Source: Promethearchaeota archaeon
GTDB lineage: Archaea; Asgardarchaeota; Lokiarchaeia; Sigyniarchaeales; SOKP01
Reading direction: 5' to 3'
Length of the DNA stretch: 64,000 nucleotides
Assembly (NCBI GenBank): GCA_016839765.1
Contig: JAEOTP010000007.1
Span: 1 to 64,000 of the forward strand
Shown here: in pieces, positions 1 through 64,000 of the stretch
Position numbering within the stretch: position 1 is the stretch's first letter
Layout of the letters: each line of letters opens with the position of its first letter
The notes under the pieces: generated by a model
The model's input: only the letters and a program-made list of their open reading frames with translations
Told to the model about the DNA's origin: nothing
The model's database searches: none
Made by a program: the position numbers and the translations under genes

Positions 1-20
1 AAGAAGTAGTGAAAATTTGA

Positions 21-1289
21 ATGGATCAAGAGCCTACAAAACAAACATTTAAGCAATATTTATTTTTTTTATTTGGGCAACAATTCTCATTATTAGGGTC
101 TATAGTTGTCTATTTTGTGATTACATGGTGGGTAACTGTTGAAACGGGGAATGCTGTGTATTTAGCGATAATGTCGTTCTTATTTTTTGTTCCACAAATA
201 ATAGTAACTCCAATCGCAGGAGTGTTATCTGATAAATTAGATCGGAAGAAAATTCTAATTTTAATAGATGGTTTCCAAGCATTCGTGACGTTTTTTTTAT
301 TTTTGATATTTTTTCTGAAAATTTCAAACGTGTGGTTGATAATTACAATAAACACTTTACGTAGTACACTTCAAGCGATACACCTACCTACGGTTAATGC
401 GATTGTTCCTACAATGGTTCCAAAAGAAAAATTAAGTAGAATTAATGGAATAAATTTTCTTATGATGATTGTTGGTCCAATTTTAGCCGGATTTCTTCTG
501 GAAATTATCCCAGTTGCTAATTTAATATTACTTGACATTTTTACATTCCTTATTGCTCTTATTCCACTCATTCTCGTAAAAATTCCTTCTGCATCTGTTA
601 ATTCGATTAAAAAAGTGAAAAAAACCTTTATTAAGGATTTTAAAGAAGGGTTTAAGATAGTAAATGCAATTCCTGGACTTCTTAGTTTAATGCTTTATGC
701 GATGCTGGCGAATTTTTTTACACGACCTTTTATGGTATTAATCCCATACTTTGTTAAATTTGTACATTTTGGAGTACCTCTTAGTTATGCTCTAGTTATG
801 ACTTTTTCACAGATAGGCAGTATATCAGGTGCAGTGATTTCATCATTAAAGAAGAATTGGAAGCATAAAGTGACAACGATGATGTTATTAACAATAATTT
901 TCTTTATCGCATATGGATCAGTTATATTAGCTCCTACAGGCAATTTTATATTTATTGGGATATGCGTTTTAGTGGCTTTTTCTACTTTTCCAATCAATTG
1001 GGCAATCTATATGACAATTTTACAGACTGGAGTCCCAAAAGACAAAATTGGTAGAGTGGTTTCGATTGATCATATGATTTCTATGGCGATTACACCTATA
1101 GGAGCAATAATTTCGGGACCTTTAGCAGAATTAATGGGTATCAATAATTTATATCTAGTAAGTGCTCTTCTTGGAATAGCTTTCACAATAATAATCTGGT
1201 CTTTTACAAAAATTAGAATTCTAGATCAGAAAGAAAAAGTAGTTTTTGAAGAAATTACAAAAACACAAGAAGAGTTAATAATTGAATAA
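21..1289 (+). CDS. MFS transporter, drug/siderophore-exporter-like
   Basis: This 422-residue integral membrane protein has about twelve hydrophobic segments, the normal size for a major facilitator superfamily permease. The loop after the second segment carries a motif-A-like sequence (GVLSDKLDRKK, about residues 68-78), the usual signature between TM2 and TM3. The overall pattern resembles the bacterial/archaeal EntS-like or macrolide-efflux-like branch, so export of a small molecule by proton antiport is likely; the substrate cannot be read from the sequence. The ATG at 21 fits the hydrophilic N-terminus. The gene converges on the TrmB-like gene with only 14 bases between the ends. The family call is secure, the specificity is not. 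Confidence 0.85.
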   Translation: MDQEPTKQTFKQYLFFLFGQQFSLLGSIVVYFVITWWVTVETGNAVYLAIMSFLFFVPQIIVTPIAGVLSDKLDRKKILILIDGFQAFVTFFLFLIFFLKISNVWLIITINTLRSTLQAIHLPTVNAIVPTMVPKEKLSRINGINFLMMIVGPILAGFLLEIIPVANLILLDIFTFLIALIPLILVKIPSASVNSIKKVKKTFIKDFKEGFKIVNAIPGLLSLMLYAMLANFFTRPFMVLIPYFVKFVHFGVPLSYALVMTFSQIGSISGAVISSLKKNWKHKVTTMMLLTIIFFIAYGSVILAPTGNFIFIGICVLVAFSTFPINWAIYMTILQTGVPKDKIGRVVSIDHMISMAITPIGAIISGPLAELMGINNLYLVSALLGIAFTIIIWSFTKIRILDQKEKVVFEEITKTQEELIIE

Positions 1290-1303
1290 AAATTTTCTAG
1301 ATT

Positions 1304-3307
1304 TTATAGATTCAGCTGTTTCTTCCAAAATTTTATTTTTTTATCTGTATCTTCCCTTTCTGCTCTAGAAAGCAATTTAGGGATTGTTTTAAGAGCAGCA
1401 ATAGTAATACTCATTTGACTTAGAACTCTGGAATATCCCCTTTCTTCAACTATTTTGTTCCGCAAAAATTCAATATCAGAAGAAAGCTCACTGGCTAACT
1501 TATTATCTAAATTATTTAATATTTCAGTAAATAATTCTGATACTGATTTTCCTTCTAAATCTGTGGTTACGGGTTTAGGAATTTCAATGCTAGAATGGGG
1601 TTTGCTCTGAGGCTCAATTAAAGGTTTTTGTTCTAATTTTGGCTTTTGTTTTAGAGGCTCTAATGGTTCTACTTTTTTCGGTACAGTTTGTGTCTTAATT
1701 ACAGGCTCAGTTTTGAATGAAGTCGTTGGTTTAGGTATACTAATTTCCTTTTTAACATTAGTGGTAGGTTGTGGCATAATAGGTTCAAATTTCTTTTGAG
1801 GTGGTGCTTGAAAATCAGGACCTAAAGAATACATAATTTCTTCATCACTTATTTTTTTAGCCTGCATCCATACCTCTTCAAGAACACCTGCAAATAATTT
1901 TACATGTTCTTCAAGGATCGATCCCATACCAGCGATTTCCAATTCTGCTCCTTCTATTTTTGATACAGCACATACTACAACTTCTTCAAAATCTCTATTA
2001 ATAGCCCATAAATTTTCTCTTGGATAATGTCGAACACTCATGTTAGTATATTTTACAATTTCAGCAAGTTTAGCTTTATCCCTTGGATCACCCAAATTAA
2101 AATTAGTAGAAATTCTTACATTAGTATGCTTCTTTACTTTAGAAAGAGCTACTAAATCTACATCGGCTAATCTAGGCGCTATTATATGAACTCTCATTTT
2201 CAATCGCGTTAGCGCTTCATTAATCTGGGCTCTTATTCCTTCAACACTTCTAACAAACCAAACATCTTTAAACGTTAACATTGATGCTCTTTTGCTTCTT
2301 TCCCAAAACTCTGTCATTGTATCCTGCGAGAGATCAAGTTGATTAATGATACTCATCATGATATCTTCTTCAAGGGTTTTGTAAATTTCTTTTTGGAACA
2401 TTTCTTTCAGTTCCTCAATACCTTTTTCAACGTCCTCATAAACTGTAGATATTCTCTGATCTAAATCTTCTAGAGTTTCTCTTAATCGCCCTTCTATATC
2501 CGTAAAAACATCGCCCAAATCGCTAGACATCTCCCCTGCAGCATCTGATATCGTTGCGAGTTGGTTGGTTACCTGATCTAAAGTATTTTCAATTGTTTTT
2601 ACAAACTTTTCTTTAAAGTAATCAGTTAAGTCAACAAATTGCTCAGAAATAATCTTTGATACTATTTTTTCTGCCATACTTTTGAGTGCCCCAATCCTAA
2701 ACTGTTTTTCAAATGCATCTGAGATCTCTGATTTCATCTTATCTAAGCGTTCTTCTACAATTCCAAATTCTTTAAGAATTTCATCAGGTACTATTTCTCT
2801 TAAATTCAATATGAAACTTCGAATTTCTTGAAATCTCTTCACGCTCTCCAGCTCTTTTTCTACTCTACTAAATTGGGACTTCAATTGAGCTGGTAGATTC
2901 GTCTTCATCATATGGATATAATTACGATATTCATTGAGTTTTCCAATTTTAGCTGATTGTTCTTCAATTTCTCGAAATTTTAATTCTAAAGTCTTTGGAG
3001 TTGATTCCCGAATGGTTTTTACAACCTCTTTAAATTGCCCAATTTGGTTTAATAAAGCAGTATAGGGGGGTAAGGCAACATAAAACGGTGTTTTTCCGGG
3101 AACTTCTCTTACCAGCCCTTTATTAAGTAGGTTTTTTGCGATTTGAGAGGCTCTCTCTTCGGGAACATCTACTAAAAGGGCTATTTCTCCAACTAAAACC
3201 GGACCTCTACCAGTTAAATGGAAGTATGTATCAACCTCATCTTGAGTTAATCCAATTAATTCTAAAACTTGTTTAGTTGATTTAAATTCATCTTGTTCAA
3301 GAGACAT
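1304..3307 (-). CDS. TrmB-like winged-helix regulator with long coiled coil
   Basis: This 667-residue protein opens with a TrmB-type winged helix (about residues 12-85: a GLTQDEVDTYFHLT helix, a recognition segment and a YVALPPY wing-end motif). A long, charged, predicted coiled coil follows (about 90-320). A domain around 335-480 resembles the degenerate PLD-like effector domain found C-terminal in TrmB-type regulators; I see no HKD catalytic motif. A proline/lysine-rich linker (about 500-590) leads to a helical tail. It is the last gene of a minus-strand operon with the longin/winged-helix gene and the giant surface proteins, starting 24 bases after its neighbour. It may be a transcription factor or a cytoplasmic scaffold; the very long coiled coil is unusual for a plain TrmB regulator. 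Confidence 0.6.
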   Translation of the reverse strand: MSLEQDEFKSTKQVLELIGLTQDEVDTYFHLTGRGPVLVGEIALLVDVPEERASQIAKNLLNKGLVREVPGKTPFYVALPPYTALLNQIGQFKEVVKTIRESTPKTLELKFREIEEQSAKIGKLNEYRNYIHMMKTNLPAQLKSQFSRVEKELESVKRFQEIRSFILNLREIVPDEILKEFGIVEERLDKMKSEISDAFEKQFRIGALKSMAEKIVSKIISEQFVDLTDYFKEKFVKTIENTLDQVTNQLATISDAAGEMSSDLGDVFTDIEGRLRETLEDLDQRISTVYEDVEKGIEELKEMFQKEIYKTLEEDIMMSIINQLDLSQDTMTEFWERSKRASMLTFKDVWFVRSVEGIRAQINEALTRLKMRVHIIAPRLADVDLVALSKVKKHTNVRISTNFNLGDPRDKAKLAEIVKYTNMSVRHYPRENLWAINRDFEEVVVCAVSKIEGAELEIAGMGSILEEHVKLFAGVLEEVWMQAKKISDEEIMYSLGPDFQAPPQKKFEPIMPQPTTNVKKEISIPKPTTSFKTEPVIKTQTVPKKVEPLEPLKQKPKLEQKPLIEPQSKPHSSIEIPKPVTTDLEGKSVSELFTEILNNLDNKLASELSSDIEFLRNKIVEERGYSRVLSQMSITIAALKTIPKLLSRAEREDTDKKIKFWKKQLNL

Positions 3308-3331
3308 TTTTTATAAAGACACCTTATATAA

Positions 3332-4459
3332 TTATTTTTTATAAATTTGTTCAAGTAATTCTAAATGCTTAACAGCAGTTTCTTTTTTTAATTTTACTTC
3401 AATTACTGCTTTACTGATATTTTCAATTAAATATTCTGGATAGAATGATTGAGCTATTAGATCAGTTAATAAAAAAACCCAAACCGTATCATCTTCATCC
3501 TTCAGAACTGCTATTATTTTATCATTTTCTAAAGCAATTAAAAACTTTTTTATTTGTTCAAAACTTTCTCCGGGACCTTTAGGGAGCTTATTAATAGGGT
3601 ATGGTTTCTCTCTAAGAAGAATAATATAATCAAAAATATCAGGATTTATCATATGAGCTGCAATTTTTAAATTATCATCAAAGGAAGGTTCATAGTCCGA
3701 GAAATAGTTTGTTGCTAATTCAAGATATTTATTAGCCAGATTTGGGTTTGGTATCCCTTTTCGAGCATCTTCAATTACTTTATTTACTGGAGCTCTCATA
3801 ATACTAAAATCTGAAAGTAGAAATAAACTTATATCTGGATCACCCTCAATCCAATCCTGTTTAACTAAATCAGTTTTTACGAATGGATCAAGTGAGTTAT
3901 CTAGATTTGCAATATATCTCCCTATTTTTTCTTCAAGCAAATTTCGTAATTCTGTTTTGGTTACTGCCCTCTCTTGTAGGATCTCTAAAATTTTTCTGCT
4001 TCTTTCGCTAGTGTAAATTTGAGCCATTATTTGCTCCTTTGTCAAATTTTTCAAACGCTCCAAAAAAAGTAAAGTATCTTTAACGTAATTAGTTAATTCT
4101 TTTGTTAATTCGTAAGAATCATTTGGATATTGATTAATACGTTTTAAATAGAGCAAAATGTTTCGATTTATTTGAGAAATTACCATTTCACCAAAAATCT
4201 CAGGATCTTCTCCTAATTCTAACATTAAGTTAATCATATATGGTTTTTCAGACTCCATACCTGTGAAATAGCTTGATACATTTGAGTGTGCTTTTTCCAG
4301 TCTAACTAATACTTGACCTGCTTCCCCTGCACCTGTGATATGAGCATAGAATATCCTCATCATATCATCTAAATCGATTATTATATTCTCTGGATAGCTA
4401 AACTTAACAATTAAACCTTGATCTTCTGACCATTCTGTTATTATTAATCCTTGAGGCAT
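3332..4459 (-). CDS. Longin-like/winged-helix cytosolic protein (paralogue A)
   Basis: The 375-residue soluble protein is clearly paralogous to the product of 8665-9789: same length, same ends (HLELLEQ.YKK) and shared blocks such as DLDDMMRIFYAHITGA and YFTGM. The first about 110 residues alternate short strands and helices in a way that suggests a longin/roadblock-like fold. Residues about 155-215 look like a winged helix (RSRKILEILQERAVTKTELR, then a DLVKQDWIEG wing). No enzyme motif is visible. Its ATG directly abuts the stop codon of the upstream 1353-residue surface protein, and a GGAGGGAG ribosome-binding site lies inside that gene's end, so the two are translationally coupled. I infer a cytoplasmic partner of the surface protein; the biochemical role is unknown. 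Confidence 0.55.
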   Translation of the reverse strand: MPQGLIITEWSEDQGLIVKFSYPENIIIDLDDMMRIFYAHITGAGEAGQVLVRLEKAHSNVSSYFTGMESEKPYMINLMLELGEDPEIFGEMVISQINRNILLYLKRINQYPNDSYELTKELTNYVKDTLLFLERLKNLTKEQIMAQIYTSERSRKILEILQERAVTKTELRNLLEEKIGRYIANLDNSLDPFVKTDLVKQDWIEGDPDISLFLLSDFSIMRAPVNKVIEDARKGIPNPNLANKYLELATNYFSDYEPSFDDNLKIAAHMINPDIFDYIILLREKPYPINKLPKGPGESFEQIKKFLIALENDKIIAVLKDEDDTVWVFLLTDLIAQSFYPEYLIENISKAVIEVKLKKETAVKHLELLEQIYKK

Positions 4460-7400
4460 TTAACTCCCTCCATTTTGTAAATTATCACCTTTTTCAATTT
4501 TAGAATCCACTTGTTCTTTAAAAACTTTTTCGGATTTGATTGGTTTTAATTCCATTTGCTCAATTTTGTTTTTGAAATTCTCATTAACAATTTCTTCTCG
4601 TTTATTAAGCGATATTGGTTTAATTTTCTTTCCCTTCCTAACCTTTTTTCTCAATTTTCTTATTTTTCTTACTAGAGGAGGATATTTAAAGTGTTTCTGA
4701 TACAATCCAAAAACCGAAAGAAGTCCTATTATTACTGAAGAAAAAATAATAATGAGCCAGGTTAAGTCTAAACCTTCTCTTACATTAACACTTAAAGTTA
4801 TCTCATAGCTTTCAAAATCGTAATCATCTCCTGCAGAAGCTGTTATTGTTATGATATAAGTTCCTGAAGGTACATTTACTAAGTCTGCCTCATAAATACC
4901 ATCATTTTCAGGATCCAAAAGTAGTCCCTGTCCATAAGCCCATTTATAAGTCACTGTAGCATTTTTAATAAGTTCGCCAAATGGAAGCATATTGGTATTA
5001 TTTAATATGATAATTAGTTTAATAGTATCTCCTTCTAATCCAGTTATATAAGGTTCTCCCTCTAAAGTACTCGTTGTTATCTTTATGCGGTTGGTAGTAA
5101 TCCTTAAATCTATGGTTCTTATTTGAAAATTGTTTGCATGAGCCACAATCGTAAACAGACTCACTCCAATCTTTAAATTTGTCGTATTGAGATAAATACT
5201 ATATTGATTTAAATTTTCCGTGAAATTTAATGTATCACCCTCTCCTATCAATTGGACTAATGCACCAGAAATATGAAGTCCTGTTTGATTATCAGTATAA
5301 TATATTGTTACATTTAGAATATTGCCTATTGTAACTTCAATAACAGGATCAGGAGTCACATTTTCACGATCTAATAATAAATCTAATTCTGATTCTCTTT
5401 CAACTACTTCAACGAAAAATTGAATACTTTGAGCCTGATATTTATCCAACTGCGCAAATATAGTTAAAACAGTAATTCCTTGATCTAAATCATTTGTATC
5501 TATGGTTCTATTATAGTGACTACTTGTTTCAGTAAAATTTCCTCTTCCTATTAATGTTATAGTTGCACCATCAAGAAGCAATTGAGTTACATTATCCATA
5601 TAGTATACCGTAACATTGATAAATTCATTAACTTCGACTTGAATTTGATCACCATCATTTTTCGGAACACCATCTAAAAATAATAGTAAATCTGTTTCTC
5701 TTTCCACTATTTCAACGAAAAATTGAATACTCTCAGATTGATAATTATCCAATCGAGCAAATACGGTTAAAACACTAATACCAGGATCTAATTCATCAGT
5801 GTCTATAGTAATATTATATTGGTTATTTATTTCAGTTAGACTTAAATCCAACCCCGCCCCTTTCAAAGTTACATTAGCACCACTAAGATGTTGTTTAGTT
5901 ATATTATCTTGGTAATGTACTGTAACATTTATGAATTCATTAGCTTGAACTTGGATTGTATCCTTATCTGTTTTTAATTCACCATCTAAAACTAATGTTA
6001 AAGAAGACGCTAATTCAGTTATTGAAACCCTAATTAAAACAGACTGGGGTTCATATTTATACGGATTTATTGAAATTATGAACGATTGAAGCGTAAGTGC
6101 AGCATAAGCAGACGTATTACATTCTAATTCATACCGCCCAACACTGGGTTGAGTTAAGTGATAATCACCTAGCCATTCATCAATAGTAATATCTGTGGTA
6201 TCAATCCCAATTTGCGGATTATTCTTTTCAGTATAATTAAATCGCACTGTAAAATTTTGGCTCCAGGGAACAGTAAAAAAGTCAGTTTCGATAGTCAGAA
6301 TTGTCTGTTTAATTACCTCAACCGTAATATTTATGATTTTATTTGAATAATAGGTTGAATTAGCATAAATTGTTACAGTATTATTTCCTGCATTGGCTTT
6401 TGTAGCATTAAATTCATATAAGTAAAAACCTGGACTTATTCTATCAAAAGTTTCAATTGTTCCAGTAAAATCTGTGTATACTAATGCATAATCTATTGCA
6501 GATCCATCTACTAAATCACTAAATGATACTTTAATATTGATTATTCTGTCGTCAAACACGTTTTCAATGAAAAAAGTACCTTGATCAGGATAAAGGAGAG
6601 CCTCGTGGATTACAATAAACTTTTTATAAATAACTCCTGTCTCATTTGAACCAAAGAATGAATATGAATTATTCCAAGTAATAATCGCCTCATATTCTCC
6701 TGTTTCATAATTTGGAACATCATCAGGTATCATAATAGGATCAAAAAACACCATTCCTGTATCATCTACAGGCTTTAGCTGATTTTGTATTGACCAAATC
6801 GAACCATTTGGAAATTTTATTTGAAGCAATGCTTTTGTTTGTTGGATATATCCAGAAATCAATTGGGAATTATTAATCTTTCCTGTAATGTTAATATATT
6901 CTCCACTTAGAAATTCATTATTAAGCTCCCAATCGCCTGTAACATTATTGTATATGCCTATTTCTTTACAGTAATTAGGTGATACTGCTGTTAACTTCCA
7001 GAATCCATTTGTATTACTTGTTATGGAACTTACTGGAATATTTACAAACTTTTTGTTTCCATATTCTTTTATAGAAGTTTGAGAAAGAGAATCAGGATTT
7101 TGAGAGAAAAATACTCCTGTTAAACTATAATCAGAAGGATATTCAACTGTCATATTTGTTTCTTCGTATCCTGCTGGAATCTCCATATGTGCATACGTTG
7201 TCCAATTCACATTACTATTATTAGATGCGATAAAAGAGGAGCCTTGATAACTTAAATCAGGATCAGCAGTATAATAGGTTTCAGGACTAAATTTATTTGT
7301 AAACAAATTCAATTTTGTCTCAAGTTCTATTTTGTAACTTAACCAACTCCCCTCTTCTTCAAAAGTTAAAGGCCAATTCGAATCACTACTAAAATTAGCA

Positions 7401-8521
7401 ATTACTGATGTTTGGAGGCTTCCATTCCAATTACCAATAATACCAAGGTTACCTTCACCATAATTGACATTGTTTTTTACTTCTTCATTGTTTAACTGTA
7501 ATTCCAGTTGAGATGGCTTTGCTTTAGATTTTACAATTAACGATACGTTATCAAATAGTAAAGAATAGGATGTTGCATAACCAGGATTTTCATGTCCACT
7601 AACTCTTTTAAATTCTAAAGTAATATTCATGCTTTTAACACCATTAGGAAATAATTGTTCATCATTAGGATCTAAGTAAATTGATGGTGGATTATACCAT
7701 TGCCCACTAGAAGGGTTACCGCATGCCTCTAACATTGATGCAAGACCATTACCCCATAAAACTTTATTATTTACTATAGCTTGCAACACGAAATGATTAT
7801 TATATTGATCACTATATTTTGGAAAGACTGAAAAACTTAACCAAGCTTCCTCTACATCACCTCTATCAATTTCAAAAACGGTTTCCCACCAACATTTGTC
7901 ACCAACGTCATATTCCCCCGAAGAGTCTCCAATCTGTAATTCCAAGCAATCAGCTCCACCTGAACCGCTATAACCAGTATCATAATAATTTCCTGAAAAG
8001 TCATTATCATTTCCTATTATATCCCCCTCTTTAAATGTCCAATTGGCAACATAATTACTATCGTTATCATTTCCAGAATCAACATTATCATCAGGACCAC
8101 AATGAAAGGTTCCATTAATCCAATTCCGTGTATCATATAAATTTGTTATTGTAGAATTTAATTGATATCCATTCCATCCATATAACTCTACTTTTGCATG
8201 AGTATCATCATAAGAATTATTATTAAAACTAACTTCTAAATTTGATTTTGTATAATTAGCATAATGAGTCACGTTCCAAGGGGCTCCTGTTCCTCTGAAA
8301 GAATTATCAGAAGCTAAATCTTGAGTTTCTAAATTCTTAATCTGAAAATCTTCATTATTAATGTATTTTTGATCTTCAGACCCTAAATTAGCATTTATAT
8401 CAAGATATTTTAAAGAAGCCATTAAAATGAAACTGATTAAAATGCCCGATAAAACTAAAATTCGCTTTTTATTATATCGCTTTAATTTTGCATACCTATT
8501 TGTTTTTCCTGACAGTCTCAA
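4460..8521 (-). CDS. Giant cell-surface protein with Ig-like repeats and cytosolic tail
   Basis: This 1353-residue protein has a basic N-terminus and a hydrophobic segment (about 20-38, signal anchor or signal peptide), then about 1200 extracellular residues rich in Asn-X-Ser/Thr sequons. Next come a single transmembrane helix (LTWLIIIFSSVIIGLLSVFG) and a basic cytosolic tail beginning HFKYPPLVRKIRKL. The second half holds at least three beta-sandwich repeats of about 95 residues with the pattern EFINVTVxYxDN...LSGA...L...GISVLTVFARLDNYQ...FFVE.VERE. The membrane-proximal domain (KNATVTYKWAYGQG...) is shared with the two paralogues at 9797-15529. It is probably an S-layer-associated or receptor-like surface protein. 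Its end is coupled to the longin-like gene at 3332-4459. The ligand is unknown. Confidence 0.65.
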   Translation of the reverse strand: MRLSGKTNRYAKLKRYNKKRILVLSGILISFILMASLKYLDINANLGSEDQKYINNEDFQIKNLETQDLASDNSFRGTGAPWNVTHYANYTKSNLEVSFNNNSYDDTHAKVELYGWNGYQLNSTITNLYDTRNWINGTFHCGPDDNVDSGNDNDSNYVANWTFKEGDIIGNDNDFSGNYYDTGYSGSGGADCLELQIGDSSGEYDVGDKCWWETVFEIDRGDVEEAWLSFSVFPKYSDQYNNHFVLQAIVNNKVLWGNGLASMLEACGNPSSGQWYNPPSIYLDPNDEQLFPNGVKSMNITLEFKRVSGHENPGYATSYSLLFDNVSLIVKSKAKPSQLELQLNNEEVKNNVNYGEGNLGIIGNWNGSLQTSVIANFSSDSNWPLTFEEEGSWLSYKIELETKLNLFTNKFSPETYYTADPDLSYQGSSFIASNNSNVNWTTYAHMEIPAGYEETNMTVEYPSDYSLTGVFFSQNPDSLSQTSIKEYGNKKFVNIPVSSITSNTNGFWKLTAVSPNYCKEIGIYNNVTGDWELNNEFLSGEYINITGKINNSQLISGYIQQTKALLQIKFPNGSIWSIQNQLKPVDDTGMVFFDPIMIPDDVPNYETGEYEAIITWNNSYSFFGSNETGVIYKKFIVIHEALLYPDQGTFFIENVFDDRIINIKVSFSDLVDGSAIDYALVYTDFTGTIETFDRISPGFYLYEFNATKANAGNNTVTIYANSTYYSNKIINITVEVIKQTILTIETDFFTVPWSQNFTVRFNYTEKNNPQIGIDTTDITIDEWLGDYHLTQPSVGRYELECNTSAYAALTLQSFIISINPYKYEPQSVLIRVSITELASSLTLVLDGELKTDKDTIQVQANEFINVTVHYQDNITKQHLSGANVTLKGAGLDLSLTEINNQYNITIDTDELDPGISVLTVFARLDNYQSESIQFFVEIVERETDLLLFLDGVPKNDGDQIQVEVNEFINVTVYYMDNVTQLLLDGATITLIGRGNFTETSSHYNRTIDTNDLDQGITVLTIFAQLDKYQAQSIQFFVEVVERESELDLLLDRENVTPDPVIEVTIGNILNVTIYYTDNQTGLHISGALVQLIGEGDTLNFTENLNQYSIYLNTTNLKIGVSLFTIVAHANNFQIRTIDLRITTNRIKITTSTLEGEPYITGLEGDTIKLIIILNNTNMLPFGELIKNATVTYKWAYGQGLLLDPENDGIYEADLVNVPSGTYIITITASAGDDYDFESYEITLSVNVREGLDLTWLIIIFSSVIIGLLSVFGLYQKHFKYPPLVRKIRKLRKKVRKGKKIKPISLNKREEIVNENFKNKIEQMELKPIKSEKVFKEQVDSKIEKGDNLQNGGS

Positions 8522-8664
8522 TCACCTATAATTACTTTTATTTTTTTTCTTTGATTCCTATTTAAACTATAAAAGTTTTTAAGAAAATTTACATAGATAA
8601 TAAAATTTTCTCTTTAAATATTTTTATTATAATAAAAAGTTATAAAGTGATATACAAAGAGCAC

Positions 8665-9789
8665 TTATTTTTTATATACTTGTTCAAGAAGTTCTAAATG
8701 TTTAATAGCAGTATTCTTTTTTAGCTTTTTATCACTGACATTTTTTCTAATATTTTCAATCATATATTCTGGATAAAAAGTATGTGCAACAACATCAGTT
8801 AAGAGAAAAATCCAATCTAATCCTTTGTCATCTGTTATAAATGTAATTATGTTGTCTTTTTCTAATAAATTTAAAAATTCTTTAATTTGATCAAAGGTTT
8901 CCCCCGGGCTTTTTGGGATTTTATTGATAGGATATGCTTTATCTCTAAAAAGAGTTATAAAATCGTATTTATCTGGATTTATCATGTTACTAGCTACTTT
9001 TATGTTATCTTCAAAATTGGGTTTGTATGACCTAAAAAAACGTTTCACTTCTTCTAAATATTTCTGAGCCAATTTCGGCGTAGGTAAATTCTTTTCTGCA
9101 TCTTCTATTACTTTAATTGCTGGTGTTCTTATGATTGTAAAATCAGAGAGTAAAAACAACGATATATCTTGATCTCCCTCTATCCAATCTTGTCTAATTA
9201 AATCAGTTTTAATAAAGGGGTCTAATGTAATTTCGAGATTATAAATTGATCTTCCTAATTTAACTTCTAAAGTATCTCTTAATTCTTTTCGAGCAAAAGC
9301 TTTGTCTTGTAATGTTTCTAATATTTTTCTTCCCTTTTCACTGACATAAATTTGAGCCATTCGTTGTTCTTTACTAAGATTTTTAAGACGTTCAAGTAGA
9401 AAAAGAGATGATTTAAGATAATCTTTTAATTCTTCATTAATCTCATAGCTTCGAGAGGGATTTTCTACCATCGCATTTAAATAATTCATTGTATTGGTAT
9501 TAATTTCTGAAATTACAATTTCACCAAATATTTCAGGTTCTTCATCTAATTCCAGCATCAAATTAACCATAAAAGGTACTTTGGAATCCATACCTGTAAA
9601 GTAACTGGAAACATTTGCCCGTGCTTTTTCCAATCTAACTAACACATTACCTGCTTCTGCAGCTCCAGTAATATGAGCATAAAAAATTCTCATCATATCA
9701 TCTAAATCAACAATTATAGTTTGGGGATAGCTAAATTGCACTGCTAAACCTTCATCAGTCCATCTAGTTATTATAAATCCTTTTGGCAT
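8665..9789 (-). CDS. Longin-like/winged-helix cytosolic protein (paralogue B)
   Basis: This is the 374-residue second copy of the family seen at 3332-4459, colinear over its whole length. It has the same predicted longin-like N-terminal domain (DLDDMMRIFYAHITGAAEAG, about residues 29-48; YFTGM near 65), helical middle and winged-helix segment (GRKILETLQDKAFARKELRD). It sits immediately downstream of the 948-residue surface protein with seven bases between the genes and a GAGGAG ribosome-binding site, repeating the surface-protein/cytosolic-protein pairing of the next gene pair. No catalytic residues are recognisable. I infer a dedicated cytosolic partner or adaptor for the basic tails of the surface proteins, which is untested. 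Confidence 0.55.
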   Translation of the reverse strand: MPKGFIITRWTDEGLAVQFSYPQTIIVDLDDMMRIFYAHITGAAEAGNVLVRLEKARANVSSYFTGMDSKVPFMVNLMLELDEEPEIFGEIVISEINTNTMNYLNAMVENPSRSYEINEELKDYLKSSLFLLERLKNLSKEQRMAQIYVSEKGRKILETLQDKAFARKELRDTLEVKLGRSIYNLEITLDPFIKTDLIRQDWIEGDQDISLFLLSDFTIIRTPAIKVIEDAEKNLPTPKLAQKYLEEVKRFFRSYKPNFEDNIKVASNMINPDKYDFITLFRDKAYPINKIPKSPGETFDQIKEFLNLLEKDNIITFITDDKGLDWIFLLTDVVAHTFYPEYMIENIRKNVSDKKLKKNTAIKHLELLEQVYKK

Positions 9790-9796
9790 CTATATT

Positions 9797-12643
9797 TCAC
9801 TCCTCTTTATTTTTTTCTAAGTTTTTAAAATTTTCAACTTTTTTAAATTGTTCTTGTTCAAATTCTAAAATTTTAATTTGATCTTTATAATTACTTTCCA
9901 TTATTTCATTTCGGTTATTTAATGGAACCATTTTTAATTTCTTTTCTTTCCTAATTTTCTTTTTTAGCTTCCGTATTTTTCTAACCATAGGCGGGTATTT
10001 GAAATGAGTTTGGTATAATATAAAAAATAAAGAAAGACCTGCAATACCTCCAATTAATAAATATACAAGCCAACCTAAATCTTCACCAACAGTAGGAATG
10101 GCACTTATAGTTATGTCAAAACTTTGGAACGAATAATCATCACCAGCATAAGCATTAATTGTTATACTGTAAACACCTTCAGGGATATCTGAGATATATG
10201 CTTCATAAACCCCATCATTGTCGAGATCTGTTAGTTCTCCCTGTCCATAAGCCCATCTATATGTAACAGTAGCATTCTTAATAAGTCCCCCAAAATCAGT
10301 ATTATTTAAAACAATACTTAACAATATTCCCCCTCCTGGTTCTGTTTCAAATAATGTATTTCCTAATGTTGTAATAATCATTCCGCTTATTTTTTCTACA
10401 GTTAATCTTAGCAATATTGTTTTAATCTGGAAATTGTTTTTATATGCTATGATATTTATCAAATTAACTCCTATTTGCAAATGTGAAGTATTAAATAAAG
10501 CCGAGTAATGATTTAAAGCGACATATTCTGTTAAATTTTCTGAGAAGGTTTCAGCATTAACTTGTACAATTGCCCCACTGATATGAAATCCTGTGATATT
10601 ATCAAGGTATTTAATAGTGATATTGAGCATTTCTCCAATAGTGATTTCATAAGTAGGGTTTAAGGTTTTTTCTTCATTTTCTATAAAAAGTTGTATATCT
10701 GTTTCTCTTTCAGATACTCCAACATAAAATTGAATAGTCTGAGGTTTATAATCTTCAATTAAGGCGTTAATAGTAAGAACTGCAATTCCTTCTTCTAAGT
10801 CATTCGTAGAGATTGTAATATTATATTGTTCAGAGGTTTCATTTAGCTCTCCAAATCCCGATAAACTAACTGTTGCGCCGCTTAAATGTTGTTTTGTGTT
10901 ATTATCTCTATAGTAAACTGTAATATTTAAAAATTGATTAACTTCTACGTCTATTGTATCACTATTATTTGTTAAATCTTTATTTACATATAACAACAAT
11001 TCTGAAGATATTTCAGTAACCTCCACGAAAAATTGGAGGATTTGGGTTTCATAATTATCTTTTTGGGCAGAAACAGATAAAGTTTTAACTCCAATTCCTA
11101 ATTGGGATGTATTTACTAAAATTGAATATTGTTGAGAACCTGTAGTTTCATTTATAAAATCTGATATTTTTCCGTGTAATTGAACAGTAGCATTAGATAT
11201 ATGAGCCCCCGATTGCTTTTCATCGTATTTAATAGTAATATTTAACAATTCGTTTGATTGGATTTGAATAAATGGGTCACTTGTTTTATTATCACCTTCT
11301 AAGAATAAATCTAATTTCGTTTGAATGTCAGGAACAGTCTCTGCATATGAAATGTTAAGGTAAACATCATCTATTGAAATCGTTATATTTCTATTTAATG
11401 CAAAAGTATTGGCAATGAATACTTGGATTGAAACCGAGATATTAACGTCTTTCAAAATCAAATAAGTAACATCAAAACCTCCTGGTTTAGCTTCTTGAAA
11501 AGTTTCATTTGCAGAACTTAATCTAATTGTTTCTGTATGTTGATTATCGTTAATTACAACTCGTATTTCAGAAAATGGTGAATCCGCTGTTGGCCATAGC
11601 TGATCAATTTTATACATAAAAGTAAGTCTAGCATCAGTGATTTGGATATTACCGCCTGTAATTGTATTACCAATTTGGTTCCATGATATTGAAGAAAATT
11701 GATCAATCTTTTTCTTTACTGTAAAAGTTAGATTACAAGTTTTAATCATTAAATCACTAAAAGTATCGGTATCAGGACCCCCGAGATTATCTTCAGAGTA
11801 TATATCAATTCCTAAAGTGAGTGTGAAATTTGAATGCGAGGGATCTTTTTCAAAAGCAGATTTTAAAGCAGTTATTAAATCAATTTCATTTACAGTTTGC
11901 AATGGGCTGTCTGATATAGTTAATATTGATGGAGAATTTTGTCCTAAATATTTTGTTTTATTTGAAGCTACTGTATATTTTGGAGGATTATATCCTAAAT
12001 CTGAAATTTGACAATAGAATGTAACCGAATCTCCTATTGCAAAATTTTCCCAATACGCACTATCATTCGGTGTATCGATATTATTACTAACAGAAGCATT
12101 CACAATTACTTCTAAAAATACTGATACGATATCATAATCTGTCATGTCAAGGGGTAAGCTAATATTTGTTCTCCATTGAGCACTTGGAAATTGATTAGGA
12201 TCATCAGTCCATTCATGGCTAGCATAGCAACCATCAGGTGTCATCATAACCGTATCTGGTGGGAGAAAACCTGTCTTATTAAAATATTTCCAACCAGGAG
12301 ATGTAGATGAATTAATAGTATCTGAAATTACAGTAAATGTTTGCATTTCACCTAATACTTCATAATTTGCTTGATTATTACTAATATTCGCATCAACTGT
12401 AGAATTATCTCCTTGATCTCCTTTTAAATAAAACCAATAATCTTGAGTTGAAAAATCATTGTTTTTTAACCATTGCTTGGAATGTAAAATCTCACCAGAG
12501 CTGTGAATATTCTTATTATTATCATCTACTTCTATTTGGAAATCAAATTGATTTATAAAAGTTATATAAAAGTTAGAGAAAATTATTATAAACAAGAAAA
12601 CTAAGCTATAAATCTTTACATTTTTTTTATTCAACCATATCAC
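9797..12643 (-). CDS. Large cell-surface protein, Ig-like repeats, paralogue 2
   Basis: The 948-residue protein has an N-terminal hydrophobic segment (about 10-30), an N-terminal domain containing QANYEVLGEMQT that is shared with the 956-residue neighbour, and beta-rich repeats of about 95 residues (NEL/QFLNITVxYxD ... LSGATV ... AVLTINALIEDYKPQ). The membrane-proximal domain contains KNATVTYRWAYGQGELTDLDN, and a single TM helix precedes a cytosolic tail starting HFKYPPMVRKIRKL. Many Asn-X-Ser/Thr sequons suggest N-glycosylation. The DNDGVYEA stretch could bind calcium, but that is a guess. It lies in the minus-strand operon 15 bases after the 956-residue gene and directly upstream of the longin-like gene. 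It is a shorter paralogue of the 1353-residue protein. Confidence 0.65.
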   Translation of the reverse strand: MIWLNKKNVKIYSLVFLFIIIFSNFYITFINQFDFQIEVDDNNKNIHSSGEILHSKQWLKNNDFSTQDYWFYLKGDQGDNSTVDANISNNQANYEVLGEMQTFTVISDTINSSTSPGWKYFNKTGFLPPDTVMMTPDGCYASHEWTDDPNQFPSAQWRTNISLPLDMTDYDIVSVFLEVIVNASVSNNIDTPNDSAYWENFAIGDSVTFYCQISDLGYNPPKYTVASNKTKYLGQNSPSILTISDSPLQTVNEIDLITALKSAFEKDPSHSNFTLTLGIDIYSEDNLGGPDTDTFSDLMIKTCNLTFTVKKKIDQFSSISWNQIGNTITGGNIQITDARLTFMYKIDQLWPTADSPFSEIRVVINDNQHTETIRLSSANETFQEAKPGGFDVTYLILKDVNISVSIQVFIANTFALNRNITISIDDVYLNISYAETVPDIQTKLDLFLEGDNKTSDPFIQIQSNELLNITIKYDEKQSGAHISNATVQLHGKISDFINETTGSQQYSILVNTSQLGIGVKTLSVSAQKDNYETQILQFFVEVTEISSELLLYVNKDLTNNSDTIDVEVNQFLNITVYYRDNNTKQHLSGATVSLSGFGELNETSEQYNITISTNDLEEGIAVLTINALIEDYKPQTIQFYVGVSERETDIQLFIENEEKTLNPTYEITIGEMLNITIKYLDNITGFHISGAIVQVNAETFSENLTEYVALNHYSALFNTSHLQIGVNLINIIAYKNNFQIKTILLRLTVEKISGMIITTLGNTLFETEPGGGILLSIVLNNTDFGGLIKNATVTYRWAYGQGELTDLDNDGVYEAYISDIPEGVYSITINAYAGDDYSFQSFDITISAIPTVGEDLGWLVYLLIGGIAGLSLFFILYQTHFKYPPMVRKIRKLKKKIRKEKKLKMVPLNNRNEIMESNYKDQIKILEFEQEQFKKVENFKNLEKNKEE

Positions 12644-12658
12644 CTCTAAGTAAACCAG

Positions 12659-15529
12659 TTAAAGAGTTTCTCCTCCTTGTTTTATATTATTTTGAATATT
12701 TGTTTCTTTAATATCTCCTTTAATTTCGCTTTTTTTCTCAACTTCAGTTTCTATTACTTCTAATTTACTTTTTAAATTAGTTTCAATAATATCTTCCCGA
12801 TTTTGAAGCGGTATGGATTTAAGTTTCTTGTTTTTACTTACTTTCTTTCTAAGTTTTCTAATTTTTCTAACTAGAGGGGGATATTTAAAGTGTTTCAGAT
12901 AAGAAACAATTATGATTACAAGGCCTAAAGCGCTACTACCCAAAATAATAACTAACCATTTCCAATCTAATCCTGGAGGTACGGATACGCTAAAAACAAT
13001 CTCATATTCATCAAATTCATAGTTCTCACCAGCGTAAGCAGTTATTGTCATAATATATATGCCTCCTGGAATATTTTCAAAATAAACTTCATAAATACCA
13101 TCATTATCGAGATCAAAAAGTTCTCCTTGCCCGTGAGCCCAACGGTAAGTAACTGTAGCATTTTTGATAAGTCCTCCATAGTCAGTATCATTTAGAGATA
13201 TCATTAATGTATAAGACTCTTCGGGTTCAAGGTAGATTTTAGTTTCACCTGAGACAGTACTGATATTTGCCCGTATTCTATTAACATTTATTCTAATATT
13301 TACAGTATTAATGTTATAATCTGTAGCCTGTGCGACTACTGAAAATAATTTAGGCCCTAGTTGAAGCTCCGTAGAGTTTAGAACTGTAGAATATTGATTT
13401 AAAGTCATATTTTCTATTAAATCTATGGATAACCCTTCTCCAATTAATTGTAGAGTCCCTCCACTTATATAACTCCCTGTTGAATTATCTTTATATCTAA
13501 TAGATACGTTTACCATTTTCCCTATAGGAACATCAATAACAGGATCTGAAGTTTCATCCTCTCCATTAAATAATATTTGTAATTGGGTCGATCTCTGGAT
13601 TACATAAATAAAAAATTTGATTGTTTGAGTTTGATAATTGTTTAATTGAGCAAAAATAGTTAGAATATTAGTCCTTAAATTTAGATCATTTGAGTTTATA
13701 GTAATATTATAATAGTTAATATTTTCATCCAGAAATCCAAATCCTAATAATTCTATAGTTGCCCCACTTAGATGATTGTCAGTAATAAAATCTTTAAAAA
13801 AAACCGAAATATTAATAACTTCATCCACTTCAATTTGCATAGTTTCACTATCGGCTTTTGGATCACTATTAACATACAATGATAATACTGTTCCTCTTTC
13901 ATATACTTCAACAAAGATTTGAGTCAATTGGCTTTCATAATTCGTTTTTTGAGCTTCTACCGAAAGGATTCTGCTTCCAATACCTAACTGGGAAGAATTA
14001 ATGAAAATTGAATATTGTTCATAGGTTTCATTTTCTGGCAAAGGACCCGAGACTATTCCATCTAATTGTACGGTAGCATTTGGGATATGAGAACTAGTTA
14101 GACTATCTCTATATTTAACGGTTATATTTAATATAACATCAATCGGGAGTTGAATTACAGGGTCAGATGTTTTATCATCACTATTTAAAAATAATGTTAA
14201 TTCAGTTGGATAATCAGTAAAGGTTTCAATATATGTAATATTAAGGAACACATCATCAATTGAAATTGTAATGCTCTCATTCAATTCAAACGTATCTTTA
14301 ATGAAAGTTTCAATTGAAACAGTAATATTAATATCTTTTAAGATAAAAGTAGTAACATTAAACCCACCTGGTTTTGCTTCTTGAAATGTACTAGTTGCAG
14401 AGCTTATTTTAATACTTCCTTCTTCAAATTTTCTATCATTAATGTAAAAGTTTATTTCGGAAAGAGGAGCTGTGGTCGGCCAACTTTTATCTATTGAATA
14501 ATTAAAATTGAATATCGCATCTCTTATTTGGATATTACCTCCTGTAATTGTATTACCAATTTGGTTCCATGATAATGAAGTAAATTGATTTATTTTTTTT
14601 TCATAGGTGAATGTAAGATTAAAAGACTTGAAAATTAAAGCATTCCATAAATCATAATCCGGAAAATCATTATCTTCACAGTAAATATCTATACCCATTA
14701 TTAATGTAAATCTAGAGTGACCAACGTCCTTTTCTAAAGCCAAGTTTAAGGCAGTTATAAGATCATTCTCACTTACATAAGATAATTCCCTATCAGGAAT
14801 AGTTAATATTGGAGGACTATCCTGTCCTAAGGTTTGAGTTTTATTTTCCGCTACCCTAAATGCATAACTACTATTTAAATCTGAGATTTCAACATAGAAA
14901 GTTGCTGAATCCCAAATTGCTGATTGCCCTACACTATCACCAGGAGCATCAACATTAGCATCTACACTTGCGTTAAAAAACACCTCAAGTGAAGCAAATG
15001 TAATTTCATAGTCGGACATATCTACGGGCATATTCACATTCTTTTTAAAATGAACACTTGGAAAATTATGTACTTGGCCTGCCCCTCCATTCTCATTTTC
15101 ATCTAAATAATGATAAACATAACAACCCGTTGCATTAATTTCGGTATGATCAGGTAAAAGATAATCACTATTGTTATATATTCCCCATCCATACCAGGTA
15201 GAAGAATTTACATTACCCGAAAGGATATTAGATGTTTGCATTTCACCTAATACTTCATAATTTGCTTGATCAGGACTAGTTGTTGCGTTCATATCTGAAT
15301 TGTCTCCTTCTGTTCCATTTTTCCAAAACCAAATTGGTTTAATAGGATCATCAAATGTTGGATTTTTAATCCATTGTTTTGTTATTGTTCTTTCAGCTGA
15401 AGAATGAACATTTTCACTTATTTCCGAGCTAAATGATTCAAAATCAGATAAATAATGTCTAAATGGAACTAAAATTAAAATTGTAAGTAATAAAAAAACA
15501 AAAAGATAAATTTTACTTTTCTTTTCCAT
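12659..15529 (-). CDS. Large cell-surface protein, Ig-like repeats, paralogue 3
   Basis: This 956-residue protein is the first gene of the surface-protein operon. It has a short lysine-rich N-terminus and a signal/anchor helix (about 6-23), then the QANYEVLGEMQT N-terminal domain, two to three repeated beta-sandwich domains, the KNATVTYRWAHGQGELFDLDN domain, one TM helix (about 870-890) and a cytosolic tail with HFKYPPLVRKIRKLRKKV. It aligns along its length with the 948-residue neighbour and, in its second half, with the 1353-residue protein, so the three arose by duplication. The 244 bases upstream are AT-rich and must hold the operon promoter. It is probably a surface receptor, adhesin or S-layer-associated protein; no enzymatic motif is visible. 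Confidence 0.65.
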   Translation of the reverse strand: MEKKSKIYLFVFLLLTILILVPFRHYLSDFESFSSEISENVHSSAERTITKQWIKNPTFDDPIKPIWFWKNGTEGDNSDMNATTSPDQANYEVLGEMQTSNILSGNVNSSTWYGWGIYNNSDYLLPDHTEINATGCYVYHYLDENENGGAGQVHNFPSVHFKKNVNMPVDMSDYEITFASLEVFFNASVDANVDAPGDSVGQSAIWDSATFYVEISDLNSSYAFRVAENKTQTLGQDSPPILTIPDRELSYVSENDLITALNLALEKDVGHSRFTLIMGIDIYCEDNDFPDYDLWNALIFKSFNLTFTYEKKINQFTSLSWNQIGNTITGGNIQIRDAIFNFNYSIDKSWPTTAPLSEINFYINDRKFEEGSIKISSATSTFQEAKPGGFNVTTFILKDINITVSIETFIKDTFELNESITISIDDVFLNITYIETFTDYPTELTLFLNSDDKTSDPVIQLPIDVILNITVKYRDSLTSSHIPNATVQLDGIVSGPLPENETYEQYSIFINSSQLGIGSRILSVEAQKTNYESQLTQIFVEVYERGTVLSLYVNSDPKADSETMQIEVDEVINISVFFKDFITDNHLSGATIELLGFGFLDENINYYNITINSNDLNLRTNILTIFAQLNNYQTQTIKFFIYVIQRSTQLQILFNGEDETSDPVIDVPIGKMVNVSIRYKDNSTGSYISGGTLQLIGEGLSIDLIENMTLNQYSTVLNSTELQLGPKLFSVVAQATDYNINTVNIRINVNRIRANISTVSGETKIYLEPEESYTLMISLNDTDYGGLIKNATVTYRWAHGQGELFDLDNDGIYEVYFENIPGGIYIMTITAYAGENYEFDEYEIVFSVSVPPGLDWKWLVIILGSSALGLVIIIVSYLKHFKYPPLVRKIRKLRKKVSKNKKLKSIPLQNREDIIETNLKSKLEVIETEVEKKSEIKGDIKETNIQNNIKQGGETL

Positions 15530-15773
15530 GATCCCTCACATATGACAGATATAAATACCGTAAATATAATGCAAATCGATTTTGTAATGAATTAATTTTC
15601 TAACCCTATATATTAAATTATAATGGTCTTATTATAAGCATAAGAGAAATTTTTAAAATAATAATAAAAATACTCCTTTTTAAAATCTCTTTTATAACTA
15701 GATTAAAAATTGTATATTATACTTTAAAAAAATCTGGAATATTGAAGTGAAATATTGTGAGCTTCTTTCCTTA

Positions 15774-16577
15774 TTAAAATGTGCCTCTTATAAAGCCCCC
15801 ATCAACTTGGATCACTGTACCTGTGATAAAGCTAGCTTTTTCTGAGGCTAAAAACACCACTAAATTAGCTAACTCCTCTGGTTTACCCAACCGACCTAAA
15901 GGAATTTGGTCTGTCCAAGTTTTTTTGATTTCTTTTTCAGATTTTCCAGTCTCTTGAGCTGTTATATCTATTAGTTCCTTCATTCTATCTGTTAATGTCG
16001 GACCGGGACATACAACGTTAACTAAAATTTTCTCTTTTGCATATTCACTGGCTAATGTTTTTGCATAACCCACAACTCCAAGTCGTGTTGTGTTTGAAAG
16101 GACTAAATTTTGTAAAGGCTGTTTTACTGATACAGACGTAATAGCAATAATTCTCCCATTTTTCTGTTTTTGCATAATGGGTAAAATTAGTTCAGTTGTT
16201 CTTATAAAAGAGAGTAAATTTAGATCAATGGAATCTTTCCACTCGTCTTTTGTTATCTTACTTATAGGTCCTGAGGGAGGTCCACCCGCATTATGAATTA
16301 AAATATCTATCCTTCCAAATTCTGTTATAGTTTCTTCAACCAGATGTTTAATTTGCTCCTCATATTTTAGATCAGCTACAATATAATGAATTCTATTGTT
16401 ATGCTTCGATAGTCCAATATTTTTAATTTTTCTCTTTGCTAATATTAAATTTTCTTCTGAACGGCTACAAATTACAACATTCGCTCCTCCGAGATACAAA
16501 CCTTCAGCACAAGCAAAACCTAAACCCTTGCTTGCGGCCAAAACTAAAGCTACTTTCGATTCTAATCCTAAATTCAT
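15774..16577 (-). CDS. Short-chain dehydrogenase/reductase (SDR), atypical active site
   Basis: The 267-residue Rossmann-fold protein has the SDR layout: a nucleotide-binding loop (AASKGLGFACAEGL, about 14-27), an NAG motif (HNAGGPPSGP, near 95), a serine after the catalytic strand (ITSVSV, near 147) and a C-terminal FITGTVIQVDGG. In place of the usual YxxxK active-site pair there is SNTTR (around 160-164), as in a known SDR subgroup annotated as 3-oxoacyl-ACP-reductase-like. The family is therefore clear but the reaction is not. It is divergently transcribed from the secreted protein at 16674, with the promoter region between. It may act on a lipid or sugar intermediate; no neighbour narrows this down. 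Confidence 0.8.
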   Translation of the reverse strand: MNLGLESKVALVLAASKGLGFACAEGLYLGGANVVICSRSEENLILAKRKIKNIGLSKHNNRIHYIVADLKYEEQIKHLVEETITEFGRIDILIHNAGGPPSGPISKITKDEWKDSIDLNLLSFIRTTELILPIMQKQKNGRIIAITSVSVKQPLQNLVLSNTTRLGVVGYAKTLASEYAKEKILVNVVCPGPTLTDRMKELIDITAQETGKSEKEIKKTWTDQIPLGRLGKPEELANLVVFLASEKASFITGTVIQVDGGFIRGTF

Positions 16578-16629
16578 AATAAATCAAGTTTATGATCATA
16601 TTTAGATTTTATATGACACTAGGAAAAAG

Positions 16630-16637
16630 TTTATATA
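16630..16637 (+). promoter_or_regulatory. Archaeal TATA box with BRE-like A/G-rich flank
   Basis: TTTATATA preceded by GGAAAAAG matches the archaeal BRE plus TATA layout. It lies about 37 bases before the GTG at 16674, so transcription would start about 10-15 bases before the coding start. No clear ribosome-binding site precedes the gene, which suggests a short-leader transcript. Confidence 0.5.
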
Positions 16638-16673
16638 CCAAGTTGGGATAAACAATCTTAACGAAAATCTATT

Positions 16674-19600
16674 GTGAAACCAATGAAAAAAGCAAAAATC
16701 CTAACTATCTATATTCTTCTTTCACTTTTAATATTAAAAACTAGTAATATTAACAATTTCTATACCTCTAGGAATGAGAGTGACAAAATTGTAAAAACGT
16801 CTGATTCTTCATATAGTGGTGGCGGATACATTATGAATACCGAAGCAGCATATGCATGGGAAGAAATAAACTCTACGGGTACTCTTTTAGGAAATTTAAC
16901 TCAATTTGTTGTTAAAGAAGTAAACTTTACTGAAGGTGGATGGAGTTTTACATTTTACAATACATTATATGATAAGATTTATGTTCGTACCCAAGGTTGG
17001 ATGACTTTTACTGAGTTTGGTATATTGGGTTACTGGCCAATACCATCAATACAATCATTCGATTATGATTTTGTTGCTTTAATGATGACTTCACCAAGCC
17101 TTGACATAAGTTCAGGAGGAAATATCTATTATCAATTCTTAACCTCCCCAAATAGATTAGTAATAGAATATTCCGGTATGTATGATCAAATGGCTCAACT
17201 TGTAGGGGATTTTGAGGTGATTTTCTATGAAACAGGCGCTATAAAATTTCAATATAAGGATGTTTATAATGTGTTTTCACAATCTCCTGTGATAGGCTTA
17301 GATCACGGAGATGAGCTAAACTATAATTCATATACACCTGATTTGCCTATGCAATCAAAAGCCATTGAATTTACATTTGATCAGATGGTTGATCCCAATT
17401 TTGGACTCAATTTTAAGACAAATGAAGAATTTCCCTGGATAGTAACTCAAATTGATGAGGATAAATTAGAATCTTTTTACGGCTCAGACTGGGAAGATAA
17501 TTTTGGGTTTTTATCAGATCCACTTATCGGAGATAAGATGAAGATAAATATCTCATCAATCTATGAAAATTCTACGGATTGGGAAATATCCTTTGATTTA
17601 TGGGATTGGAATAGCAGATATGATACCTTCCCAAGTTCTACTGGATCAGATAATTTAGTCTATAAAAAAGACCCTTATACATATAACCACCATAACTTAA
17701 CTAATATTATGCCGCTGCTTTTACCGAATCGAACAAAATTTTACTTACGTAGAGCGAATTTATCCCATCAATATCATGTGTCGGATATCATGGGTGGTGT
17801 TTATGTGAGCTGGCATGAATTAAAATCTATAGGTGGGGATAGTATTAGTATAGACATTTCTTCAGTTTATAATCCTGATGGGATACTAGATAAGATGCAA
17901 ATTAAATGGGATAATCACACATCCAATGAACAAAAGACAATATTCAACCTTGAAACGCTCACATCATGGTTTTTAGAAGAATCATCTTTGTCAACCCAAT
18001 TAAATGATGAACATTGGTTTTATATGCGAGATGCAAATGATACAATTATGCAAACCTTTTTTGGTTCGAACTGGGAGCAACTTTTTGGAATCCCTTCCAA
18101 TTCATTTTCAGATAGCAAATTCAAAATGAAAATTACATCAACTGGAGAAAACTTAACCCATTGGATAACTAATTATTCATTATGGGACTGTATTTATAGA
18201 GATGACGCATTTATTTCACCACCAACTCTAAATAAGTCTGTTTTGTACCTAAAAGAGCCATTAAATTACACAGAACCACATATTTGGGATCCAATCTTTC
18301 CACTATTTTTACCAAAACCAGGAAGGATGTATACTGACTATGCCAATTTAAATTATTCATTTTATTCAATTCCAGATTCCTCCTCATTTTATCCTCCACA
18401 ATTGAGCTTTTTCATGAGTACTATGACAGAATCCATTCAAGCTAGAGCAATTTATAGTATGGATGGATATTTGCAAGAAATTATTATTCGGCAATCAGAA
18501 TATGATTTCATGACAGGAACTACAACATTTATACCTGTTCTTACAATTTCTCATTTTACTGAAGGAGCAGTTCCATCTTATGTAGGGATAAATCCTGGGG
18601 AAACTTACTCATATGGCATATTTAATTGTTCAAAAGTATATCCATATGGTTACTCACAATATAAAAGAATGAACATTACTATTGATTATATTTCTGGAGA
18701 AGATTTTTATCTTGAAAGGGTTCTTACTTTAATAAATTTTAGCTTTCTAAGCGCTAGCGATGTTTGGGGCGATGATATTGATCCATATGCAGCTCTTGGT
18801 GTTCCTATCAGTGAGATAAATTACATTTTTCCAAATTCATCAGAAAACATTTATTTATTTACGAGTCCACCTTTGTTTTTTGAAATTGGAGTTGATTGGG
18901 GAGACTATGTGGTTGCACTTGAGGCTGTACTTAAACAATTAATTTCCCCAGGCTATGATATAGTTATTGTAAATTTAACCAACGGATTTATGATCTCACA
19001 AGAGTATATGCCAGGGCAATTTGGGGATCAAATATATAAGTATACCTCAAATGGCGTTTTAGAAACGATATCTTTTGTGATGGACGGTAAAGAATTCTAT
19101 ACTATCAGATTGAATGATTTTGATTACGTTATGGAAGGGTGTGATATTTATGATCCAATAATAACCATAAATTCACCAACACCAAATAGTTTCCATGATT
19201 CTCAACCGCCACCAGTAGACCTCTCTATTGAAGAACATTATTTAGATACTGTATGGTATAATTTAGATAATGTATCTGTACAAACAAGTAACTACACATA
19301 TACAGGCTCAATTCCACAGGGTGTATGGGATCAAGTTGGAAATGGAACAGTTACTATTACATTTTATGCCAATGATACTAATGGAAACGAAGGATTTGCT
19401 TATGTTATTGTAAATAAAGATATATTTGCTCCAGATATTACAATAAATTCACCTGCCGATGATCAGGAATTTACTGACACAGCCCCTACTTTCGATCTTA
19501 CAATAATCGAAACTAACTTAGATTCCATCTGGTATTCGTTTGATGATGGAGTCACAAATTACCCATGTGGGATATCCGGTCAGATTGATGGGACTGTATG

Positions 19601-20066
19601 GGATAGTTTAGCAGATGGGATATTAACTCTTAGATTTTATGCTTATGATTTAGCTGGAAACGTAGATTATTCTGAGGTTAACATAGAAAAAGATGTAACT
19701 GCTCCAGACATTACAATAAATTCACCAACCCACAATCAGGAGTTTACTGACACAGCCCCTACTTTCGATCTTACAATAGTCGATCCTAATTTAGATTCCA
19801 TTTGGTACTCATTTGATAACGGAATCACAAATTACCCATGTGGGATATCCGGTCAGATTGATGGGACTGGATGGGATAGTTTAGCAGAAGGAATGTACAC
19901 TCTTCGATTTTATGCCAATGATACTTTTGGATATGAGGGATATTCCGAAGTTATTATAATTAAAACTTCAGAAATTATTCCTGGATTTCCATTTTATGGT
20001 ATAGCAATTTTTCTATCAATAGGAATAATAGCAATAATACCTCAACTGAGGAAAAAAATCAAATAA
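16674..20066 (+). CDS. Secreted, C-terminally anchored protein with Ig-like repeats
   Basis: The 1130-residue exported protein has a basic N-terminus and a signal helix (about 8-24; GTG start at 16674, with an in-frame ATG three codons later). A large N-terminal region alternates aromatic-rich beta segments. Two related internal segments each contain a F(F/Y)GS(D/N)W motif, near residues 263 and 461. Three Ig-like modules of about 90 residues follow (each beginning ITINSP, about 827, 922 and 1013), and the protein ends IIPGFPFYGIAIFL...RKKIK, that is, a PGF-type motif, a TM helix and basic residues. Such tails resemble archaeal C-terminal sorting signals, so processing by an archaeosortase-like enzyme is possible; this is inference. 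The last two modules are nearly identical in DNA. Confidence 0.65.
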   Translation: MKPMKKAKILTIYILLSLLILKTSNINNFYTSRNESDKIVKTSDSSYSGGGYIMNTEAAYAWEEINSTGTLLGNLTQFVVKEVNFTEGGWSFTFYNTLYDKIYVRTQGWMTFTEFGILGYWPIPSIQSFDYDFVALMMTSPSLDISSGGNIYYQFLTSPNRLVIEYSGMYDQMAQLVGDFEVIFYETGAIKFQYKDVYNVFSQSPVIGLDHGDELNYNSYTPDLPMQSKAIEFTFDQMVDPNFGLNFKTNEEFPWIVTQIDEDKLESFYGSDWEDNFGFLSDPLIGDKMKINISSIYENSTDWEISFDLWDWNSRYDTFPSSTGSDNLVYKKDPYTYNHHNLTNIMPLLLPNRTKFYLRRANLSHQYHVSDIMGGVYVSWHELKSIGGDSISIDISSVYNPDGILDKMQIKWDNHTSNEQKTIFNLETLTSWFLEESSLSTQLNDEHWFYMRDANDTIMQTFFGSNWEQLFGIPSNSFSDSKFKMKITSTGENLTHWITNYSLWDCIYRDDAFISPPTLNKSVLYLKEPLNYTEPHIWDPIFPLFLPKPGRMYTDYANLNYSFYSIPDSSSFYPPQLSFFMSTMTESIQARAIYSMDGYLQEIIIRQSEYDFMTGTTTFIPVLTISHFTEGAVPSYVGINPGETYSYGIFNCSKVYPYGYSQYKRMNITIDYISGEDFYLERVLTLINFSFLSASDVWGDDIDPYAALGVPISEINYIFPNSSENIYLFTSPPLFFEIGVDWGDYVVALEAVLKQLISPGYDIVIVNLTNGFMISQEYMPGQFGDQIYKYTSNGVLETISFVMDGKEFYTIRLNDFDYVMEGCDIYDPIITINSPTPNSFHDSQPPPVDLSIEEHYLDTVWYNLDNVSVQTSNYTYTGSIPQGVWDQVGNGTVTITFYANDTNGNEGFAYVIVNKDIFAPDITINSPADDQEFTDTAPTFDLTIIETNLDSIWYSFDDGVTNYPCGISGQIDGTVWDSLADGILTLRFYAYDLAGNVDYSEVNIEKDVTAPDITINSPTHNQEFTDTAPTFDLTIVDPNLDSIWYSFDNGITNYPCGISGQIDGTGWDSLAEGMYTLRFYANDTFGYEGYSEVIIIKTSEIIPGFPFYGIAIFLSIGIIAIIPQLRKKIK
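19428..19973 (+). repeat. Two tandem 273-bp repeats encoding Ig-like modules
   Basis: The DNA beginning GCTCCAGA at 19428 recurs at 19701, giving a period of 273 bp (91 codons). Long stretches are identical, such as the block from GAATTTACTGACACAGCCCC through the following strand and the CCATGTGGGATATCCGGTC block. A more diverged third copy precedes them. The high DNA identity indicates a recent in-frame duplication. Confidence 0.8.
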
Positions 20067-20068
20067 TC

Positions 20069-20076
20069 TTTTTTTT
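20069..20076 (+). terminator. T-tract terminator after the secreted-protein gene
   Basis: A run of eight T residues follows directly after the stop codon ending at 20066, which fits archaeal intrinsic termination at U-tracts. No stem is needed in archaea and none is obvious here. Confidence 0.35.
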
Positions 20077-20258
20077 ATTATTCCCTTATTATCTTTTCAC
20101 AGTTTTCTACCGACAAAAAAAACAATTAATTAGCAAAAACCAAATACATAATTTTTTATAGCAATCTTTTCATAATATTTTTAAATCGATTTACTGTATG
20201 AAAATATTTATTAGAATAAAATTTAATATTATTATATAAATTATCAAAATACCTAAAA

Positions 20259-20262
20259 GGTG
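20259..20262 (+). promoter_or_regulatory. Ribosome-binding site GGTG deciding an ATT start
   Basis: AAGGTGTGA ends at an in-frame TGA (20263-20265). The first plausible initiation codon at proper spacing (six bases after GGTG) is ATT at 20269. The same AGGTGTGA string precedes the ATG gene at 60538. Confidence 0.45.
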
Positions 20263-20268
20263 TGAAAA

Positions 20269-20724
20269 ATTAGCTTAGACACTAAAAGTTTTGATAATAT
20301 CTTAAGTAAAATCATTAAGTCAGAAAGCGGAATAAAAAAAGTAATTCTTGTTGATAGAACTGGATTGACAATAGCAAGTGTGTCTAAATTTAGTTATTTT
20401 CCTGCTGACGTCGATGGTATTGGTGCCATTGCTAGTGCAGTATTCTGTGCAAGTGAAGAACAAGGAAAAAATCTTGAACTTGGAGACTTAGAGATAGTTA
20501 CCAGTGAGTTTTCTGGTGGAAAAATATTTGCTTCAAGCTGCGGGCCCAAAGGTGTCCTAACTTTAATTTCAGATCCAGATATTAATATTGGACTAATTAG
20601 ATTAATTCTAAAGCGCTCTGGAGATGAATTGAAAGAGATTTTAGATGAGTTCTTATCTGATATTCCAGATACTCTTGATTCAGGCTTAGATTTAAGTGAC
20701 TTAGATGAATTAACTCCTGATTAA
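20269..20724 (+). CDS. Roadblock/LC7 domain protein (apparent ATT start)
   Basis: Counted from the ATT at 20269, this is a 151-residue single-domain roadblock/LC7 protein. It has helix 1 (DTKSFDNILSKIIKSESGIK), then strand IKKVILVDRTGLTIASVS, the central amphipathic helix (IGAIASAVFCASEEQG) and the final strand-helix pairs, followed by an acidic tail. The first ATG/GTG/TTG is a TTG at 20365, but starting there would delete helix 1 and half of the first strand, both of which read clearly in frame. Only ATT at 20269 follows the ribosome-binding site after the upstream in-frame stop. Roadblock proteins dimerise and, in bacteria, archaea and eukaryotes, partner small Ras-like GTPases. It stands alone here; the GTPase at 51890 carries its own such domain. 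Confidence 0.75.
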   Translation: MSLDTKSFDNILSKIIKSESGIKKVILVDRTGLTIASVSKFSYFPADVDGIGAIASAVFCASEEQGKNLELGDLEIVTSEFSGGKIFASSCGPKGVLTLISDPDINIGLIRLILKRSGDELKEILDEFLSDIPDTLDSGLDLSDLDELTPD

Positions 20725-20833
20725 ACAAATAATTTTTTTAAAAATCTACTTAAGAATTATTAAACTTAAAATTTCACTTAATAGTGAATCTCTTCTTTTC
20801 AATATGTTTTTATCATTTTTGAAACGAACAAAT

Positions 20834-22048
20834 TTAAAGTAGATTATTATCTTTTACAATTTTTTTATAATGATCTCTTTCTCGCCTTAAAACTTTTATT
20901 TCTTTTTTGAGATCAAAAATATCGTTTTTAACTTTCTCTCCTTCTTTCTTTTCAGAGGTAAATTTATCTTTTAGAGTCTTAACTTCAAGTTTTAAACTTG
21001 TAATTGAATCTATGTGAATGCTATTTTCATTCTTGGATTTCTCTATTTGTTCCTCCAGTTTTTTTATTTCAGTAGCGAATTTTTCAATTTCAGCATTTAA
21101 GCTTAAATTTATCCTTTTCAGATCTTCTTTTTCTTTTAATGATTTTTCAGCTTGTTTTTCAAATTCCTCTACTGATTTTAGTTCCTTCTTTAGGTTCTCA
21201 ATCTTCTTTTCCTTTACTTCTATTTCATCTTTCCTAAGAGAAACGTTATCATTAAGCTCCTTTACTTCTTCCAATAATTTGGCATTGTTTTCATTTAAAT
21301 CAGCCATTTGCTGACTCCATTTTTCTAATTTAATATACTGCTCACTTACTTCAGCTTTTAATTTTTCAACCTGCTCATTATTTTGATTTTTTTCCTCCAT
21401 TAATTCCGTGTATTTGTTTGTTAATTCTCTTAATTTACCTGTTTTTTCTTCCAACATACCCTCAAGTTCTTGGTTTTTCTCTTTAATTGCCTCAAATTCT
21501 TTTAGTAATTCATAACCTCCAGGTTCTGTTGGAATTTCTTCTTTAGTTTTATGTTCAATTTGCTCTTCTTCAGTATCTAAATGTTCTTTTTCATCTTTAA
21601 TTAACACTTTACTAGTCTCACCTTCAACAGTCTCTTCCCAGTAGGGAGTTAATTCTTCATTTTTCAGCATATCATAATATCTCCCAAAAATATCATCAAA
21701 ATTAAGCGCTTCCCTTTTTGGCAATAATTCATATGCAATTCTTCTCATCATCCCTTCAAAATCTTTAGAGAGAATGTCGTCATCGGATAAAAAAACGGTA
21801 ATCGCATAATTGGGCTTTCCAACATAATGTCGGAATGAAAAACCTGTATAGAAACTTGCTATACTTATTTCATTTTCAAGTACTAATTCAGCATAATTTG
21901 GTTCCATCTTTCTTTGCATATGGTCTTCTACTAAACCCTTAAGCTTTTGGGGTGTGATACCAAGGAATTCACTGAGATTTGAAGGAAATTGAGTATCAAT
22001 AAATACTTTAGCATTATCATTAAATCCTAAAACCATAATTCCCTTCAA
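20834..22048 (-). CDS. Longin-like N-terminal domain plus long coiled coil
   Basis: The 404-residue protein has two parts. Residues about 1-150 are a compact alpha/beta region (start MKGIMVLGFNDNAKVFIDTQ; FYTGFSFRHYVGK and ILSKDFEGMMRRIAYELL later). Its order of strands and helices resembles the N-terminal region of the longin-like proteins at 3332 and 8665, including a Y-[FY]-TG motif followed by a hydrophobic strand and a helix. Residues about 170-400 are almost uninterrupted heptad-type coiled coil rich in Glu and Lys. It therefore looks like a dimeric rod with a small sensor or GTPase-interacting head, in the style of eukaryotic tethers, but no function can be assigned. It ends about 110 bases from the convergent roadblock gene. 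Confidence 0.5.
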   Translation of the reverse strand: MKGIMVLGFNDNAKVFIDTQFPSNLSEFLGITPQKLKGLVEDHMQRKMEPNYAELVLENEISIASFYTGFSFRHYVGKPNYAITVFLSDDDILSKDFEGMMRRIAYELLPKREALNFDDIFGRYYDMLKNEELTPYWEETVEGETSKVLIKDEKEHLDTEEEQIEHKTKEEIPTEPGGYELLKEFEAIKEKNQELEGMLEEKTGKLRELTNKYTELMEEKNQNNEQVEKLKAEVSEQYIKLEKWSQQMADLNENNAKLLEEVKELNDNVSLRKDEIEVKEKKIENLKKELKSVEEFEKQAEKSLKEKEDLKRINLSLNAEIEKFATEIKKLEEQIEKSKNENSIHIDSITSLKLEVKTLKDKFTSEKKEGEKVKNDIFDLKKEIKVLRRERDHYKKIVKDNNLL

Positions 22049-22276
22049 ATTTAAAACCTCTTAGCAGTTATAATTACGTAATAATAAATTATTGACAATC
22101 TCAAGTAATTTTCATATTATATTAATATTTGGTTCTATTTATTTTATCCTTAGAGATTTTTAAATATAACTCTATAACCAAAAAAATGATTTAAATTCTT
22201 TTTAAATCCTTTTTAAATCATCAAATTCTGAGAATTTTTACTAAGATAGAATTTGTAAATATTCCATATATAGAAA

Positions 22277-23818
22277 TTAATTAAAAATTTGAGTAATACA
22301 ATTTAATATCTGATTTTCATCAGTAGCTAAAAAATTTTGTTTAAAGGCAGACGCAAAAAATGCACGATCTTTCGGATTAAAATATTTATACCCAAATTTG
22401 TTCCATTCCATTCCTTTATTTAGAGGAGCTATAAGAGATAATTGATTTTTTACCAAATCCGTTAATATAAAAGGAATTTCCTCTTTTGTAGTAGATTTAA
22501 CAGCATTGAGTAAAATATCATCATTAAATTTATCCCATGTTTCCTTAAATTGTAAACAAAAACTTTTAATATCAATTTTATTCTCTGTAATTAACTTCGC
22601 TAAAATTCTTAATGTCATTTCATAGGAGTTATTGTTAATATTTGAAGTAGTAGAGATTATTGTACTAGGCAATGGCTTAGGGTCTTTTCTAACTAAAGGA
22701 ATATTATATTCGGGTAACAATCTTATTTGATTTAATCCAAGTATATTCCTTACATCTTGAAGAGATCCTCCTGAATCAAAAAATTGTTTATTGATAACAT
22801 ATTTGAGAAGTTTCTGCGCATGTACATCTCCAAAATATGGATAATCTGATGCAAATAGAAGATATTCTGACCAATCTCTATTATCCACCGAATATTTATT
22901 ATTAGACTTAAACCATTTTCGAAAATCCTCAAAAAAGTTTCCCGCACCTTCTCCATGAAGCATTGAAAGATCTCCATTGGTGTTTGGTTGCACAATTGCA
23001 TTATAGACATCATGATCACCAATATTCCCCTGAGCAAAATGAGCAATAATTACCTTGAAATGAGGTAATAATTCTGGATATTGCTGATTTATAACACTTC
23101 TTGTAGATTTTACCAATTCCGCAATATCTAATATAGAACCTCTTCCTCTAGTATCAAAAATCACTGGCATTGAATGGCTAGCGGCTTCTACAAGAACATT
23201 AACCGCCTTACTTGACTTAATGTCATCAATCCATCTTTCTGAACGGGGGTGAAGTTTTAAACCCCTTAGACCTAATACTTCTCGAGCATAACTTACCTCT
23301 TTAACCGCTTTTTCCCCTTCCATAGGATCAACTCGTCCATATCCCACTAATTTCATAGAAAATGGAAATCGTGTTGTAAACCGAGAAACGTTGATATTAC
23401 TTGCTCGATATAAAGCCTCTGGTCTTTTATCTCGGAATACATCCTGGAAAGGAAATACCACTCCCTGATCAATAAATGAATAAAATTTAGATTTTTCTTT
23501 TAAATCTGAATATCTTTTTCCCAATTTCTGTAAAGCAATATATAATTTATCAGTAAAAGGATAAGGTGTAAATGACCACGAAACTCGAGTTGAGGTTCCA
23601 TCCATTATAGTCGAAAAAGATTGTTCACCAGTTTTTTCCCAATCTGCCTTAATCCGACCTTGAATGTTACCCCAAAAATCAAAAGTTCCCGAGCCCGGAG
23701 CTAACGGATTCATCATGGTAGCCCCATCTACGTCTTCCCCTAAATGAGAATGGGCATCAATCACAAAAATTTGCTCAATTCTCTTTTTTCCGCCTTGTTC
23801 TATTGTTGCAGTTAGCAT
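22277..23818 (-). CDS. Amidohydrolase-family metal-dependent hydrolase
   Basis: The 513-residue protein shows the amidohydrolase TIM-barrel pattern: a metal-binding HxH-type start (VIDAHSHLG, about 19-27), a lysine strand (GLRGLKLHPRSE, about 185-196), a histidine after a later strand (VIIAHFAQG) and the final catalytic Asp (FASDYPYFGD). This resembles the amidohydrolase-2 group, whose members include decarboxylases and hydrolases. Residues after about 400 form an extra helical domain not typical of the family. It is the third gene of a minus-strand operon, 23 bases after the GCS2-like gene, suggesting that the two act on the same compound, for example hydrolysing an amide or peptide bond the ligase makes. 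The substrate is unknown. Confidence 0.7.
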   Translation of the reverse strand: MLTATIEQGGKKRIEQIFVIDAHSHLGEDVDGATMMNPLAPGSGTFDFWGNIQGRIKADWEKTGEQSFSTIMDGTSTRVSWSFTPYPFTDKLYIALQKLGKRYSDLKEKSKFYSFIDQGVVFPFQDVFRDKRPEALYRASNINVSRFTTRFPFSMKLVGYGRVDPMEGEKAVKEVSYAREVLGLRGLKLHPRSERWIDDIKSSKAVNVLVEAASHSMPVIFDTRGRGSILDIAELVKSTRSVINQQYPELLPHFKVIIAHFAQGNIGDHDVYNAIVQPNTNGDLSMLHGEGAGNFFEDFRKWFKSNNKYSVDNRDWSEYLLFASDYPYFGDVHAQKLLKYVINKQFFDSGGSLQDVRNILGLNQIRLLPEYNIPLVRKDPKPLPSTIISTTSNINNNSYEMTLRILAKLITENKIDIKSFCLQFKETWDKFNDDILLNAVKSTTKEEIPFILTDLVKNQLSLIAPLNKGMEWNKFGYKYFNPKDRAFFASAFKQNFLATDENQILNCITQIFN

Positions 23819-23841
23819 CTTTTATCAATTTATTTGAATTT

Positions 23842-25530
23842 TTATTCTCTCATTTCTCTTGGCAATGTTAATACTCCCGTTAAAGGATTATTTAAAGGAT
23901 CTTGGCAATACTGAATGGTAAAATAAATCAAATCCCATAAAATGTTCGGGTTTTCTCCATTATCTAGTTTATATTTGTATAAGCTCAGCTGGTATTCTGC
24001 CTCGGTTATGGGAGGCTCGGCGTAGCTCACACTTCCGAAAACAGACTGAAGTATTGGTTTTAAAAATGGGGAATAAAGAAAGCCAAGTTCCCTTAATTCA
24101 TCTTTTAAATAGAAAAACATTCGCTGGACTGCTTGCATCATATATCTTATTGGCTGATTTTGAGGTCCTAAGTATTGTTCAGCAAATTCAGGATCGTACT
24201 GTGCAAGGTGTTCTCGAGTTAAACTTGGAGCCAGTCGAAATAACGAAATTAAACCTCTTTCAATAGTCCCCTTTCTATTACTTGCAATTGTTTCACTTCC
24301 AGCGTCAGGAACCCATCTTCCCTTCTGAAGTAATTTTCGTGTTTTATAACACATGGCTTGTAATAAAAGTACAATTCCAATTCTTCGGCAGATTGATATT
24401 TGGGCATCACTAATTCTAACTTCTATTGTATTCCAATCAGTAAAAGGGAAAACATCTTGAAATCTGCCATCTTCGAGACTTGCTTTTTGAATTACGCCGA
24501 GAAAGTAATTTATAGTTTCTTGGTCAGCTGAGGTGATATATGGAATAAAATGCCTAGGATCATTATTACTCAACATTGTTGTATTACTTTTTAAGCGCAA
24601 AGAACGAACACACTGGGGTGCCGTAATGCGGTTATTGACGACTTTTACAACATCTGTCGGTTTGTTATTGATGATAGGAGAATTGCATGTTAGTGCGATA
24701 ATGTGGGGTATAAAATTCCTTATCATGCAATAAGCTTGAACCTTTTCCACATCTGATTGAAAAAAACCGATGTGAGAATGATCAGCCTGACTCAATCCTC
24801 TCATGTACTCCTTTGCTGCAGGATTGATTGCTGAAGCAATAATATGCAAATCAGTAGGCAGTGTACTCTTAGCTAACAGAAAGAGTGTCGAAGCCCAATA
24901 TGCTAATTCTTCCACATACTCGCAAGGGGGTGTTACAAGTTCTAATATATAAGTAACTGCAGTTACATTACCGTCTCTAGCAAAAGTGTCAATGTCCACT
25001 TCAACACCGTCTGGCAATCTATATCTTATATCCATAGCATAACCTTTTTCTAAATCCTCACGGCCATATGGGCGTGCTGTAACTTTAGAGCGAATATAAT
25101 CTGGAACAGGATAGAAATCATCTCGTCCTTCATATAAAATTTGATCCATTATTCTTATAGCATCTTTCACAATCTCTCTCATTCGATAGACCATCTCATC
25201 ACCAGGTGGATAATTCCCTTGATCATCTGCAATGATGAGCTCCATTTCTATACCATGAGTAAAGGGTAATCGGGTCCAATGTTCAACGTCCCATAAAATT
25301 TCTCCCCATGTTCTTTCAGGGATATATACTTCGCGGTAATCTGTTCCCAGAAATAATTTATCAGCAGATCGATCTACAGGATTGCCTATAGAAACACCGT
25401 AAGAGGCTCCAGATACTTTTTTACCTTTTACCTTTCCAGAATCCATAAAGGTTGAAAACGTATCGGAACCTCCTTTGCTCTTTCCTTTCTTTTTTTTCTT
25501 TTTCTTATCCTTGCCCATGTGTTTTTTCAC
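23842..25530 (-). CDS. Glutamate-cysteine-ligase-like (GCS2) carboxylate-amine ligase
   Basis: The 562-residue protein has the GCS2 family pattern: HGIEMELI (about 92-99) with the conserved acidic metal ligands, an ELVTPP motif (near 195), a DHSHIGF histidine motif (near 250) and a core that continues to about residue 480. The family joins an amino acid carboxylate to an amine using ATP, as in gamma-glutamylcysteine synthesis. An extra lysine-rich N-terminus (residues 4-20, KKKKKKGKSKGG) is not part of the family fold and might bind nucleic acid or membrane lipid. It lies between the 629-residue protein and the amidohydrolase in one operon. It may make a thiol or another gamma-glutamyl-like compound; the exact product is inferred only at family level. 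Confidence 0.65.
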   Translation of the reverse strand: MKKHMGKDKKKKKKKGKSKGGSDTFSTFMDSGKVKGKKVSGASYGVSIGNPVDRSADKLFLGTDYREVYIPERTWGEILWDVEHWTRLPFTHGIEMELIIADDQGNYPPGDEMVYRMREIVKDAIRIMDQILYEGRDDFYPVPDYIRSKVTARPYGREDLEKGYAMDIRYRLPDGVEVDIDTFARDGNVTAVTYILELVTPPCEYVEELAYWASTLFLLAKSTLPTDLHIIASAINPAAKEYMRGLSQADHSHIGFFQSDVEKVQAYCMIRNFIPHIIALTCNSPIINNKPTDVVKVVNNRITAPQCVRSLRLKSNTTMLSNNDPRHFIPYITSADQETINYFLGVIQKASLEDGRFQDVFPFTDWNTIEVRISDAQISICRRIGIVLLLQAMCYKTRKLLQKGRWVPDAGSETIASNRKGTIERGLISLFRLAPSLTREHLAQYDPEFAEQYLGPQNQPIRYMMQAVQRMFFYLKDELRELGFLYSPFLKPILQSVFGSVSYAEPPITEAEYQLSLYKYKLDNGENPNILWDLIYFTIQYCQDPLNNPLTGVLTLPREMRE

Positions 25531-25566
25531 AAATTTTTATATTTGATAATTTTTTTTGATTTTAAT

Positions 25567-27456
25567 TTATAATAATGATTCTACAAAAGCTTTAAACGTG
25601 GCATGGTCGTTTAAAAACTCATAAGATAATATTAAATTAATTATTTTGAAGTTATAGGACATAAAAATATTTTTTAAATTTGTAACAATCTGTCCACCTT
25701 CGAAAAATGAATCATCAACCAAAACTTGAACATTTTTGCCAAGTTTTTTAATTATTCTAGACTTTAACTGGTTGAGATCTTCTGAATCAGAAGCAAGAAT
25801 GATTGTAGGTTTTCCTAAATATGGAATAAAATCCAGATTAAATAAATAAATTTGGTTTGAAATTTTATTGGGTGAAACAAATAATCGAAGAGTATTTTGA
25901 ATTATATTCAATTCCTCTTGGTTATGGTGTCGAATAGATGGATAGATGTAATAAGCAATAGATTTATTTGAATTAAATTTTAATTCAGAATAAATTCTGT
26001 CGATAATTGGGAAAATTCCAAAATCATAGCTAAATAGCGATAAAAATGCAATATTAAAATTAAAATCCCTTGATAAAAGATTACTACTCACATTCCCTCC
26101 ATTTAGGGAAAAATCTGTAACTTCATTAATAATTTTAGAAGCAAAAACATTTAATAAATAATATTGAGAAAAAATTAAGGTTGGTTCTATTTTAGTACGT
26201 AATTCATCAACCAATACATAGATTTCATTAAATAAATCTTTTGTAATGTTCTCTCTAACATCTTGAGTACCAATACTTTTGATTACTTTATCTGCAGCCT
26301 CTGGACAATCTAATTCGGCTAAAAGGCAGATTGAATTCTTAAAAAATTGGTAGGCAGGGTGTTGAGAATTATTTAGGTTAATTTTTGAAGAATTTAGTAT
26401 AATTTGATTAATTTGGTTAATAATTTGTAAAAGTTCTTCCTTATTTTTACTTTCATGTAATTGTTTGGCGACATTAAATAAAACGTTTACTTTTAGCACT
26501 TCATCTTTAATTAGGTAAGTGAGTTTTAAGGCTAATTTAACATCTTTTTTAAGAACATTCCCTATAACTTTAGCTACAACTTCTTCTTTTTTCAAAGGAT
26601 TCTCTATTAAATTTACTATTTTTATTATGTGATCGTGATTTAAATCTACAAAATCTAATGCTAACTTATTAATGATTTCAAGTTTCTTAACCTCATCGTT
26701 AAGATTTGTTATAACCTGTAGACAAGCATCTAAATCAACCGTAGCATAAGCTCTAATTAAATTGTAATAAAATTGAACCCTTTCTGTTTCATTAGATAAC
26801 TTTAATGATGTTTCTAAAGCTCTATAGAACTCTTTTATGGACAAATAGTGTTTAGCTAAAATTTTGATTTTTGAATCGATATTCTCGAGGGAAATTCCTG
26901 GTTTTGGAGGCACTAAAGCAGAAATTGCTTCACTTGGATGTACTTGACTTTGCATATAGGACTCATATTCCGCCCTCATGGACTTAATTTCCTTTTCTAA
27001 TTTCTTCAGATCATTTTTTTGGTTATTAATAAAAAAGGATTTTGGTTTAAATTTATCTCCTGAATCGGTAGTTAAAACTTGGATACTTCCTAAAATTTTT
27101 TTAATACTACTTGATGATATCACATCTCGAATTTTTTGAACTTTTACCGTATATTGGATAAGTTTCATCCAATAAGCGTTAACAGTTAACTTACCATACC
27201 CGTCTGCTGTAGGAGTTATTTTCAAATCGATATTTCTGGTCTCTCCAGGTTCAAATTTTATTTCATTTTTGAACTCTTTTGGTTCATAAGTTATATCCAA
27301 ATTCTCTCCTTCAAAACTGAATTTTAATGTTTCAATCTTCTTTGAGGCATTCATTACTTGAAGTGATACTTGATTATCACCATTAGGAATTAAAAGGTTC
27401 TGAGGAAATTTAGTTACTGTAAGATTAATGACTTTATTAGGATCTGAGGAGGACAT
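25567..27456 (-). CDS. Unrecognised protein: Ig-like domain plus helical repeats
   Basis: I do not recognise this 629-residue protein. Residues about 8-100 look like an Ig-like/CARDB-style beta sandwich (IKFEPGETRNIDLKITPTAD). A short charged helix follows (about 140-170). Residues about 195-420 consist of alpha-helical pairs resembling TPR- or clathrin-heavy-chain-like repeats (REFYRALETSLKLS-type segments, each near 33 residues). The C-terminal 150 residues look alpha/beta, with FIPYLGKPTIILASDSEDL and VQVLVDDSFFEGG suggesting a Rossmann-like fold. It has no signal peptide or TM helix. As the first gene of the operon with the GCS2-like and amidohydrolase genes, it may be a scaffold or regulator for them; this is inference. 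Confidence 0.45.
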   Translation of the reverse strand: MSSSDPNKVINLTVTKFPQNLLIPNGDNQVSLQVMNASKKIETLKFSFEGENLDITYEPKEFKNEIKFEPGETRNIDLKITPTADGYGKLTVNAYWMKLIQYTVKVQKIRDVISSSSIKKILGSIQVLTTDSGDKFKPKSFFINNQKNDLKKLEKEIKSMRAEYESYMQSQVHPSEAISALVPPKPGISLENIDSKIKILAKHYLSIKEFYRALETSLKLSNETERVQFYYNLIRAYATVDLDACLQVITNLNDEVKKLEIINKLALDFVDLNHDHIIKIVNLIENPLKKEEVVAKVIGNVLKKDVKLALKLTYLIKDEVLKVNVLFNVAKQLHESKNKEELLQIINQINQIILNSSKINLNNSQHPAYQFFKNSICLLAELDCPEAADKVIKSIGTQDVRENITKDLFNEIYVLVDELRTKIEPTLIFSQYYLLNVFASKIINEVTDFSLNGGNVSSNLLSRDFNFNIAFLSLFSYDFGIFPIIDRIYSELKFNSNKSIAYYIYPSIRHHNQEELNIIQNTLRLFVSPNKISNQIYLFNLDFIPYLGKPTIILASDSEDLNQLKSRIIKKLGKNVQVLVDDSFFEGGQIVTNLKNIFMSYNFKIINLILSYEFLNDHATFKAFVESLL

Positions 27457-27611
27457 TTTATCGGTTGTGTCTTTTATTCAGTTATATTTTAAAATTAAGC
27501 ATATAAGATAATTATTTTGTTTAAGTAAGTTTCTGTAAAACTGGTATAATACCTTTATAACATCAACATAAAAGTAATTAATTTTAAACTTTTAGTTTAC
27601 AGAATTTCATT

Positions 27612-28337
27612 TCATTCTCCTTTACGCCTGTTTCTATTGACATACTCCATTAAATCTTCGATCATCATTTCTTTTGTATAATCTGGCCAATAATCGTCCC
27701 TAAACTTGAATTCTGCATATGAGGCATCCCAGAGTAAAAATCCTGAAATTCTTGCTCCGTCCTCCATACCAGTTCTTATAATATAGTCTAGCTCAGGAAA
27801 ATCCTTTGTATGTAAATAATTTTTAACTAATTCACGATTAATTTTTTCAGGGTCAACTCCTTCTTTTATCAACCTTTTAATGGCATCTACAATTTCTTCT
27901 TGACCATCATACATAATACAGACATTTAAGAATGCTTGGTCAGAATTTCGAGTAAAATCTGTTAACTCTTTAAGTTTTTTTCTAACATCTTCTGGGAGTA
28001 AGTGCAATCTCCCTATAAAATTAATTTTAATTTTCTCGTCCCTTATGATTGATTCTTTTTTTACAGAATCTACAGCAGCATAAATTATTTTATAGATATA
28101 TTTCAACTCATCGGGGCTTCTTTTTCTGGCATTTTCAAGTGATAAAGCATACACAGTCACATATCTTATGCCTGCGTCGTAAAAATCGAATAATCGATCC
28201 CTTAAGTTTCTATATCCTTCTAAATGACCTAAATTAGGATCAAGGTTATTTTTTCTTGCCCAACGTCTATTTCCATCAAGAATCAAGCCGATATGGTTTG
28301 GCAACTTTTCTTTTTGGATATTTTTGAGCTCTTCCAA
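27612..28337 (-). CDS. uppS: cis-Prenyltransferase (polyprenyl diphosphate synthase)
   Basis: This enzyme condenses isopentenyl diphosphate with an allylic diphosphate in cis to make the long polyprenyl diphosphate that becomes the lipid carrier for glycosylation. The 241-residue length is typical. The catalytic loop LILDGNRRWAR (Asp21) is near the N-terminus, followed by the HxEGYRNLRD-type segment, the conserved YALSLEN strand and, near the end, the diphosphate-binding arginines in IIRTGMEDGARISGFLLWDASYAEF. It lies at one edge of the isoprenoid cluster, in the same orientation as geranylgeranyl reductase. Chain length cannot be read off; archaea use it for dolichol-type lipids. Confidence 0.93.
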   Translation of the reverse strand: MEELKNIQKEKLPNHIGLILDGNRRWARKNNLDPNLGHLEGYRNLRDRLFDFYDAGIRYVTVYALSLENARKRSPDELKYIYKIIYAAVDSVKKESIIRDEKIKINFIGRLHLLPEDVRKKLKELTDFTRNSDQAFLNVCIMYDGQEEIVDAIKRLIKEGVDPEKINRELVKNYLHTKDFPELDYIIRTGMEDGARISGFLLWDASYAEFKFRDDYWPDYTKEMMIEDLMEYVNRNRRKGE

Positions 28338-28513
28338 AATTTTAACCTAATTTAAGAAATTACTACTAATAATCTTATTGAAGATATATTAAATAATAAG
28401 ATTTTATAAATTTAAAAATAATTGAAGAAAAATTGTTATTTTATTCGACATTGTAGGATTTAAAAGGATTAAAAAATAAAAAGAATAGCTTGGTCTTCTC
28501 TAAAAATGAAAAA

Positions 28514-29632
28514 TTATAATAGATTCTTCATAACTATTTCAGAACTTCTATGTTCTTCCCATAAAGAAAGAAATTTTTTTAGATTTTCATCGTTCTGAAA
28601 GATTTTATCCCTAGCAACTCGTTTAGCTTTGAGGACTTTCAAAAAATTGCGGTCTAAACTTCTTTCATATTCTAATCCCAATTTGTTTAATTTATCTCTT
28701 TTCTCACATTTAATTATTGCTTCGATTGCAAATTTACCAGACATCATCGCGTAAGGGATTCCTTTTCCGCTAATTGGATCAACAATACCCCCTGCATCCC
28801 CAATAGCAAAAACATTATCCCCATATAATTTTGGTCTTAATCCTACTGGGATAAGATGAGGTTTAAAGATTTCTAATTTTGAACCTTCGAGAGCACCCTT
28901 TACAAATTGAAGATTTTCAAATTTTTTAAATTCTTCCCTTGAGTTTTTTACTAAATTAATTTGGTTTCCCCAACCGACTGTTATTGTTTCCATTTTTGGA
29001 AATAACCAGGCATAACCTACAGAAATTAGATCTTTAATCCCAAAAAATAAATGAACTGTATCCTTACCCAATTCTTTATTGATTTTAGAATTGGTTGATT
29101 TCATTTCTTTGGTAATGGTCAAAATAATATCTTCCTGTTTAAAATAAGGCCATCCCAATATTTTTAATGTTTTGGAAGTAACCCCATCAGCAGCAATAAC
29201 ATACTTCGACCAATATTTTCCTTCATTTGTCGTAATACAGTACTTTTCTCCTTTCTTTTCAATGTTAGTTAACATTTCTCGATCTCTTAAGATAACACCA
29301 GCATCTAATGCCATATCTGTTAAAAATTTATCAAAAATACCACGCCAAATGACTGCACCTTTTCCCTTTTTTGAATAATCATCTCCATCAGTGTGGTGTA
29401 ACTCTAAGGATTCAATAATACGTTCTATTTTATCTTCTGGATAATCTATCTCCTCTACAAGCTCCCATGCTAGAGCTCCACCACATGCTTTATACCGTCC
29501 GTTTTCACCAAGATGCTCTTTCTCTATTATACATGTTGAATATCCATTTTCTCTCGCAACCTTAGCGGCAACTGAGCCGCCTGGACCAGCACCTATTACC
29601 AAAATGTCAAATTCATTGGAAATTGAATTCAT
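28514..29632 (-). CDS. Geranylgeranyl reductase family flavoprotein
   Basis: The 372-residue FAD-dependent reductase begins with the dinucleotide fold DILVIGAGPGGSVAAKVARE (about 8-27) and an acidic end to strand 2 (CIIEKE). It has an ACGGAL motif (near 50), as in geranylgeranyl reductases, and the second FAD motif FAIGDAGGIVDPISGKGI (about 274-291). In archaea this family saturates the geranylgeranyl chains of membrane ether lipids or of their precursors. The position next to uppS and divergent from HMG-CoA synthase fits a lipid role. Whether it reduces free diphosphates, digeranylgeranylglycerophospholipids or a quinone side chain is not decidable here; archaea usually carry several paralogues. 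Confidence 0.85.
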   Translation of the reverse strand: MNSISNEFDILVIGAGPGGSVAAKVARENGYSTCIIEKEHLGENGRYKACGGALAWELVEEIDYPEDKIERIIESLELHHTDGDDYSKKGKGAVIWRGIFDKFLTDMALDAGVILRDREMLTNIEKKGEKYCITTNEGKYWSKYVIAADGVTSKTLKILGWPYFKQEDIILTITKEMKSTNSKINKELGKDTVHLFFGIKDLISVGYAWLFPKMETITVGWGNQINLVKNSREEFKKFENLQFVKGALEGSKLEIFKPHLIPVGLRPKLYGDNVFAIGDAGGIVDPISGKGIPYAMMSGKFAIEAIIKCEKRDKLNKLGLEYERSLDRNFLKVLKAKRVARDKIFQNDENLKKFLSLWEEHRSSEIVMKNLL

Positions 29633-30123
29633 TATTTAACACATCTAATAATTTTATAATTCTTCGCTTCGTAAACAACTTTAATATTACTAATTTTAAT
29701 AAAGAATTGGTTAAAAAATTCACGTAAAGTATTCTATTTTTAACGTTGATTTATATTTCATTTATTCATATTTTTTTCATTTAAATATTGAAGTAAATAA
29801 TATTTCTAAGACTATGAATCGTTCATAATGTTAACCGTATCGAATCTTAGGTTTAATAGACACAAAGTTTAAAACATTCCTTTCCTATTCTTTTTTAATC
29901 AAATAACTATTTTATTAAAGGATTTTTTAAGAAAAAAAATTTAATTTCGTAGAAGCAAAATAAAAAAAGAGATAGCCAATAAGGACTATTTCTAAATTAA
30001 GAAAATTTAATTGAAAAGAAAATAAATTATCATTCATATCGTTAATCTTAAATATGGTTTTACAATAAAATTTTTTAAATAGATAAGTTTTTGAATAAAT
30101 AAATATTACCTTAGTTTATTATC
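29633..30123. other. 491-base AT-rich divergent intergenic region
   Basis: This region separates the geranylgeranyl reductase gene (minus) from HMG-CoA synthase (plus) and must contain both promoters. I see no open reading frame of note, no tRNA-like fold and no clear repeat. A TATA-like element near 30074 is listed separately. Confidence 0.6.
30074..30081 (+). promoter_or_regulatory. TATA-like element upstream of HMG-CoA synthase
   Basis: TTTAAATA lies about 43 bases before the ATG at 30124, the right distance for an archaeal promoter with a leader of roughly 15-20 bases. The surroundings are very AT-rich, so the match is weak evidence on its own. Confidence 0.35.
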
Positions 30124-31797
30124 ATGATTTCAAACGATTATCTTTTTACTGAAATTGGCATAGATTCGTGTGCTTTTTACGCACCTAGGTCATACCTCGA
30201 TCTGCATGAACTTGCATTAGAAAGGAAAGTAGATCCAGCAAAATATTCGAAAGGATTATTATGTAAAGAAATGAGGGTCGCTGAGATCGATGAAGACGTT
30301 ATTTCTCTTGGATTAAAAGCAGGATATAATGCCTTACAAAGGGGAGGCATACACCCTAAGAGTATAGATGCTTTATTTGTAGGAACTGAAACTGAAGTGT
30401 ATGCAGCTAAGAGCATCTCTAATATATTTGCCGAAATGTTAGAGATATCACCCAATTCATTAACACAGGATGTCTATAATGCTTGCGCTGGCGGTACGCT
30501 AACAATTCTTAATGCAATCGCTTTAATTGAAAAGGAGATTATAAACAAGGCTCTCATTATTAGCACAGACATTTCTTCATATCACCTTGGTTCTTCAGGT
30601 GAACCAACTCAAGGATCAGGCGCTATTGGGCTTGTTATCTCGAAAAACCCTCGAATAGCTAAATTTAGTAAGAGTTTTGGTAAGGTTTCAGGAAGTGTTA
30701 ATGATTTTTTCAGACCTCATAATGATAAAAATGCTAGAGCGTTTGGTCGATATTCCCAAGATACATATCTAAAATTCCAGCTTGGTGCTTACGATGATTT
30801 AATCAAAAGTATTGGTGATTTTCAAGCGGATTTTTATACATTTCATGCTCCCTATTCTAAATTACCTTTAAAATGCATGCAAGAAATAATACTAAAGCGT
30901 TGGATAAAACATCTACATGATCTACCTAAATTTGAGAGAAATAAGATTAAAACTTCCATAATTAAGAAACTTGATCATTTTTTACATGATGTAGCCGTAT
31001 TACCAGAATATATTTATTTAAAACTAAAAGAGAGAGGGTATTCTTCTTCGATTTTAGAGAAACTCTCATATTGGGTGAATACTAATGTAAAAGAAAGAGT
31101 ACTTCCTCAACTAAATGTACCAATGCACTTTGGTAATATGTACAATGCTTCATTATGGGCTCAAATTATATATCTTCTTGAGAATTATGCTCGTGCTAAT
31201 GATACAATATACTTTGGTTCTTATGGCTCAGGAGCTACCTGTATTTCTGGTCTTTTAAAAGTCCAAAATGAGTTTAATGAAATTACTCAAAAAAGCCCCC
31301 ATATTAATGATTTTATAAAAATAAAGACGAGAGTAAGCGTTCAAGAATATGAATTAATGAAAAATGGTAGTGCTAAAACACAGATATCATTGGGTCATAT
31401 AGTTGAGCATGAGCAAAATAATAATAGAGGTTTTACACTTCATTTCTGTGATGAGGGGTGCCTTATCCCAAATATAGAGGGTTTAGATCACTGTCCTAAA
31501 GGACATTCTGGCTATCATAAAAGATTTTTCCCTCTCTTTGCGAAGTTAGATAGTGATCCAATTTTTCGTTCAAATGATGATCTAAAATATTTGTGTGAAG
31601 ACCTGGTAAGAGTAGCTACTAATGCACGGAAAGGTGATTCTTTAGAATATGAAATAAGGAGATTTGAGAATAAAAACGAGCAAAATATTAACGCAAAAGG
31701 ATTATTAAATTGGATTCCTGTATATATAACTATACCTGAAGACCATTTAATAAAGAGAGGTAATCAAATCCAAGATATACCCATTCCTCTTGAGTGA
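30124..31797 (+). CDS. Hydroxymethylglutaryl-CoA synthase, extended form
   Basis: It condenses acetyl-CoA with acetoacetyl-CoA to HMG-CoA, the first committed step of the mevalonate pathway. The thiolase-fold motifs are present: a GTET glutamate (near 88-91), the nucleophile Cys121 in VYNACAGGTLTIL, FHAPYSKLPLK with the catalytic His (near 240), and FGSYGSGATC (near 365). At 557 residues it is far longer than the about 350 of usual archaeal enzymes. Between the core motifs there is a helical insertion (about 255-335), and after the core a C-terminal addition carries a cysteine/histidine cluster (C442, C446, C457, H461) that could bind zinc. It is the first gene of the plus-strand half of the cluster. 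Confidence 0.9.
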   Translation: MISNDYLFTEIGIDSCAFYAPRSYLDLHELALERKVDPAKYSKGLLCKEMRVAEIDEDVISLGLKAGYNALQRGGIHPKSIDALFVGTETEVYAAKSISNIFAEMLEISPNSLTQDVYNACAGGTLTILNAIALIEKEIINKALIISTDISSYHLGSSGEPTQGSGAIGLVISKNPRIAKFSKSFGKVSGSVNDFFRPHNDKNARAFGRYSQDTYLKFQLGAYDDLIKSIGDFQADFYTFHAPYSKLPLKCMQEIILKRWIKHLHDLPKFERNKIKTSIIKKLDHFLHDVAVLPEYIYLKLKERGYSSSILEKLSYWVNTNVKERVLPQLNVPMHFGNMYNASLWAQIIYLLENYARANDTIYFGSYGSGATCISGLLKVQNEFNEITQKSPHINDFIKIKTRVSVQEYELMKNGSAKTQISLGHIVEHEQNNNRGFTLHFCDEGCLIPNIEGLDHCPKGHSGYHKRFFPLFAKLDSDPIFRSNDDLKYLCEDLVRVATNARKGDSLEYEIRRFENKNEQNINAKGLLNWIPVYITIPEDHLIKRGNQIQDIPIPLE

Positions 31798-31824
31798 ATC
31801 AAATCAATACCATTTTCAAAAATT

Positions 31825-32157
31825 CTAATCTTCGATATAATTATTTAAAAATTTTTCAACTTCATTATTAGAATTATTAATAAGTTTTTCAATATCTTCG
31901 TTTGTAGCATTATCGAGATGGATTCCTACAATAACTATCACTGTTTTCTTAATTTCCTTTGAAATCTTTTCTGCTAATGGTTTAGCGATTTCACCATCTT
32001 TATGACCATAAACACTAAGCAAGCTTGCACTTGAAGTTTGTTTATAAGGAATTGCTAGTGCAACAGCTCCGATATGAGGTTTATTTCCTCCCGTCAGCAT
32101 GAGAACTAAGTCATCTCCCATTTCAAAAGAATTTAAATCGACTTTCCATTTATTCAA
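31825..32157 (-). CDS. LpdD-like small protein linked to UbiX
   Basis: The 110-residue protein resembles the LpdD-like family, named after the small subunit D of gallate decarboxylase and often found beside UbiX/UbiD genes. Characteristic parts are DLVLMLTGGNKPHIGAVALA (about 16-35) and SVYGHKDGEIAKPLAEK. The family is thought to assist prenylated-FMN handling by UbiD-type decarboxylases. It overlaps the end of ubiX by eight bases. The start is a TTG at 32157 behind GAGGTGG, which lies within the end of ubiX. The pair would thus serve the UbiD-like decarboxylase at 34264. The family match is from memory of the motif pattern. Confidence 0.65.
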   Translation of the reverse strand: MNKWKVDLNSFEMGDDLVLMLTGGNKPHIGAVALAIPYKQTSSASLLSVYGHKDGEIAKPLAEKISKEIKKTVIVIVGIHLDNATNEDIEKLINNSNNEVEKFLNNYIED

Positions 32158-32701
32158 CTCCCCACCTCTTTATATCACTTTCTATACCAATTTGATCAAG
32201 AATCCGCCCTACTGTATATTCGATAAGTTCTTCAACAGATCTTGGTTTGATATAGTAAGAGGGAACTGGAGGGGCTATTACTACTCCTAATTTGGCGAGT
32301 TTGAGCATATTTTCAAGATGAATCGCGCTTAAAGGGCTTTCTCTTACTATTAAAATTAATTTTCTCTTTTCTTTAATATTGACATCAGCAGCTCTGGTAA
32401 TTAAGTTGTTAGCGTAACCATGAGCAATGGCTGCTAATGTTTTCATAGTACAAGGTACAATAATCATAGCATCAAGTTTATGGGAACCACTTGCAGGAGG
32501 AGCTTCTAAATCATTTACATCATAGGTTTTAGAAGCCAGATCAATAATATCTGAAATACTTAGTTCTGTTTCAGTATTTAATACTAATTCTGCAGCTTTT
32601 GATATGATTAATTCTGTTGAAATTTTTTTTTCTTTTAGGACCTTTAATAATTTAATAGCAATCAAAACCCCTGTAGCACCTGTAATTGCAACAAGAATCA
32701 T
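32150..32701 (-). CDS. ubiX: Flavin prenyltransferase UbiX
   Basis: UbiX attaches a dimethylallyl group to FMN, producing the prenylated FMN cofactor of UbiD-family decarboxylases. The 183-residue protein shows the flavin-binding start LVAITGATGVLIAIKLL (about 3-19), the APPASGSH segment (near 67-74), MIIVPCTMKTLAAIAHG with the conserved Cys/Ser-type phosphate loop, and RKLILIVRESPLS followed by a C-terminal APPVPSYY motif. The dimethylallyl phosphate it uses derives from isopentenyl phosphate made in the same cluster. It is divergent from HMG-CoA reductase and translationally coupled to the LpdD-like gene. Confidence 0.93.
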   Translation of the reverse strand: MILVAITGATGVLIAIKLLKVLKEKKISTELIISKAAELVLNTETELSISDIIDLASKTYDVNDLEAPPASGSHKLDAMIIVPCTMKTLAAIAHGYANNLITRAADVNIKEKRKLILIVRESPLSAIHLENMLKLAKLGVVIAPPVPSYYIKPRSVEELIEYTVGRILDQIGIESDIKRWGVE

Positions 32702-32901
32702 TACTAATCACTAAAATTTTTACATTAACTTTTTCTTAATAATAATAGGTATTTAGGGATAATAATTATTTTATGTAAATATTTCAAAATTTATTTTCGC
32801 AGCAATTTCTTATAGAAAGAAAATAAATTCACATTAAAAAACTCTATAACTATTAAATATAATATATTATTTAAATTAGCAAAAAAATTGGTTGTGATAA
32901 A

Positions 32902-34182
32902 ATGAGTAAATTCCATTCTGATATCTCAGGTTTTTATAAACTATCCTTAAGAGAACGGCAAAAAACTCTTTCTGAGCTTGTTAATCTTGATGATGAAGAG
33001 GTCAAATTACTTAAAAATTTTGGATATTTCAAAGAGACACAAATTGATACTTTAATTGAAAACGTTGTTGGATCTTATCAATTACCCATTGGGATTGCGT
33101 GTAATTTTAGAATTAATAACAAGGATTACTTGATTCCTATGGTAATAGAGGAACCTTCCGTTGTTGCAGCAGCTTCAAACGCAGCAAGAATTGCTCGAAA
33201 ACATGGAGGATTTTTTTCAGAAAAAGTAGATTCAATTATGATATCTCAAATCCAAATAACCAATCTTACTGATGTTGAACAAGCTAAAAAAATTTTGTTA
33301 GAGAATAAAAAGAATATATTGAAGATTGCTAATGACCAAGATCCAATCTTAGTAAAACTTGGTGGAGGAGCATATGATTTTGAACTCAGAGATATTTATA
33401 CAAGAAAAGGTGTTATGTTAATAATTCATTTATTAGTCAATGTTTTAGATGCTATGGGTGCTAATGTAGTCAATACTATGGCTGAGTCTGTTACGCCTTA
33501 TATCGAGGAGTTATGTGAGGGTAAAGTTAATCTACGAATCGTATCAAATTTAGCCATTCATAGACTGGCAAAATGTAAAGCTAAATTTGACAAAGTCTTA
33601 TTAGGTGGAGAAGAAGTTGTAAAAGGTATAGTTAATGCATATGAATTTGCCCTTGCTGATCCATATCGTGCCACAACTCATAATAAAGGAATAATGAATG
33701 GAATAACTGCTCTAACTTTAGCAACTGGGAATGATACACGAGCTATAGAATCTGGAGCTCATGCTTATGCTTCATTAAAAGGTAATTATTCTCCATTGAC
33801 TAATTTTGAAGTTGATGCAGAAGGAAATTTAATAGGTGAAATTAAGATTCCACTTGCTTTAGGAATTATTGGCGGGATGACAAAATTACATCCAATGGCG
33901 CGATTAAATCTAAAAATTCTAGGTGTAAAATCAGCTGCAGAGTTATCTCAAGTTGCAGCTGCAGTAGGACTAGCTCAAAACGTTGCAGCATTAAGAGCTT
34001 TAGCGGCTGAAGGTATTCAGAGAGGTCATATGGCACTTCATTCTCGTAATATTGCAAAATTAGCTGGAGTGCCTGAGAATCTTATTGATCAAGTAGCAAA
34101 AAAATTAGTTAAAGATAACAAAATTAGGATTGATTATGCTAAAGAAATATTACAAAAAATTATCGATAAGAAAAACCTTTAG
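32902..34182 (+). CDS. Class II (bacterial-type) HMG-CoA reductase
   Basis: It reduces HMG-CoA to mevalonate with NAD(P)H. The 426-residue length and motifs match class II enzymes: ENVVGSYQLPIGIA (about 53-66), the catalytic Glu in EEPSVVAAASNAA (near 88), LAIHRLAKCKAKF with the catalytic lysine (near 220), DPYRATTHNKGIMNG (near 250) and the C-terminal histidine in GHMALHSRN (near 375). Most archaea use class I; class II occurs in some lineages by ancient exchange with bacteria. A GTGAT ribosome-binding site precedes the ATG. It heads a plus-strand run of mevalonate genes. Confidence 0.92.
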   Translation: MSKFHSDISGFYKLSLRERQKTLSELVNLDDEEVKLLKNFGYFKETQIDTLIENVVGSYQLPIGIACNFRINNKDYLIPMVIEEPSVVAAASNAARIARKHGGFFSEKVDSIMISQIQITNLTDVEQAKKILLENKKNILKIANDQDPILVKLGGGAYDFELRDIYTRKGVMLIIHLLVNVLDAMGANVVNTMAESVTPYIEELCEGKVNLRIVSNLAIHRLAKCKAKFDKVLLGGEEVVKGIVNAYEFALADPYRATTHNKGIMNGITALTLATGNDTRAIESGAHAYASLKGNYSPLTNFEVDAEGNLIGEIKIPLALGIIGGMTKLHPMARLNLKILGVKSAAELSQVAAAVGLAQNVAALRALAAEGIQRGHMALHSRNIAKLAGVPENLIDQVAKKLVKDNKIRIDYAKEILQKIIDKKNL

Positions 34183-34263
34183 TTTTATAAAAAGTGGTTC
34201 ATAAACTTCTCTAGTTAAAACCTTTATTATTCGTAATACTATCATTATAAAAAATGATTTGAG

Positions 34264-35574
34264 TTGATAAATTTGGGATTTAGACAATATTTAAATAAAA
34301 TTGAAGAAAGCGGACTTCTTAAAAAAATAGATGTTGATGTTTCAAAGAAATTAGAGATTTCAGGTATTTTAAAAGAATTAGAGCCAACCCCCGTATTGTT
34401 TAATAATGTCAATGAATCTGAGTTCCGAGTAGTTGGCAATATGTTTTGTACTAAAAATGTAATTGCTTCATATTTCGGTGTGACTCCAGCAGATCTTATT
34501 CCTATGCTTTCTAAAGCGATTAAAGAAAGAAAAGAACCTGAGGTTATATCAAAGGCCCCCTGCCAAGAAGTAGTCGAATCAAATGTAGATTTAGATAAAG
34601 TTCCAATATTATTCCACTGTGAAAAGGATGGGGGGAATTATATAAGCTCAGCTGTAGTTGTCACTAAGGATCCTGATTATGGGCAAAATTTGGATTTTCA
34701 TAGAGCTATGCAGATTTCTAAAGAAAAATTTACGACTAGAATAGTAAAAGGACGTCACTTTTACAAATTTTTAGAAAAGAATGGTGAATTGGACGTAGCT
34801 TTTTGTATAGGGAATTCTCCAAATATTCTTATTGCTGGAGCTACTTCTGTTGATATTGGGGTAGATGAATTGACAATTGCTAATGCATTAGAACCAATTA
34901 AACTTGTTAAGGCAAATTCTGTTGATTTATTAATTCCTGCAGAAACTGAATTTGTTTTAGAGGGACGAGTATTTTCGGAAGAAAGATATGCTGAGGGACC
35001 TTTTGTTGATTTAACTGAAACATATGATGTAGTGAGAGATGAACCTGTTTTTGAAGTTAAGAAAATCACACATAGAAAAGATGCAATTTGGCAAGCATTA
35101 TTACCAGGTGCCCTAGAGCATAAGATTTTAATGGGAATGCCCCGTGAGCCAACCATTTTTAATAAAGTGAATGAATCAGGCGTAAAATGTCTAGATGTAA
35201 ACATTAATCCGGGAGGATGCTCATGGCTTCATGCCATTGTAAAAATTGACAAGTCTTCAGAAGAGGATGGTAAAAAAGCAATTTATGGCGCTTTTGCTGG
35301 TCATAGTAGCTGTAAACATGTCTTTGTTGTAGATAAAGATATTGATATCTATGACCCATTATCCGTGGAATGGGCAATGGCAACTCGTTTTCAAGGAGAT
35401 TTAAGAATGGTAATTAAAGATAAAGAACCGGGTAGTAGTTTAGATCCAAGTGCTGAACCAGGCACAAAAATGACTACGAAAATTGGCTTTGATTTCACAA
35501 AACCACTTGTTACTAAGGGTAAGAGTTTTGACTTAGCCAAATTTCCTAAAGTTGACATAGATAAATATCTTTAA
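34264..35574 (+). CDS. UbiD-family anhydromevalonate phosphate decarboxylase
   Basis: UbiD-fold decarboxylase of 436 residues (GGNYISSAVVVTKDPDYG near 120; GRVFSEERYAEGPFVDLT with acidic/Arg active-site residues near 235-250; GNMFCTKN near 60). In the archaeal mevalonate pathway this branch converts trans-anhydromevalonate 5-phosphate to isopentenyl phosphate using prenylated FMN. That role rests on context: it sits directly before the two phosphomevalonate dehydratase genes and near ubiX. The TTG at 34264 is the outermost start; a second in-frame TTG at 34273, spaced behind a GTTGAT motif, may be the true one. The stop is three bases before the next open frame. Confidence 0.88.
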   Translation: MINLGFRQYLNKIEESGLLKKIDVDVSKKLEISGILKELEPTPVLFNNVNESEFRVVGNMFCTKNVIASYFGVTPADLIPMLSKAIKERKEPEVISKAPCQEVVESNVDLDKVPILFHCEKDGGNYISSAVVVTKDPDYGQNLDFHRAMQISKEKFTTRIVKGRHFYKFLEKNGELDVAFCIGNSPNILIAGATSVDIGVDELTIANALEPIKLVKANSVDLLIPAETEFVLEGRVFSEERYAEGPFVDLTETYDVVRDEPVFEVKKITHRKDAIWQALLPGALEHKILMGMPREPTIFNKVNESGVKCLDVNINPGGCSWLHAIVKIDKSSEEDGKKAIYGAFAGHSSCKHVFVVDKDIDIYDPLSVEWAMATRFQGDLRMVIKDKEPGSSLDPSAEPGTKMTTKIGFDFTKPLVTKGKSFDLAKFPKVDIDKYL

Positions 35575-35579
35575 TTTTT

Positions 35580-35585
35580 GGAGGT
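35580..35585 (+). promoter_or_regulatory. Strong ribosome-binding site GGAGGT
   Basis: GGAGGT lies seven bases before the ATG at 35593 and only one base before the ATG at 35587, so it favours 35593 as the start of the dehydratase large subunit. Confidence 0.6.
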
Positions 35586-35592
35586 AATGAAA

Positions 35593-36786
35593 ATGAAATT
35601 AACTTCTGAAGATCAAGATATGTTGGATGGTAAATATGGAAAGGCCACCCAAAAATCAATGGAAATTTTAACCATACTTGGTGAAATATTTGAAGCTGAA
35701 GATATGATTGATGTGGTGGGTGTTCAGATCGCAGGTGTGTCCTATGACAATCTTGGAGAAGCAGGATTGGAATTCTTAAGCGAGATGGCAGAAGATGGAA
35801 AGGTTAGAGTCTTAACTACATTAAATCCAGCAGGAATGGATCGTGAAAATTGGCGAGCATTGGGTATTGATGAAGAATTTGCTAAGAATCAAAATCGCGC
35901 TCTCGATGCTTTTGCTAAAATGGGGATAATTACAACCTGTTCTTGTACGCCTTACTTAATTGGTAATACGCCTCATTATGGTCAGCATCTTGCATGGGCT
36001 GAAAGTAGCGCGGTATGTTATGCTAATTCCGTTATTGGTGCTCGAAGTAATCGTGAAGGCGGCCCAAGTGCTCTAGCATCAGCTTTGACCGGAATAACAC
36101 CTAGATATGGGTATCATTTGGATAAAAATCGTCAAGGGGAAGTTTTAATTAAAGTTAACGCTCCAGTTAAAGGAACCGATGAATTTGGAGTTTTAGGAAA
36201 AATAATAGGTGATAAATTAGTTAAATTAGGCAAAAAAATACCATACATAACAGGTATCCCTTCTGCTTCAATTGAAGAACTCAAGTCATTTTGTGCTTCC
36301 GTTGCTACTTATGGTGGAACTGCACTATTCCACATGGAAAGAATAACTCCCGAATTCGATACATACCCTAAACCAAGCGATATCGTTTTTGACATTAATC
36401 AAAGCGATCTAGATAAAGCACGTGCTGAGCTTATAGATGATCATCTTGAAATTGATTTTGTAAGTATTGGCTGTCCTCACGCTTCAATACATGAAATTGC
36501 CACAATTGCAAAATTGTTAAAGGGAAAGAAAGTAAAGAAAGAATTTTGGATAACTACTGCTCGTCCAACCAAGAGAATTGCAGATGAAGTTGGTTATTCT
36601 AAAATAATTGAAATGGCAGGAGCAAAATTTGCAGCAGATACTTGCTGTGTTGTAGCCCCAATTAAAGGACGTTTCAAGGGTATAATGGTTGACTCCGCTA
36701 AAGCATGTTATTATGGTCGTGCAAAGAATAAATTTAAAGTAAAAATAGGAAAAATTGAAGAATGTGTTGAGGAGGCTACAAAATGA
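35593..36786 (+). CDS. Phosphomevalonate dehydratase large subunit (aconitase X type)
   Basis: It dehydrates 5-phosphomevalonate to trans-anhydromevalonate 5-phosphate, together with the small subunit that follows. The 397-residue protein has the AcnX catalytic-domain pattern: GKYGKATQKSMEIL at the N-terminus, VGVQIAGVSYDNLG, candidate iron-sulfur cysteines in TTCSCTPYLIGN (near 115-120), IGCPHASIHE (near 295) and AADTCCVVAP (near 350), and an SNREGGPSALASALTG loop. The start is set by the GGAGGT site. Its stop overlaps the start of the small-subunit gene (ATGA), a sign of coupled translation and a fixed complex. Confidence 0.9.
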   Translation: MKLTSEDQDMLDGKYGKATQKSMEILTILGEIFEAEDMIDVVGVQIAGVSYDNLGEAGLEFLSEMAEDGKVRVLTTLNPAGMDRENWRALGIDEEFAKNQNRALDAFAKMGIITTCSCTPYLIGNTPHYGQHLAWAESSAVCYANSVIGARSNREGGPSALASALTGITPRYGYHLDKNRQGEVLIKVNAPVKGTDEFGVLGKIIGDKLVKLGKKIPYITGIPSASIEELKSFCASVATYGGTALFHMERITPEFDTYPKPSDIVFDINQSDLDKARAELIDDHLEIDFVSIGCPHASIHEIATIAKLLKGKKVKKEFWITTARPTKRIADEVGYSKIIEMAGAKFAADTCCVVAPIKGRFKGIMVDSAKACYYGRAKNKFKVKIGKIEECVEEATK

Positions 36787-37175
36787 AGCTAAATGGAAGA
36801 AAAATATATAAGGGGAAAACTAAAGGAAAAACAATAGTCACCAAAGACGGAATTTCGTTTTATGGAGGCATAGATCCCGATACTGGAATAGTTGTGGAAG
36901 TTGGACATGAATTAGAAGGCCAATCTGTTTCTGGTAAAATATTAGTATTTCCAACTGGAAAAGGTTCTACTGTGGGGTCTTATACTATGTATCGAATGAA
37001 GAAGAATAATACAGCTCCTCTAGCTATAATTAACGAAAAGATCGATACGATCATTGCAGTGGGATGTATAATAAGCGAAATTCCATGCGTGGATATGATC
37101 GATATTAACTTAATAAAAAATGAACAGGAAGTTGTTGTCAATGGTTCTGAAGGAACTGTTGAAATTATAGATTAA
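36783..37175 (+). CDS. Phosphomevalonate dehydratase small subunit
   Basis: The 130-residue swivelling-domain subunit of the AcnX-type dehydratase is recognisable from GKILVFPTGKGSTVGSYTMY (about 58-77), which holds the conserved serine region, and APLAIINEKIDTIIAVGCII. Usual length is about 130-140 residues. It overlaps the large-subunit gene by four bases. After it comes an A-run/T-run stretch (37178-37203) that may cause partial termination before the mevalonate kinase gene. Confidence 0.9.
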   Translation: MKLNGRKIYKGKTKGKTIVTKDGISFYGGIDPDTGIVVEVGHELEGQSVSGKILVFPTGKGSTVGSYTMYRMKKNNTAPLAIINEKIDTIIAVGCIISEIPCVDMIDINLIKNEQEVVVNGSEGTVEIID

Positions 37176-37244
37176 TTAAAAAAAAAAAAATTTATATTTT
37201 TTTATAATAATTATTCAAGATAAATAACCAAATTATGTAGAGAA

Positions 37245-37249
37245 GGTGA
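37245..37249 (+). promoter_or_regulatory. Ribosome-binding site GGTGA of mevalonate kinase
   Basis: AGAAGGTGAA is followed after five bases by TTG at 37255, whose frame reads MGTGKGYGKTILFGE, the expected N-terminus of mevalonate kinase. This supports the TTG start and shows that the first exon is a real translated segment. Confidence 0.6.
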
Positions 37250-37254
37250 AATTT

Positions 37255-38221
37255 TTGGGAACTGGAAAAGGGTATGGAAAGACTATTCTTTTTGGCGAAT
37301 TTTTCCTCCCAATTCGGGAATAAACGCTAACATTTTGTAGTTTATGGTCTTCCAGCAATCGCATCCGCTATCGGTTCTAAGACAATCGCTACTGTTAAAG
37401 CAGTCAATGGCGAAGGATGGACAGTAGATGACCAACGAATAGCAACACCAGGTTATAAGGATAAAAAATTTAAAGAGGCCCAACAAGCTATTATTAACGT
37501 TATTAAATACTTAAATATTGATATTATTAATAATAAACTTGAGATTACTTTTACAGGAGATTTAGTAGCAGCAAGTGGAGTGGGAGCTTCTGCAGCTCAA
37601 TGTACTTCTCTTGCTCGTGCACTCAGTGAGGAATTTAATCTTAATTTAGATGATGAAAAAATAAATGAAGCTGCTTATTCAGGTGAAATGGCATACCATG
37701 GAACTCCATCTGGCATCGATAATACCGCATCCACATATGGAGGATTAATTTGGTTTGTGAAAAGTTTAAGTGGAGGAAAAAACACCATTGATCGTCTCAA
37801 ATCTGCCGAAAAAATGCATTTAATTATAGCAAATACGGGCATAACTGCTTCTACTGCTGAGGTTGTTGCAGATGTTCGTAAATTGAGAGAAGAGAATCCA
37901 GAAAAGTTTAATAAAATATTCAATAAATATGAAAAAATCGCAAAAAATGCAAAAAATGCATTAATTAAAGGCGATAGGGATTCTGTTGGAAAATTAATGA
38001 ATCAAAATCATAAATTATTACAATTAATATCAGTTTCATCTGAGATTAATGACAAAATTGTCGATATTGCCTTAAATAATGGAGCAATAGGAGCAAAAAT
38101 GACTGGGACTGGTCGAGGGGGATTAGTAATAGCTTTAACCTTAGATGAAAATAATCAAAAAAGTGTTTCTGCTACTATCGAGAAGGAGGGTTTTTCAACA
38201 TGGAAAACAACTATTGGTTAA
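37255..38221 (+). CDS. mvk: Mevalonate kinase, interrupted by a 31-nt putative intron
   Basis: GHMP-family kinase making 5-phosphomevalonate. The uninterrupted frame only covers 37580-38221 (from the GTG in the ATP-binding loop), but the reading frame is legible from 37331 (HFVVYGLPAIASAIG) onward, and a 15-codon first exon runs from the TTG at 37255 to 37299 (MGTGKGYGKTILFGE). Joining 37299 to 37331 gives the classic ILFGEHFVVYGLPAIA motif, then the GDLVAASGVGASAAQ ATP loop, HGTPSGIDNTAS with the catalytic Asp, and MTGTGRGGLVIAL. The spliced product has 311 residues (936 nt with stop, divisible by three), the usual length. Unspliced, the mRNA meets TAA at 37328. A degraded gene is the alternative, but no other damage is visible. 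Confidence 0.85.
37300..37330 (+). other. Putative 31-nt BHB-type archaeal intron in mevalonate kinase
   Basis: This insertion falls exactly between codons GAA and CAT of the conserved FGEH motif. G294-G297 (GGCG) can pair with C325-T328 (CGCT, one G·U) as a four-base-pair central helix. It is followed on each strand by a three-base bulge, A298-A299-T300 and A329-A330-C331. Cutting between the second and third base of each bulge, where tRNA-splicing endonuclease cuts, removes exactly 37300-37330. On the intron side TTT (301-303) pairs with AAA (322-324) and TCCC (307-310) with GGGA (316-319). (Numbers without prefix are last three digits after 37.) The exon-side helix is weak, so it would be a relaxed motif. 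Confidence 0.7.
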
Positions 38222-38290
38222 ATTATTATGTTTTAAATCTAAATCAAAATTACTTAAATCATTTATTTCATTTTTAGATGGGTATTAGAT

Positions 38291-40183
38291 GTGAAGAGAG
38301 ACAATACAATATACTTATTAAAATTAGGCGGTAGTTTACTAACTGATAAAAACGAACCTTCTTCATTAAGGGAAGATGTTATAAACAGAGCTATTGAACA
38401 GATTATAGAAAGTAATAAAAGAGTTGTTTTGATTCATGGCGGAGGTTCATTTGGTCACCCTATTGCAAAAAAATATCAATTATTTAAAGGATTAAACACA
38501 TCTATTAAAAATCAAGTATTAGGGCTTTCTAAAACTCATGAAATGATGAATCAACTTAATACAATAATAATAAACAAATTTTTAAAGAAGAATTACCCAG
38601 TTTTATCTATTTCACCTTCAGCAATATTTATTAAAAGATCTCAACAGTTTATACTTAATTCCATTGATCCAATTGAAATTTCATTGAAATTAGGGGTTTT
38701 ACCAATCCTCTATGGAGATATCATCCTAGAAAAAGATGGTTCCTTCTCAATAATATCTGGAGATGACATAATTTTAGAATTATGTAAGACCTTGAAGAAT
38801 TTTGAAATTGTTAAGGTTATTTTTGCTATTGAGAAAGACGGGATTTATGTAAAAGACGGAGATAGTATTGAATTTGCTTCACAAATTAATTTTGATGAAT
38901 TAAAAAGTGTAGAATTAGCTGATTTAGAGCATAAAATAGATGTGACCGGAGGAATTGGAAGAAAATTTGAAATTATAAAACAAATTGCTGAATTAAATAT
39001 TCCTGTTCAAGTTATTAATGGCTTAAAAAAAAATTATATCTTAAAATCTTTAAAAAACCAAAAGCTAGATTGCACAAATATTAGCTTATCTAAGGAAAAA
39101 GATGATATTCAAGCAATTCATACCAGAAAATTAGAACATTTAACAATCCCATTAGATTATAATGTACAATCCACTAAAAATTATTTTGACGAAATTATAT
39201 TAATACATCATCCATTACCTGAAATAGAATTACATGATGTTGAATTAGGAACCCAATTTTTCAATAAAAGTGTTTCCGCTCCTATTTGTATTGCAGCTAT
39301 AACTGGTGGCCATCCAATATCTAAAAAAATTAATAAAATATTAGCAGAAGCTGCTGAATCAGAAAATATAATAATGAGTGTTGGAAGTCAACGTATAGCA
39401 TTAGAGGATCAAACCGCTGTTGAATCCTTTCAAATCGTTCGAGAATGCGCTCCAAATATTCCTATTATTGGAAATCTTGGAATAGGACAAATAAGTTCTA
39501 ATGATTTTCAATTAGAAGAATTTCAAAAATGCATTGAAATGATAAATGCTGATATTATGGCAATTCATTTCAATGCTCTCCATGAATTAGTACAAAAAGA
39601 TGGTAATATTTATTATACAGCTTTTTCTGATAACTTTAAAACAGTAAGGGAAAGGTTTAAGATTCCCATAATTGCTAAAGAAGTTGGAACAGGCTTTAAC
39701 CGTGATCTAGCCTTACAGCTTGACCTTTTGGGTTTTGATGGATTTGACGTAGGAGGAATGGGAGGCACAAATTTTACTAGTATAGAATCAATTAGAGATA
39801 ATGATAATAATGAAAATTATACAAGAAAACTTGCTGATACACTAAAAAATTGGGGGATACCAACTCCAATTAGTATTTTAAATGTCAGAAGTACATCAAA
39901 AAAGCCTATCATTGCAACGGGAGGGTTAAGGACGGGACTTGATATTGCAAAAAGTATAGTTTTAGGAGCGGATATAGGAGGTTTTGCCTACAAATTCCTT
40001 AAATCTGCTTGGAAAGATTATAAACAAGAAACAATAACCAATACAATAAATGAAATTCGAACATTAAAACACGAATTACTGTCAGTAATGTGGTTATTAA
40101 ATATAGATAAAATTGAAAATCTTAAAAGTAAAAGAGAAAAAAGTATCCTCTTAGGAGATATGTATAAATGGGCTAACCAATAA
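38291..40183 (+). CDS. Isopentenyl phosphate kinase–type 2 IPP isomerase fusion
   Basis: A 630-residue bifunctional enzyme joins the last two steps of the archaeal pathway. Residues 1 to about 262 are an amino-acid-kinase-fold isopentenyl phosphate kinase: LLKLGGSLLTDK (9-20), HGGGSFGHPIAKKY with the signature histidines (near 50-63), SGDDIILEL and DVTGGIGRKFE. Residues about 275-630 are a type 2 (FMN-dependent) IPP isomerase: TRKLEHL, SVSAPICIAAITGGH, VGSQRIALED, IIAKEVGTG, DVGGMGGTNF and ATGGLRTGLDIAKSI. The usual HLNxLQExxQPEGD motif reads HFNALHELVQKDGN here. The start is GTG at 38291. The fusion delivers IPP straight to isomerisation to DMAPP. Confidence 0.9.
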   Translation: MKRDNTIYLLKLGGSLLTDKNEPSSLREDVINRAIEQIIESNKRVVLIHGGGSFGHPIAKKYQLFKGLNTSIKNQVLGLSKTHEMMNQLNTIIINKFLKKNYPVLSISPSAIFIKRSQQFILNSIDPIEISLKLGVLPILYGDIILEKDGSFSIISGDDIILELCKTLKNFEIVKVIFAIEKDGIYVKDGDSIEFASQINFDELKSVELADLEHKIDVTGGIGRKFEIIKQIAELNIPVQVINGLKKNYILKSLKNQKLDCTNISLSKEKDDIQAIHTRKLEHLTIPLDYNVQSTKNYFDEIILIHHPLPEIELHDVELGTQFFNKSVSAPICIAAITGGHPISKKINKILAEAAESENIIMSVGSQRIALEDQTAVESFQIVRECAPNIPIIGNLGIGQISSNDFQLEEFQKCIEMINADIMAIHFNALHELVQKDGNIYYTAFSDNFKTVRERFKIPIIAKEVGTGFNRDLALQLDLLGFDGFDVGGMGGTNFTSIESIRDNDNNENYTRKLADTLKNWGIPTPISILNVRSTSKKPIIATGGLRTGLDIAKSIVLGADIGGFAYKFLKSAWKDYKQETITNTINEIRTLKHELLSVMWLLNIDKIENLKSKREKSILLGDMYKWANQ

Positions 40184-40196
40184 GAGAACTTATATT

Positions 40197-40445
40197 TTAT
40201 CTAAACTTTTTCCGTTCTCTTATTTCATTGATTAATTTTTTAACATATAAATCAAATTCTTCTTCAGTAACTTCTTCACTTTCAGGTGAATGTTTAAAAA
40301 ATTTGCTTAAATAGCTTAAATCTCTTTTAAAATCACCTGATTCCCAATCAAAAGCTAAAATGTCAATGCCTCCATCTGGTGTAGGTATGAATTTCACAGG
40401 TCTTCTGCCAAATATCATAAATAATGGGAGTTTAAACCCAGTCAC
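40197..40445 (-). CDS. Small conserved-looking protein, function unknown
   Basis: An 82-residue protein starting at GTG (40445). It has a short hydrophobic N-terminal strand, FGRRPVKFIPTPDGGIDILAFDWESGDF (two likely beta hairpins), then an acidic helix pair ending ERKKFR. I recognise no family. It lies in the cluster just after the IPK–IDI-2 gene on the opposite strand and 38 bases downstream of the CDF-like gene, likely co-transcribed with it. Coding is plausible because the frame fills the gap neatly and the sequence is not low-complexity. Confidence 0.5.
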   Translation of the reverse strand: MTGFKLPLFMIFGRRPVKFIPTPDGGIDILAFDWESGDFKRDLSYLSKFFKHSPESEEVTEEEFDLYVKKLINEIRERKKFR

Positions 40446-40483
40446 TTATTTCTACCTCTAATGAGATAATAGAATATTTAAAT

Positions 40484-42217
40484 TCACTCCTTTTTATATT
40501 TTTCTAAGATTTCTTGCTTTCTATGTCTCAAACTATCAAAATCATAATTTTGTTCAAAGAAAAAATCGAATGGATCTTTTATATCCTCCATTAATGGTTT
40601 TGAATAGAATTTTTCATACATATACTTACCTTTTTCAGTAATTTTTACCATAATCTGTTTTTCCTGGCTCAATAAACCATCCTCTATTAAATTTTTAACT
40701 ACAGAATTAATACCATTTTCTTTAAATATATAAAGACCAATATATGAAAAGCTTGTATAAATTTCTTCACTTTTCTTTAAAGAAAGCTGAAATTTCTCGT
40801 TAAGTTCATTTAAGGTAAATTTTTTTTCGGTATTATCAATAAAAACTGATAAAATCCATTTAATAATGTATTCCTTAAAATTTTCTTCATAGGACATTTG
40901 GAACTTCTCAAATTCAATCTCCTCTTCTTTTCCTGTTATAAATTCAATGAAAATCTCGATGATTTCTCTAAAAATGAATAAACTTACTGCTATTGCTATA
41001 ATTGGATCAAAATAAAAAAGAAATACAATTCCTTGAGATCTCCCAAATTCAGAAACAAGGGCACCTAAAATTATGCCAATAGAGATGAATATATTTACTC
41101 TTGAATCTATTGCGCTTGCGACTAATGATGAATTTCTATTCTTTTTTCCCACGAAATTTTTCAATGTACGTAAATAAGTGTTTAAAAATATAGATAATAC
41201 AGCAATAATTATAACAATTTGAGGCATTTTGATAGATTCTGGACCTGTTATTAAAGAAATAATTGATTCAAACAGTATTGTCCCACCTGCAAAGGCCATT
41301 AAGATTACTAAAACAATATTAACCAATTTTTCTTTTTTGTATCTTATTCCTATTCCAATTAATACAACTGCTATACAATCAAGGAAATTCTCAATACCTT
41401 CAGCTCGAAGCGAATCTGAGCTATAAGTTCCAATAAAAATTTTTAATAAACTAAGAATTAATAATCCAATAAATGATCTAATTAAGACTCCTCTACTGTT
41501 TAAAGTCTTATTGTATCTTTTTATTTGATTTTGTAAAGTCTCATTCCATAATACAACCTTTTCTTTTCCTTTAATATTTAAGGAAACAATATTGTCTTCA
41601 TTAATATCTGCTAGTCGAATACCACATAAATGGTATATTGAAGAAGCTGCGGTTTCATCATTAAAATAAACTTCTGGTATAAATATATTTAGCAACCCTT
41701 TGATACTGTCTTTTAATTTACCGAATTTCATTATTTTTTCCTGACTCAAATACTTCATAGCCGCATATTCTACTCTGTTTATTGGAAATAAATCTGACTT
41801 TCTTCTATGAAAAGCAACAGCAATTATTCTGATAAGGTGATTGATCGATATTAAAATAAGGCTTATAATACCTAAAATTAGTATAAAACTTGCAACTATC
41901 CCAAAACCGATATATTCACGATAAGTTAAATAATGAGAAATGAAATATATTTGTACATAAAGAAAGACAATTCCGAATAATATCCAAGGTGTTATTAAAT
42001 TTCTTACTACCTTTTTAATATGAAATTGTTTAAAGAATTCATTAATGGCTCTTCTCATATGGTGGCCAACAAAAAACGCCCCAATGTAGGTTATTATAAA
42101 ACTCCATTGAAAACTACCTGTCAATACAATTTCTATAATAGATGATATTAGAGATATTAAAAAGTAAGAAAGAAGTACTTTTTTATAATCTAACTCCCAA
42201 AACTTACTAAGACCCAT
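40484..42217 (-). CDS. Cation-diffusion-facilitator-like membrane protein with HTH tail
   Basis: The 577-residue protein begins with a four-helix membrane region (about 10-130) that I do not recognise, then a soluble segment, then a six-helix region (about 245-430) with cation diffusion facilitator motifs: SSDSLRAEGIENFLDCIAVV and SSLVASAIDSRVNIFISIG. In classical CDF transporters these positions carry the metal-binding D/H-x-x-x-D pairs; here they read E-x(4)-D and D-x-x-x-N, so metal binding is altered or lost. The C-terminal about 140 residues look like one or two winged-helix units (KFTLNELNEKFQLSLKKSEE; LIEDGLLSQEKQIMVKITEKGKYMYEKF). A membrane-bound sensor or regulator derived from a CDF transporter is likely. 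Confidence 0.6.
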   Translation of the reverse strand: MGLSKFWELDYKKVLLSYFLISLISSIIEIVLTGSFQWSFIITYIGAFFVGHHMRRAINEFFKQFHIKKVVRNLITPWILFGIVFLYVQIYFISHYLTYREYIGFGIVASFILILGIISLILISINHLIRIIAVAFHRRKSDLFPINRVEYAAMKYLSQEKIMKFGKLKDSIKGLLNIFIPEVYFNDETAASSIYHLCGIRLADINEDNIVSLNIKGKEKVVLWNETLQNQIKRYNKTLNSRGVLIRSFIGLLILSLLKIFIGTYSSDSLRAEGIENFLDCIAVVLIGIGIRYKKEKLVNIVLVILMAFAGGTILFESIISLITGPESIKMPQIVIIIAVLSIFLNTYLRTLKNFVGKKNRNSSLVASAIDSRVNIFISIGIILGALVSEFGRSQGIVFLFYFDPIIAIAVSLFIFREIIEIFIEFITGKEEEIEFEKFQMSYEENFKEYIIKWILSVFIDNTEKKFTLNELNEKFQLSLKKSEEIYTSFSYIGLYIFKENGINSVVKNLIEDGLLSQEKQIMVKITEKGKYMYEKFYSKPLMEDIKDPFDFFFEQNYDFDSLRHRKQEILEKYKKE

Positions 42218-42319
42218 AGATTTCGACTCTCGACACTTATTTTGATTATATAAGGTAGATAATCGAATTATGAATAAATATTCTTTGATGTTTTTCTTTA
42301 AAAAGAAATTAAGGTTACA

Positions 42320-43387
42320 CTAATAATTCCTATTCATCACAAATTTTAAGAGACTTTCAAAAAATTCTGTTTCTGACGGATCTATTACTTTCTTTAGACC
42401 ATCTAGAGCATTTTTTGCTTTATCAAAATAATTTCTTGATAATTCCTTGCACGAATCAACTACTTCAGCTTCTAAAAACAAATCCTTGACTTTTTGAACA
42501 TCATTTTTTGCCATGTTTTGATTATGTATCAAATCATTAAGATGCTTTTTCTTACTATCATCCAATTTCTCATAAGCTTCTATTAATAAACAAGTCTTTT
42601 TACCTTCTCTTATATCTCCATCAGTTGGTTTTCCTGTTACTTTTTCATCCCCAAAAGTACCTAGGATGTCATCTATAATTTGAAAAACTATACCTAAATT
42701 AATGCCATAACTAGATAAGAGTTTAACGTTAGCTTTATTTACATTGGCATAATTTGCACCAATTAATAATGATTTTTCGATTAATGCGCCCGTTTTTAAG
42801 GAAATCATGTTAATATAGTCATTAATTGTTAATTCTTCCTTATTTACCATATCCATTTCAATTAAAACACCATTCGCAATTTCAATAAAAGCTTGCTCAT
42901 ACAAGGAAACCGCTTTTAAATTTAAATCTGTAGCAAAATCATTATAAAAATACGCTTCTAAACCTAAGAAAAACGCTGTATCACCACCTATTATTCCTAT
43001 GGAATTACCAAAATCTAACGCATCCATCTTTTGTAGACTGTACTTCTTGTGATAATTCTGAAATCTATAATGAAAAGCAGGATTTCCTCTTCTAAAATTA
43101 TCTTTATCTATAATATCGTCGTGTACTAATGAGGCATTGTGAAGAAATTCGATTCCAACACTTGGAATTAAAATTCTTTCATCTTTTTCTTTCTTAAATG
43201 CGTTATAGGCAGCTATAGTGAGGATTGGGCGAATCCTTTTACCCCCACTGAGAAAATAATCTTGAAGTTCTGAATAATAACTAATTAAAAAATCATCTTT
43301 TATATTTTTTAACTTTCTTTCAAAAAGATTATTAATTTCTTCGTTAATCTTTGGTCTATAAAGCCCTAAATAATTTAAAAATTTAAT
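42320..43387 (-). CDS. Geranylgeranyl diphosphate synthase (apparent ATT start)
   Basis: Trans-prenyltransferase making the C20 (or similar) diphosphate for ether lipids. The first ATG is at 43027 and gives only 235 residues, lacking the first aspartate-rich motif. The same frame continues upstream without a stop to 43387 and encodes the whole N-terminal half: YFLSGGKRIRPILTIAAYNA (about 44-63), FLHNASLVHDDIIDKDNFRRG with the first DDxxD (Asp90-Asp94), then after the ATG the second motif QIIDDILGTFGD. No ATG, GTG or TTG exists in this stretch; ATT at 43387, five bases after an AGTGAT site, is the only candidate after the upstream stops. From there it is 355 residues, a normal length. Confidence 0.85.
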   Translation of the reverse strand: MKFLNYLGLYRPKINEEINNLFERKLKNIKDDFLISYYSELQDYFLSGGKRIRPILTIAAYNAFKKEKDERILIPSVGIEFLHNASLVHDDIIDKDNFRRGNPAFHYRFQNYHKKYSLQKMDALDFGNSIGIIGGDTAFFLGLEAYFYNDFATDLNLKAVSLYEQAFIEIANGVLIEMDMVNKEELTINDYINMISLKTGALIEKSLLIGANYANVNKANVKLLSSYGINLGIVFQIIDDILGTFGDEKVTGKPTDGDIREGKKTCLLIEAYEKLDDSKKKHLNDLIHNQNMAKNDVQKVKDLFLEAEVVDSCKELSRNYFDKAKNALDGLKKVIDPSETEFFESLLKFVMNRNY

Positions 43388-43738
43388 AGAAAATCACTAA
43401 AATTTATTGTGTTATTTCTTAATTTAAATTGATTTTAAATAAAAGTGCTATCAAATTTAGAATAATATGAAAGGTTTGATAGATGTGATAAATTAATAAT
43501 TTAATAAAAAATATTGTTCTCTGATATGATAAAAAAGAATCGATACAGATTTTCTTATTAATTCTTTATTAAATTACTAAATTCACTTAGTATAATTATT
43601 ATAAAAAACACATTCTTTTGATGATACTATAAAGACAAACAAGTATTTCGCTTACTAAGAATCTTAATACCAACATTATGGAGATATAAAAATCAAGGTG
43701 TTTTAAAAACCAAATTATCGAAAAATTAATAGAAAAAA
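43388..43738. other. 351-base AT-rich region left of tnpB
   Basis: This region lies between GGPP synthase (minus) and tnpB (plus). It must contain the GGPP synthase promoter and the left end of the TnpB element. I cannot define the element boundary: there is no tnpA gene, no target duplication is expected for this family, and no clear hairpin stands out in the AT-rich sequence. Confidence 0.5.
43393..43398 (-). promoter_or_regulatory. Weak ribosome-binding site before the GGPP synthase ATT
   Basis: On the minus strand AGTGAT lies five bases before ATT (43387-43385) and directly after in-frame stops. It resembles the GGTGA-type sites used by other genes here. Confidence 0.35.
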
Positions 43739-44965
43739 ATGAGATTAACTGAGGTTATCCATGTAAAGCATTCATTAGAATTATCAAAAGTATGTCATTT
43801 AGCTAAGAACCTTTATAATTTAGCTAATTGGTATATAAGACAGGATTTCTTTAATCTTAATAATGTTTTAACCTATTATGATTTAGACTTTATTTTGAAA
43901 CATACACAAGCTTATCAGAATCTTCCCTCTCAAACTTCACAGCAAATTCTCAAATATGTGAATAGAAACTGGAAATCTTATTTTAGAGCGATAAAAGAAT
44001 ATAACCGAGATAACAAGAAGTTTAAGCAAAAACCCAGAATCCCCAGTTACAAAAAGAAAAGTGGAGAATCTATTGTAGTTTTTACCAATCAACAATGCCG
44101 GATAAAAAAAGGATATTTACATTTTCCAAAAAGGGTTAATCTTGAATCAATTAAAATTAGAATTAAAAATAAATTAAAGGAAGTAAGGATAATCCCTTTA
44201 GGAGTAAAATATAAAATTGAAACGATATATGAAAAAGAAGAGAAGGAGTTAGGATTAGATAAAGAGTATATTTTAAGCATTGATTTAGGGTTGAATAATC
44301 TCATAACTGCAGAAAATAATAGGTGTACCCCATTTATTATAAAAGGTGGGATGATAAAATCTATAAATCAATATTATAACAAACAATTGGCATATTTTAG
44401 AAGTATTGAAAATAAGAAGGGAAATTTTAGTGATACAAAAAGAATTCAAAAACTGCATTTAACTCGAAACAATAAACTTACTACATTGTTTCATCGAATT
44501 TCCAAAAATGTAATTAAGTATTGTATTCAAAATAACATTGGAACAATTTTAATAGGATACAATAACGGATGGAAGCAGAACATTAGTTTTGGAAAAAAAA
44601 AAAATCAGAAATTTATTCAAATTCCTTTCTTGAAATTAGTAAAACAAATTGAATATAAAAGTAAATTGAAAGGGATTCAAGTTAAGCGAGTTGAAGAATC
44701 TTACACTTCCAAATGCTCTTTCTTAGACAAAGAATCTATTGAAAAACATGAAAAGTATGGAGGAAAAAGAATTTCCAGAGGCTTGTTTAAAACTTCTAAA
44801 GGTATTCTAATCAATGCCGATGTGAATGGGGCATATAATATCATGAAAAAAGCATTCCCAAATGCCGTTTCGGTGGATGGGATAGAGGCATTCGGACTAA
44901 TGCCACAAATAATTCAACAACACATCGCTGATAAGATTATTTGCAATAAAATGGGTATAGTATAA
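43739..44965 (+). mobile_element. tnpB: TnpB (IS200/IS605-type RNA-guided nuclease), no tnpA
   Basis: The 408-residue TnpB has the usual N-terminal helical region (HLAKNLYNLANWYIRQDFF, about 21-39) and RuvC motif I (LSIDLGLNN, Asp182). At the usual RuvC-II position it reads LIGYNNGWKQN with Gly273 instead of Glu. It then has VEESYTSKCSFLD (Glu319/320) and INADVNGAYNIM (Asp361). This matches a known subgroup in which the second catalytic acid has moved and the zinc ribbon is reduced. TnpB uses an RNA from the element's right end to cut DNA and maintain the element. No Y1 transposase gene lies beside it, so it would depend on one elsewhere. The right end must fall in the 75 bases before the mannosidase gene. 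Confidence 0.85.
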
Positions 44966-45039
44966 CTCATTTTAATAGTCTACTTCTTTACAAAGATATC
45001 AAAAATGTTTTTAATTTTTATGAGATTATTGTTTATACC

Positions 45040-47895
45040 TTGATCGAAAAAAAAGGTCATTATTCGGGAAACAGAAGAATCGATACATCTCGTTTTAATG
45101 AACCAGATTTAGATGATGAAAAATCTAGAGAAAAATGGTTCGGAGGAAAAAGAAAAGTTAATACGAGTCGGTTATTACCAAAATGGATAAATTCAATTTC
45201 AAAATCAACTAGTCCCGAGAGTTTGCGAATTCACATTGTGGGACAATCACATATTGATATAGCTTGGATGTGGCGATATGAACAAACAAAGAAAAAGGCT
45301 CAAAAAACTTTTAAAAAGGCTGTATTGCACTCAAATATATTTCCAGACAGATTTCGTTTTGCATTAAGTGAACCATTACTTTTAGATTGGGTTAAAAAAG
45401 ATAATCCAGTTTTGTTTAACGAAATTCAAGATTTAGTGAAAAGAGGAAATATTGAGCTCGTTGGTGGATCATACGTTGAACCTGATTGTATGATGCCATC
45501 AGGCGAATCTTTTATTAGACAGAGATTATATGGTATGAGATTTTACATGGAGAATTTTGGCATTCTTCCTAATGTAGAGTGGTATTTAGATTCTTTTGGG
45601 TATAATCATGGTCTATCCCAGATATTAGCAAAATCAGGAGCGAGATATTTTTGGACTAGTAAATTAACATGGAATAAAGACACAGTATTCCCATTTGTTA
45701 ACTTTTGGTGGCAAGGACCTGATGGATCAAGAATTTTAACCGCGAATTTTGGTATGGGAATGGGACCTTTAGAAAATTGGAAAAGGTTCGAAGTAGGGAG
45801 ACACTTACTTAAAAGAGATGGAAGAAAAGTCTGGAATTATAACTTAGATTATGAAACTCTAAATCAACATGTTGAAAAAGAAATATGTCCACACGTGGGA
45901 TATTTTTTTGGACATGGAGATGGCGGACATGGACCTACACATAAAGAAGTAGCATTTGCAAACGAGTTAGCTAAAAATTCAATGTTTAAATGGAGTAAAA
46001 TTGAAGATTTTTACAAAGAACTAGAAAATTACAGCGAAAAATTTCCTATATGGAATGACGAGTTGTACTTAGAAACCCATAGAGGTTGTTTCTCAAATCA
46101 TGCTGAAGTTAAAAGATATAATCGAAAGTTCGAAAATTTACTCGTTTCTCTTGAAATCCTATCAACAATTTTAACTAAACTTTTACCAGAGTTTCAATAT
46201 CCTAAAGAACATTTAGAATTATTATGGAAAATAACACTTAAAAATCAGTTTCATGATATTCTTCCGGGGAGCTCTATTCCTGAAGTATATGATGATTGTT
46301 GGGAAGATTGGAATGAACAAAAAGTCTTATTTAAATCCATTTTCAATGAAATGGGAAATTCTTTATCAAATGATAATAGTATTTCAGATAAAGAGAATTC
46401 GGCTGATATTTATTTTTTTAATCCATCTAGCTGGGAAAGAAACTCAAGAGTTTTTATACCCATAACAGTTTTCAATAATAATTTAGAGTTGAATAATCAT
46501 AATGCACCCAATTACGCTAAAGTGAAAATCTTTGATGGCAAGAATAAGGATTATATTTGCCAACCAATCAGAGCAGAATCGTATGATACAATAGATCCTA
46601 CGCCTGCTGGCTGGTGGACAGTTATGCCATTAAAACCTTTATGTTTAACTCCAGCAAAGATAACACTTTTCAACGAAAAAGAAAGTAAAAAGATTAAAAA
46701 TTCAGAGATATTGAAAGCAAGTGAAAATTTTCTATCAAATAAAGTTCTCTCAGTAAAGATTAATCCAAAAAATGGAGCAGTAATCGAGTTATTAGCAAAG
46801 TACATTGATAAAGGTAAAAATTTGTTAAATGGCGAATCTTCTAATTTGACATTTGGTTATCTTGATATTGGATATGAAGGCTTTAGTGCATGGAATTTAA
46901 CACGTAATTATTGGGAACATCCATTAGAGCTTGATAATAGCAATAAAACTAAAGTAAAAATAATTAATTCAGGACCGATCTTTGCCTCATTAGAAATATC
47001 CAAAGAACTTGGTATTAATCCTGTAAGCCAAAAAATTACTCTATTCAAAGATCTACCCCTTGTTTATCTTGAGTACAACACAAATTGGAAGCAATCTGAT
47101 GCTATGTTAAAAATATTATATAGTACTAACACTAAAGCGGATATAGTAACTTCAGATGGAGTCTATTGTGCAATACAACATAAAACAAATCCAAAAGTTC
47201 CATGTGATAAAGCTCGATTTGAAAAAATCTGTCACAAATATATTGACTTAAGTACACCTGATAGAAAATGGGGTATAGCTTTACTTAATGAAGGCAAATA
47301 TGCTTTTGATGTAAATGATCAAGAAATGAGGTTAACAATGCTTCGTTGCTGTAAATATCCTCCACCATCAATAGACGCTTGGGTAAATAAGGAAAGAAAA
47401 GTAAATAAAGAAAAATTCAACCATGTTGTTCCCACTCATAGCGGATTAGGACCTTTTAAGTGTCGATATGCTCTATTTCCTCACAATGGAGGTGCTTTAT
47501 TAAATCCTGATGGATCGGCCAACGTTGCAGTGAAAAGAAAAGCAGAAGAATTTAATAATCCAATAATTACTTTACCATCTAAAGGTCATAGACTAGATAC
47601 AATAGATCCAATTTTAGAAATTCAACCACCAAATGTTTATTTGGGTGCTTTAAAATTAAAAGAATGGACTAAATCAGATAATATTATTATCAGATTTTTT
47701 GAAGGGTCAGGAATTTCAACAACAGCAAGAATTAAGATAAATTCAGGTTTACTTGATAAAATTTCTTTAATTCAACCAATGGATTTGCTTGAACGTGAAA
47801 TAAATAAAAGTTATGAATTTAAAAGAGATTTAGGAATTTTAACTTTTGAAATAAATAAATTTGAGATTTGTACATTTGAACTTGTATTAAATTAA
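45040..47895 (+). CDS. Alpha-mannosidase-like glycoside hydrolase, family GH38
   Basis: The 951-residue protein matches GH38 retaining alpha-mannosidases: the metal-binding start HIVGQSHIDIAWMWRYEQT (about 64-82), the nucleophile region YLDSFGYNHGL (about 184-194), GHGDGGHGP (near 296), the NQFHDILPGSSIPEVYDD zinc-ligand motif (about 402-419) and a long beta-sandwich C-terminal half. It would cleave alpha-mannosides from glycans. There is no signal peptide, so it acts in the cytosol. The TTG at 45040 has no obvious ribosome-binding site; the frame is open upstream to 44947 without a better start. It converges with the phosphatase-superfamily gene, the two ends overlapping by four bases. Confidence 0.88.
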   Translation: MIEKKGHYSGNRRIDTSRFNEPDLDDEKSREKWFGGKRKVNTSRLLPKWINSISKSTSPESLRIHIVGQSHIDIAWMWRYEQTKKKAQKTFKKAVLHSNIFPDRFRFALSEPLLLDWVKKDNPVLFNEIQDLVKRGNIELVGGSYVEPDCMMPSGESFIRQRLYGMRFYMENFGILPNVEWYLDSFGYNHGLSQILAKSGARYFWTSKLTWNKDTVFPFVNFWWQGPDGSRILTANFGMGMGPLENWKRFEVGRHLLKRDGRKVWNYNLDYETLNQHVEKEICPHVGYFFGHGDGGHGPTHKEVAFANELAKNSMFKWSKIEDFYKELENYSEKFPIWNDELYLETHRGCFSNHAEVKRYNRKFENLLVSLEILSTILTKLLPEFQYPKEHLELLWKITLKNQFHDILPGSSIPEVYDDCWEDWNEQKVLFKSIFNEMGNSLSNDNSISDKENSADIYFFNPSSWERNSRVFIPITVFNNNLELNNHNAPNYAKVKIFDGKNKDYICQPIRAESYDTIDPTPAGWWTVMPLKPLCLTPAKITLFNEKESKKIKNSEILKASENFLSNKVLSVKINPKNGAVIELLAKYIDKGKNLLNGESSNLTFGYLDIGYEGFSAWNLTRNYWEHPLELDNSNKTKVKIINSGPIFASLEISKELGINPVSQKITLFKDLPLVYLEYNTNWKQSDAMLKILYSTNTKADIVTSDGVYCAIQHKTNPKVPCDKARFEKICHKYIDLSTPDRKWGIALLNEGKYAFDVNDQEMRLTMLRCCKYPPPSIDAWVNKERKVNKEKFNHVVPTHSGLGPFKCRYALFPHNGGALLNPDGSANVAVKRKAEEFNNPIITLPSKGHRLDTIDPILEIQPPNVYLGALKLKEWTKSDNIIIRFFEGSGISTTARIKINSGLLDKISLIQPMDLLEREINKSYEFKRDLGILTFEINKFEICTFELVLN

Positions 47896-49406
47896 TAATT
47901 CAATACTGATTTTCCTACAACACTATAATGTGGTTTCAAACCCAATAAATCCAATAGAGTTGGAACCATATCAGTCGTTTTACAATATTTAATTTTAGTT
48001 TTAGCAATTTCTGGGGAACCTCCTACGATAAATGGCACTGTCATAGACTTCTTCAGCCCAATATCATGAGAGTATTGATGTGCTTCAACAGATTTTCCGT
48101 GTTCATAACTAAAACCATATTCTCCAATTGTAGACATCATTACATCACACGAACGAGGATTTTTAAAATACCGAGGGATTTGATCGATAATTATAGGAAA
48201 ATCTATTTTACTTGTACCCTCTAACCATTCTTCTATAGTGTGAGCTCTATTATCTAATAATTTTGCAGATTCTTCATAGATTTTATACCTGTATATTTCT
48301 TTATCCTCAAAAATATATTTTGTTTTTTGTTGTTTTCCATGGCCCTCATATTCAATTCTACCTTTGTTTATTTTTCCTGTCTTATTATCCGTACTTTCTA
48401 TATGAATTATCCCTTTATCTGGTGTATTCTCATTATCACGATAATACATCAATTTTACTCCAGGAATTCTCCATAATATCTCAAATAAATTGACTGTTTT
48501 ATTATTATTAAGTTTAAATTGCTTCAATTTTTCTAAGGTTGGATGATGATGCCAATCTTCCCCAGGGAAATTGAAAAATCCTACAGAACCCATAGTTGCA
48601 TCAAAATCTCCTGTGCCATTTTTTGGTTGATATTGTGTTAAACCAGTCTGTTTGAAGAAAGGTTCAATATCATACATCTTTTCTGACTTATAATTACCAT
48701 GATCCGAAATAATCCCTATAGCAGTTGAATCATACAAACCCCTCTCTTTGAGAGTCCTAATTAAAGATCCTATATACCTATCACAGTTGATTATCTCCTT
48801 AATATAATCTGGATGTTCAAAACCTTTCTTATGCATGAGATCATCAGTTTCTGGAATATATGCAACTGTTACTTTTGGTACTTCCTTTTCTTGAAAAAAA
48901 TCTAGTGGATTTTCGAATATATTTTCAACTTCCTTCATTATTGAAGCAGAGGTAAATTGTTTAACGGGGATAAAAAGGGAACCGCGATTGATAAGATTTA
49001 ATGAACTAGCGAAATTCCCATCACCTGCTTGCTCGAAAATTGTTTTCACATTTGTGCCAATATCTTTATTGATTTTTCTAATATGTCTTGCAGATCCATA
49101 AGTTTTAATAATAGGATATTTTTTACCTTTAGTAGCGGGGTCTTCTCTCGCAATCCAATGATACATTGGAATACCACTCCCCTCTTTGGGATAATAACCT
49201 GAATAGGACCCAAGAATTATATTACTATAGCAAGGATAAGTGATACTTGGAAAAGTAGTAATACAATTTGAACAAGAAATGCCATCTTTTGCAAGTTTAG
49301 CGATATTTGGGAGTTTATTTTGGTCAATCAAAGTGAAAAGATGAGAGGCTCTCACATCATCTAAAATAATTAGGATAACTTGGTTAACTTTAGGATTTCG
49401 GCTCAT
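47892..49406 (-). CDS. Alkaline-phosphatase-superfamily phosphodiesterase/phosphatase
   Basis: The 504-residue enzyme belongs to the alkaline phosphatase superfamily, closest in pattern to type I phosphodiesterase/nucleotide pyrophosphatase and phosphoglycerate-mutase-like members. It starts LIILDDVRASHL (metal-binding Asp pair, about 12-23), has the nucleophile region ITTFPSITYPCYSNIILGS (Thr/Ser near 50-55), YIPETDDLMHKKG (near 180), AIGIISDHGNY (near 225) and a late HQYSHDIG histidine (near 442). There is no signal peptide. The substrate may be a nucleotide-sugar or phosphodiester; the neighbouring mannosidase hints at glycan turnover, but that is inference from position only. Confidence 0.75.
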   Translation of the reverse strand: MSRNPKVNQVILIILDDVRASHLFTLIDQNKLPNIAKLAKDGISCSNCITTFPSITYPCYSNIILGSYSGYYPKEGSGIPMYHWIAREDPATKGKKYPIIKTYGSARHIRKINKDIGTNVKTIFEQAGDGNFASSLNLINRGSLFIPVKQFTSASIMKEVENIFENPLDFFQEKEVPKVTVAYIPETDDLMHKKGFEHPDYIKEIINCDRYIGSLIRTLKERGLYDSTAIGIISDHGNYKSEKMYDIEPFFKQTGLTQYQPKNGTGDFDATMGSVGFFNFPGEDWHHHPTLEKLKQFKLNNNKTVNLFEILWRIPGVKLMYYRDNENTPDKGIIHIESTDNKTGKINKGRIEYEGHGKQQKTKYIFEDKEIYRYKIYEESAKLLDNRAHTIEEWLEGTSKIDFPIIIDQIPRYFKNPRSCDVMMSTIGEYGFSYEHGKSVEAHQYSHDIGLKKSMTVPFIVGGSPEIAKTKIKYCKTTDMVPTLLDLLGLKPHYSVVGKSVLNY

Positions 49407-49528
49407 TGTCTGTTTATTATTATTAAGTTTTAAATATTAAATTCAGAAATAATTAATAAATTTGCCAAACCAATTAATCTTTAATGAATATTGAAATACT
49501 AATTTATAGAAATTGTTGAGTATAAATA

Positions 49529-50749
49529 TTGTTTAACATAGAAGAACCGATTATATACTACAAATCTTCTGAGAAAATGGGAGAAGTTGAAGATAGTTCA
49601 ATTCAATTAATAATTACATCTCCTCCTTATGGTCAAATAAAGAATTATGGTTCTAAAAATCAGATAGGATTTTTTGATTCTTTTGAAGATTATTTTCAAA
49701 GATTAAAAAATGTTTGGACAGAATGTTTTAGAGTGTTAGAACCCCAGTGTCGAATGGTAATTAATGTTGGAGACCAATATTTAAGAACTAAGGAATATGG
49801 AAGATATCGGATATTATCAATCCAAAGTAAAATAATTGAAGCCTGTCAAAAAATAGATTTTGATTTTCTTGGTGATATTATATGGCAAAAAGTCAGTACA
49901 ACTAACACAACAGGTGGTTGTTCTTTAATGGGTTCAATATATTATCCTAGAAATGGTTTGTTAACATATGATTATGAACACATTCTAATTTTTAAAAAAC
50001 CTCATGGAAAAGGAAGAAAAGTTGACTTAAAGATAAAAGAAATGTCAAAAATATCTTTGAGTGAATGGAAAAAATGGTTTATTGGACATTGGAAATTTCC
50101 TGGAGTGATACAAAAAGAGCATATTGCAATGTTTCCAGAAGAATTACCTTACAGATTAATACGTATGTTCACGTTTATTGGAGATACTGTTTTAGATCCT
50201 TTCGTAGGTTCAGGAACTACTCTTAAAGTAGCAAAATCATTATTTCGAAAGAGTATCGGTTATGAAATTAATGAATACTTCCAACCTACAATAAATAATA
50301 AAATTAAGGAAGCAAAAATTGGATATTTTAAAGATTTTCAATATCTACTATACACCCTTTTTAAAAGGAGCCGACAAGAAAATTTTGATATTATCTACCA
50401 AGAACAAAAACAGAAAGGAATCATTGCTCTTGAGAATTTTAATAAAAAGAAAACAATATTAGATTATTTATTAATTCAAAATAATGATTTGTTTAAGGAA
50501 GAAATCGAAAAAGAAATAAATGCGAAGTTAGAAGAAAATCCAGTTCAAAATTATTTAAAGGAAAAATTAGATTGGATTACTTTATCTAATTACATAATCG
50601 TTATAAATTCTAATCTACAATTGTTTAGCAAAATTAAAGATAGTTTTGAAAATTGTTTGAGAAGTTATAAGAGTAAGAAAGATGTTAGAATTATTCTATT
50701 TGATGATATTATTTCTGATAAATTTCAATTTAATACTCTCTTCATATAG
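49529..50749 (+). CDS. Beta-class site-specific DNA methyltransferase
   Basis: The 406-residue protein has the catalytic motif TSPPYGQIKNYG (about 30-41) before the AdoMet-binding motif VLDPFVGSGTTLKVAK (about 217-232), the order of beta-class amino-methyltransferases. SPPY is compatible with N4-cytosine or N6-adenine methylation. The last about 120 residues (after YEINEYFQPTI) are an extra lysine/glutamate-rich helical region without a recognised family. No restriction endonuclease gene is visible next to it, so it is an orphan methylase or its partner is unrecognised. The TTG start at 49529 has a weak upstream site. It is followed by a 95-base gap and a convergent gene. Confidence 0.82.
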   Translation: MFNIEEPIIYYKSSEKMGEVEDSSIQLIITSPPYGQIKNYGSKNQIGFFDSFEDYFQRLKNVWTECFRVLEPQCRMVINVGDQYLRTKEYGRYRILSIQSKIIEACQKIDFDFLGDIIWQKVSTTNTTGGCSLMGSIYYPRNGLLTYDYEHILIFKKPHGKGRKVDLKIKEMSKISLSEWKKWFIGHWKFPGVIQKEHIAMFPEELPYRLIRMFTFIGDTVLDPFVGSGTTLKVAKSLFRKSIGYEINEYFQPTINNKIKEAKIGYFKDFQYLLYTLFKRSRQENFDIIYQEQKQKGIIALENFNKKKTILDYLLIQNNDLFKEEIEKEINAKLEENPVQNYLKEKLDWITLSNYIIVINSNLQLFSKIKDSFENCLRSYKSKKDVRIILFDDIISDKFQFNTLFI

Positions 50750-50844
50750 TTTTTAAATTAAACTGATAGAAATCCTTACTCGCGCAAAGTATTCATCAAA
50801 TAACTTTCCAAATTGGTTTTTTTATTTGAATCATTATATAGGAT

Positions 50845-51717
50845 TTACTTTTGGGAACAATCAATTCCTTCTTGAAGATTTATTTTCATAAATGCCTCCT
50901 CTTGTTGATTTCTTTGCTCTGATTTGACAGATCTATTGACTTGAGCCAGATATCTGATTGCATTTACTTTCCCTTCCTTTATGTTTTGTATTAATTCTTC
51001 TTTATTTAAACCACCAGAAATTACTAAAGCCGTTTGAAAACTATGATCGGGTTCCAATGTCATAAACTCAATTTGTAGGGAAGATAATATTTCTCCCATG
51101 CCCTCGTATAAAGTATTTGATAGATTTAATTTATCATTATCTATTTTAAAGTCTTTTGTTAAGCTCGATTCATAATGAGTTGATTTTGAGATTGGGGAAA
51201 AGCCAGCATATAATCCAGTATCATCGTATTGATAAATTATATCGTTCTCCTCATCATAACCCGAATAATCGTTATCAAAACCCTTTAATCCATTTACATC
51301 GAAATCAAATACGAAGTACATTGAGAAATCGATTAAATTATAGTCAGATATGTTTTTTATAGTAAAAAAGGTATTTATATAAGGAACTTTAGGAGGATTG
51401 AATATATCTACATACAATCTTATTAATGAATTTTCTTTTCTAAATTTAAGCGGAGGAATTATATTTCCTTTGACTAATTTTTTTAAGTATTCTTTTATAT
51501 CAAAATCAAGTGTAATTCGGTCTATAGTTGTGCCTGTTCTGGTATTAACCATTTTATATATTGGAGTAGGTTCAATATTTTTTAATATTACTGGAATCAT
51601 GCCAATACGCTCTCCCTTTAAGACAAATGAAAACCATGGACCCGCAAATTCCTGTTCAGTAAGGAAAAGTAAGGGTTTTTCTTTATACGTCAACTCCTTA
51701 ATTGAGAATCCCATCAA
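50845..51717 (-). CDS. Unrecognised beta-rich protein
   Basis: The 290-residue soluble protein is predicted to be mostly beta-strand. Notable parts are NTFFTIKNISDYNLIDFSMY (about 115-134), which resembles a beta-sandwich NEW3/CARDB-type segment, and an acidic loop FDNDYSGYDEENDIIYQYDD (about 151-170). A later segment MTLEPDHSFQTALVISGG and the closing helix complete it. There is no signal peptide, TM helix or catalytic motif that I recognise. It is transcribed with the roadblock-GTPase gene in the same direction, 172 bases downstream of it, with a short tandem repeat in the gap. A functional link with the GTPase is possible but unsupported beyond position. Confidence 0.45.
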   Translation of the reverse strand: MMGFSIKELTYKEKPLLFLTEQEFAGPWFSFVLKGERIGMIPVILKNIEPTPIYKMVNTRTGTTIDRITLDFDIKEYLKKLVKGNIIPPLKFRKENSLIRLYVDIFNPPKVPYINTFFTIKNISDYNLIDFSMYFVFDFDVNGLKGFDNDYSGYDEENDIIYQYDDTGLYAGFSPISKSTHYESSLTKDFKIDNDKLNLSNTLYEGMGEILSSLQIEFMTLEPDHSFQTALVISGGLNKEELIQNIKEGKVNAIRYLAQVNRSVKSEQRNQQEEAFMKINLQEGIDCSQK

Positions 51718-51813
51718 ATAACCTGATTGATTTCATGTAGCCAAAACTTCATTGAAGGATACTTTTAAAACTATTTTTCAATAACCTCCTTTGAATTGTA
51801 ATTAAAAAAAATC

Positions 51814-51855
51814 CATTATAATTATTTCATTATAATTATTTTATTATAATTATTA
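51814..51855. repeat. Three tandem copies of a 14-bp AT repeat
   Basis: CATTATAATTATTT occurs at 51814 and 51828, and a third copy with T for C starts at 51842. It lies between the GTPase gene and the 290-residue gene, both minus strand, so it sits in the leader/promoter region of the latter. Confidence 0.7.
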
Positions 51856-51889
51856 ATTAAACAAATTAAAAAAGATATTTTAAAAGTAA

Positions 51890-52864
51890 TTACACTTTTT
51901 CTATAAATCTATAGGCGATATAAAGGAATGCTTCGTTGACATTTTCGCCCGTTTTAGCACTTGTCACTATGAAATGAAGGTCTAACTGTTTCGCAATAAC
52001 TTTAATCTGTTCTTCAGTAATGACAATATTTTTATTTAAATCTGATTTATTACCTACGATAACAATTGGGATATTACGTGGAACAGATTCTTTAATATCT
52101 TTAAACCAAGTTTTAATACTATCTAGATGATCTCGCGTTCTATCAACCACAATAAATGCAGCATTGGCACCATCATAGAATCTTTGCCTATAAGGTCTAA
52201 TTTGTCCAATCTGTCCACCTATATCCCATAAAACAAAATTCAGTTTTGTATTTTCGTCCATGATAATTGATTTTTTCGATATTTCAACGCCAATCGTGGA
52301 AATATAATCCTCCTTAAAATTATTTTCAACAAATCTTCGAATTAAAGAAGTTTTACCCACTTTAAAATCTCCAGTTACTATTAATTTAGCTGTAAATTGT
52401 CCTTTTGGTAACTTTCCTTCTCTTCTTTTAGATAATACTCTTATTATTTCTGGAATTTTAATTGAGACATTCTCATTTCCTTCTAATAACATCTCAATTT
52501 TGCCTGCAATATGTTCAGAATAAACTTTTAACTCAACATCCGAAGTTGATGGATCCGCAATTGTAGTTAGAATGGAGTGATGTCCCATTGAACAATATGC
52601 GAATTTTCTGTTTTGTAATGAGGTTATGTTGAAAAAATTACTTTGAGTCTGATACTCACTTTTTATTCTATCGATATATATATCTAAAAATGCTGAAATT
52701 GCACCTATAATAGAATCTGAATCTTTATCTTCCTTAACTTTACTCTCCGAAGCTATAATAAAACCATCTCTGTCGCATAACGCAACAGCTGCTGCACCAT
52801 CAACTTCATACATATAATTTTTCAATAGTGTAGTAATGAGATTAATATTAGGAAGACTTTCCAT
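51890..52864 (-). CDS. Roadblock domain fused to Rab/Arf-like small GTPase
   Basis: The 324-residue protein joins a roadblock/LC7-like domain (about 1-130; DGAAAVALCDRDGFIIASES, then IIGAISAFLDIYIDRI) to a Ras-superfamily GTPase (about 157-324). All five G motifs are present: GDFKVGKTS (165-173), the switch I threonine in STIGVE (Thr190), WDIGGQ (213-218), NKSD (272-275) and TSAK (301-304). It aligns best with Rab-like proteins, but switch II reads IGGQ rather than TAGQ. There is no C-terminal cysteine for prenylation, so membrane attachment would need another route, perhaps roadblock dimerisation. Such fusions are a hallmark of Asgard archaea and suggest a self-regulated GTPase switch. Confidence 0.92.
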   Translation of the reverse strand: MESLPNINLITTLLKNYMYEVDGAAAVALCDRDGFIIASESKVKEDKDSDSIIGAISAFLDIYIDRIKSEYQTQSNFFNITSLQNRKFAYCSMGHHSILTTIADPSTSDVELKVYSEHIAGKIEMLLEGNENVSIKIPEIIRVLSKRREGKLPKGQFTAKLIVTGDFKVGKTSLIRRFVENNFKEDYISTIGVEISKKSIIMDENTKLNFVLWDIGGQIGQIRPYRQRFYDGANAAFIVVDRTRDHLDSIKTWFKDIKESVPRNIPIVIVGNKSDLNKNIVITEEQIKVIAKQLDLHFIVTSAKTGENVNEAFLYIAYRFIEKV

Positions 52865-53018
52865 TAAACTTCACTCTTTAAGTGTATCTCTTACGATTAA
52901 TATAATTTTCATTAATATAAATATAGGTATTAGAAACATATTAAATTCTTGTTTTAGAATAATCTGATTATCTCCATAATATATTATTTTTTATCTCTTT
53001 ATTATATACTAACATTTC

Positions 53019-53171
53019 ATGACTAAAGATGATTTATTAAAACATGAAGAGAATATCGCAAAAGTTCTAGACCATATCGTATCATTATGTAAGCAAACAG
53101 GGTTAACAGATCTAGCTAAAAAAGGTGAACAGGTATTAAAGTATTATTCTAAGTCTAAAAATTTAAGATAG
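53019..53171 (+). CDS. Tiny helical protein, paralogue 1 (50 aa)
   Basis: ATG at 53019 opens a 50-codon frame with two amphipathic helices: LLKHEENIAKVLDHIVSLCK and LTDLAKKGEQVLKYYSKS. The product is clearly related to the next small frame (53259-53432): both have a core L-(C/F)-K-(Q/K)-TGL-(T/N)-(D/E)-LA-(K/E)-K followed by a VLKYYSKSKNL/ILKTYTNRENL ending. This mutual similarity is the main evidence that these short frames are real genes. The function is unknown; the size suggests a small dimerising or adaptor protein. Confidence 0.6.
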   Translation: MTKDDLLKHEENIAKVLDHIVSLCKQTGLTDLAKKGEQVLKYYSKSKNLR

Positions 53172-53258
53172 CCAATTTGATTAGTCCTTTATTTGTATCC
53201 CATTAGTTACATCACCATATTATACTCTTTTTTAATGAACTTACAGTTCTTTTAATTT

Positions 53259-53432
53259 ATGATGGAAACTATTAAGTTTAATAATGATCTATCAAAAGAA
53301 GCAAAAATTATACAAATTTTTGATCGCGCTGTCACATTATTTAAAAAGACAGGTTTGAATGAATTAGCAGAGAAATGGAATAAGATCTTAAAAACATATA
53401 CTAATCGAGAGAATTTGAGCAAATTGTCTTAA
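53259..53432 (+). CDS. Tiny helical protein, paralogue 2 (57 aa)
   Basis: The frame starts with two adjacent ATG codons (53259 and 53262) and encodes 57 residues, mostly helix: KEAKIIQIFDRAVTLFKKTG then LNELAEKWNKILKTYTNREN. It is paralogous to the 50-residue protein 90 bases upstream, with the shared TGLxxLA core. It ends 34 bases before the convergent DNA methylase gene. There are no motifs beyond the helix pair. It may be a remnant or a family of small lineage-specific proteins. Confidence 0.6.
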   Translation: MMETIKFNNDLSKEAKIIQIFDRAVTLFKKTGLNELAEKWNKILKTYTNRENLSKLS

Positions 53433-53465
53433 AAAATTCTTAATTTTTTCCATTTAAAAATGATT

Positions 53466-55382
53466 TCATAAATTTTTTAAGAAATTTGAAATATATTGTC
53501 TATTTTTATATGAAATCTGATATATATTAAAAACTAAAGAATCAATATCATTTTGTAATTTGTCAATCTCTTTCTTGCTTAAATCATTAAGTGATATAAT
53601 TTTTCTAACCTTTTCTTGAATATTTTTAGAAATTAGTAGTTCATTGGGTGTTTGAGGGAACTTAATAGGTAAATTTTTAACTTTTTCAATAAGAATCCTT
53701 GGAAACAATTTCTTATAAGAGCCAAAAATCTTGATAAAATAATACGATAATAATTGAGAATTTAATAAACCTAATAAATAAAAATGATTAAATTCAGGTA
53801 TAGGAGTCTTGATAATTTTTATATTGTAAAAGGACTGAGAAGTCAAAGATTCCTTATCATAAGTAGCACATATTAAATTATTTTGACTTAGCTGTCGTAG
53901 AACAATTCTATCTTTATAATCCTCTATATTTTTGTAATTGATTCCCCTTTTTTTGATATTAATATATTTGTATCGTTTTACATGGTATCTATTCATTGAA
54001 AATAGGAAGGGTCTGTAATTTTCCTCTAATCCTTTAGGAATTTTATTATTAATAATTTTCTCTACGATATGTAAATCCAAAAGAGAATTACAATCTTTAC
54101 ATATAGCATTATTTTTGGGAAGGGGAAGGTATCTCTTACATTTTTTGCAATAAACTATTGCTCCCTCTTTTCCTAATTCTACACCCCTAAAAATGATAAT
54201 TTTATACTCTGGATTTTTCATGATATTTTTAATTTTTGGGAAATTAGAATTAAGATATTCAACAATTTTGATATCAATATCATTAATACTTACTAAAAAC
54301 TTATACTCCCACTCTTTAAGAGTGGATTGTTTGATAGAAATATTTAATCCACTGTTAATTAATGGATTATATATCGATATTAAATTTCTAAGTCTCTCTT
54401 CTTCTTCTCTTTCTTTTTGTAATATTATTATAACATTTGAAACAATCGGGTCCTCAAAACTAGGACCAATATAGTATAATTCTCTGATTTTAGTTTTATT
54501 AAATATAAATTTTCTAATCAATTTTCGATTTGACAGGGCTAAGAGAGAATCTGGAAGGATATAACCTAAGAAACCATTTTCCTTTAAAACGCTAATACCC
54601 AATTCAATAAAAATTTGATAATAATCATATTGACCTTTAATAGTTTTAAAATCCCCTTGTTCTATTAAGAGTTTATCATCCGAACTGATATCCCTTAAAA
54701 ATAAATAGGGAGGATTTCCCACCACGAAATCAAAGGAATCAAAATTAGGATACTCAAGTACATTTACATTAATAATTTTTACATCTGGAAGTTCAAAACT
54801 ATTATCAATTTTAAGACTAATCTTAATTAGTTCATAAAACGAATAGTAGAGATTTATACAACATAAAATACAGGCAATAGGATTTATATCAAAACCGAAT
54901 ACATTTTCTTGAATTTCCCTAATGATAATTTTAGCCTGATCAATAGAAAGATCAGATAAACTTCCTAAATCAAATTTCTTTACATATAAATTTATTATAA
55001 TTTTTACAATTTGAATAAGAAAACTTCCGCAACCACAACTAAAATCAACTATTTTTTTGCCTTCTATTTTATTATCCATATTATAACCGATAGCATTTAG
55101 GATATATTTTACGACATGAGTTGGTGTGTAAAATTCACCTAATCTTTTCTTTTGTGTATTAGAAATCTTGCTTTCATATATATTTCCAATGATATCTATA
55201 CCCTTCACTTCTTTCTGGTTATTATAATAGCCAAAATCCTTATTAGTTCCTAGATTGACAAATATTTCAATTATTGCATCAATAAATTCACTTTCTTCGG
55301 AATTATGTTGGCCTAATTTATAAAACTTTTTTAAACGCTGGATTATCCCTTTATTTGTAAGAAAATCTATAAATTCTCTCAT
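53466..55382 (-). CDS. N6-adenine DNA methylase with specificity-like C-terminus
   Basis: The 638-residue protein has a gamma-type N6-adenine methylase core: RLGEFYTPTHVVKYIL (about 82-97), the AdoMet motif KIVDFSCGCGSFL (about 109-121) and the catalytic VGNPPYLFLRD (near 221-231). Downstream are a two-CxxC zinc-ribbon-like insertion (CKKC ... CKDC, about 408-428) and a C-terminal region typical of target recognition in Eco57I/type IIG-like enzymes (LPIKFPQTP...). The short N-terminus shows no PD-(D/E)xK nuclease. Thus it is probably a stand-alone methylase-specificity protein; a restriction partner is not seen nearby. Confidence 0.8.
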   Translation of the reverse strand: MREFIDFLTNKGIIQRLKKFYKLGQHNSEESEFIDAIIEIFVNLGTNKDFGYYNNQKEVKGIDIIGNIYESKISNTQKKRLGEFYTPTHVVKYILNAIGYNMDNKIEGKKIVDFSCGCGSFLIQIVKIIINLYVKKFDLGSLSDLSIDQAKIIIREIQENVFGFDINPIACILCCINLYYSFYELIKISLKIDNSFELPDVKIINVNVLEYPNFDSFDFVVGNPPYLFLRDISSDDKLLIEQGDFKTIKGQYDYYQIFIELGISVLKENGFLGYILPDSLLALSNRKLIRKFIFNKTKIRELYYIGPSFEDPIVSNVIIILQKEREEEERLRNLISIYNPLINSGLNISIKQSTLKEWEYKFLVSINDIDIKIVEYLNSNFPKIKNIMKNPEYKIIIFRGVELGKEGAIVYCKKCKRYLPLPKNNAICKDCNSLLDLHIVEKIINNKIPKGLEENYRPFLFSMNRYHVKRYKYINIKKRGINYKNIEDYKDRIVLRQLSQNNLICATYDKESLTSQSFYNIKIIKTPIPEFNHFYLLGLLNSQLLSYYFIKIFGSYKKLFPRILIEKVKNLPIKFPQTPNELLISKNIQEKVRKIISLNDLSKKEIDKLQNDIDSLVFNIYQISYKNRQYISNFLKNL

Positions 55383-55479
55383 AATATATTTTTTTTACTT
55401 ATAAATCAACAAGTTATAATATAATAGATTCAAAAATTAAGAAAAAATTTTTTTATTAAATAGAGAGTAATCCACAATT

Positions 55480-55986
55480 ATGGAAATAATTAATGGAAAT
55501 CTAAAAAGTTTTAAAGAAAGAAGATTTCCAGAAAAAATTTGCTTTAAACCTATTGGAGTTATTCATTCTCCATTTAAAAGTCTAAAAGGGATACCAATCC
55601 AACCAACTATGTCAAAGACTTCAGGTATGATTGAAATTTTTGCAGAATATCAAGATGGTTTAAAAGATTTAGAAGGCTTTTCATATATTTATTGTTTATA
55701 TGTTTTTGATATGGTAAAATTACCAGTTCCATTATTATCTAAACCCTTTTTGCAAAATGAATTGAAGGGAGTGTTTTCTATTCGAACTCCCTTCCGCCCC
55801 AACCCGATTGGGTTATCCTTGTTAGAAATTTCAGAGATTAACAAAAATGTAATTAAAGTGAATAACATTGATGTTCTAGATAAGACTCCTGTATTGGATA
55901 TAAAACCTTATGTCCCTCAATTTGATTTCAGAGAAACAGATAAGATAGGTTGGTTAAAAAATAAGATTAGAGATAAAATAAGTTAG
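55480..55986 (+). CDS. trmO: TrmO-like tRNA t6A37 methyltransferase (TsaA/UPF0066)
   Basis: TrmO adds a methyl group to N6-threonylcarbamoyladenosine at position 37 of certain tRNAs, using AdoMet. The 168-residue protein carries the single beta-barrel family motifs: PIGVIHSPFKS (about 26-36), IEIFAEYQDGLKDLEGFSYI, then SIRTPFRPNPIGLSLLEI (about 105-122, the family signature) and the closing VLDIKPYVPQFD. Archaeal homologues of this size are known. It is preceded by a divergent DNA methylase gene and followed by the 7TM pair; it has no obvious operon partner. Confidence 0.88.
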   Translation: MEIINGNLKSFKERRFPEKICFKPIGVIHSPFKSLKGIPIQPTMSKTSGMIEIFAEYQDGLKDLEGFSYIYCLYVFDMVKLPVPLLSKPFLQNELKGVFSIRTPFRPNPIGLSLLEISEINKNVIKVNNIDVLDKTPVLDIKPYVPQFDFRETDKIGWLKNKIRDKIS

Positions 55987-56108
55987 TTTGAAGTAAAGTA
56001 TAAGGTTTTTATATAAAATACCATTAAACTAAAATTTATATAATTTTGAAATATATAATTTGTTGATTGATATTCATTTAATCGCTATTTAAGGATCCAA
56101 AATTATCC

Positions 56109-57209
56109 ATGATTGGAATTGTCTATATTAGCGTTTTCATGCTATTATTACTTGTTGGTATTATTCATGGCATTTATGCTAGAGAAAATTACGAAGTAGA
56201 AACTGGATTTGCAGTAATCATTTTTATGTATTTCATTGGTCAAGCCTTATATTTCGTTTCATTCAATTTATCCGTAGAAAATTATTTTAAAATAGAGATC
56301 TCGCAAATATTATGGAAAATATCAATCTTTATTAGAATCTTTTCAATAGGGTTAATGTCTTCTATTCATAGCGTGGAATTACATAAACATAGTAAAATAA
56401 GATTTTTAGCAATTATTATTTATCTTTTCTTGGAAGGGATAATTATTAGTTTGCTTATTTTTCCAAATTCGTTTCTGACACTACAACAAGATAATAATTA
56501 TCTATATTTCTTTCAAGATGTTACACTATTAGTATTTATATTTGTATTCAATTTAGCTATAATTATTTTTTTAGGCATATCACAAATAATGGGTTATAAG
56601 AACTTTAATGATAAAAATTTAGCAAAATTTTTCTCAAGTTATATTTGCCTTCTCTCATTGAATATTATTGTCTATTCAATCTTTCTTATAACTCAGAATA
56701 TTATTTCCAGGACTTTACATGTAATCTTATATATTATCAATAGTGGTTTTGTATTATATGTTATAATAGAAAAACCTGCTCTATTTTTAGTATTCACAAA
56801 TAAGATTTTTGATTTTATAATCTTTCATAAGTCTGGAATTTTACTTTATTCATATGATTTCCAAGCTAGTAGGGAAGTCGATGAATCTCTCTTGAAAGGG
56901 AGTATTTTAATAGGGATAAATCACATTCTTGCAAATTTTACTGGAGTTGAGAATCAATTAGATCACATAAAAATGAGTGATAAGGGGGTTGTATTTAATT
57001 TTCAAAATGATCTGGGCTATGCTGTATTATTAATTGCAAAACACAAAAACAAGATTCTGGAAAAGGCAGTACAAAAATTTATTAAAAAATTTTCAGATCA
57101 AAATAAAGAGAAATTACTCAATTTAAGTGGATTAATTGATGTTTCGGTATTTAAAGACGCTGGGAAATTGATAAAGGAATGTTTTAGTAAATATTATATT
57201 AAAGTTTAA
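56109..57209 (+). CDS. 7TM membrane protein with cytosolic longin-like domain (copy 1)
   Basis: The 366-residue protein has seven predicted TM helices (about 1-23, 33-54, 64-88, 97-117, 133-158, 176-196, 203-222), a layout like the 7TM sensor regions of histidine kinases. It then has a soluble C-terminal domain (about 230-366) that starts FIIFHKSGILLYSYDF and continues with a helix, a pair of strands (VVFNFQNDLGYAVLLIAK) and a long helix. That order matches longin/roadblock-type folds. There is no kinase, GGDEF or PDE module. The next gene encodes a paralogue. I infer a receptor-like membrane protein signalling through a GTPase-type platform; the ligand is unknown. Confidence 0.6.
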   Translation: MIGIVYISVFMLLLLVGIIHGIYARENYEVETGFAVIIFMYFIGQALYFVSFNLSVENYFKIEISQILWKISIFIRIFSIGLMSSIHSVELHKHSKIRFLAIIIYLFLEGIIISLLIFPNSFLTLQQDNNYLYFFQDVTLLVFIFVFNLAIIIFLGISQIMGYKNFNDKNLAKFFSSYICLLSLNIIVYSIFLITQNIISRTLHVILYIINSGFVLYVIIEKPALFLVFTNKIFDFIIFHKSGILLYSYDFQASREVDESLLKGSILIGINHILANFTGVENQLDHIKMSDKGVVFNFQNDLGYAVLLIAKHKNKILEKAVQKFIKKFSDQNKEKLLNLSGLIDVSVFKDAGKLIKECFSKYYIKV

Positions 57210-57374
57210 TCATTACAACCACACACACGACATATTCTCTTTAATAATATTAACCAAATGCATATATATGAATAAATCTTCTATCTTAAAAGACTTGTAA
57301 AAAAAATAAAATGTAAGAAATCTTAATAATACCTTAAATTGTAAAACAAAATTATAAACACTATAATTAGAATA

Positions 57375-58523
57375 ATGAATAATTTTGTAAGTATTTCATT
57401 AATATTAGGATATTTTCTAATTTTGTGCCTAACTTTTATTACTGTAATCTATGTAATTAAAAATCGAAAGCAATATGGTACAGATCTTATTGCTTATTTA
57501 AATATTGCAGCTGTTTTTAACTCTGGATTTATTTTTTCCACTTGCTACTTATTTTCAGTTGTTTTCTTTATTTCAAATACAACTAATCGAATATTATGGA
57601 AAATTTCAGTTATCTCATGGTTTCTCTCATTAATAATTACATCCTTTCTCTATTCATTCTTTAAAGAGTATAGAAAGATTCAAATAATTCCAATGTTAAT
57701 GATTTCGATGCTTCTCGGTCTTCTTATTGGGACTTTATTTTTACCCAATTCTATATTGATCTCTATTAGTTTTCCTCCATCTCTTCCTTTTTCTATGATA
57801 GATGTTTCTACAATTAATTATAATTTTAATTTTTTGACGGGAACAATTATTATTATCTTTCTAATATCCATTACAATTTATCTTGTATATATTTCAATTT
57901 ACATAAACCTAAAGTCAGAAAATCGTAAAGAGAGTTTACCCCTTTTTTTAAATACAAGCATTTTTACAGCCCCTATAATTTTTTATATACTTTATTTAAT
58001 CTTTCAAGTTCAATTTTATAGAGAACTTTTTGTCATTCTAATCTGGATTACAAATTTTGGATTAGATGTAATGATAATTTTAAAACCTGAAATGTTTTTC
58101 ATTTTACCAAATAAAGTTTATTCAATAAACATTTACCACAAGTCTGGAGTTCTTCTATATTCCTATAATTTTGATAAAAAGGCAAGTATTTTGAATAATT
58201 TAAAGGTATGGGGTAATATTATAATTGGATTAAATTATATTCTAAGTGAATTCGTAGATAAGTCCGATAAAATAGATGTGATTCAAATAAGAGAAGCTGA
58301 TATAGTTGTTGATTATGATAATGAATATGGATTTGCTGTAGTTGTAATTACATCAAAAAAAAATGCAATTTTAGAAAGATTAATTCAAAAATTTTCACAA
58401 GAGTTTAGATCTTTCTATAGAAATGAGTTAAATGAAATTCAAGATTTAAATCGATTAATTAATGTATCAGAATTTAAAAATGCACAACAGATTATTGAAA
58501 AAAACTTCGAATTATATCTATAA
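57375..58523 (+). CDS. 7TM membrane protein with cytosolic longin-like domain (copy 2)
   Basis: The 382-residue paralogue of the preceding gene has seven predicted TM helices (first at about 4-27, last near 213-232) and a C-terminal domain starting SINIYHKSGVLLYSYNF (about 247-263). The same motif order follows: IIIGLNYILSEF, a strand pair ending YGFAVVVIT, and a long C-terminal helix with INVSEFKNAQQI. The TM parts differ more than the soluble parts, as expected for receptors diverging in ligand binding. A 165-base AT-rich gap separates the two, so copy 2 may have its own promoter. Confidence 0.6.
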   Translation: MNNFVSISLILGYFLILCLTFITVIYVIKNRKQYGTDLIAYLNIAAVFNSGFIFSTCYLFSVVFFISNTTNRILWKISVISWFLSLIITSFLYSFFKEYRKIQIIPMLMISMLLGLLIGTLFLPNSILISISFPPSLPFSMIDVSTINYNFNFLTGTIIIIFLISITIYLVYISIYINLKSENRKESLPLFLNTSIFTAPIIFYILYLIFQVQFYRELFVILIWITNFGLDVMIILKPEMFFILPNKVYSINIYHKSGVLLYSYNFDKKASILNNLKVWGNIIIGLNYILSEFVDKSDKIDVIQIREADIVVDYDNEYGFAVVVITSKKNAILERLIQKFSQEFRSFYRNELNEIQDLNRLINVSEFKNAQQIIEKNFELYL

Positions 58524-58638
58524 ATTTCAAAATTACTAAATCATAAATATCTAAACATTTTTTAATGCTTATTGATATAAAATTCATAAAACCCCATGTT
58601 ATAGGTATATTATAAAATAATTTACATTATATATCAAA

Positions 58639-58851
58639 ATGGAACAAACTGAAATTCAAGATGAAGAATGGGCTCAGGATTGGAATATTATTGTGAGAAT
58701 CTATGACACAATTGATCAATTAAGAACATTATTTTCAGAATTAGATGTGCCATACTTGAGAGAAATTCAACAAAAACTTCTTATTCTCAATCTTGAAAAA
58801 TATGCATGGTCTCTTCAAAATTATATAATTGAGAAGTATTCAAAGGAATAG
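58639..58851 (+). CDS. Small acidic helical protein (70 aa)
   Basis: The 70-residue, mostly helical protein begins MEQTEIQDEEWAQDWNIIVR and ends with YAWSLQNYIIEKYSKE. It resembles no family I recognise. It follows the two 7TM genes in the same direction, 115 bases downstream, and could be a small cytosolic partner of them. It has an ATG start with AT-rich upstream sequence and no strong ribosome-binding site. Real coding is likely because tryptophans and charged residues are spread in a helical pattern. Confidence 0.5.
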   Translation: MEQTEIQDEEWAQDWNIIVRIYDTIDQLRTLFSELDVPYLREIQQKLLILNLEKYAWSLQNYIIEKYSKE

Positions 58852-59001
58852 TATTATATAAGTTTAAACATACAAATGAAGAACTATTCCAGATAATTTT
58901 GAAGTCAGTAAATGATCAACTATTTATTTTAGTTAATAGAAAATAAAATATATATTTCTATTATAAAAGAAAATTTTATCAAATTTTATTAGGGAAATAA
59001 T

Positions 59002-60387
59002 ATGAGTGAAGAAATAAGTGAGCAAAAGTCCAGGTTTAGTAAGGGACAAAAATGGAGTTTTGGAATGGGGAGTTTTGCTCAGTGGTTTTATAATACGGCA
59101 TTTAATACATGGGTATTTGCATTCTATTTCACAGCAGTTAAACTAGATACTATTTATATACTACTAGCTTTCATTATATGGACAGTCTGGAATGCTATTA
59201 ATGATCCCTTATTAGGTTACATCTCTGATAGGACAAAAACTCGGTGGGGGCGTAGAAAGCCATATATAATCTTAGGATCTATTCCCATTTTAATAATTGA
59301 AATTATAATATGGATACCTCCATTAGGCAATGAATTAATAACGTTTGTATATCTTCTTATCATGCTCTTTTTGTATGATACATTTTATACAATGATTACT
59401 TTTTTTGATGCCCTTTTCCCAGAACTCTATACATCCGTTGAAGAAAGAGCAGAGGTTAATACTATTAAACAGATTTTATCCACTATTGGTTTAATAATGG
59501 CGTTCCTTATCCCTGGAATAGTAATAGGAGACACATCTGTTATGACTGGCTATTTCTTTACAGGGGTTATAACTTCGGTTATAGTAGGAATTGCATTAGT
59601 AATCGCTATTAAGTGGGGTGTAGTTGAAAAAGAAGAATTTAGAATGGATCATAAACATGAATTTTCATTTTTTAAAGGACTAAAATATACTTTCAAAAAC
59701 AAGGGATTTGTACTCTATACTATTATGTTCTTTTTATTTGAGTTCATTCTAATGTTATATAGTTATGTAATACCACTTTGGAGTCGACATATTTTATTAG
59801 AGGAAAACACATTTTCAATTGCGATCCTGCTAGGAATCATATTTCTTGTAGGGATAATTTCTGTAGTTCTATGGAAAAAGTTAGATGTCAAAATTGGTAG
59901 TAGAACTTCTTTTGCAATAGCTCTAGTTATATTTGCTATTGCAATCACTCCAATTCTATTTATCACAGATTATTTAATTGCTGTCATTGTTTTATCCCTA
60001 GCTGGTATTGGTTTTGGAGGGATGCTATATTTTATTTATCTAATTGTTGCCGATACTATTGACGAAGATGAATTAAAAACTGGTGTTCGGAGAGAGGGAA
60101 CATTCTTCGGTATCACTAACTTTTTTATGCGGCTTTCAGTAGTTTTATCAATTGTATCTGTCTCATCTATTTTTCTTTCAACAGGTTGGGAAGAATGGAC
60201 CGAAAATCCAGCAATTGACACCCTTTTTGGTATTCAACTTCTTATGGTCCTATTTCCTGCTATAGCAATAGGCATATCACTCTTATGTCTCTATTTCTAC
60301 CCTTTTACCAAAGCAAAAGTAGATGAAATGAAGGAGAAATTAGCAATTATTCATAAAGAAAAGAAAGAAAAAGTAAAATCGTTATAA
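59002..60387 (+). CDS. GPH-family (glycoside/sugar:cation) MFS symporter
   Basis: The 461-residue transporter has about twelve TM helices and the hallmarks of the glycoside-pentoside-hexuronide family: GQKWSFGMGSFAQWFYNTAF at the start, NAINDPLLGYISDRTKTRWGRRKPYI (TM2-3 loop), a long central loop and YLIVADTIDEDELKTGVRREGTFFG (TM9-10 region). Family members import sugars or related compounds with Na+ or H+. Lokiarchaeal genomes often carry several. No catabolic gene is adjacent, although the GH38 mannosidase lies 11 kb away. Substrate is unassigned. Confidence 0.87.
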   Translation: MSEEISEQKSRFSKGQKWSFGMGSFAQWFYNTAFNTWVFAFYFTAVKLDTIYILLAFIIWTVWNAINDPLLGYISDRTKTRWGRRKPYIILGSIPILIIEIIIWIPPLGNELITFVYLLIMLFLYDTFYTMITFFDALFPELYTSVEERAEVNTIKQILSTIGLIMAFLIPGIVIGDTSVMTGYFFTGVITSVIVGIALVIAIKWGVVEKEEFRMDHKHEFSFFKGLKYTFKNKGFVLYTIMFFLFEFILMLYSYVIPLWSRHILLEENTFSIAILLGIIFLVGIISVVLWKKLDVKIGSRTSFAIALVIFAIAITPILFITDYLIAVIVLSLAGIGFGGMLYFIYLIVADTIDEDELKTGVRREGTFFGITNFFMRLSVVLSIVSVSSIFLSTGWEEWTENPAIDTLFGIQLLMVLFPAIAIGISLLCLYFYPFTKAKVDEMKEKLAIIHKEKKEKVKSL

Positions 60388-60537
60388 ATAAAATTTCTTT
60401 TATTTTTTTAATTTCGTGATCCTGATCATAAATTAAATTTGACAAAAATATCAAAATTTATTTAAGAATAACTCTCTTATTTTTAATCGAAATCTAACTA
60501 TAATTTAAATAAATTAAATTAGAGGTGTGATTAAGAA

Positions 60538-60840
60538 ATGGCTCATTTTATGGCAACTTTAATGTACCCTACAGAAAGCGCACAGGATATTGGAAAGAAA
60601 TTTACCTCTGGAGCGTTGCCTAAATTACCTGATTTTGTAAAACAATTGTATATTTTCGTGGCAACTGCAGGTGATATAAAAACCTATTCTCTTTACGAAG
60701 TCCCTGATGATAAAAAACATGAAGGATTTAAGGCAATAAATAATAGATATGCTGGATACTTCGGAATTAAAGGTTTTAAATATACTTTAGAACCTTTGCT
60801 AACATCAAGAGAGGCCTTACCTATGATAGGACTGGGTTAG
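60538..60840 (+). CDS. Small conserved-type alpha/beta protein (100 aa)
   Basis: The 100-residue protein starts at ATG 60538 behind a good GAGGTGTGA site. Strand-helix alternation (FMATLMYPTESAQDIGKKF; FVKQLYIFVATAGDIKTYSL; FKAINNRYAGYFGIKGFKYTLEPLL cut into segments) suggests a dimeric alpha/beta-barrel (ferredoxin-like) fold. No catalytic residues are recognised. It is monocistronic and converges with the PLP enzyme gene. Its own promoter and strong ribosome-binding site suggest steady expression. Confidence 0.55.
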   Translation: MAHFMATLMYPTESAQDIGKKFTSGALPKLPDFVKQLYIFVATAGDIKTYSLYEVPDDKKHEGFKAINNRYAGYFGIKGFKYTLEPLLTSREALPMIGLG

Positions 60841-60865
60841 AAATCTATAAAAATAATTTCAAATC

Positions 60866-60875
60866 TTTTTTTTTT
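60866..60875 (+). terminator. Ten-T terminator after the 100-aa gene
   Basis: A run of ten T residues sits 25 bases after the stop codon at 60840 and just before the convergent PLP-enzyme gene end, matching archaeal U-tract termination. Confidence 0.5.
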
Positions 60876-60878
60876 ATT

Positions 60879-62159
60879 TTAAATTTGAGACAATGCTTGT
60901 TCTAAGTCTCGTATTAAATCATCAGGATCTTCTAAACCAATAGAAAATCTAAAATGTGTGTCAGACATATTCATAGATCTTTTTTCCCAACCGGCTAGAT
61001 CAAATCCCGTCATAACAGCAGTATATTCAATCAATGAGGTTGTATCACCTAAGGAGACTCCAACTTTAATAAATTTAAGGAGATCTATAAATTTATAACT
61101 AGCCTCCATAGATTCTAATTCAAACCCAATCATACCACCAAAATTTTTCATTTGTTTTTTAGCGATCTCATGTTCGGGATGTGATTTTAATCCAGGATAA
61201 ACAACTTCTACTACCTTTGGGTGGTTTTTTAGAAATTGAGCAACTTCCATAGCAGTTTTACAATGACGTTCCATTCTCATACTTAATGTTCTGCATCCTC
61301 GTAATATTAACCACGCGTTAAAAGGACTTAAAATAGGACCTTGTAATTCCATCCAAAAATATCTTATGTTTTGTAATTCATTTTTTGGGCCAATAATTGC
61401 ACCACCTAGAGCGTCTCCATGACCATTTATGTATTTAGTTAAACTTTCAACAACAAAATCAGCTCCTAGTTCAAGTGGTTTCTGTAATGCTGGTGAAGCA
61501 AATGTATTATCAACAATAGACTTTCCTCCTCTTTCATGAATCAGTTCAGAACATTTTTCTATATCAATTATTTCAATAGTGGGATTTGCAGGTGTTTCTA
61601 TAAAGATTAATTTTGTTTGATCATCTATCGCATCTTCTAAGGCATCTAAATTTCTCATATCAACAATTCGAGGTTCAATACCCATTTGGGGGTAAAGGTT
61701 CATGAAAAGCCTATATGTTCCAGTATATAGATTTTTATGCATAATAATATTTGGAATTTGTTCTGGATGACGCTGAGGGTAATATTTTTCTAATTTTTTA
61801 GGTTTTATTCTCTTTATTCTTTTTTGTAGAACACTTGAAGAAACAAGATGGATTGCTGCCATACCTGATGCTACAGACAGCGCGTCCTCCCCTCCATGTA
61901 AGGTTGCAAGTTTTTTATCCAGAGCATATAAAGTTGGGTTCTCGGTTCTAGAATAAAAATAATGCTTTTTTAATAATTCTGTCATAGACGAGTAAACATA
62001 AGACTTGGTTGCATAAATTGGTAAGCGTAAACTATTTTCTGTAGAAGGATATGGATCCTCTCCTGCTCTAATTTGCTGTGAATCAAAATTTTGATTATCC
62101 CACACTTTACGTAATTCTTTATATATTTGATCCATAGTTTTTTTCTTTTCTTCGTCCAT
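60879..62159 (-). CDS. PLP-dependent Cys/Met metabolism enzyme (transsulfuration family)
   Basis: The 426-residue fold-type I PLP enzyme belongs to the cystathionine gamma-synthase/gamma-lyase/methionine gamma-lyase family: YSRTENPTLYALDKKLA (about 69-85), ASGMAAIHLVSSS (near 98), ETPANPTIEIID (near 194) and the PLP lysine in VESLTKYINGHGDALGG (near 239). An extra lysine/proline-rich stretch of about 25 residues (KRIKRIKPKKLEKYYPQ) follows the GMAAI helix. The start codon comes two bases after the mttB stop, with GGAGGG inside the end of mttB, so the two are co-translated. This suggests a link between methyl transfer and sulfur amino acids, for example a methionine-type substrate. Confidence 0.85.
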   Translation of the reverse strand: MDEEKKKTMDQIYKELRKVWDNQNFDSQQIRAGEDPYPSTENSLRLPIYATKSYVYSSMTELLKKHYFYSRTENPTLYALDKKLATLHGGEDALSVASGMAAIHLVSSSVLQKRIKRIKPKKLEKYYPQRHPEQIPNIIMHKNLYTGTYRLFMNLYPQMGIEPRIVDMRNLDALEDAIDDQTKLIFIETPANPTIEIIDIEKCSELIHERGGKSIVDNTFASPALQKPLELGADFVVESLTKYINGHGDALGGAIIGPKNELQNIRYFWMELQGPILSPFNAWLILRGCRTLSMRMERHCKTAMEVAQFLKNHPKVVEVVYPGLKSHPEHEIAKKQMKNFGGMIGFELESMEASYKFIDLLKFIKVGVSLGDTTSLIEYTAVMTGFDLAGWEKRSMNMSDTHFRFSIGLEDPDDLIRDLEQALSQI

Positions 62160-62161
62160 GA

Positions 62162-63667
62162 TTATCCCTCCAAACCTGTTATCCCTTCAGTAGAATCTGA
62201 TTTCTCCATCCCTTCCGCTTTTCGGAAATCGTCATAAGTTCTAGAGTAAATGCGCTTATAATACTCTTGTAATTTACCTTCGATTTCTGAAGAAATTCCG
62301 GGTCCTTTTTGAGTTTCAAGAATTTTATTAACTCTTTCTCTAGCTCTCATTATAATATCTTTACTTCCAAGTTTACTCCAAATTCCACGGCGATCTCGAT
62401 CCACTAGTTTTGGCACAAAAATCTCCTTTCTAGTGTTTTTAGCAGTGTGTTTCAACATTAAATAATTTTTTCCTTCAGTTACCGCTCTCTTAATCTCGTT
62501 GATAGCTAATGATTCCTCATCTACTCTAATTCCACTGATCCCACGTTTTACTATGTCAATCAGCTCATCATCTATCACTAGCAACTCTAATGCTTCTGCC
62601 AGTGAAGATTCATACGTACCTGCACAGGTAATATAATTGATTCCGGCATTAGCTGCAAAATAGAGGGTCATAAAACGTTCAAACCCACATTGAATGTCAA
62701 AACATTTTGATTCGGTTACAGCTCCAGGTCCTCTTGAAGGAATATTATAAAAACGAGCTAATTGCGCTGCAGCTGTTGTTATTAAACCTGTTTCTATAGA
62801 TCCCCAAGCTACATTCCCAGTTGGAGGATCCATTGGGGCATTCATAGTGGAATAAAACACTGGGGCTCTAGGATTGATTAACTGTGTCAACACAATCGAG
62901 GATAATGTTTCCATATTAGATTGTATTAATAAACCAGCTAAAGTAACTGGAGCAGTCGATCCAGCACTTGCAGCTGGAGCAATAATTGTGGGTTGTTTAT
63001 ACTTTACAAAAATAAATAACCCGTTTAGCATGATCTTAGTAAGAGTTAGTGGGCTTGTTGGATTAAAAAAACCAATTAATCTTGGTTTATTAATTAACTC
63101 TTCATCTCCTCCAACAATAATAGATGTTAGATTCATCATATCTTGGGAAGCAACTTTTCCATAACAACCCAATCCATATGGTTTATAACTGTTTTGCGCC
63201 CATGCACGAATTGTGTGGTAGTGAAGTTCTAAATAAGGGATATCATTTGGCCAGACATCTACGTGTGAACACATAATGTTTTTTAAGTTATCTACTATAC
63301 GTATTTGTTTTATAGTATCTTCTAAAATTGTTTTACGAATTCCTTTTTTCTTGGAGGGATCATAGATTTTTACTGGAGTACCTACCGTTGCAAAATTAAC
63401 AGTAGATGTATTTACTTCGAACTTAAATGACCCATCTGGACCCCATAAAGAAAATGATTGAGGAACTTTTTTTAATTGTTCTTTCACAAGATTTTCCGGA
63501 AACCTAATAAAATGATCCTTCGCTAAAGTACATCCATTTTCTATCAATAGTTCCTTTGCTTCTTCTGATTCAACTTTGACTCCAATCACTTCCAATAAAT
63601 TTAGAGTATTTGAATGAATTAACTCAATCTCATCTTTAGATAATACTTCTATTTGCTTTAATTTCAT
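62162..63667 (-). CDS. MttB-superfamily methyltransferase without pyrrolysine
   Basis: The 501-residue TIM-barrel protein matches the trimethylamine methyltransferase (MttB) superfamily: N-terminal LIHSNTLNLLEVIGVKVESE, FATVGTPVKIYD, GLGCYGKVASQDMMN, APAASAGSTAPVTLAGLL and PSRGPGAVTESKCFDIQCG. True MttB has an in-frame TAG read as pyrrolysine in the active site; here the frame is open with no TAG, so it belongs to the non-Pyl branch, which demethylates quaternary amines such as glycine betaine or related compounds. The methyl group would go to the corrinoid protein encoded divergently at 63793. It is coupled to the transsulfuration-family gene. Confidence 0.88.
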   Translation of the reverse strand: MKLKQIEVLSKDEIELIHSNTLNLLEVIGVKVESEEAKELLIENGCTLAKDHFIRFPENLVKEQLKKVPQSFSLWGPDGSFKFEVNTSTVNFATVGTPVKIYDPSKKKGIRKTILEDTIKQIRIVDNLKNIMCSHVDVWPNDIPYLELHYHTIRAWAQNSYKPYGLGCYGKVASQDMMNLTSIIVGGDEELINKPRLIGFFNPTSPLTLTKIMLNGLFIFVKYKQPTIIAPAASAGSTAPVTLAGLLIQSNMETLSSIVLTQLINPRAPVFYSTMNAPMDPPTGNVAWGSIETGLITTAAAQLARFYNIPSRGPGAVTESKCFDIQCGFERFMTLYFAANAGINYITCAGTYESSLAEALELLVIDDELIDIVKRGISGIRVDEESLAINEIKRAVTEGKNYLMLKHTAKNTRKEIFVPKLVDRDRRGIWSKLGSKDIIMRARERVNKILETQKGPGISSEIEGKLQEYYKRIYSRTYDDFRKAEGMEKSDSTEGITGLEG

Positions 63668-63792
63668 AATAATCTTCTTTAAAATAAGCCTGATTATATT
63701 AAATAATATATGATATGATGAGTTTAAAAAACTTATTTTAAAGAATTCATTTTTGATAATAAATTAATTTTAAAATATTTAAGGGATATTGC

Positions 63793-64000
63793 ATGTCAAT
63801 TGAAGATGAAATGAGACAATTTGTAGAAGAATGGGATAAAGAAGGATTAAAAGAAATGTGTAAATCCTTAATTGATAAAGGAAAGGCTAGTCCTGAAGAA
63901 TTATTAAAATTCATTGGAAATATAATGAAATTTATTGGTGAACAATTTGAAAACGAAGAGATTTTCCTTCCAGATTTAATTGGTGCTGCTGACACTGTAA
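63793..64000 (+). CDS. Corrinoid (methyltransferase) protein, N-terminal part
   Basis: The frame opens with ATG at 63793 and runs off the window. The 69 visible residues include GKASPEELLKFIGNIMKFIG and EQFENEEIFLPDLIGAADTV, the N-terminal helical cap of MtbC/MttC-type corrinoid proteins. The B12-binding DxHxxG motif would lie beyond the edge. It is divergent from mttB with 125 bases between, so a shared control region is likely. It would accept the methyl group taken by the MttB-type enzyme. Confidence 0.85.
   Translation, partial: MSIEDEMRQFVEEWDKEGLKEMCKSLIDKGKASPEELLKFIGNIMKFIGEQFENEEIFLPDLIGAADTV

Follow-up and report, generated by a model that had tools for sequence, protein, structure and literature searches.

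The mvk locus and its interruption

The window, the whole 64-kb stretch of DNA analyzed here, is part of contig C96 of a lokiarchaeal host genome of 3.32 Mb in 96 contigs. It carries a same-strand cluster of mevalonate-pathway genes that runs from HMG-CoA reductase to a fusion of isopentenyl phosphate kinase and type 2 IPP isomerase (IPK–IDI2). The sole mevalonate-kinase gene (mvk) of the host genome is split at 37300–37330 by 31 nt, TTTTTCCTCCCAATTCGGGAATAAACGCTAA. The genes of the cluster are as follows:

32902–34182, plus strand: HMG-CoA reductase (TIGR00532, 473.9 bits)
34264–35574, plus strand: UbiD-family decarboxylase (TIGR00148)
35578–37175, plus strand: AcnX-type dehydratase, large subunit 35578–36786 and small subunit 36783–37175 (NF051439 and NF003046 matches)
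37255–37299, plus strand: mvk exon 1, 15 codons with a TTG start, MGTGKGYGKTILFGE; the same motif is unbroken in intronless relatives
37300–37330, plus strand: predicted 31-nt intron (reading frames and same-site insert in 25 genomes)
37331–38221, plus strand: mvk exon 2, 296 codons plus stop; HFVVYGLPAIA from 37331, in a frame different from that of exon 1
38291–40183, plus strand: isopentenyl phosphate kinase fused to type 2 IPP isomerase (NF040647 at residues 9–264, TIGR02151 at 278–614)
Peptide of the joined MVK product: GYGKTILFGEHFVVYG

The UbiD-family gene is probably the archaeal-type MVA decarboxylase, as judged by its neighborhood, and the AcnX-type dehydratase may likewise serve the mevalonate pathway. 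The IPK–IDI2 fusion is one protein of 630 aa just 3' of mvk.

Exon 1 is preceded directly by AGGTGA, which resembles a ribosome-binding site, and its translation from TTG 37255 up to 37299 is LGTGKGYGKTILFGE. The insert holds a stop in each of the two frames: TAA 37321–37323 in the frame of exon 1 and TAA 37328–37330 in the frame of exon 2, the latter immediately 5' of CAT. Hence, no full-length kinase can come from either frame or from one shift between them. A sequence-only reading of this DNA had expected the unspliced message to stop after about 24 codons; the early stop is real, but it falls after 22. Removal of the insert restores GKTILFGE/HFVVYG (slash, junction) and a 311-codon frame plus stop (38221). 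The interruption, the resumption at 37331, the phase at a codon boundary, and the 311-residue product had all been placed right to the base by that reading. Since exon 1 and the intron both end in AA, the junction itself can be shifted by as much as 2 nt. Against the mevalonate-kinase model TIGR00549 (cut-off 163), the joined protein scores 238 bits over residues 8–284, compared with 218.8 bits for exon 2 alone, and the junction-spanning motif GYGKxILFGEHFVV aligns without a break to solved mevalonate kinases. The lokiarchaeal MVK scores 246.6 bits against the putative mevalonate kinase 2hfs, which we take to be the Leishmania enzyme; the other solved MVKs lie far below, among them 1kkh at 88.4 bits, presumably the Methanocaldococcus enzyme. 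The only further mvk match in the host genome is a GHMP relative at 26%. Group I and group II introns carry a catalytic core and are far longer than 31 nt; a self-splicing intron of either type is ruled out by the length of the insert and by the lack of an Rfam match in the window. No RNA genes were found by ARAGORN and Rfam in the 64-kb window.

Same-site inserts among relatives

The mvk orthologues were surveyed in the genomes of 117 relatives and are of two kinds: those with an unbroken match from residue 1 and those with a match starting at residue 15 or 16. The DNA of the latter carries an insert at the identical codon boundary. Alignment with related Asgard mvk, as the sequence-only reading had suggested, gives 25 distinct genomes of one family with the insert—24 distinct genes and G003, in which exon 1 and the intron are located at the end of a contig—and about 20 intronless orthologues with the same protein motif and the restored frame. 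The distant orthologues (Thorarchaeota, Hodarchaeota, and others) do not feature the insert. It has a length of 31 nt in 24 genomes and of 28 nt in one (L073). All 25 insert sequences differ, and the 31-mers have a mean pairwise identity of 0.71 with a minimum of 0.45.

The source genomes are mostly MAGs, so that an assembly artefact or a pseudogene might be considered; the probability of this is close to nil. The insert recurs in 25 differing genomes that stem from separate projects, one of them the single-contig 3.34-Mb genome G053, which excludes assembly error and recent decay. Exon 2 is conserved over 296 codons at 66–93% identity, and there is one close mvk per genome. The assembly error and the decaying second mvk copy, both raised as objections in the sequence-only reading, are thereby excluded.

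A second alternative takes the insert as coding sequence in another frame: translation would begin within exon 1, in the frame of exon 2, and yield a kinase with an altered N-terminus, in contrast to the peptide GKTILFGEHFVVYG of the joined product. The insert length is indeed 1 mod 3 throughout, 17 of the 25 sequences have no stop in the exon-2 frame across the insert, mostly with an ATG 19 codons 5' of HFVVYG, and the normal start reads ACG in seven relatives. However, eight of the 25, the host genome among them, have a stop in that frame inside the insert, L047 and L063 lack that ATG, and in 25/25 exon 1 still encodes the MVK motif in frame while varying by synonymous changes. This reading is, hence, very improbable.

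The protein tree is resolved in part; on it, the intron label must change nine times or more, with five of these changes forced by well-supported branches, and both deepest lokiarchaeal branches carry the intron. The simplest reading of these sequences would be one gain before the family diversified, followed by repeated clean losses; transfer of mvk alleles between lineages may be an alternative to gain and loss. A feature of the family that speaks against the intron reading is the ACG at the start position of mvk in seven of the 25 (L024, L027, L030, L031, L047, L048, and L050), in place of ATG, TTG, or GTG. It is found in two separate clades of the tree and is in most cases preceded by a strong GGAGGTGA site, and the stop of the upstream gene closes the exon-1 frame just 5' of it.

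A covariance model of the intron yields one match per intron-bearing genome, always in mvk, and none elsewhere in the 117 genomes. Weak matches in G015, G060, G040, and G010 (E 0.06–1) look like noncoding or chance matches and involve no split gene. A comparison of 800 kb each from G053 and G054, together with the window, yielded about 320 gene pairs and no second such insert; it covers a small share of the gene set and detects mainly inserts differing between the compared genomes. The other candidates it raised were upstream noncoding frames, one frameshift at a C-terminus, and a TGA of the selenocysteine type within a reading frame. The latter, in contig C1 of G054 at about 1690949 (minus strand), lies within FLCWK*GYGAGDMAGT, is probably a selenocysteine codon, and belongs to what is presumably a hydrogenase/heterodisulfide-reductase subunit. 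The cbf5 gene of the host genome is uninterrupted.

Bulge-helix-bulge features and conservation of the RNA

In its canonical form, the archaeal bulge-helix-bulge (BHB) motif has a central helix of 4 bp, and both strands bulge by 3 nt where exon and intron meet; relaxed forms are allowed. Around the mvk junction, the following elements are recognized:

37276–37286, plus strand: outer exon–exon helix, exon-1 strand GGAAAGACTAT; pairs with 37344–37353
37294–37297, plus strand: central helix, 5' strand GGCG; pairs with 37325–37328, compensatory GGTG/CACT in L066
37298–37300, plus strand: 5' bulge AAT, predicted cut after 37299 (position; AA(A/T/G) in 25/25)
37301–37324, plus strand: inner hairpin (fold; e.g., UCCC 37307–37310 with GGGA 37316–37319)
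37325–37328, plus strand: central helix, 3' strand CGCT (fold and covariation)
37329–37331, plus strand: 3' bulge AAC, predicted cut after 37330 (position; A(A/T)C in 25/25)
37344–37353, plus strand: outer exon–exon helix, exon-2 strand ATGGTCTTCC; pairs with 37276–37286

The central helix of the window genome consists of a G–U and three Watson–Crick pairs, and the bulges are AAU and AAC. The GGCG/CGCT helix, the three-base bulges, and the cut sites at both borders named by the sequence-only reading are borne out in their positions, one pair being G–U. Farther out, the two exons pair with each other over the intron (GGAAAGACCAT/ATGGTCTTCC); in the pre-mRNA, this outer helix would be GGAAAGACUAU/AUGGUCUUCC. 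No helix lies directly outside the 3' bulge since an internal loop separates the outer helix from it, and the motif is, hence, relaxed rather than canonical. The central helix of the relatives is relaxed as well: Its three inner pairs are present in 24/24, and the outermost pair is G–U or G–C in seven and mismatched (G–A) in the other 17. Cutting between bulge bases 2 and 3 gives the exact exon borders and restores the MVK motif in 25/25. Exon 1 ends in GG(C/U)GAA in all 25 sequences, and the intron ends in CGCAAU, CGCUAU, CGCAAA, CGCUAA, CGUUAA, CACUAU, or CGUCAA, followed by CA(U/C). The inner hairpin has up to nine pairs in relatives and covaries. The minimum-energy folds of several relatives favor alternative pairing by 0.4–3 kcal/mol, which, like the mismatched outermost pair, tells against the BHB reading.

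Six pairs change on both sides, one of them in the central helix, where L066 replaces C–G by U–A with both strands changed. In alignment A1, 88.1% of the cells are paired under the structure described, compared with 35–49% in slid controls; these are pair counts from related sequences, but the slid controls retain the kinship and still remain much lower. Cells changed on both sides number 19 compared with 7.5 in shuffles, and the covariation score is 0.180 compared with 0.116, a value of 0.180 being reached by 0/500 shuffles—a comparison inflated by the kinship of the sequences. Alignment A2 repeats this result. As judged from these alignments, an insert at one site with a covarying structure in 25 genomes is far beyond chance.

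The exons take part in this conservation. The outer helix, laid out across relatives as GGAA-GACYAU with AUGGUC-UUCC, has all six pairs of its core GACYAT/ATGGTC in 20/24 intron-bearing genes compared with 1/17 intronless ones. The single intronless gene with the full helix is L025 (G035), which has a longer N-terminus; since it keeps the intron-type exon spelling (GACCAT...ATGGTC) without the intron, it is likely the footprint of a recent precise intron loss. In intron-bearing genes, the codon identity at synonymous sites reaches 0.753 over the eight codons on either side of the junction, compared with 0.573 elsewhere in the gene, and no other 16-codon window of mvk is conserved as strongly. 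In the intronless genes, the same stretch lies below average, with 0.435 compared with 0.532 elsewhere. This synonymous constraint is confined to intron-bearing mvk; the RNA, and not the protein alone, is under conservation near the junction.

These features also bear on translational recoding, in which the ribosome would bypass or frameshift across the 31 nt and splicing would be unnecessary. Recoding of this kind is known for short interruptions, the insert folds into a hairpin, and the cbf5 introns themselves were once mistaken for frameshifting (PMC2738675). Simple frameshifting is ruled out by the frames, since that of exon 1 stops at 37321 and that of exon 2 opens only past TAA 37328–37330. 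Bypassing needs matching codons, but the take-off codon is GAA and the landing codon TAA, TAT, AAT, AAA, or CAA. Furthermore, recoding predicts neither the conserved positions of the BHB bulges nor the exon–exon helix, which makes it highly unlikely.

Predicted splicing and comparison with known systems

The host genome encodes two EndA proteins, C72 (alpha) and C82 (beta), and the ligase RtcB (C25). EndA C72 keeps the active-site Tyr, His, and Lys, and its best PDB match is the catalytic chain of the (alpha-beta)2 enzyme of A. pernix. Its NKPR aligns to EKPR of that enzyme, that is, to K44-P45-R46 of the crenarchaea-specific loop (CSL). An (alpha-beta)2 EndA with this loop cuts relaxed BHBs (PMC6379350). 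EndA C82 is without the catalytic His and fits the structural subunit; both chains probably form one heteromeric enzyme. Several tRNA model matches span 100–152 nt, compatible with tRNA introns; ARAGORN gave no confirmation of these.

It is, hence, predicted with high confidence that the 31-nt insert is a BHB-type intron of a protein-coding gene, spliced by EndA and RtcB, because same-site inserts, covariation, exon–exon pairing, synonymous constraint, intronless orthologues, the lack of a second mvk, and the EndA and RtcB genes all point to it. The BHB-like intron in an Asgard mvk proposed by the sequence-only reading is, thus, backed by relatives and by the machinery of the host. In the pre-mRNA, GGCG at the end of exon 1 would pair with CGCU at the end of the intron, with 3-nt bulges on either side; the hairpin of the intron would lie inside this central helix and the exon–exon helix GGAAAGACUAU/AUGGUCUUCC beyond it. 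EndA, as a heteromeric (alpha-beta)2 enzyme, would cut past bulge base 2 on each side (37299 and 37330) and free the 31-mer, and RtcB would join the halves to FGE/HFVVYG and, thereby, to an active mevalonate kinase; cutting and ligation in the cell are predictions. In tRNA splicing, the folded tRNA body holds the exons for ligation. The outer helix plausibly tethers both mRNA halves in a similar manner, which would account for its being kept nearly only together with the intron. It is conceivable, albeit unlikely, that intron and exon–exon helix form a regulated splice switch by which EndA and RtcB set the mevalonate-kinase output and, hence, the isoprenoid-lipid output of the mevalonate cluster. 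Such a switch, if true, would explain the retention of the intron with constrained structure in many lineages despite apparently frequent clean loss.

By its features, the mvk intron is a BHB intron of a relaxed subtype with predicted excision. It would be the second archaeal coding sequence with a BHB intron after cbf5, in the phylum nearest to eukaryotes and shared by about 25 species. A paper of 2020 names cbf5 as the sole further reported BHB intron in archaeal mRNA beside its own 5'-UTR case (PMC7714728), and BHB introns in further archaeal genes are predictions only. No report of an Asgard BHB intron or of an mvk intron was found in the literature searched, which included few preprints or subscription papers. 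The alignment of 25 introns, beside about 20 orthologues cleanly lacking one, suggests that mRNA splicing of the tRNA type has arisen anew outside Crenarchaeota, once more together with a heteromeric endonuclease that has a KPR loop. The mvk intron is a testable system for the gain, upkeep, and loss of such introns, and gene catalogues of Asgard archaea may truncate mvk.

The intron of crenarchaeal cbf5 pre-mRNA has a length of 16–44 nt and an unconventional BHB and is processed by a hetero-oligomeric EndA (Watanabe 2002; Yokobori 2009, PMC2738675). The claim of the sequence-only reading that the mvk intron is one of the shortest of its kind does not hold, since 31 nt is mid-range in comparison (PMC2738675). 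Both introns are short, lie within a highly conserved motif of a housekeeping gene, are cut (in mvk, by prediction) between bulge bases 2 and 3, and show losses among relatives. They differ in gene, phylum (Asgard, Lokiarchaeia), and position; in addition, the mvk intron has an outer exon–exon helix that is set apart and a nearly constant length of 31 nt, and its splicing is a prediction from the DNA. The mRNA of Haloferax HVO_1309 is likewise processed by the splicing endonuclease at BHB sites, but its intron lies in the 5' UTR and not in the coding frame (PMC7714728). The relaxed BHB introns of archaeal pre-tRNAs (hBH, HBh') share the same bulge-helix-bulge logic and probably the same enzymes with the mvk intron; the latter, however, has no tRNA body, which the exon–exon helix of the mRNA seems to replace.

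Follow-up and report, generated by a model that had tools for sequence, protein, structure and literature searches.

The window analysed here, a 64,000-nucleotide stretch of DNA from a Promethearchaeota archaeon, contains a reading frame (38291..40183, + strand) in which an isopentenyl phosphate kinase (IPK) appears to be joined to a type 2 isopentenyl diphosphate (IPP) isomerase (IDI2). Is this one bifunctional protein, and is its isomerase half, which deviates from the usual active-site motif, still an isomerase? The genome carrying the window (G000; 3.3 Mb, 96 contigs, 96% complete) was searched for the partners and possible substitutes of the two domains.

A kinase and an isomerase in one frame

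The frame runs from a GTG at 38291 to a TAA at 40183 without an internal stop and encodes 630 residues. Its N-terminal half (residues 9-264; 38315..39082, +) matches the NCBIfam IPK model NF040647 over the full length with 202.1 bits, above the curated equivalog cut-off of 120 bits, and several solved IPKs (PDB 8u0k, 7n9d and 3k4o). It carries the motifs KLGGS (at 38321), GGGSFGHP (38438) and TGGIG (38945), the histidine of GGGSFGH being H56 in an alignment to 8u0k. The C-terminal half (residues 278-614; 39122..40132, +) is likewise a full-length match to TIGR02151 (NCBIfam), with 344.1 bits against a cut-off of 281.3 bits, and to PDB 2zru (E 4.5e-69); its solved relatives are the IDI2s of S. 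shibatae, B. subtilis and T. thermophilus. Pfam assignments of both halves agree with NCBIfam at the fold level. With both models above their cut-offs, the original prediction of two full domains in this order within one frame is borne out, and its remark that the kinase product, IPP, is the isomerase substrate was right as well. Compared with stand-alone archaeal IPKs (NF040647; PDB 8u0k, 3k4o, 3ll9), the kinase half shares the amino-acid-kinase fold, the GGGSFGHP motif including the conserved histidine, and the full-length match, but it has no stop of its own and runs on into the isomerase.

The two domains are joined by a linker of about residues 265-277 (39083..39121, +). Direct reading of about residues 262-278, CTNISLSKEKDDIQAIHTRK, revealed no in-frame ATG, GTG, TTG or stop. 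The finding named at the outset as one that would undo the fusion, a stop or start overlooked around codon 265, is thus absent, and 21 other species share the single frame. The contig scan returned a single genome, a 91%-identical relative with the same fusion. Between the two, DNA differences at codon positions 1, 2 and 3 number 17, 11 and 40 in the IPK, 1, 1 and 4 in the linker, and 20, 8 and 53 in the IDI2. Such third-position bias is the pattern of a translated, constrained frame and points to purifying selection on both halves.

Judged from these matches, the gene very likely encodes a bifunctional IPK-IDI2 enzyme, the terminal module of the archaeal mevalonate pathway. The N-terminal domain would convert isopentenyl phosphate and ATP to IPP, and the FMN-dependent C-terminal domain would turn part of this IPP into dimethylallyl diphosphate (DMAPP), so that a single polypeptide would supply the prenyl synthase of the neighbouring gene with its two C5 units. 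Both activities, like the use of FMN and NAD(P)H, are predicted, and channelling of IPP between the domains is a possibility. Natural fusions of consecutive steps show which enzymes gain from coupling, and IPK-IDI2 would be a ready-made isopentenyl-phosphate-to-DMAPP module for engineering.

Distribution and origin of the fusion

Frames were extracted from loci in 78 genomes of the class and then in 227 of the phylum. Among these 227 Asgard genomes, the fusion is a single frame in 22 Lokiarchaeal genomes, all from one family and spread over four genera: the window's own genus (nine genomes), g8 (ten), g3 (two) and g7 (one). A search for the domain pair elsewhere, as suggested with the original prediction, was thus answered within the Asgard phylum: no fusion was found beyond this clade among the genomes examined, where the tested loci are split. 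Candidates in G086, G154 and G177, from other Asgard lineages, turned out to be separate genes that keep the active-site glutamine discussed below. At 22 further loci the IPK and IDI2 genes are adjacent but separate, the IDI2 ATG mostly lying 9-19 nt past the IPK stop. Adjacent pairs in other Asgard genomes have the same order and direction, with a short spacer, but encode two proteins. The fused or split state changed at least three times on the IPK and IDI2 tree, a minimum taken from one tree with several forks open. Across the fusions the linkers span about 13-17 residues between conserved ends and vary in sequence. Most likely, two neighbouring genes became fused when the IPK stop codon and the short spacer behind it were lost. 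For the split species, an intron where IPK and IDI2 meet was considered and dropped, as ordinary separate genes suffice where the ATG mostly follows the stop by 9-19 nt.

We regard it as very improbable that the fusion does not function as one chain, whether as a sequencing or assembly accident or with the IDI2 translated from an internal start of its own. Several relatives in genus g1 do have an ATG at the edge of the IDI2 domain (YMRKLEHL), and the many close relatives with separate genes and closely spaced ATGs lend themselves to the same reading. However, the linker in the window offers no start codon, change through it is third-position-biased, and the fusion is present in 22 separately assembled genomes, which rejects assembly error as its source.

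A plasmid search yielded no record covering 80% of the query, its best matches being stand-alone IDI2s. No natural IPK-isomerase fusion was found in the titles and abstracts searched, a body of literature with most subscription papers outside it, and the words 'fused' and 'fusion' do not occur in a study of Asgard isoprenoid genes (PMC11052028). The pathway is known; a fused IPK-IDI2 with a lineage-wide active-site substitution is previously undescribed in the literature searched. Several members of the window's genus (G002, G003, G007, G008, G009, G014, G016, G017 and G021; for example L080:300-1124) have an additional IPK-like gene, which shares about 30-34% identity with the IPK of the window.

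A histidine in the isomerase active site

The motif that the original prediction had singled out, HFNALHELVQKDGN, is present in the protein, and the H of its 'LHE' is residue 431 (codon 39581..39583, +), which aligns with Gln160 of S. shibatae IDI2. The window protein shares with solved IDI2s (TIGR02151; S. shibatae 2zru, B. subtilis 1p0k, T. thermophilus 1vcf) the whole domain and its FMN, phosphate and Mg residues, and differs from them in His431, in the fusion to IPK and in the loop QKDGN in place of a QPEGD-like one. Where the IDI2 pattern HxNxxQE calls for glutamine at 160, it has histidine, while R7, K8, T68, G69, S96, R98, N125, H155, N157, E161, K193 and E229 (S. shibatae numbering) are all kept; the roles of individual residues in binding phosphate, FMN and Mg are those we take to hold for the family as a whole. 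The suspected deviation is therefore a real and lineage-wide Gln-to-His change, but metal binding, whose change had also been raised as possible, is not obviously altered, since the Mg-binding Glu161 is kept as E432.

Histidine occupies the Gln160 position in 44 of the 45 IDI2s of the clade, fused and split alike; only the fused G029 protein has Gln there. Glutamine is also the residue in the alignment's more distant Asgard IDI2s and in the adjacent pairs examined outside the clade. Since the substitution is lineage-wide and occurs in unfused relatives, it is neither caused by nor specific to the fusion.

IDI2 is an unusual flavoenzyme without net redox chemistry. Alanine mutants of its active-site residues are reported to retain about 1-35% of activity or efficiency, and N5 of the reduced flavin is the proposed acid/base (PMC3509576). 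Gln160 is conserved among the reference IDI2s but is not known to be indispensable (PMC3509576). It is thus a conserved rather than a defining residue, and histidine in its place lowers certainty about activity without excluding membership of the IDI2 family. Lying in the active site, the change could lower activity or alter specificity. Nevertheless, since mutants are partly active and the acid/base role probably falls to N5 of the reduced FMN, a histidine here fits an active enzyme, and His431 would be expected to tune rather than abolish catalysis. The lineage-wide change would amount to a natural experiment on the role of this residue.

No further IDI2 besides the fusion was found in G000. 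Nor was a type 1 isomerase: the sole TIGR02150 match in that genome scores 43.5 bits against a cut-off of 105.8, and it was rejected as a backup, being a fusion of a Nudix protein with a cytidylyltransferase-like domain. Genomes without an H-type IDI2 (genus g2 and G009) have a Q-type IDI2 instead, and the two types were seen together only in G035. Polyprenyl synthesis requires DMAPP, so the H-type domain is very probably the working isomerase, which we take as the most likely reading of these sequences.

It is accordingly doubtful that the IDI2-like half has ceased to make DMAPP and now regulates or scaffolds the kinase, or isomerises another substrate, for example isopentenyl phosphate or a longer prenyl phosphate. 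This reading draws on the histidine in 44 of the 45 clade sequences, but every other FMN, substrate and metal residue that was checked is kept, the TIGR02151 score is above its cut-off, the H-type is distributed almost complementarily to the Q-type, and the domain is under purifying selection. No alternative IPP isomerase was found in G000, which makes loss of isomerase activity improbable.

Two other proteins of the family deserve mention. The Nudix protein of G000 (L103:761-1912, contig C34) is 383 aa long with NUDIX and cytidylyltransferase-like domains, and similar matches occur across the family. Genus g6 (G028, G036, G058, G059; for example L053:307-1383) has an additional, divergent paralogue of IDI2. 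Its phosphate and His155 positions are altered (E7 and Y155 in L053), and its activity may differ.

The mevalonate operon and a candidate intron

Upstream of the isomerase half, the genes from HMG-CoA reductase (HMGR) to IPK lie on one strand: HMGR (32902..34182, +; TIGR00532), a UbiD-family decarboxylase, probably the anhydromevalonate phosphate decarboxylase (34264..35574, +; TIGR00148, PF01977; substrate assigned from gene context), AcnX, the probable large subunit of phosphomevalonate dehydratase (35578..36786, +; PF04412), the AcnX swivel protein, its probable small subunit (36783..37175, +; PF01989), and mevalonate kinase (MVK). The set of the archaeal modified mevalonate pathway is therefore present (AcnX large and small subunits, UbiD-like decarboxylase, MVK and IPK), with the AcnX and UbiD protein roles predicted from gene context, and the gene order fits that pathway. 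The same HMGR-to-IPK set in one direction is known from the AcnX/UbiD/IPK route (PMC10040528, PMC11052028), whereas here the last two steps are fused.

The MVK gene, which adjoins the fusion gene one gene upstream, is interrupted. Exon 1 (37255..37299, +), MGTGKGYGKTILFGE, begins with a TTG aligned with the ATG of relatives; it is followed by a putative 31-nt bulge-helix-bulge (BHB) intron (37300..37330, +) and by exon 2 (37331..38221, +), with TIGR00549 matching the downstream part. The insert and its flanks read GGCGAA^TTTTTCCTCCCAATTCGGGAATAAACGCTAA^CATTTTG, and exact excision of the 31 nt restores both the kinase motif and the reading frame. The 91% relative has the same insert. Altogether, an insert stands at exactly the same site in 23 aligned genomes (31 nt, or 28 in one), while ten other aligned genomes have an uninterrupted motif. 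GGCG at the end of the exon pairs with CGC[U/A] at the end of the insert. This leaves a 3-nt bulge on either strand, AA^N on one and NN^C on the other; the two bulges thus surround a 4-bp helix, and cuts past the second bulge base restore the frame. At the outermost position of the central helix, only seven of the 23 sequences have a G-U or G-C pair; the rest are unpaired there, mostly G-A. The motif is read as a relaxed BHB with canonical cut positions.

Over thirteen named pairs, 83.6% of cells are paired and the covariation score is 0.235, against 0.141 (sd 0.014) for shuffles and at most 0.129 for a slid alignment; one row reads GGUG/CACU. Further out, AAGACCAT and ATGGTCTT can form an exonic outer helix; of its 8 pairs, 7.8 are kept in genomes with the insert and 5.1 in those without. 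A covariance model found the insert in 25 of the 227 Asgard genomes, all within the fusion-bearing family; three further matches were 44-nt and insert-free. The tree implies six or more changes between presence and absence of the insert. No MVK besides the interrupted gene was found in G000; the one candidate for a second copy was dismissed as a distant kinase of only 27% identity. Between the window and the 91% relative, exon 2 differs at 18, 6 and 47 sites of codon positions 1, 2 and 3 (re-indexed from 47/18/6, the slice having started five bases into the exon). G000 also has two splicing-endonuclease genes (C72 and C82), each encoding an N-terminal and a C-terminal domain, as would fit the hetero-oligomeric type of enzyme that has been linked to relaxed motifs (PMC2738675).

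We consider the insert a strong candidate pre-mRNA intron of an Asgard archaeon. That ribosomes instead cross it by bypassing or frameshifting, or that the gene is in decay, is unlikely. Both lengths, 31 and 28 nt, are 1 modulo 3, as would suit such explanations; against them, the positions of in-frame stops vary between species, the BHB geometry sets both cuts exactly at the GEHF junction, the outer helix is kept mainly where the insert is present, exon 2 is under codon constraint, the gene is the sole MVK in G000, and two splicing-endonuclease genes are at hand. To our knowledge very few archaeal protein-gene introns are confirmed, and eukaryotes have no closer known relatives than the Asgard archaea. 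In 2009 confirmed archaeal pre-mRNA splicing was limited to cbf5 (PMC2738675). Unlike that intron of Crenarchaeota, the putative one here is 31 nt long and lies in mevalonate kinase of an Asgard archaeon. No Asgard pre-mRNA intron was found in the literature, of which our coverage is incomplete; if real, this would be the first as far as the searched literature shows, and membrane-lipid synthesis would depend on a tRNA-splicing enzyme. The intron would be of wider import than the fusion. Taken jointly, we think it probable that this isoprenoid operon holds two unreported features, a bifunctional His-type IPK-IDI2 and an obligatory 31-nt BHB intron in its sole MVK.

Downstream on the opposite strand lies a polyprenyl, probably geranylgeranyl, diphosphate synthase gene (42320..43084, -; PF00348). 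In both the window and the 91% relative, its frame (42320-43100, -) has no ATG, GTG or TTG upstream of the conserved N-terminal part, and a non-standard start codon or a hidden exon is possible. Beyond it, an insertion of about 1.5 kb (43478-44977) that is absent in the 91% relative carries an OrfB_IS605/TnpB-like gene at 43739-44965.

Follow-up and report, generated by a model that had tools for sequence, protein, structure and literature searches.

A conserved tandem gene pair in Lokiarchaeia encodes predicted seven-transmembrane proteins with cytosolic longin domains

Introduction

Asgard archaea possess dozens of eukaryote-like small GTPases. According to PMC10933270, the GTPase genes of MK-D1 generally do not share operons with genes for roadblock, longin or TRAPPC3 proteins, so that it is hard to assign regulators to these GTPases. 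The Asgard longin proteins treated in PMC4917890 and PMC10933270 are like the proteins studied here in organism group, fold and copy number per genome, and a subset of them is fused to small GTPases. Both general and GTPase-fused forms are described there; we found no description of the seven-helix fusion reported below.

In eukaryotes the longin fold often serves for docking and switching small GTPases. Longin domains occur in the TRAPP core (Bet5/Trs23, TRAPPC1/C4), MON1-CCZ1, INTU-FUZ and HPS1-HPS4, where paralogous longins are arranged in pairs, and by sequence profile these are the nearest relatives of the longins of this study. To our knowledge, none of these eukaryotic longins is fused to a membrane module, whereas each longin of the present pair is covalently joined to seven transmembrane (TM) helices. 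The signal recognition particle (SRP) receptor brings a longin and a GTPase together at the membrane (SRX longin of SR-alpha and small GTPase SR-beta; fold matches 2fh5 and 1nrj), but it has no seven-helix part and its membrane anchor resides on the GTPase subunit.

Two further groups of proteins resemble the pair in their membrane part. Kinases of the HisKA_7TM type (PF16927) likewise have seven helices, the last of which leads directly into the output domain, but this output is a PAS/histidine kinase instead of a longin. G protein-coupled receptors (GPCRs) share seven helices, an N-terminus outside and a C-terminus inside the cell, a hairpin outside between TM4 and TM5 (as in the model of protein A) and a proposed link to a GTPase; they use a free heterotrimeric G protein, in contrast to a covalently attached longin.

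Here we describe genes A and B, located in a window of 64,000 nucleotides (positions 1 to 64,000 of contig JAEOTP010000007.1, assembly GCA_016839765.1) from a Promethearchaeota archaeon. Our search of the literature for longin combined with seven-transmembrane, receptor or Asgard, which covered that literature in part, found no earlier description of this architecture.

Results

A tandem pair of paralogous genes

A first-pass annotation of the window had proposed two neighbouring paralogues at 56109-58523. Two open reading frames indeed lie there in tandem on the same strand (Table 1), and their products are 32% identical across 314 residues (E 2e-36). Both genes are under purifying selection, with dN/dS values of 0.30 for A and 0.39 for B relative to the nearest, 94%-identical relative. 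As the pair moreover occurs in almost every genome of the family, A and B are not chance reading frames. Searches of Pfam, NCBIfam and, with single sequences, the PDB gave no significant match for either protein, and a contig-scale scan found five close relatives only.

Table 1. Features of the A-B locus, in coordinates of the window
Feature	Position	Strand	Basis or remark
ORF A, 7TM-longin protein, 366 aa	56109..57209	+	orthologues throughout family; purifying selection
A membrane module, TM1-TM7 (predicted)	56112..56771	+	AF2 model, hydropathy, positive-inside rule
A beta-hairpin TM4-TM5, predicted outside, residues 122-135	56472..56513	+	AF2, local pLDDT about 91-94
A longin domain (predicted), about residues 233-360, motif HKSGILLYSY from residue 240	56805..57188	+	AF2, Foldseek, profile
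A-B intergenic gap, 165 bp	57210..57374	+	
ORF B, 7TM-longin paralogue, 382 aa	57375..58523	+	B sequences form one clade in tree
B membrane module, seven TM helices (predicted)	57375..58088	+	hydropathy; profile A5 match 57387-58085
B longin domain (predicted), about residues 246-381, motif HKSGVLLYSY	58110..58517	+	profile match E 8.4e-35 in own genome

The pair was found at 30 of 31 loci of this Lokiarchaeia family, the exception running out at a contig edge, and all 30 pairs are encoded on one strand with gaps of 77-259 bp. In the phylogenetic tree all A sequences are separate from all B sequences, and genus g6 contributes a single-copy relative that falls outside the two clades; this clean split indicates that one old duplication produced both genes. 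Among 145 Asgard genomes, the membrane module of A and B was detected in 42, which with a single exception belong to the family. Almost all matches fall within open frames of about 365-403 aa, a length that leaves room for a longin domain; the few shorter frames (338, 323 and 233 aa) look partial, and two of them are at contig ends.

Seven-transmembrane proteins with a longin, 340-390 aa in length, also exist in several further Asgard families, with 5-7 helices by a simple hydropathy count. Two groups of these are homologous to each other in their membrane modules (hhalign 96%), which were detected in 48 of 145 genomes. Tandem copies were again observed (L046/L061, L160 and G082 C5:1288250-1291227). 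A search of Asgard genomes, as the first-pass annotation had suggested, thus revealed an architecture that recurs, often in tandem.

Topology and origin of the membrane module

Hydropathy analysis identified seven helices each in A (centres 10, 43, 80, 108, 148, 186 and 211) and in B (centres 16, 57, 86, 113, 166, 205 and 227). The AF2 model of full-length A, built from 62 aligned sequences (mean pLDDT 79.7, pTM 0.72), places TM1-TM7 at residues 2-28, 32-56, 62-91, 98-116, 138-165, 169-195 and 198-221. In the A/B family, loops 1, 3 and 5 contain on average 2.4, 2.9 and 3.6 lysine plus arginine residues, compared with 0.3, 0.6 and 1.1 in loops 2, 4 and 6. By the positive-inside rule, this distribution places the N-terminus outside and the C-terminal domain in the cytosol. 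A seven-helix topology of this orientation is therefore a well-supported prediction, and neither a different helix number nor an extracellular C-terminus, which would speak against a receptor-like arrangement, was obtained.

The first-pass annotation had drawn an analogy to GPCR signalling, and the PDB structures that match the membrane part best are in fact GPCRs, in keeping with the seven helices and the outside TM4-TM5 hairpin of the full-length model. Such fold matches are to be expected since GPCRs dominate the seven-transmembrane entries in the PDB. The best Foldseek match of the full-length model to a GPCR had an E-value of 3.7e-3 and no such match reached E<=0.001, with TM-scores of 0.30-0.47 (query length) and rmsd values of about 5-8 Å; there was no match to a Pfam 7tm model, and no DRY, CWxP or NPxxY pattern was seen by eye in the alignment. 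Homology of the module to eukaryotic GPCRs is thus unsupported, and we give it almost no credence.

Another origin is suggested by the HisKA_7TM family, to which the module showed a weak, collinear full-length profile match (hhalign 62%, E 1e-5) against a noisy control: the reversed template gave 4%, and HisKA_7TM compared with its own reverse gave 30%. This match is unconvincing alone, and the HisKA_7TM model (PF16927) found no match in the organism's own genome at the search threshold. One could imagine that A and B are two-component-type sensors in which a longin has replaced the PAS-kinase output behind a HisKA_7TM input and feeds a phosphorelay partner, the more so as in other proteins a longin is found behind PAS-HisKA-like parts. 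A Pfam scan of A and B, however, revealed no kinase, receiver or phospho-acceptor domain, so that we regard this explanation as very improbable. Judged by the profile comparison, the membrane module may nevertheless stem from HisKA_7TM without any phosphorelay.

Alternatively, the helices could form a transporter, a channel or a lipid-modifying enzyme, with the longin merely regulating or localising it, and the same type of longin does occur on MFS-type transporters and other polytopic proteins. Against this stands the sparse conservation of the membrane part: the two paralogues have few conserved residues in common, most notably W69, G110 and P223, and in the family alignment none of these shared residues is obviously catalytic or charged. 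Furthermore, the membrane part, which is the fast-diverging part of the proteins, had no significant Pfam match. An MFS origin of the helices was rejected because a profile comparison with MFS gave no similarity. Taken together, a transporter or enzyme function appears rather improbable.

The C-terminal domain is predicted to be a longin

Both proteins end in a soluble domain that starts with HKSGxLLYSY, a motif noted before and found here to be near-invariant in both paralogues across the family. A model of the isolated domain of A (19 diverse sequences; pLDDT 79.7, pTM 0.74) showed the DSSP order E E H (short E) E E H H, which matches the longin topology b1-b2-a1-b3-b4-b5-a2-a3. All 50 best Foldseek matches in the PDB were longin/adaptin-type domains (best E 6.3e-5, probability 1.00), as were all 12 matches with E<=0.001, and the full-length model of A likewise matched such domains. 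Among the matched structures were AP sigma and mu, zeta-COP, TRAPP, SRX (2fh5, 1nrj), Ykt6, Sec22b and MON1-CCZ1. A profile of the domain gave eight PDB matches headed by the TRAPP 23-kDa subunit (E 0.027) and including a second TRAPP subunit, and among the weak Pfam matches of family members longins came first, with Intu_longin_1 in 4 members, Sybindin (6e-4) and Fuz_longin_1.

For A and B themselves no curated model in Pfam or NCBIfam reached its cut-off. The assignment is based on fold and profile rank, as a missed cut-off reflects a recognition threshold and not a feature of the fold. On the evidence of the models, a longin fold of the C-terminal ~135 residues is well supported.

The domain had previously been described as longin/roadblock-like and as neither a kinase nor a cyclase. 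Structure prediction bears out the longin and with it the absence of a kinase or cyclase fold, whereas the roadblock part of the description does not hold, because no N-terminal helix precedes the first strand. Roadblock/LC7 is ruled out by this topology, since the domain begins with a strand and ends with at least two helices in place of the expected single C-terminal helix. A PAS fold, which had been named as a result that would contradict the assignment, is likewise ruled out, being absent from the Pfam scans and from the top 50 fold matches.

Longin domains of this type throughout Asgard archaea

A longin domain of the A/B type was detected in 179 of 180 Asgard genomes, with 34 copies in the organism's own genome (E<=0.1) and 36-41 copies in three one-contig genomes; these numbers are in line with the 41 longin-domain proteins counted for Lokiarchaeum (PMC4917890). 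The domain is combined with seven-helix, MFS-like, single-pass, TPR and CBS parts, with PAS-HisKA-like chains and with Arf/Ras GTPases. A and B belong to a widespread Asgard class in which longins are joined to membrane or sensory modules.

Several members of this class were recorded individually. L048, L058, L064, L065 and L069 carry a C-terminal longin on MFS-type or other membrane proteins of 10-11 helices. In L049 and L050, chains of PAS domains and a HisKA-like helix are followed by a longin in place of the expected kinase ATPase domain. A single-pass group of ~760-800 aa (L067, L070, L071, L074-L076, L079, L081, L083 and L090) combines a large N-terminal part with a longin, has a TM helix at about residue 478 of the reading frame and is present in many genomes of the A/B family. 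L111 of the organism's own genome (C61:23142) is a direct fusion of a longin to an Arf/Roc/Ras-type GTPase domain. Proteins of ~650 aa from G053 (L158, L159 and L163), several of them encoded in tandem, contain a longin, and the one that was checked has TPR repeats; several of these genes have a Rab-like GTPase gene as their immediate neighbour about 100-200 bp downstream.

Association with small GTPases

The neighbourhoods of 115 longin genes in three one-contig genomes were compared with circularly shifted controls. A Ras-like gene on the same strand within 500 bp was found for 8 of the 115 (shuffled mean 1.3, reached in 1 of 1000 shuffles) and a Ras-like gene on either strand within 6 kb for 35 (shuffled mean 17.1, reached in none of 1000), the cases not being independent since three GTPase-longin fusions are among them, as are several TPR-longin/GTPase pairs that resemble one another. 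In genome G125 a small GTPase gene precedes a 7TM-longin gene in the same orientation.

The link between longin and small GTPase put forward in the first-pass annotation thus stands statistically for the domain family as a whole, through fusions and neighbourhood, but fails for the particular GTPase gene at 51890. This gene lies near A-B at 14 of 21 loci, on the opposite strand and behind a DNA methylase gene, and is absent nearby at the remaining 7, which belong to other genera; on the grounds of strand, intervening methylase and patchy presence, a specific pairing was rejected. In the protein encoded at 51890, the Ras domain is preceded by an N-terminal part that by eye resembles a roadblock domain, Pfam being confident for the GTPase only. 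Directly downstream, at 50845-51717 (minus strand), a conserved ~288-aa protein without a Pfam match is encoded; with this arrangement at about 12 loci, it is a candidate partner of the GTPase at 51890. The methylase, an N6-adenine DNA methylase of the Eco57I/TaqI_C type (53466-55382, minus strand), is upstream of and divergent from A. At 20 of 21 loci it occupies this position, either next to A or separated from it by a TrmO-like gene, even where other neighbours change.

Across the 21 loci compared, no GTPase gene is tied to A-B throughout the family. This would suit an adaptor, that is, a longin that mediates protein-protein contacts unrelated to GTPase switching, with A and B as anchors that sort or cluster other proteins. 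The top fold matches to AP sigma/mu, zeta-COP, Ykt6 and Sec22b fit such a role as well, and some longins act outside GTPase regulation, for example in SNAREs (PMC10933270). SNARE-type functions and the missing family-wide GTPase gene accordingly count against a GTPase platform. On the other side, the longin domain family is both fused to and neighboured by GTPases, and the sequence profiles lean towards longins of the TRAPP and CCZ1/MON1 type, which are Rab exchange factors. We therefore consider the adaptor unlikely, though a serious competitor.

Discussion

The membrane part and the longin have evolved at different rates: identity between orthologues is 40-44% in the former and 61-62% in the latter, as expected for a diverging input and a constrained output. 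The two paralogues have specialised, and fixed differences between A and B lie on and beside helix 1 of the longin (263 K/W, 276 N/E, 239 F/Y and 237 I/N). As roadblock proteins dimerise through their central helix region (PMC10933270), these differences fit two specialised partners. Conserved paralogues in tandem are, as far as sequences can tell, suggestive of a longin heterodimer.

On balance, we moderately favour the explanation that A and B together make up a two-subunit membrane sensor or membrane-bound docking site, with the paired longins serving as a platform for a small GTPase; the receptor-like reading is the best supported one. Each subunit would consist of a variable seven-helix module whose TM7 leads straight into the conserved cytosolic longin. 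The two longins would pair, most likely as an A-B heterodimer, and form a platform of the kind that longin and roadblock dimers build in TRAPP, MON1-CCZ1 and MglB. This platform could bind one of the cell's many Ras-like GTPases, and sensing by the seven helices, in the membrane or outside, would change the nucleotide state or the location of the GTPase, possibly through exchange in response to a ligand. The narrower proposal, in which A-B is a ligand-gated two-subunit seven-transmembrane receptor whose paired longins directly act as exchange platform for a Ras-like GTPase, is possible but tentative.

Longins are present in essentially every Asgard genome, have the build of eukaryotic GTPase platforms and are connected to varied membrane and sensory inputs, and they thus provide concrete candidates for the controllers of Asgard small GTPases. 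The A-B pair has the advantage of being compact, conserved and testable. If the proposed function is correct, it would show a way for signals to act on small GTPases that needs neither heterotrimeric G proteins nor free-standing exchange factors. Should the narrower proposal hold, Asgard archaea would possess a broad class of receptor-longins, comprising seven-transmembrane, single-pass, PAS and transporter-linked forms, and direct signalling from receptors to small GTPases would predate eukaryotes.
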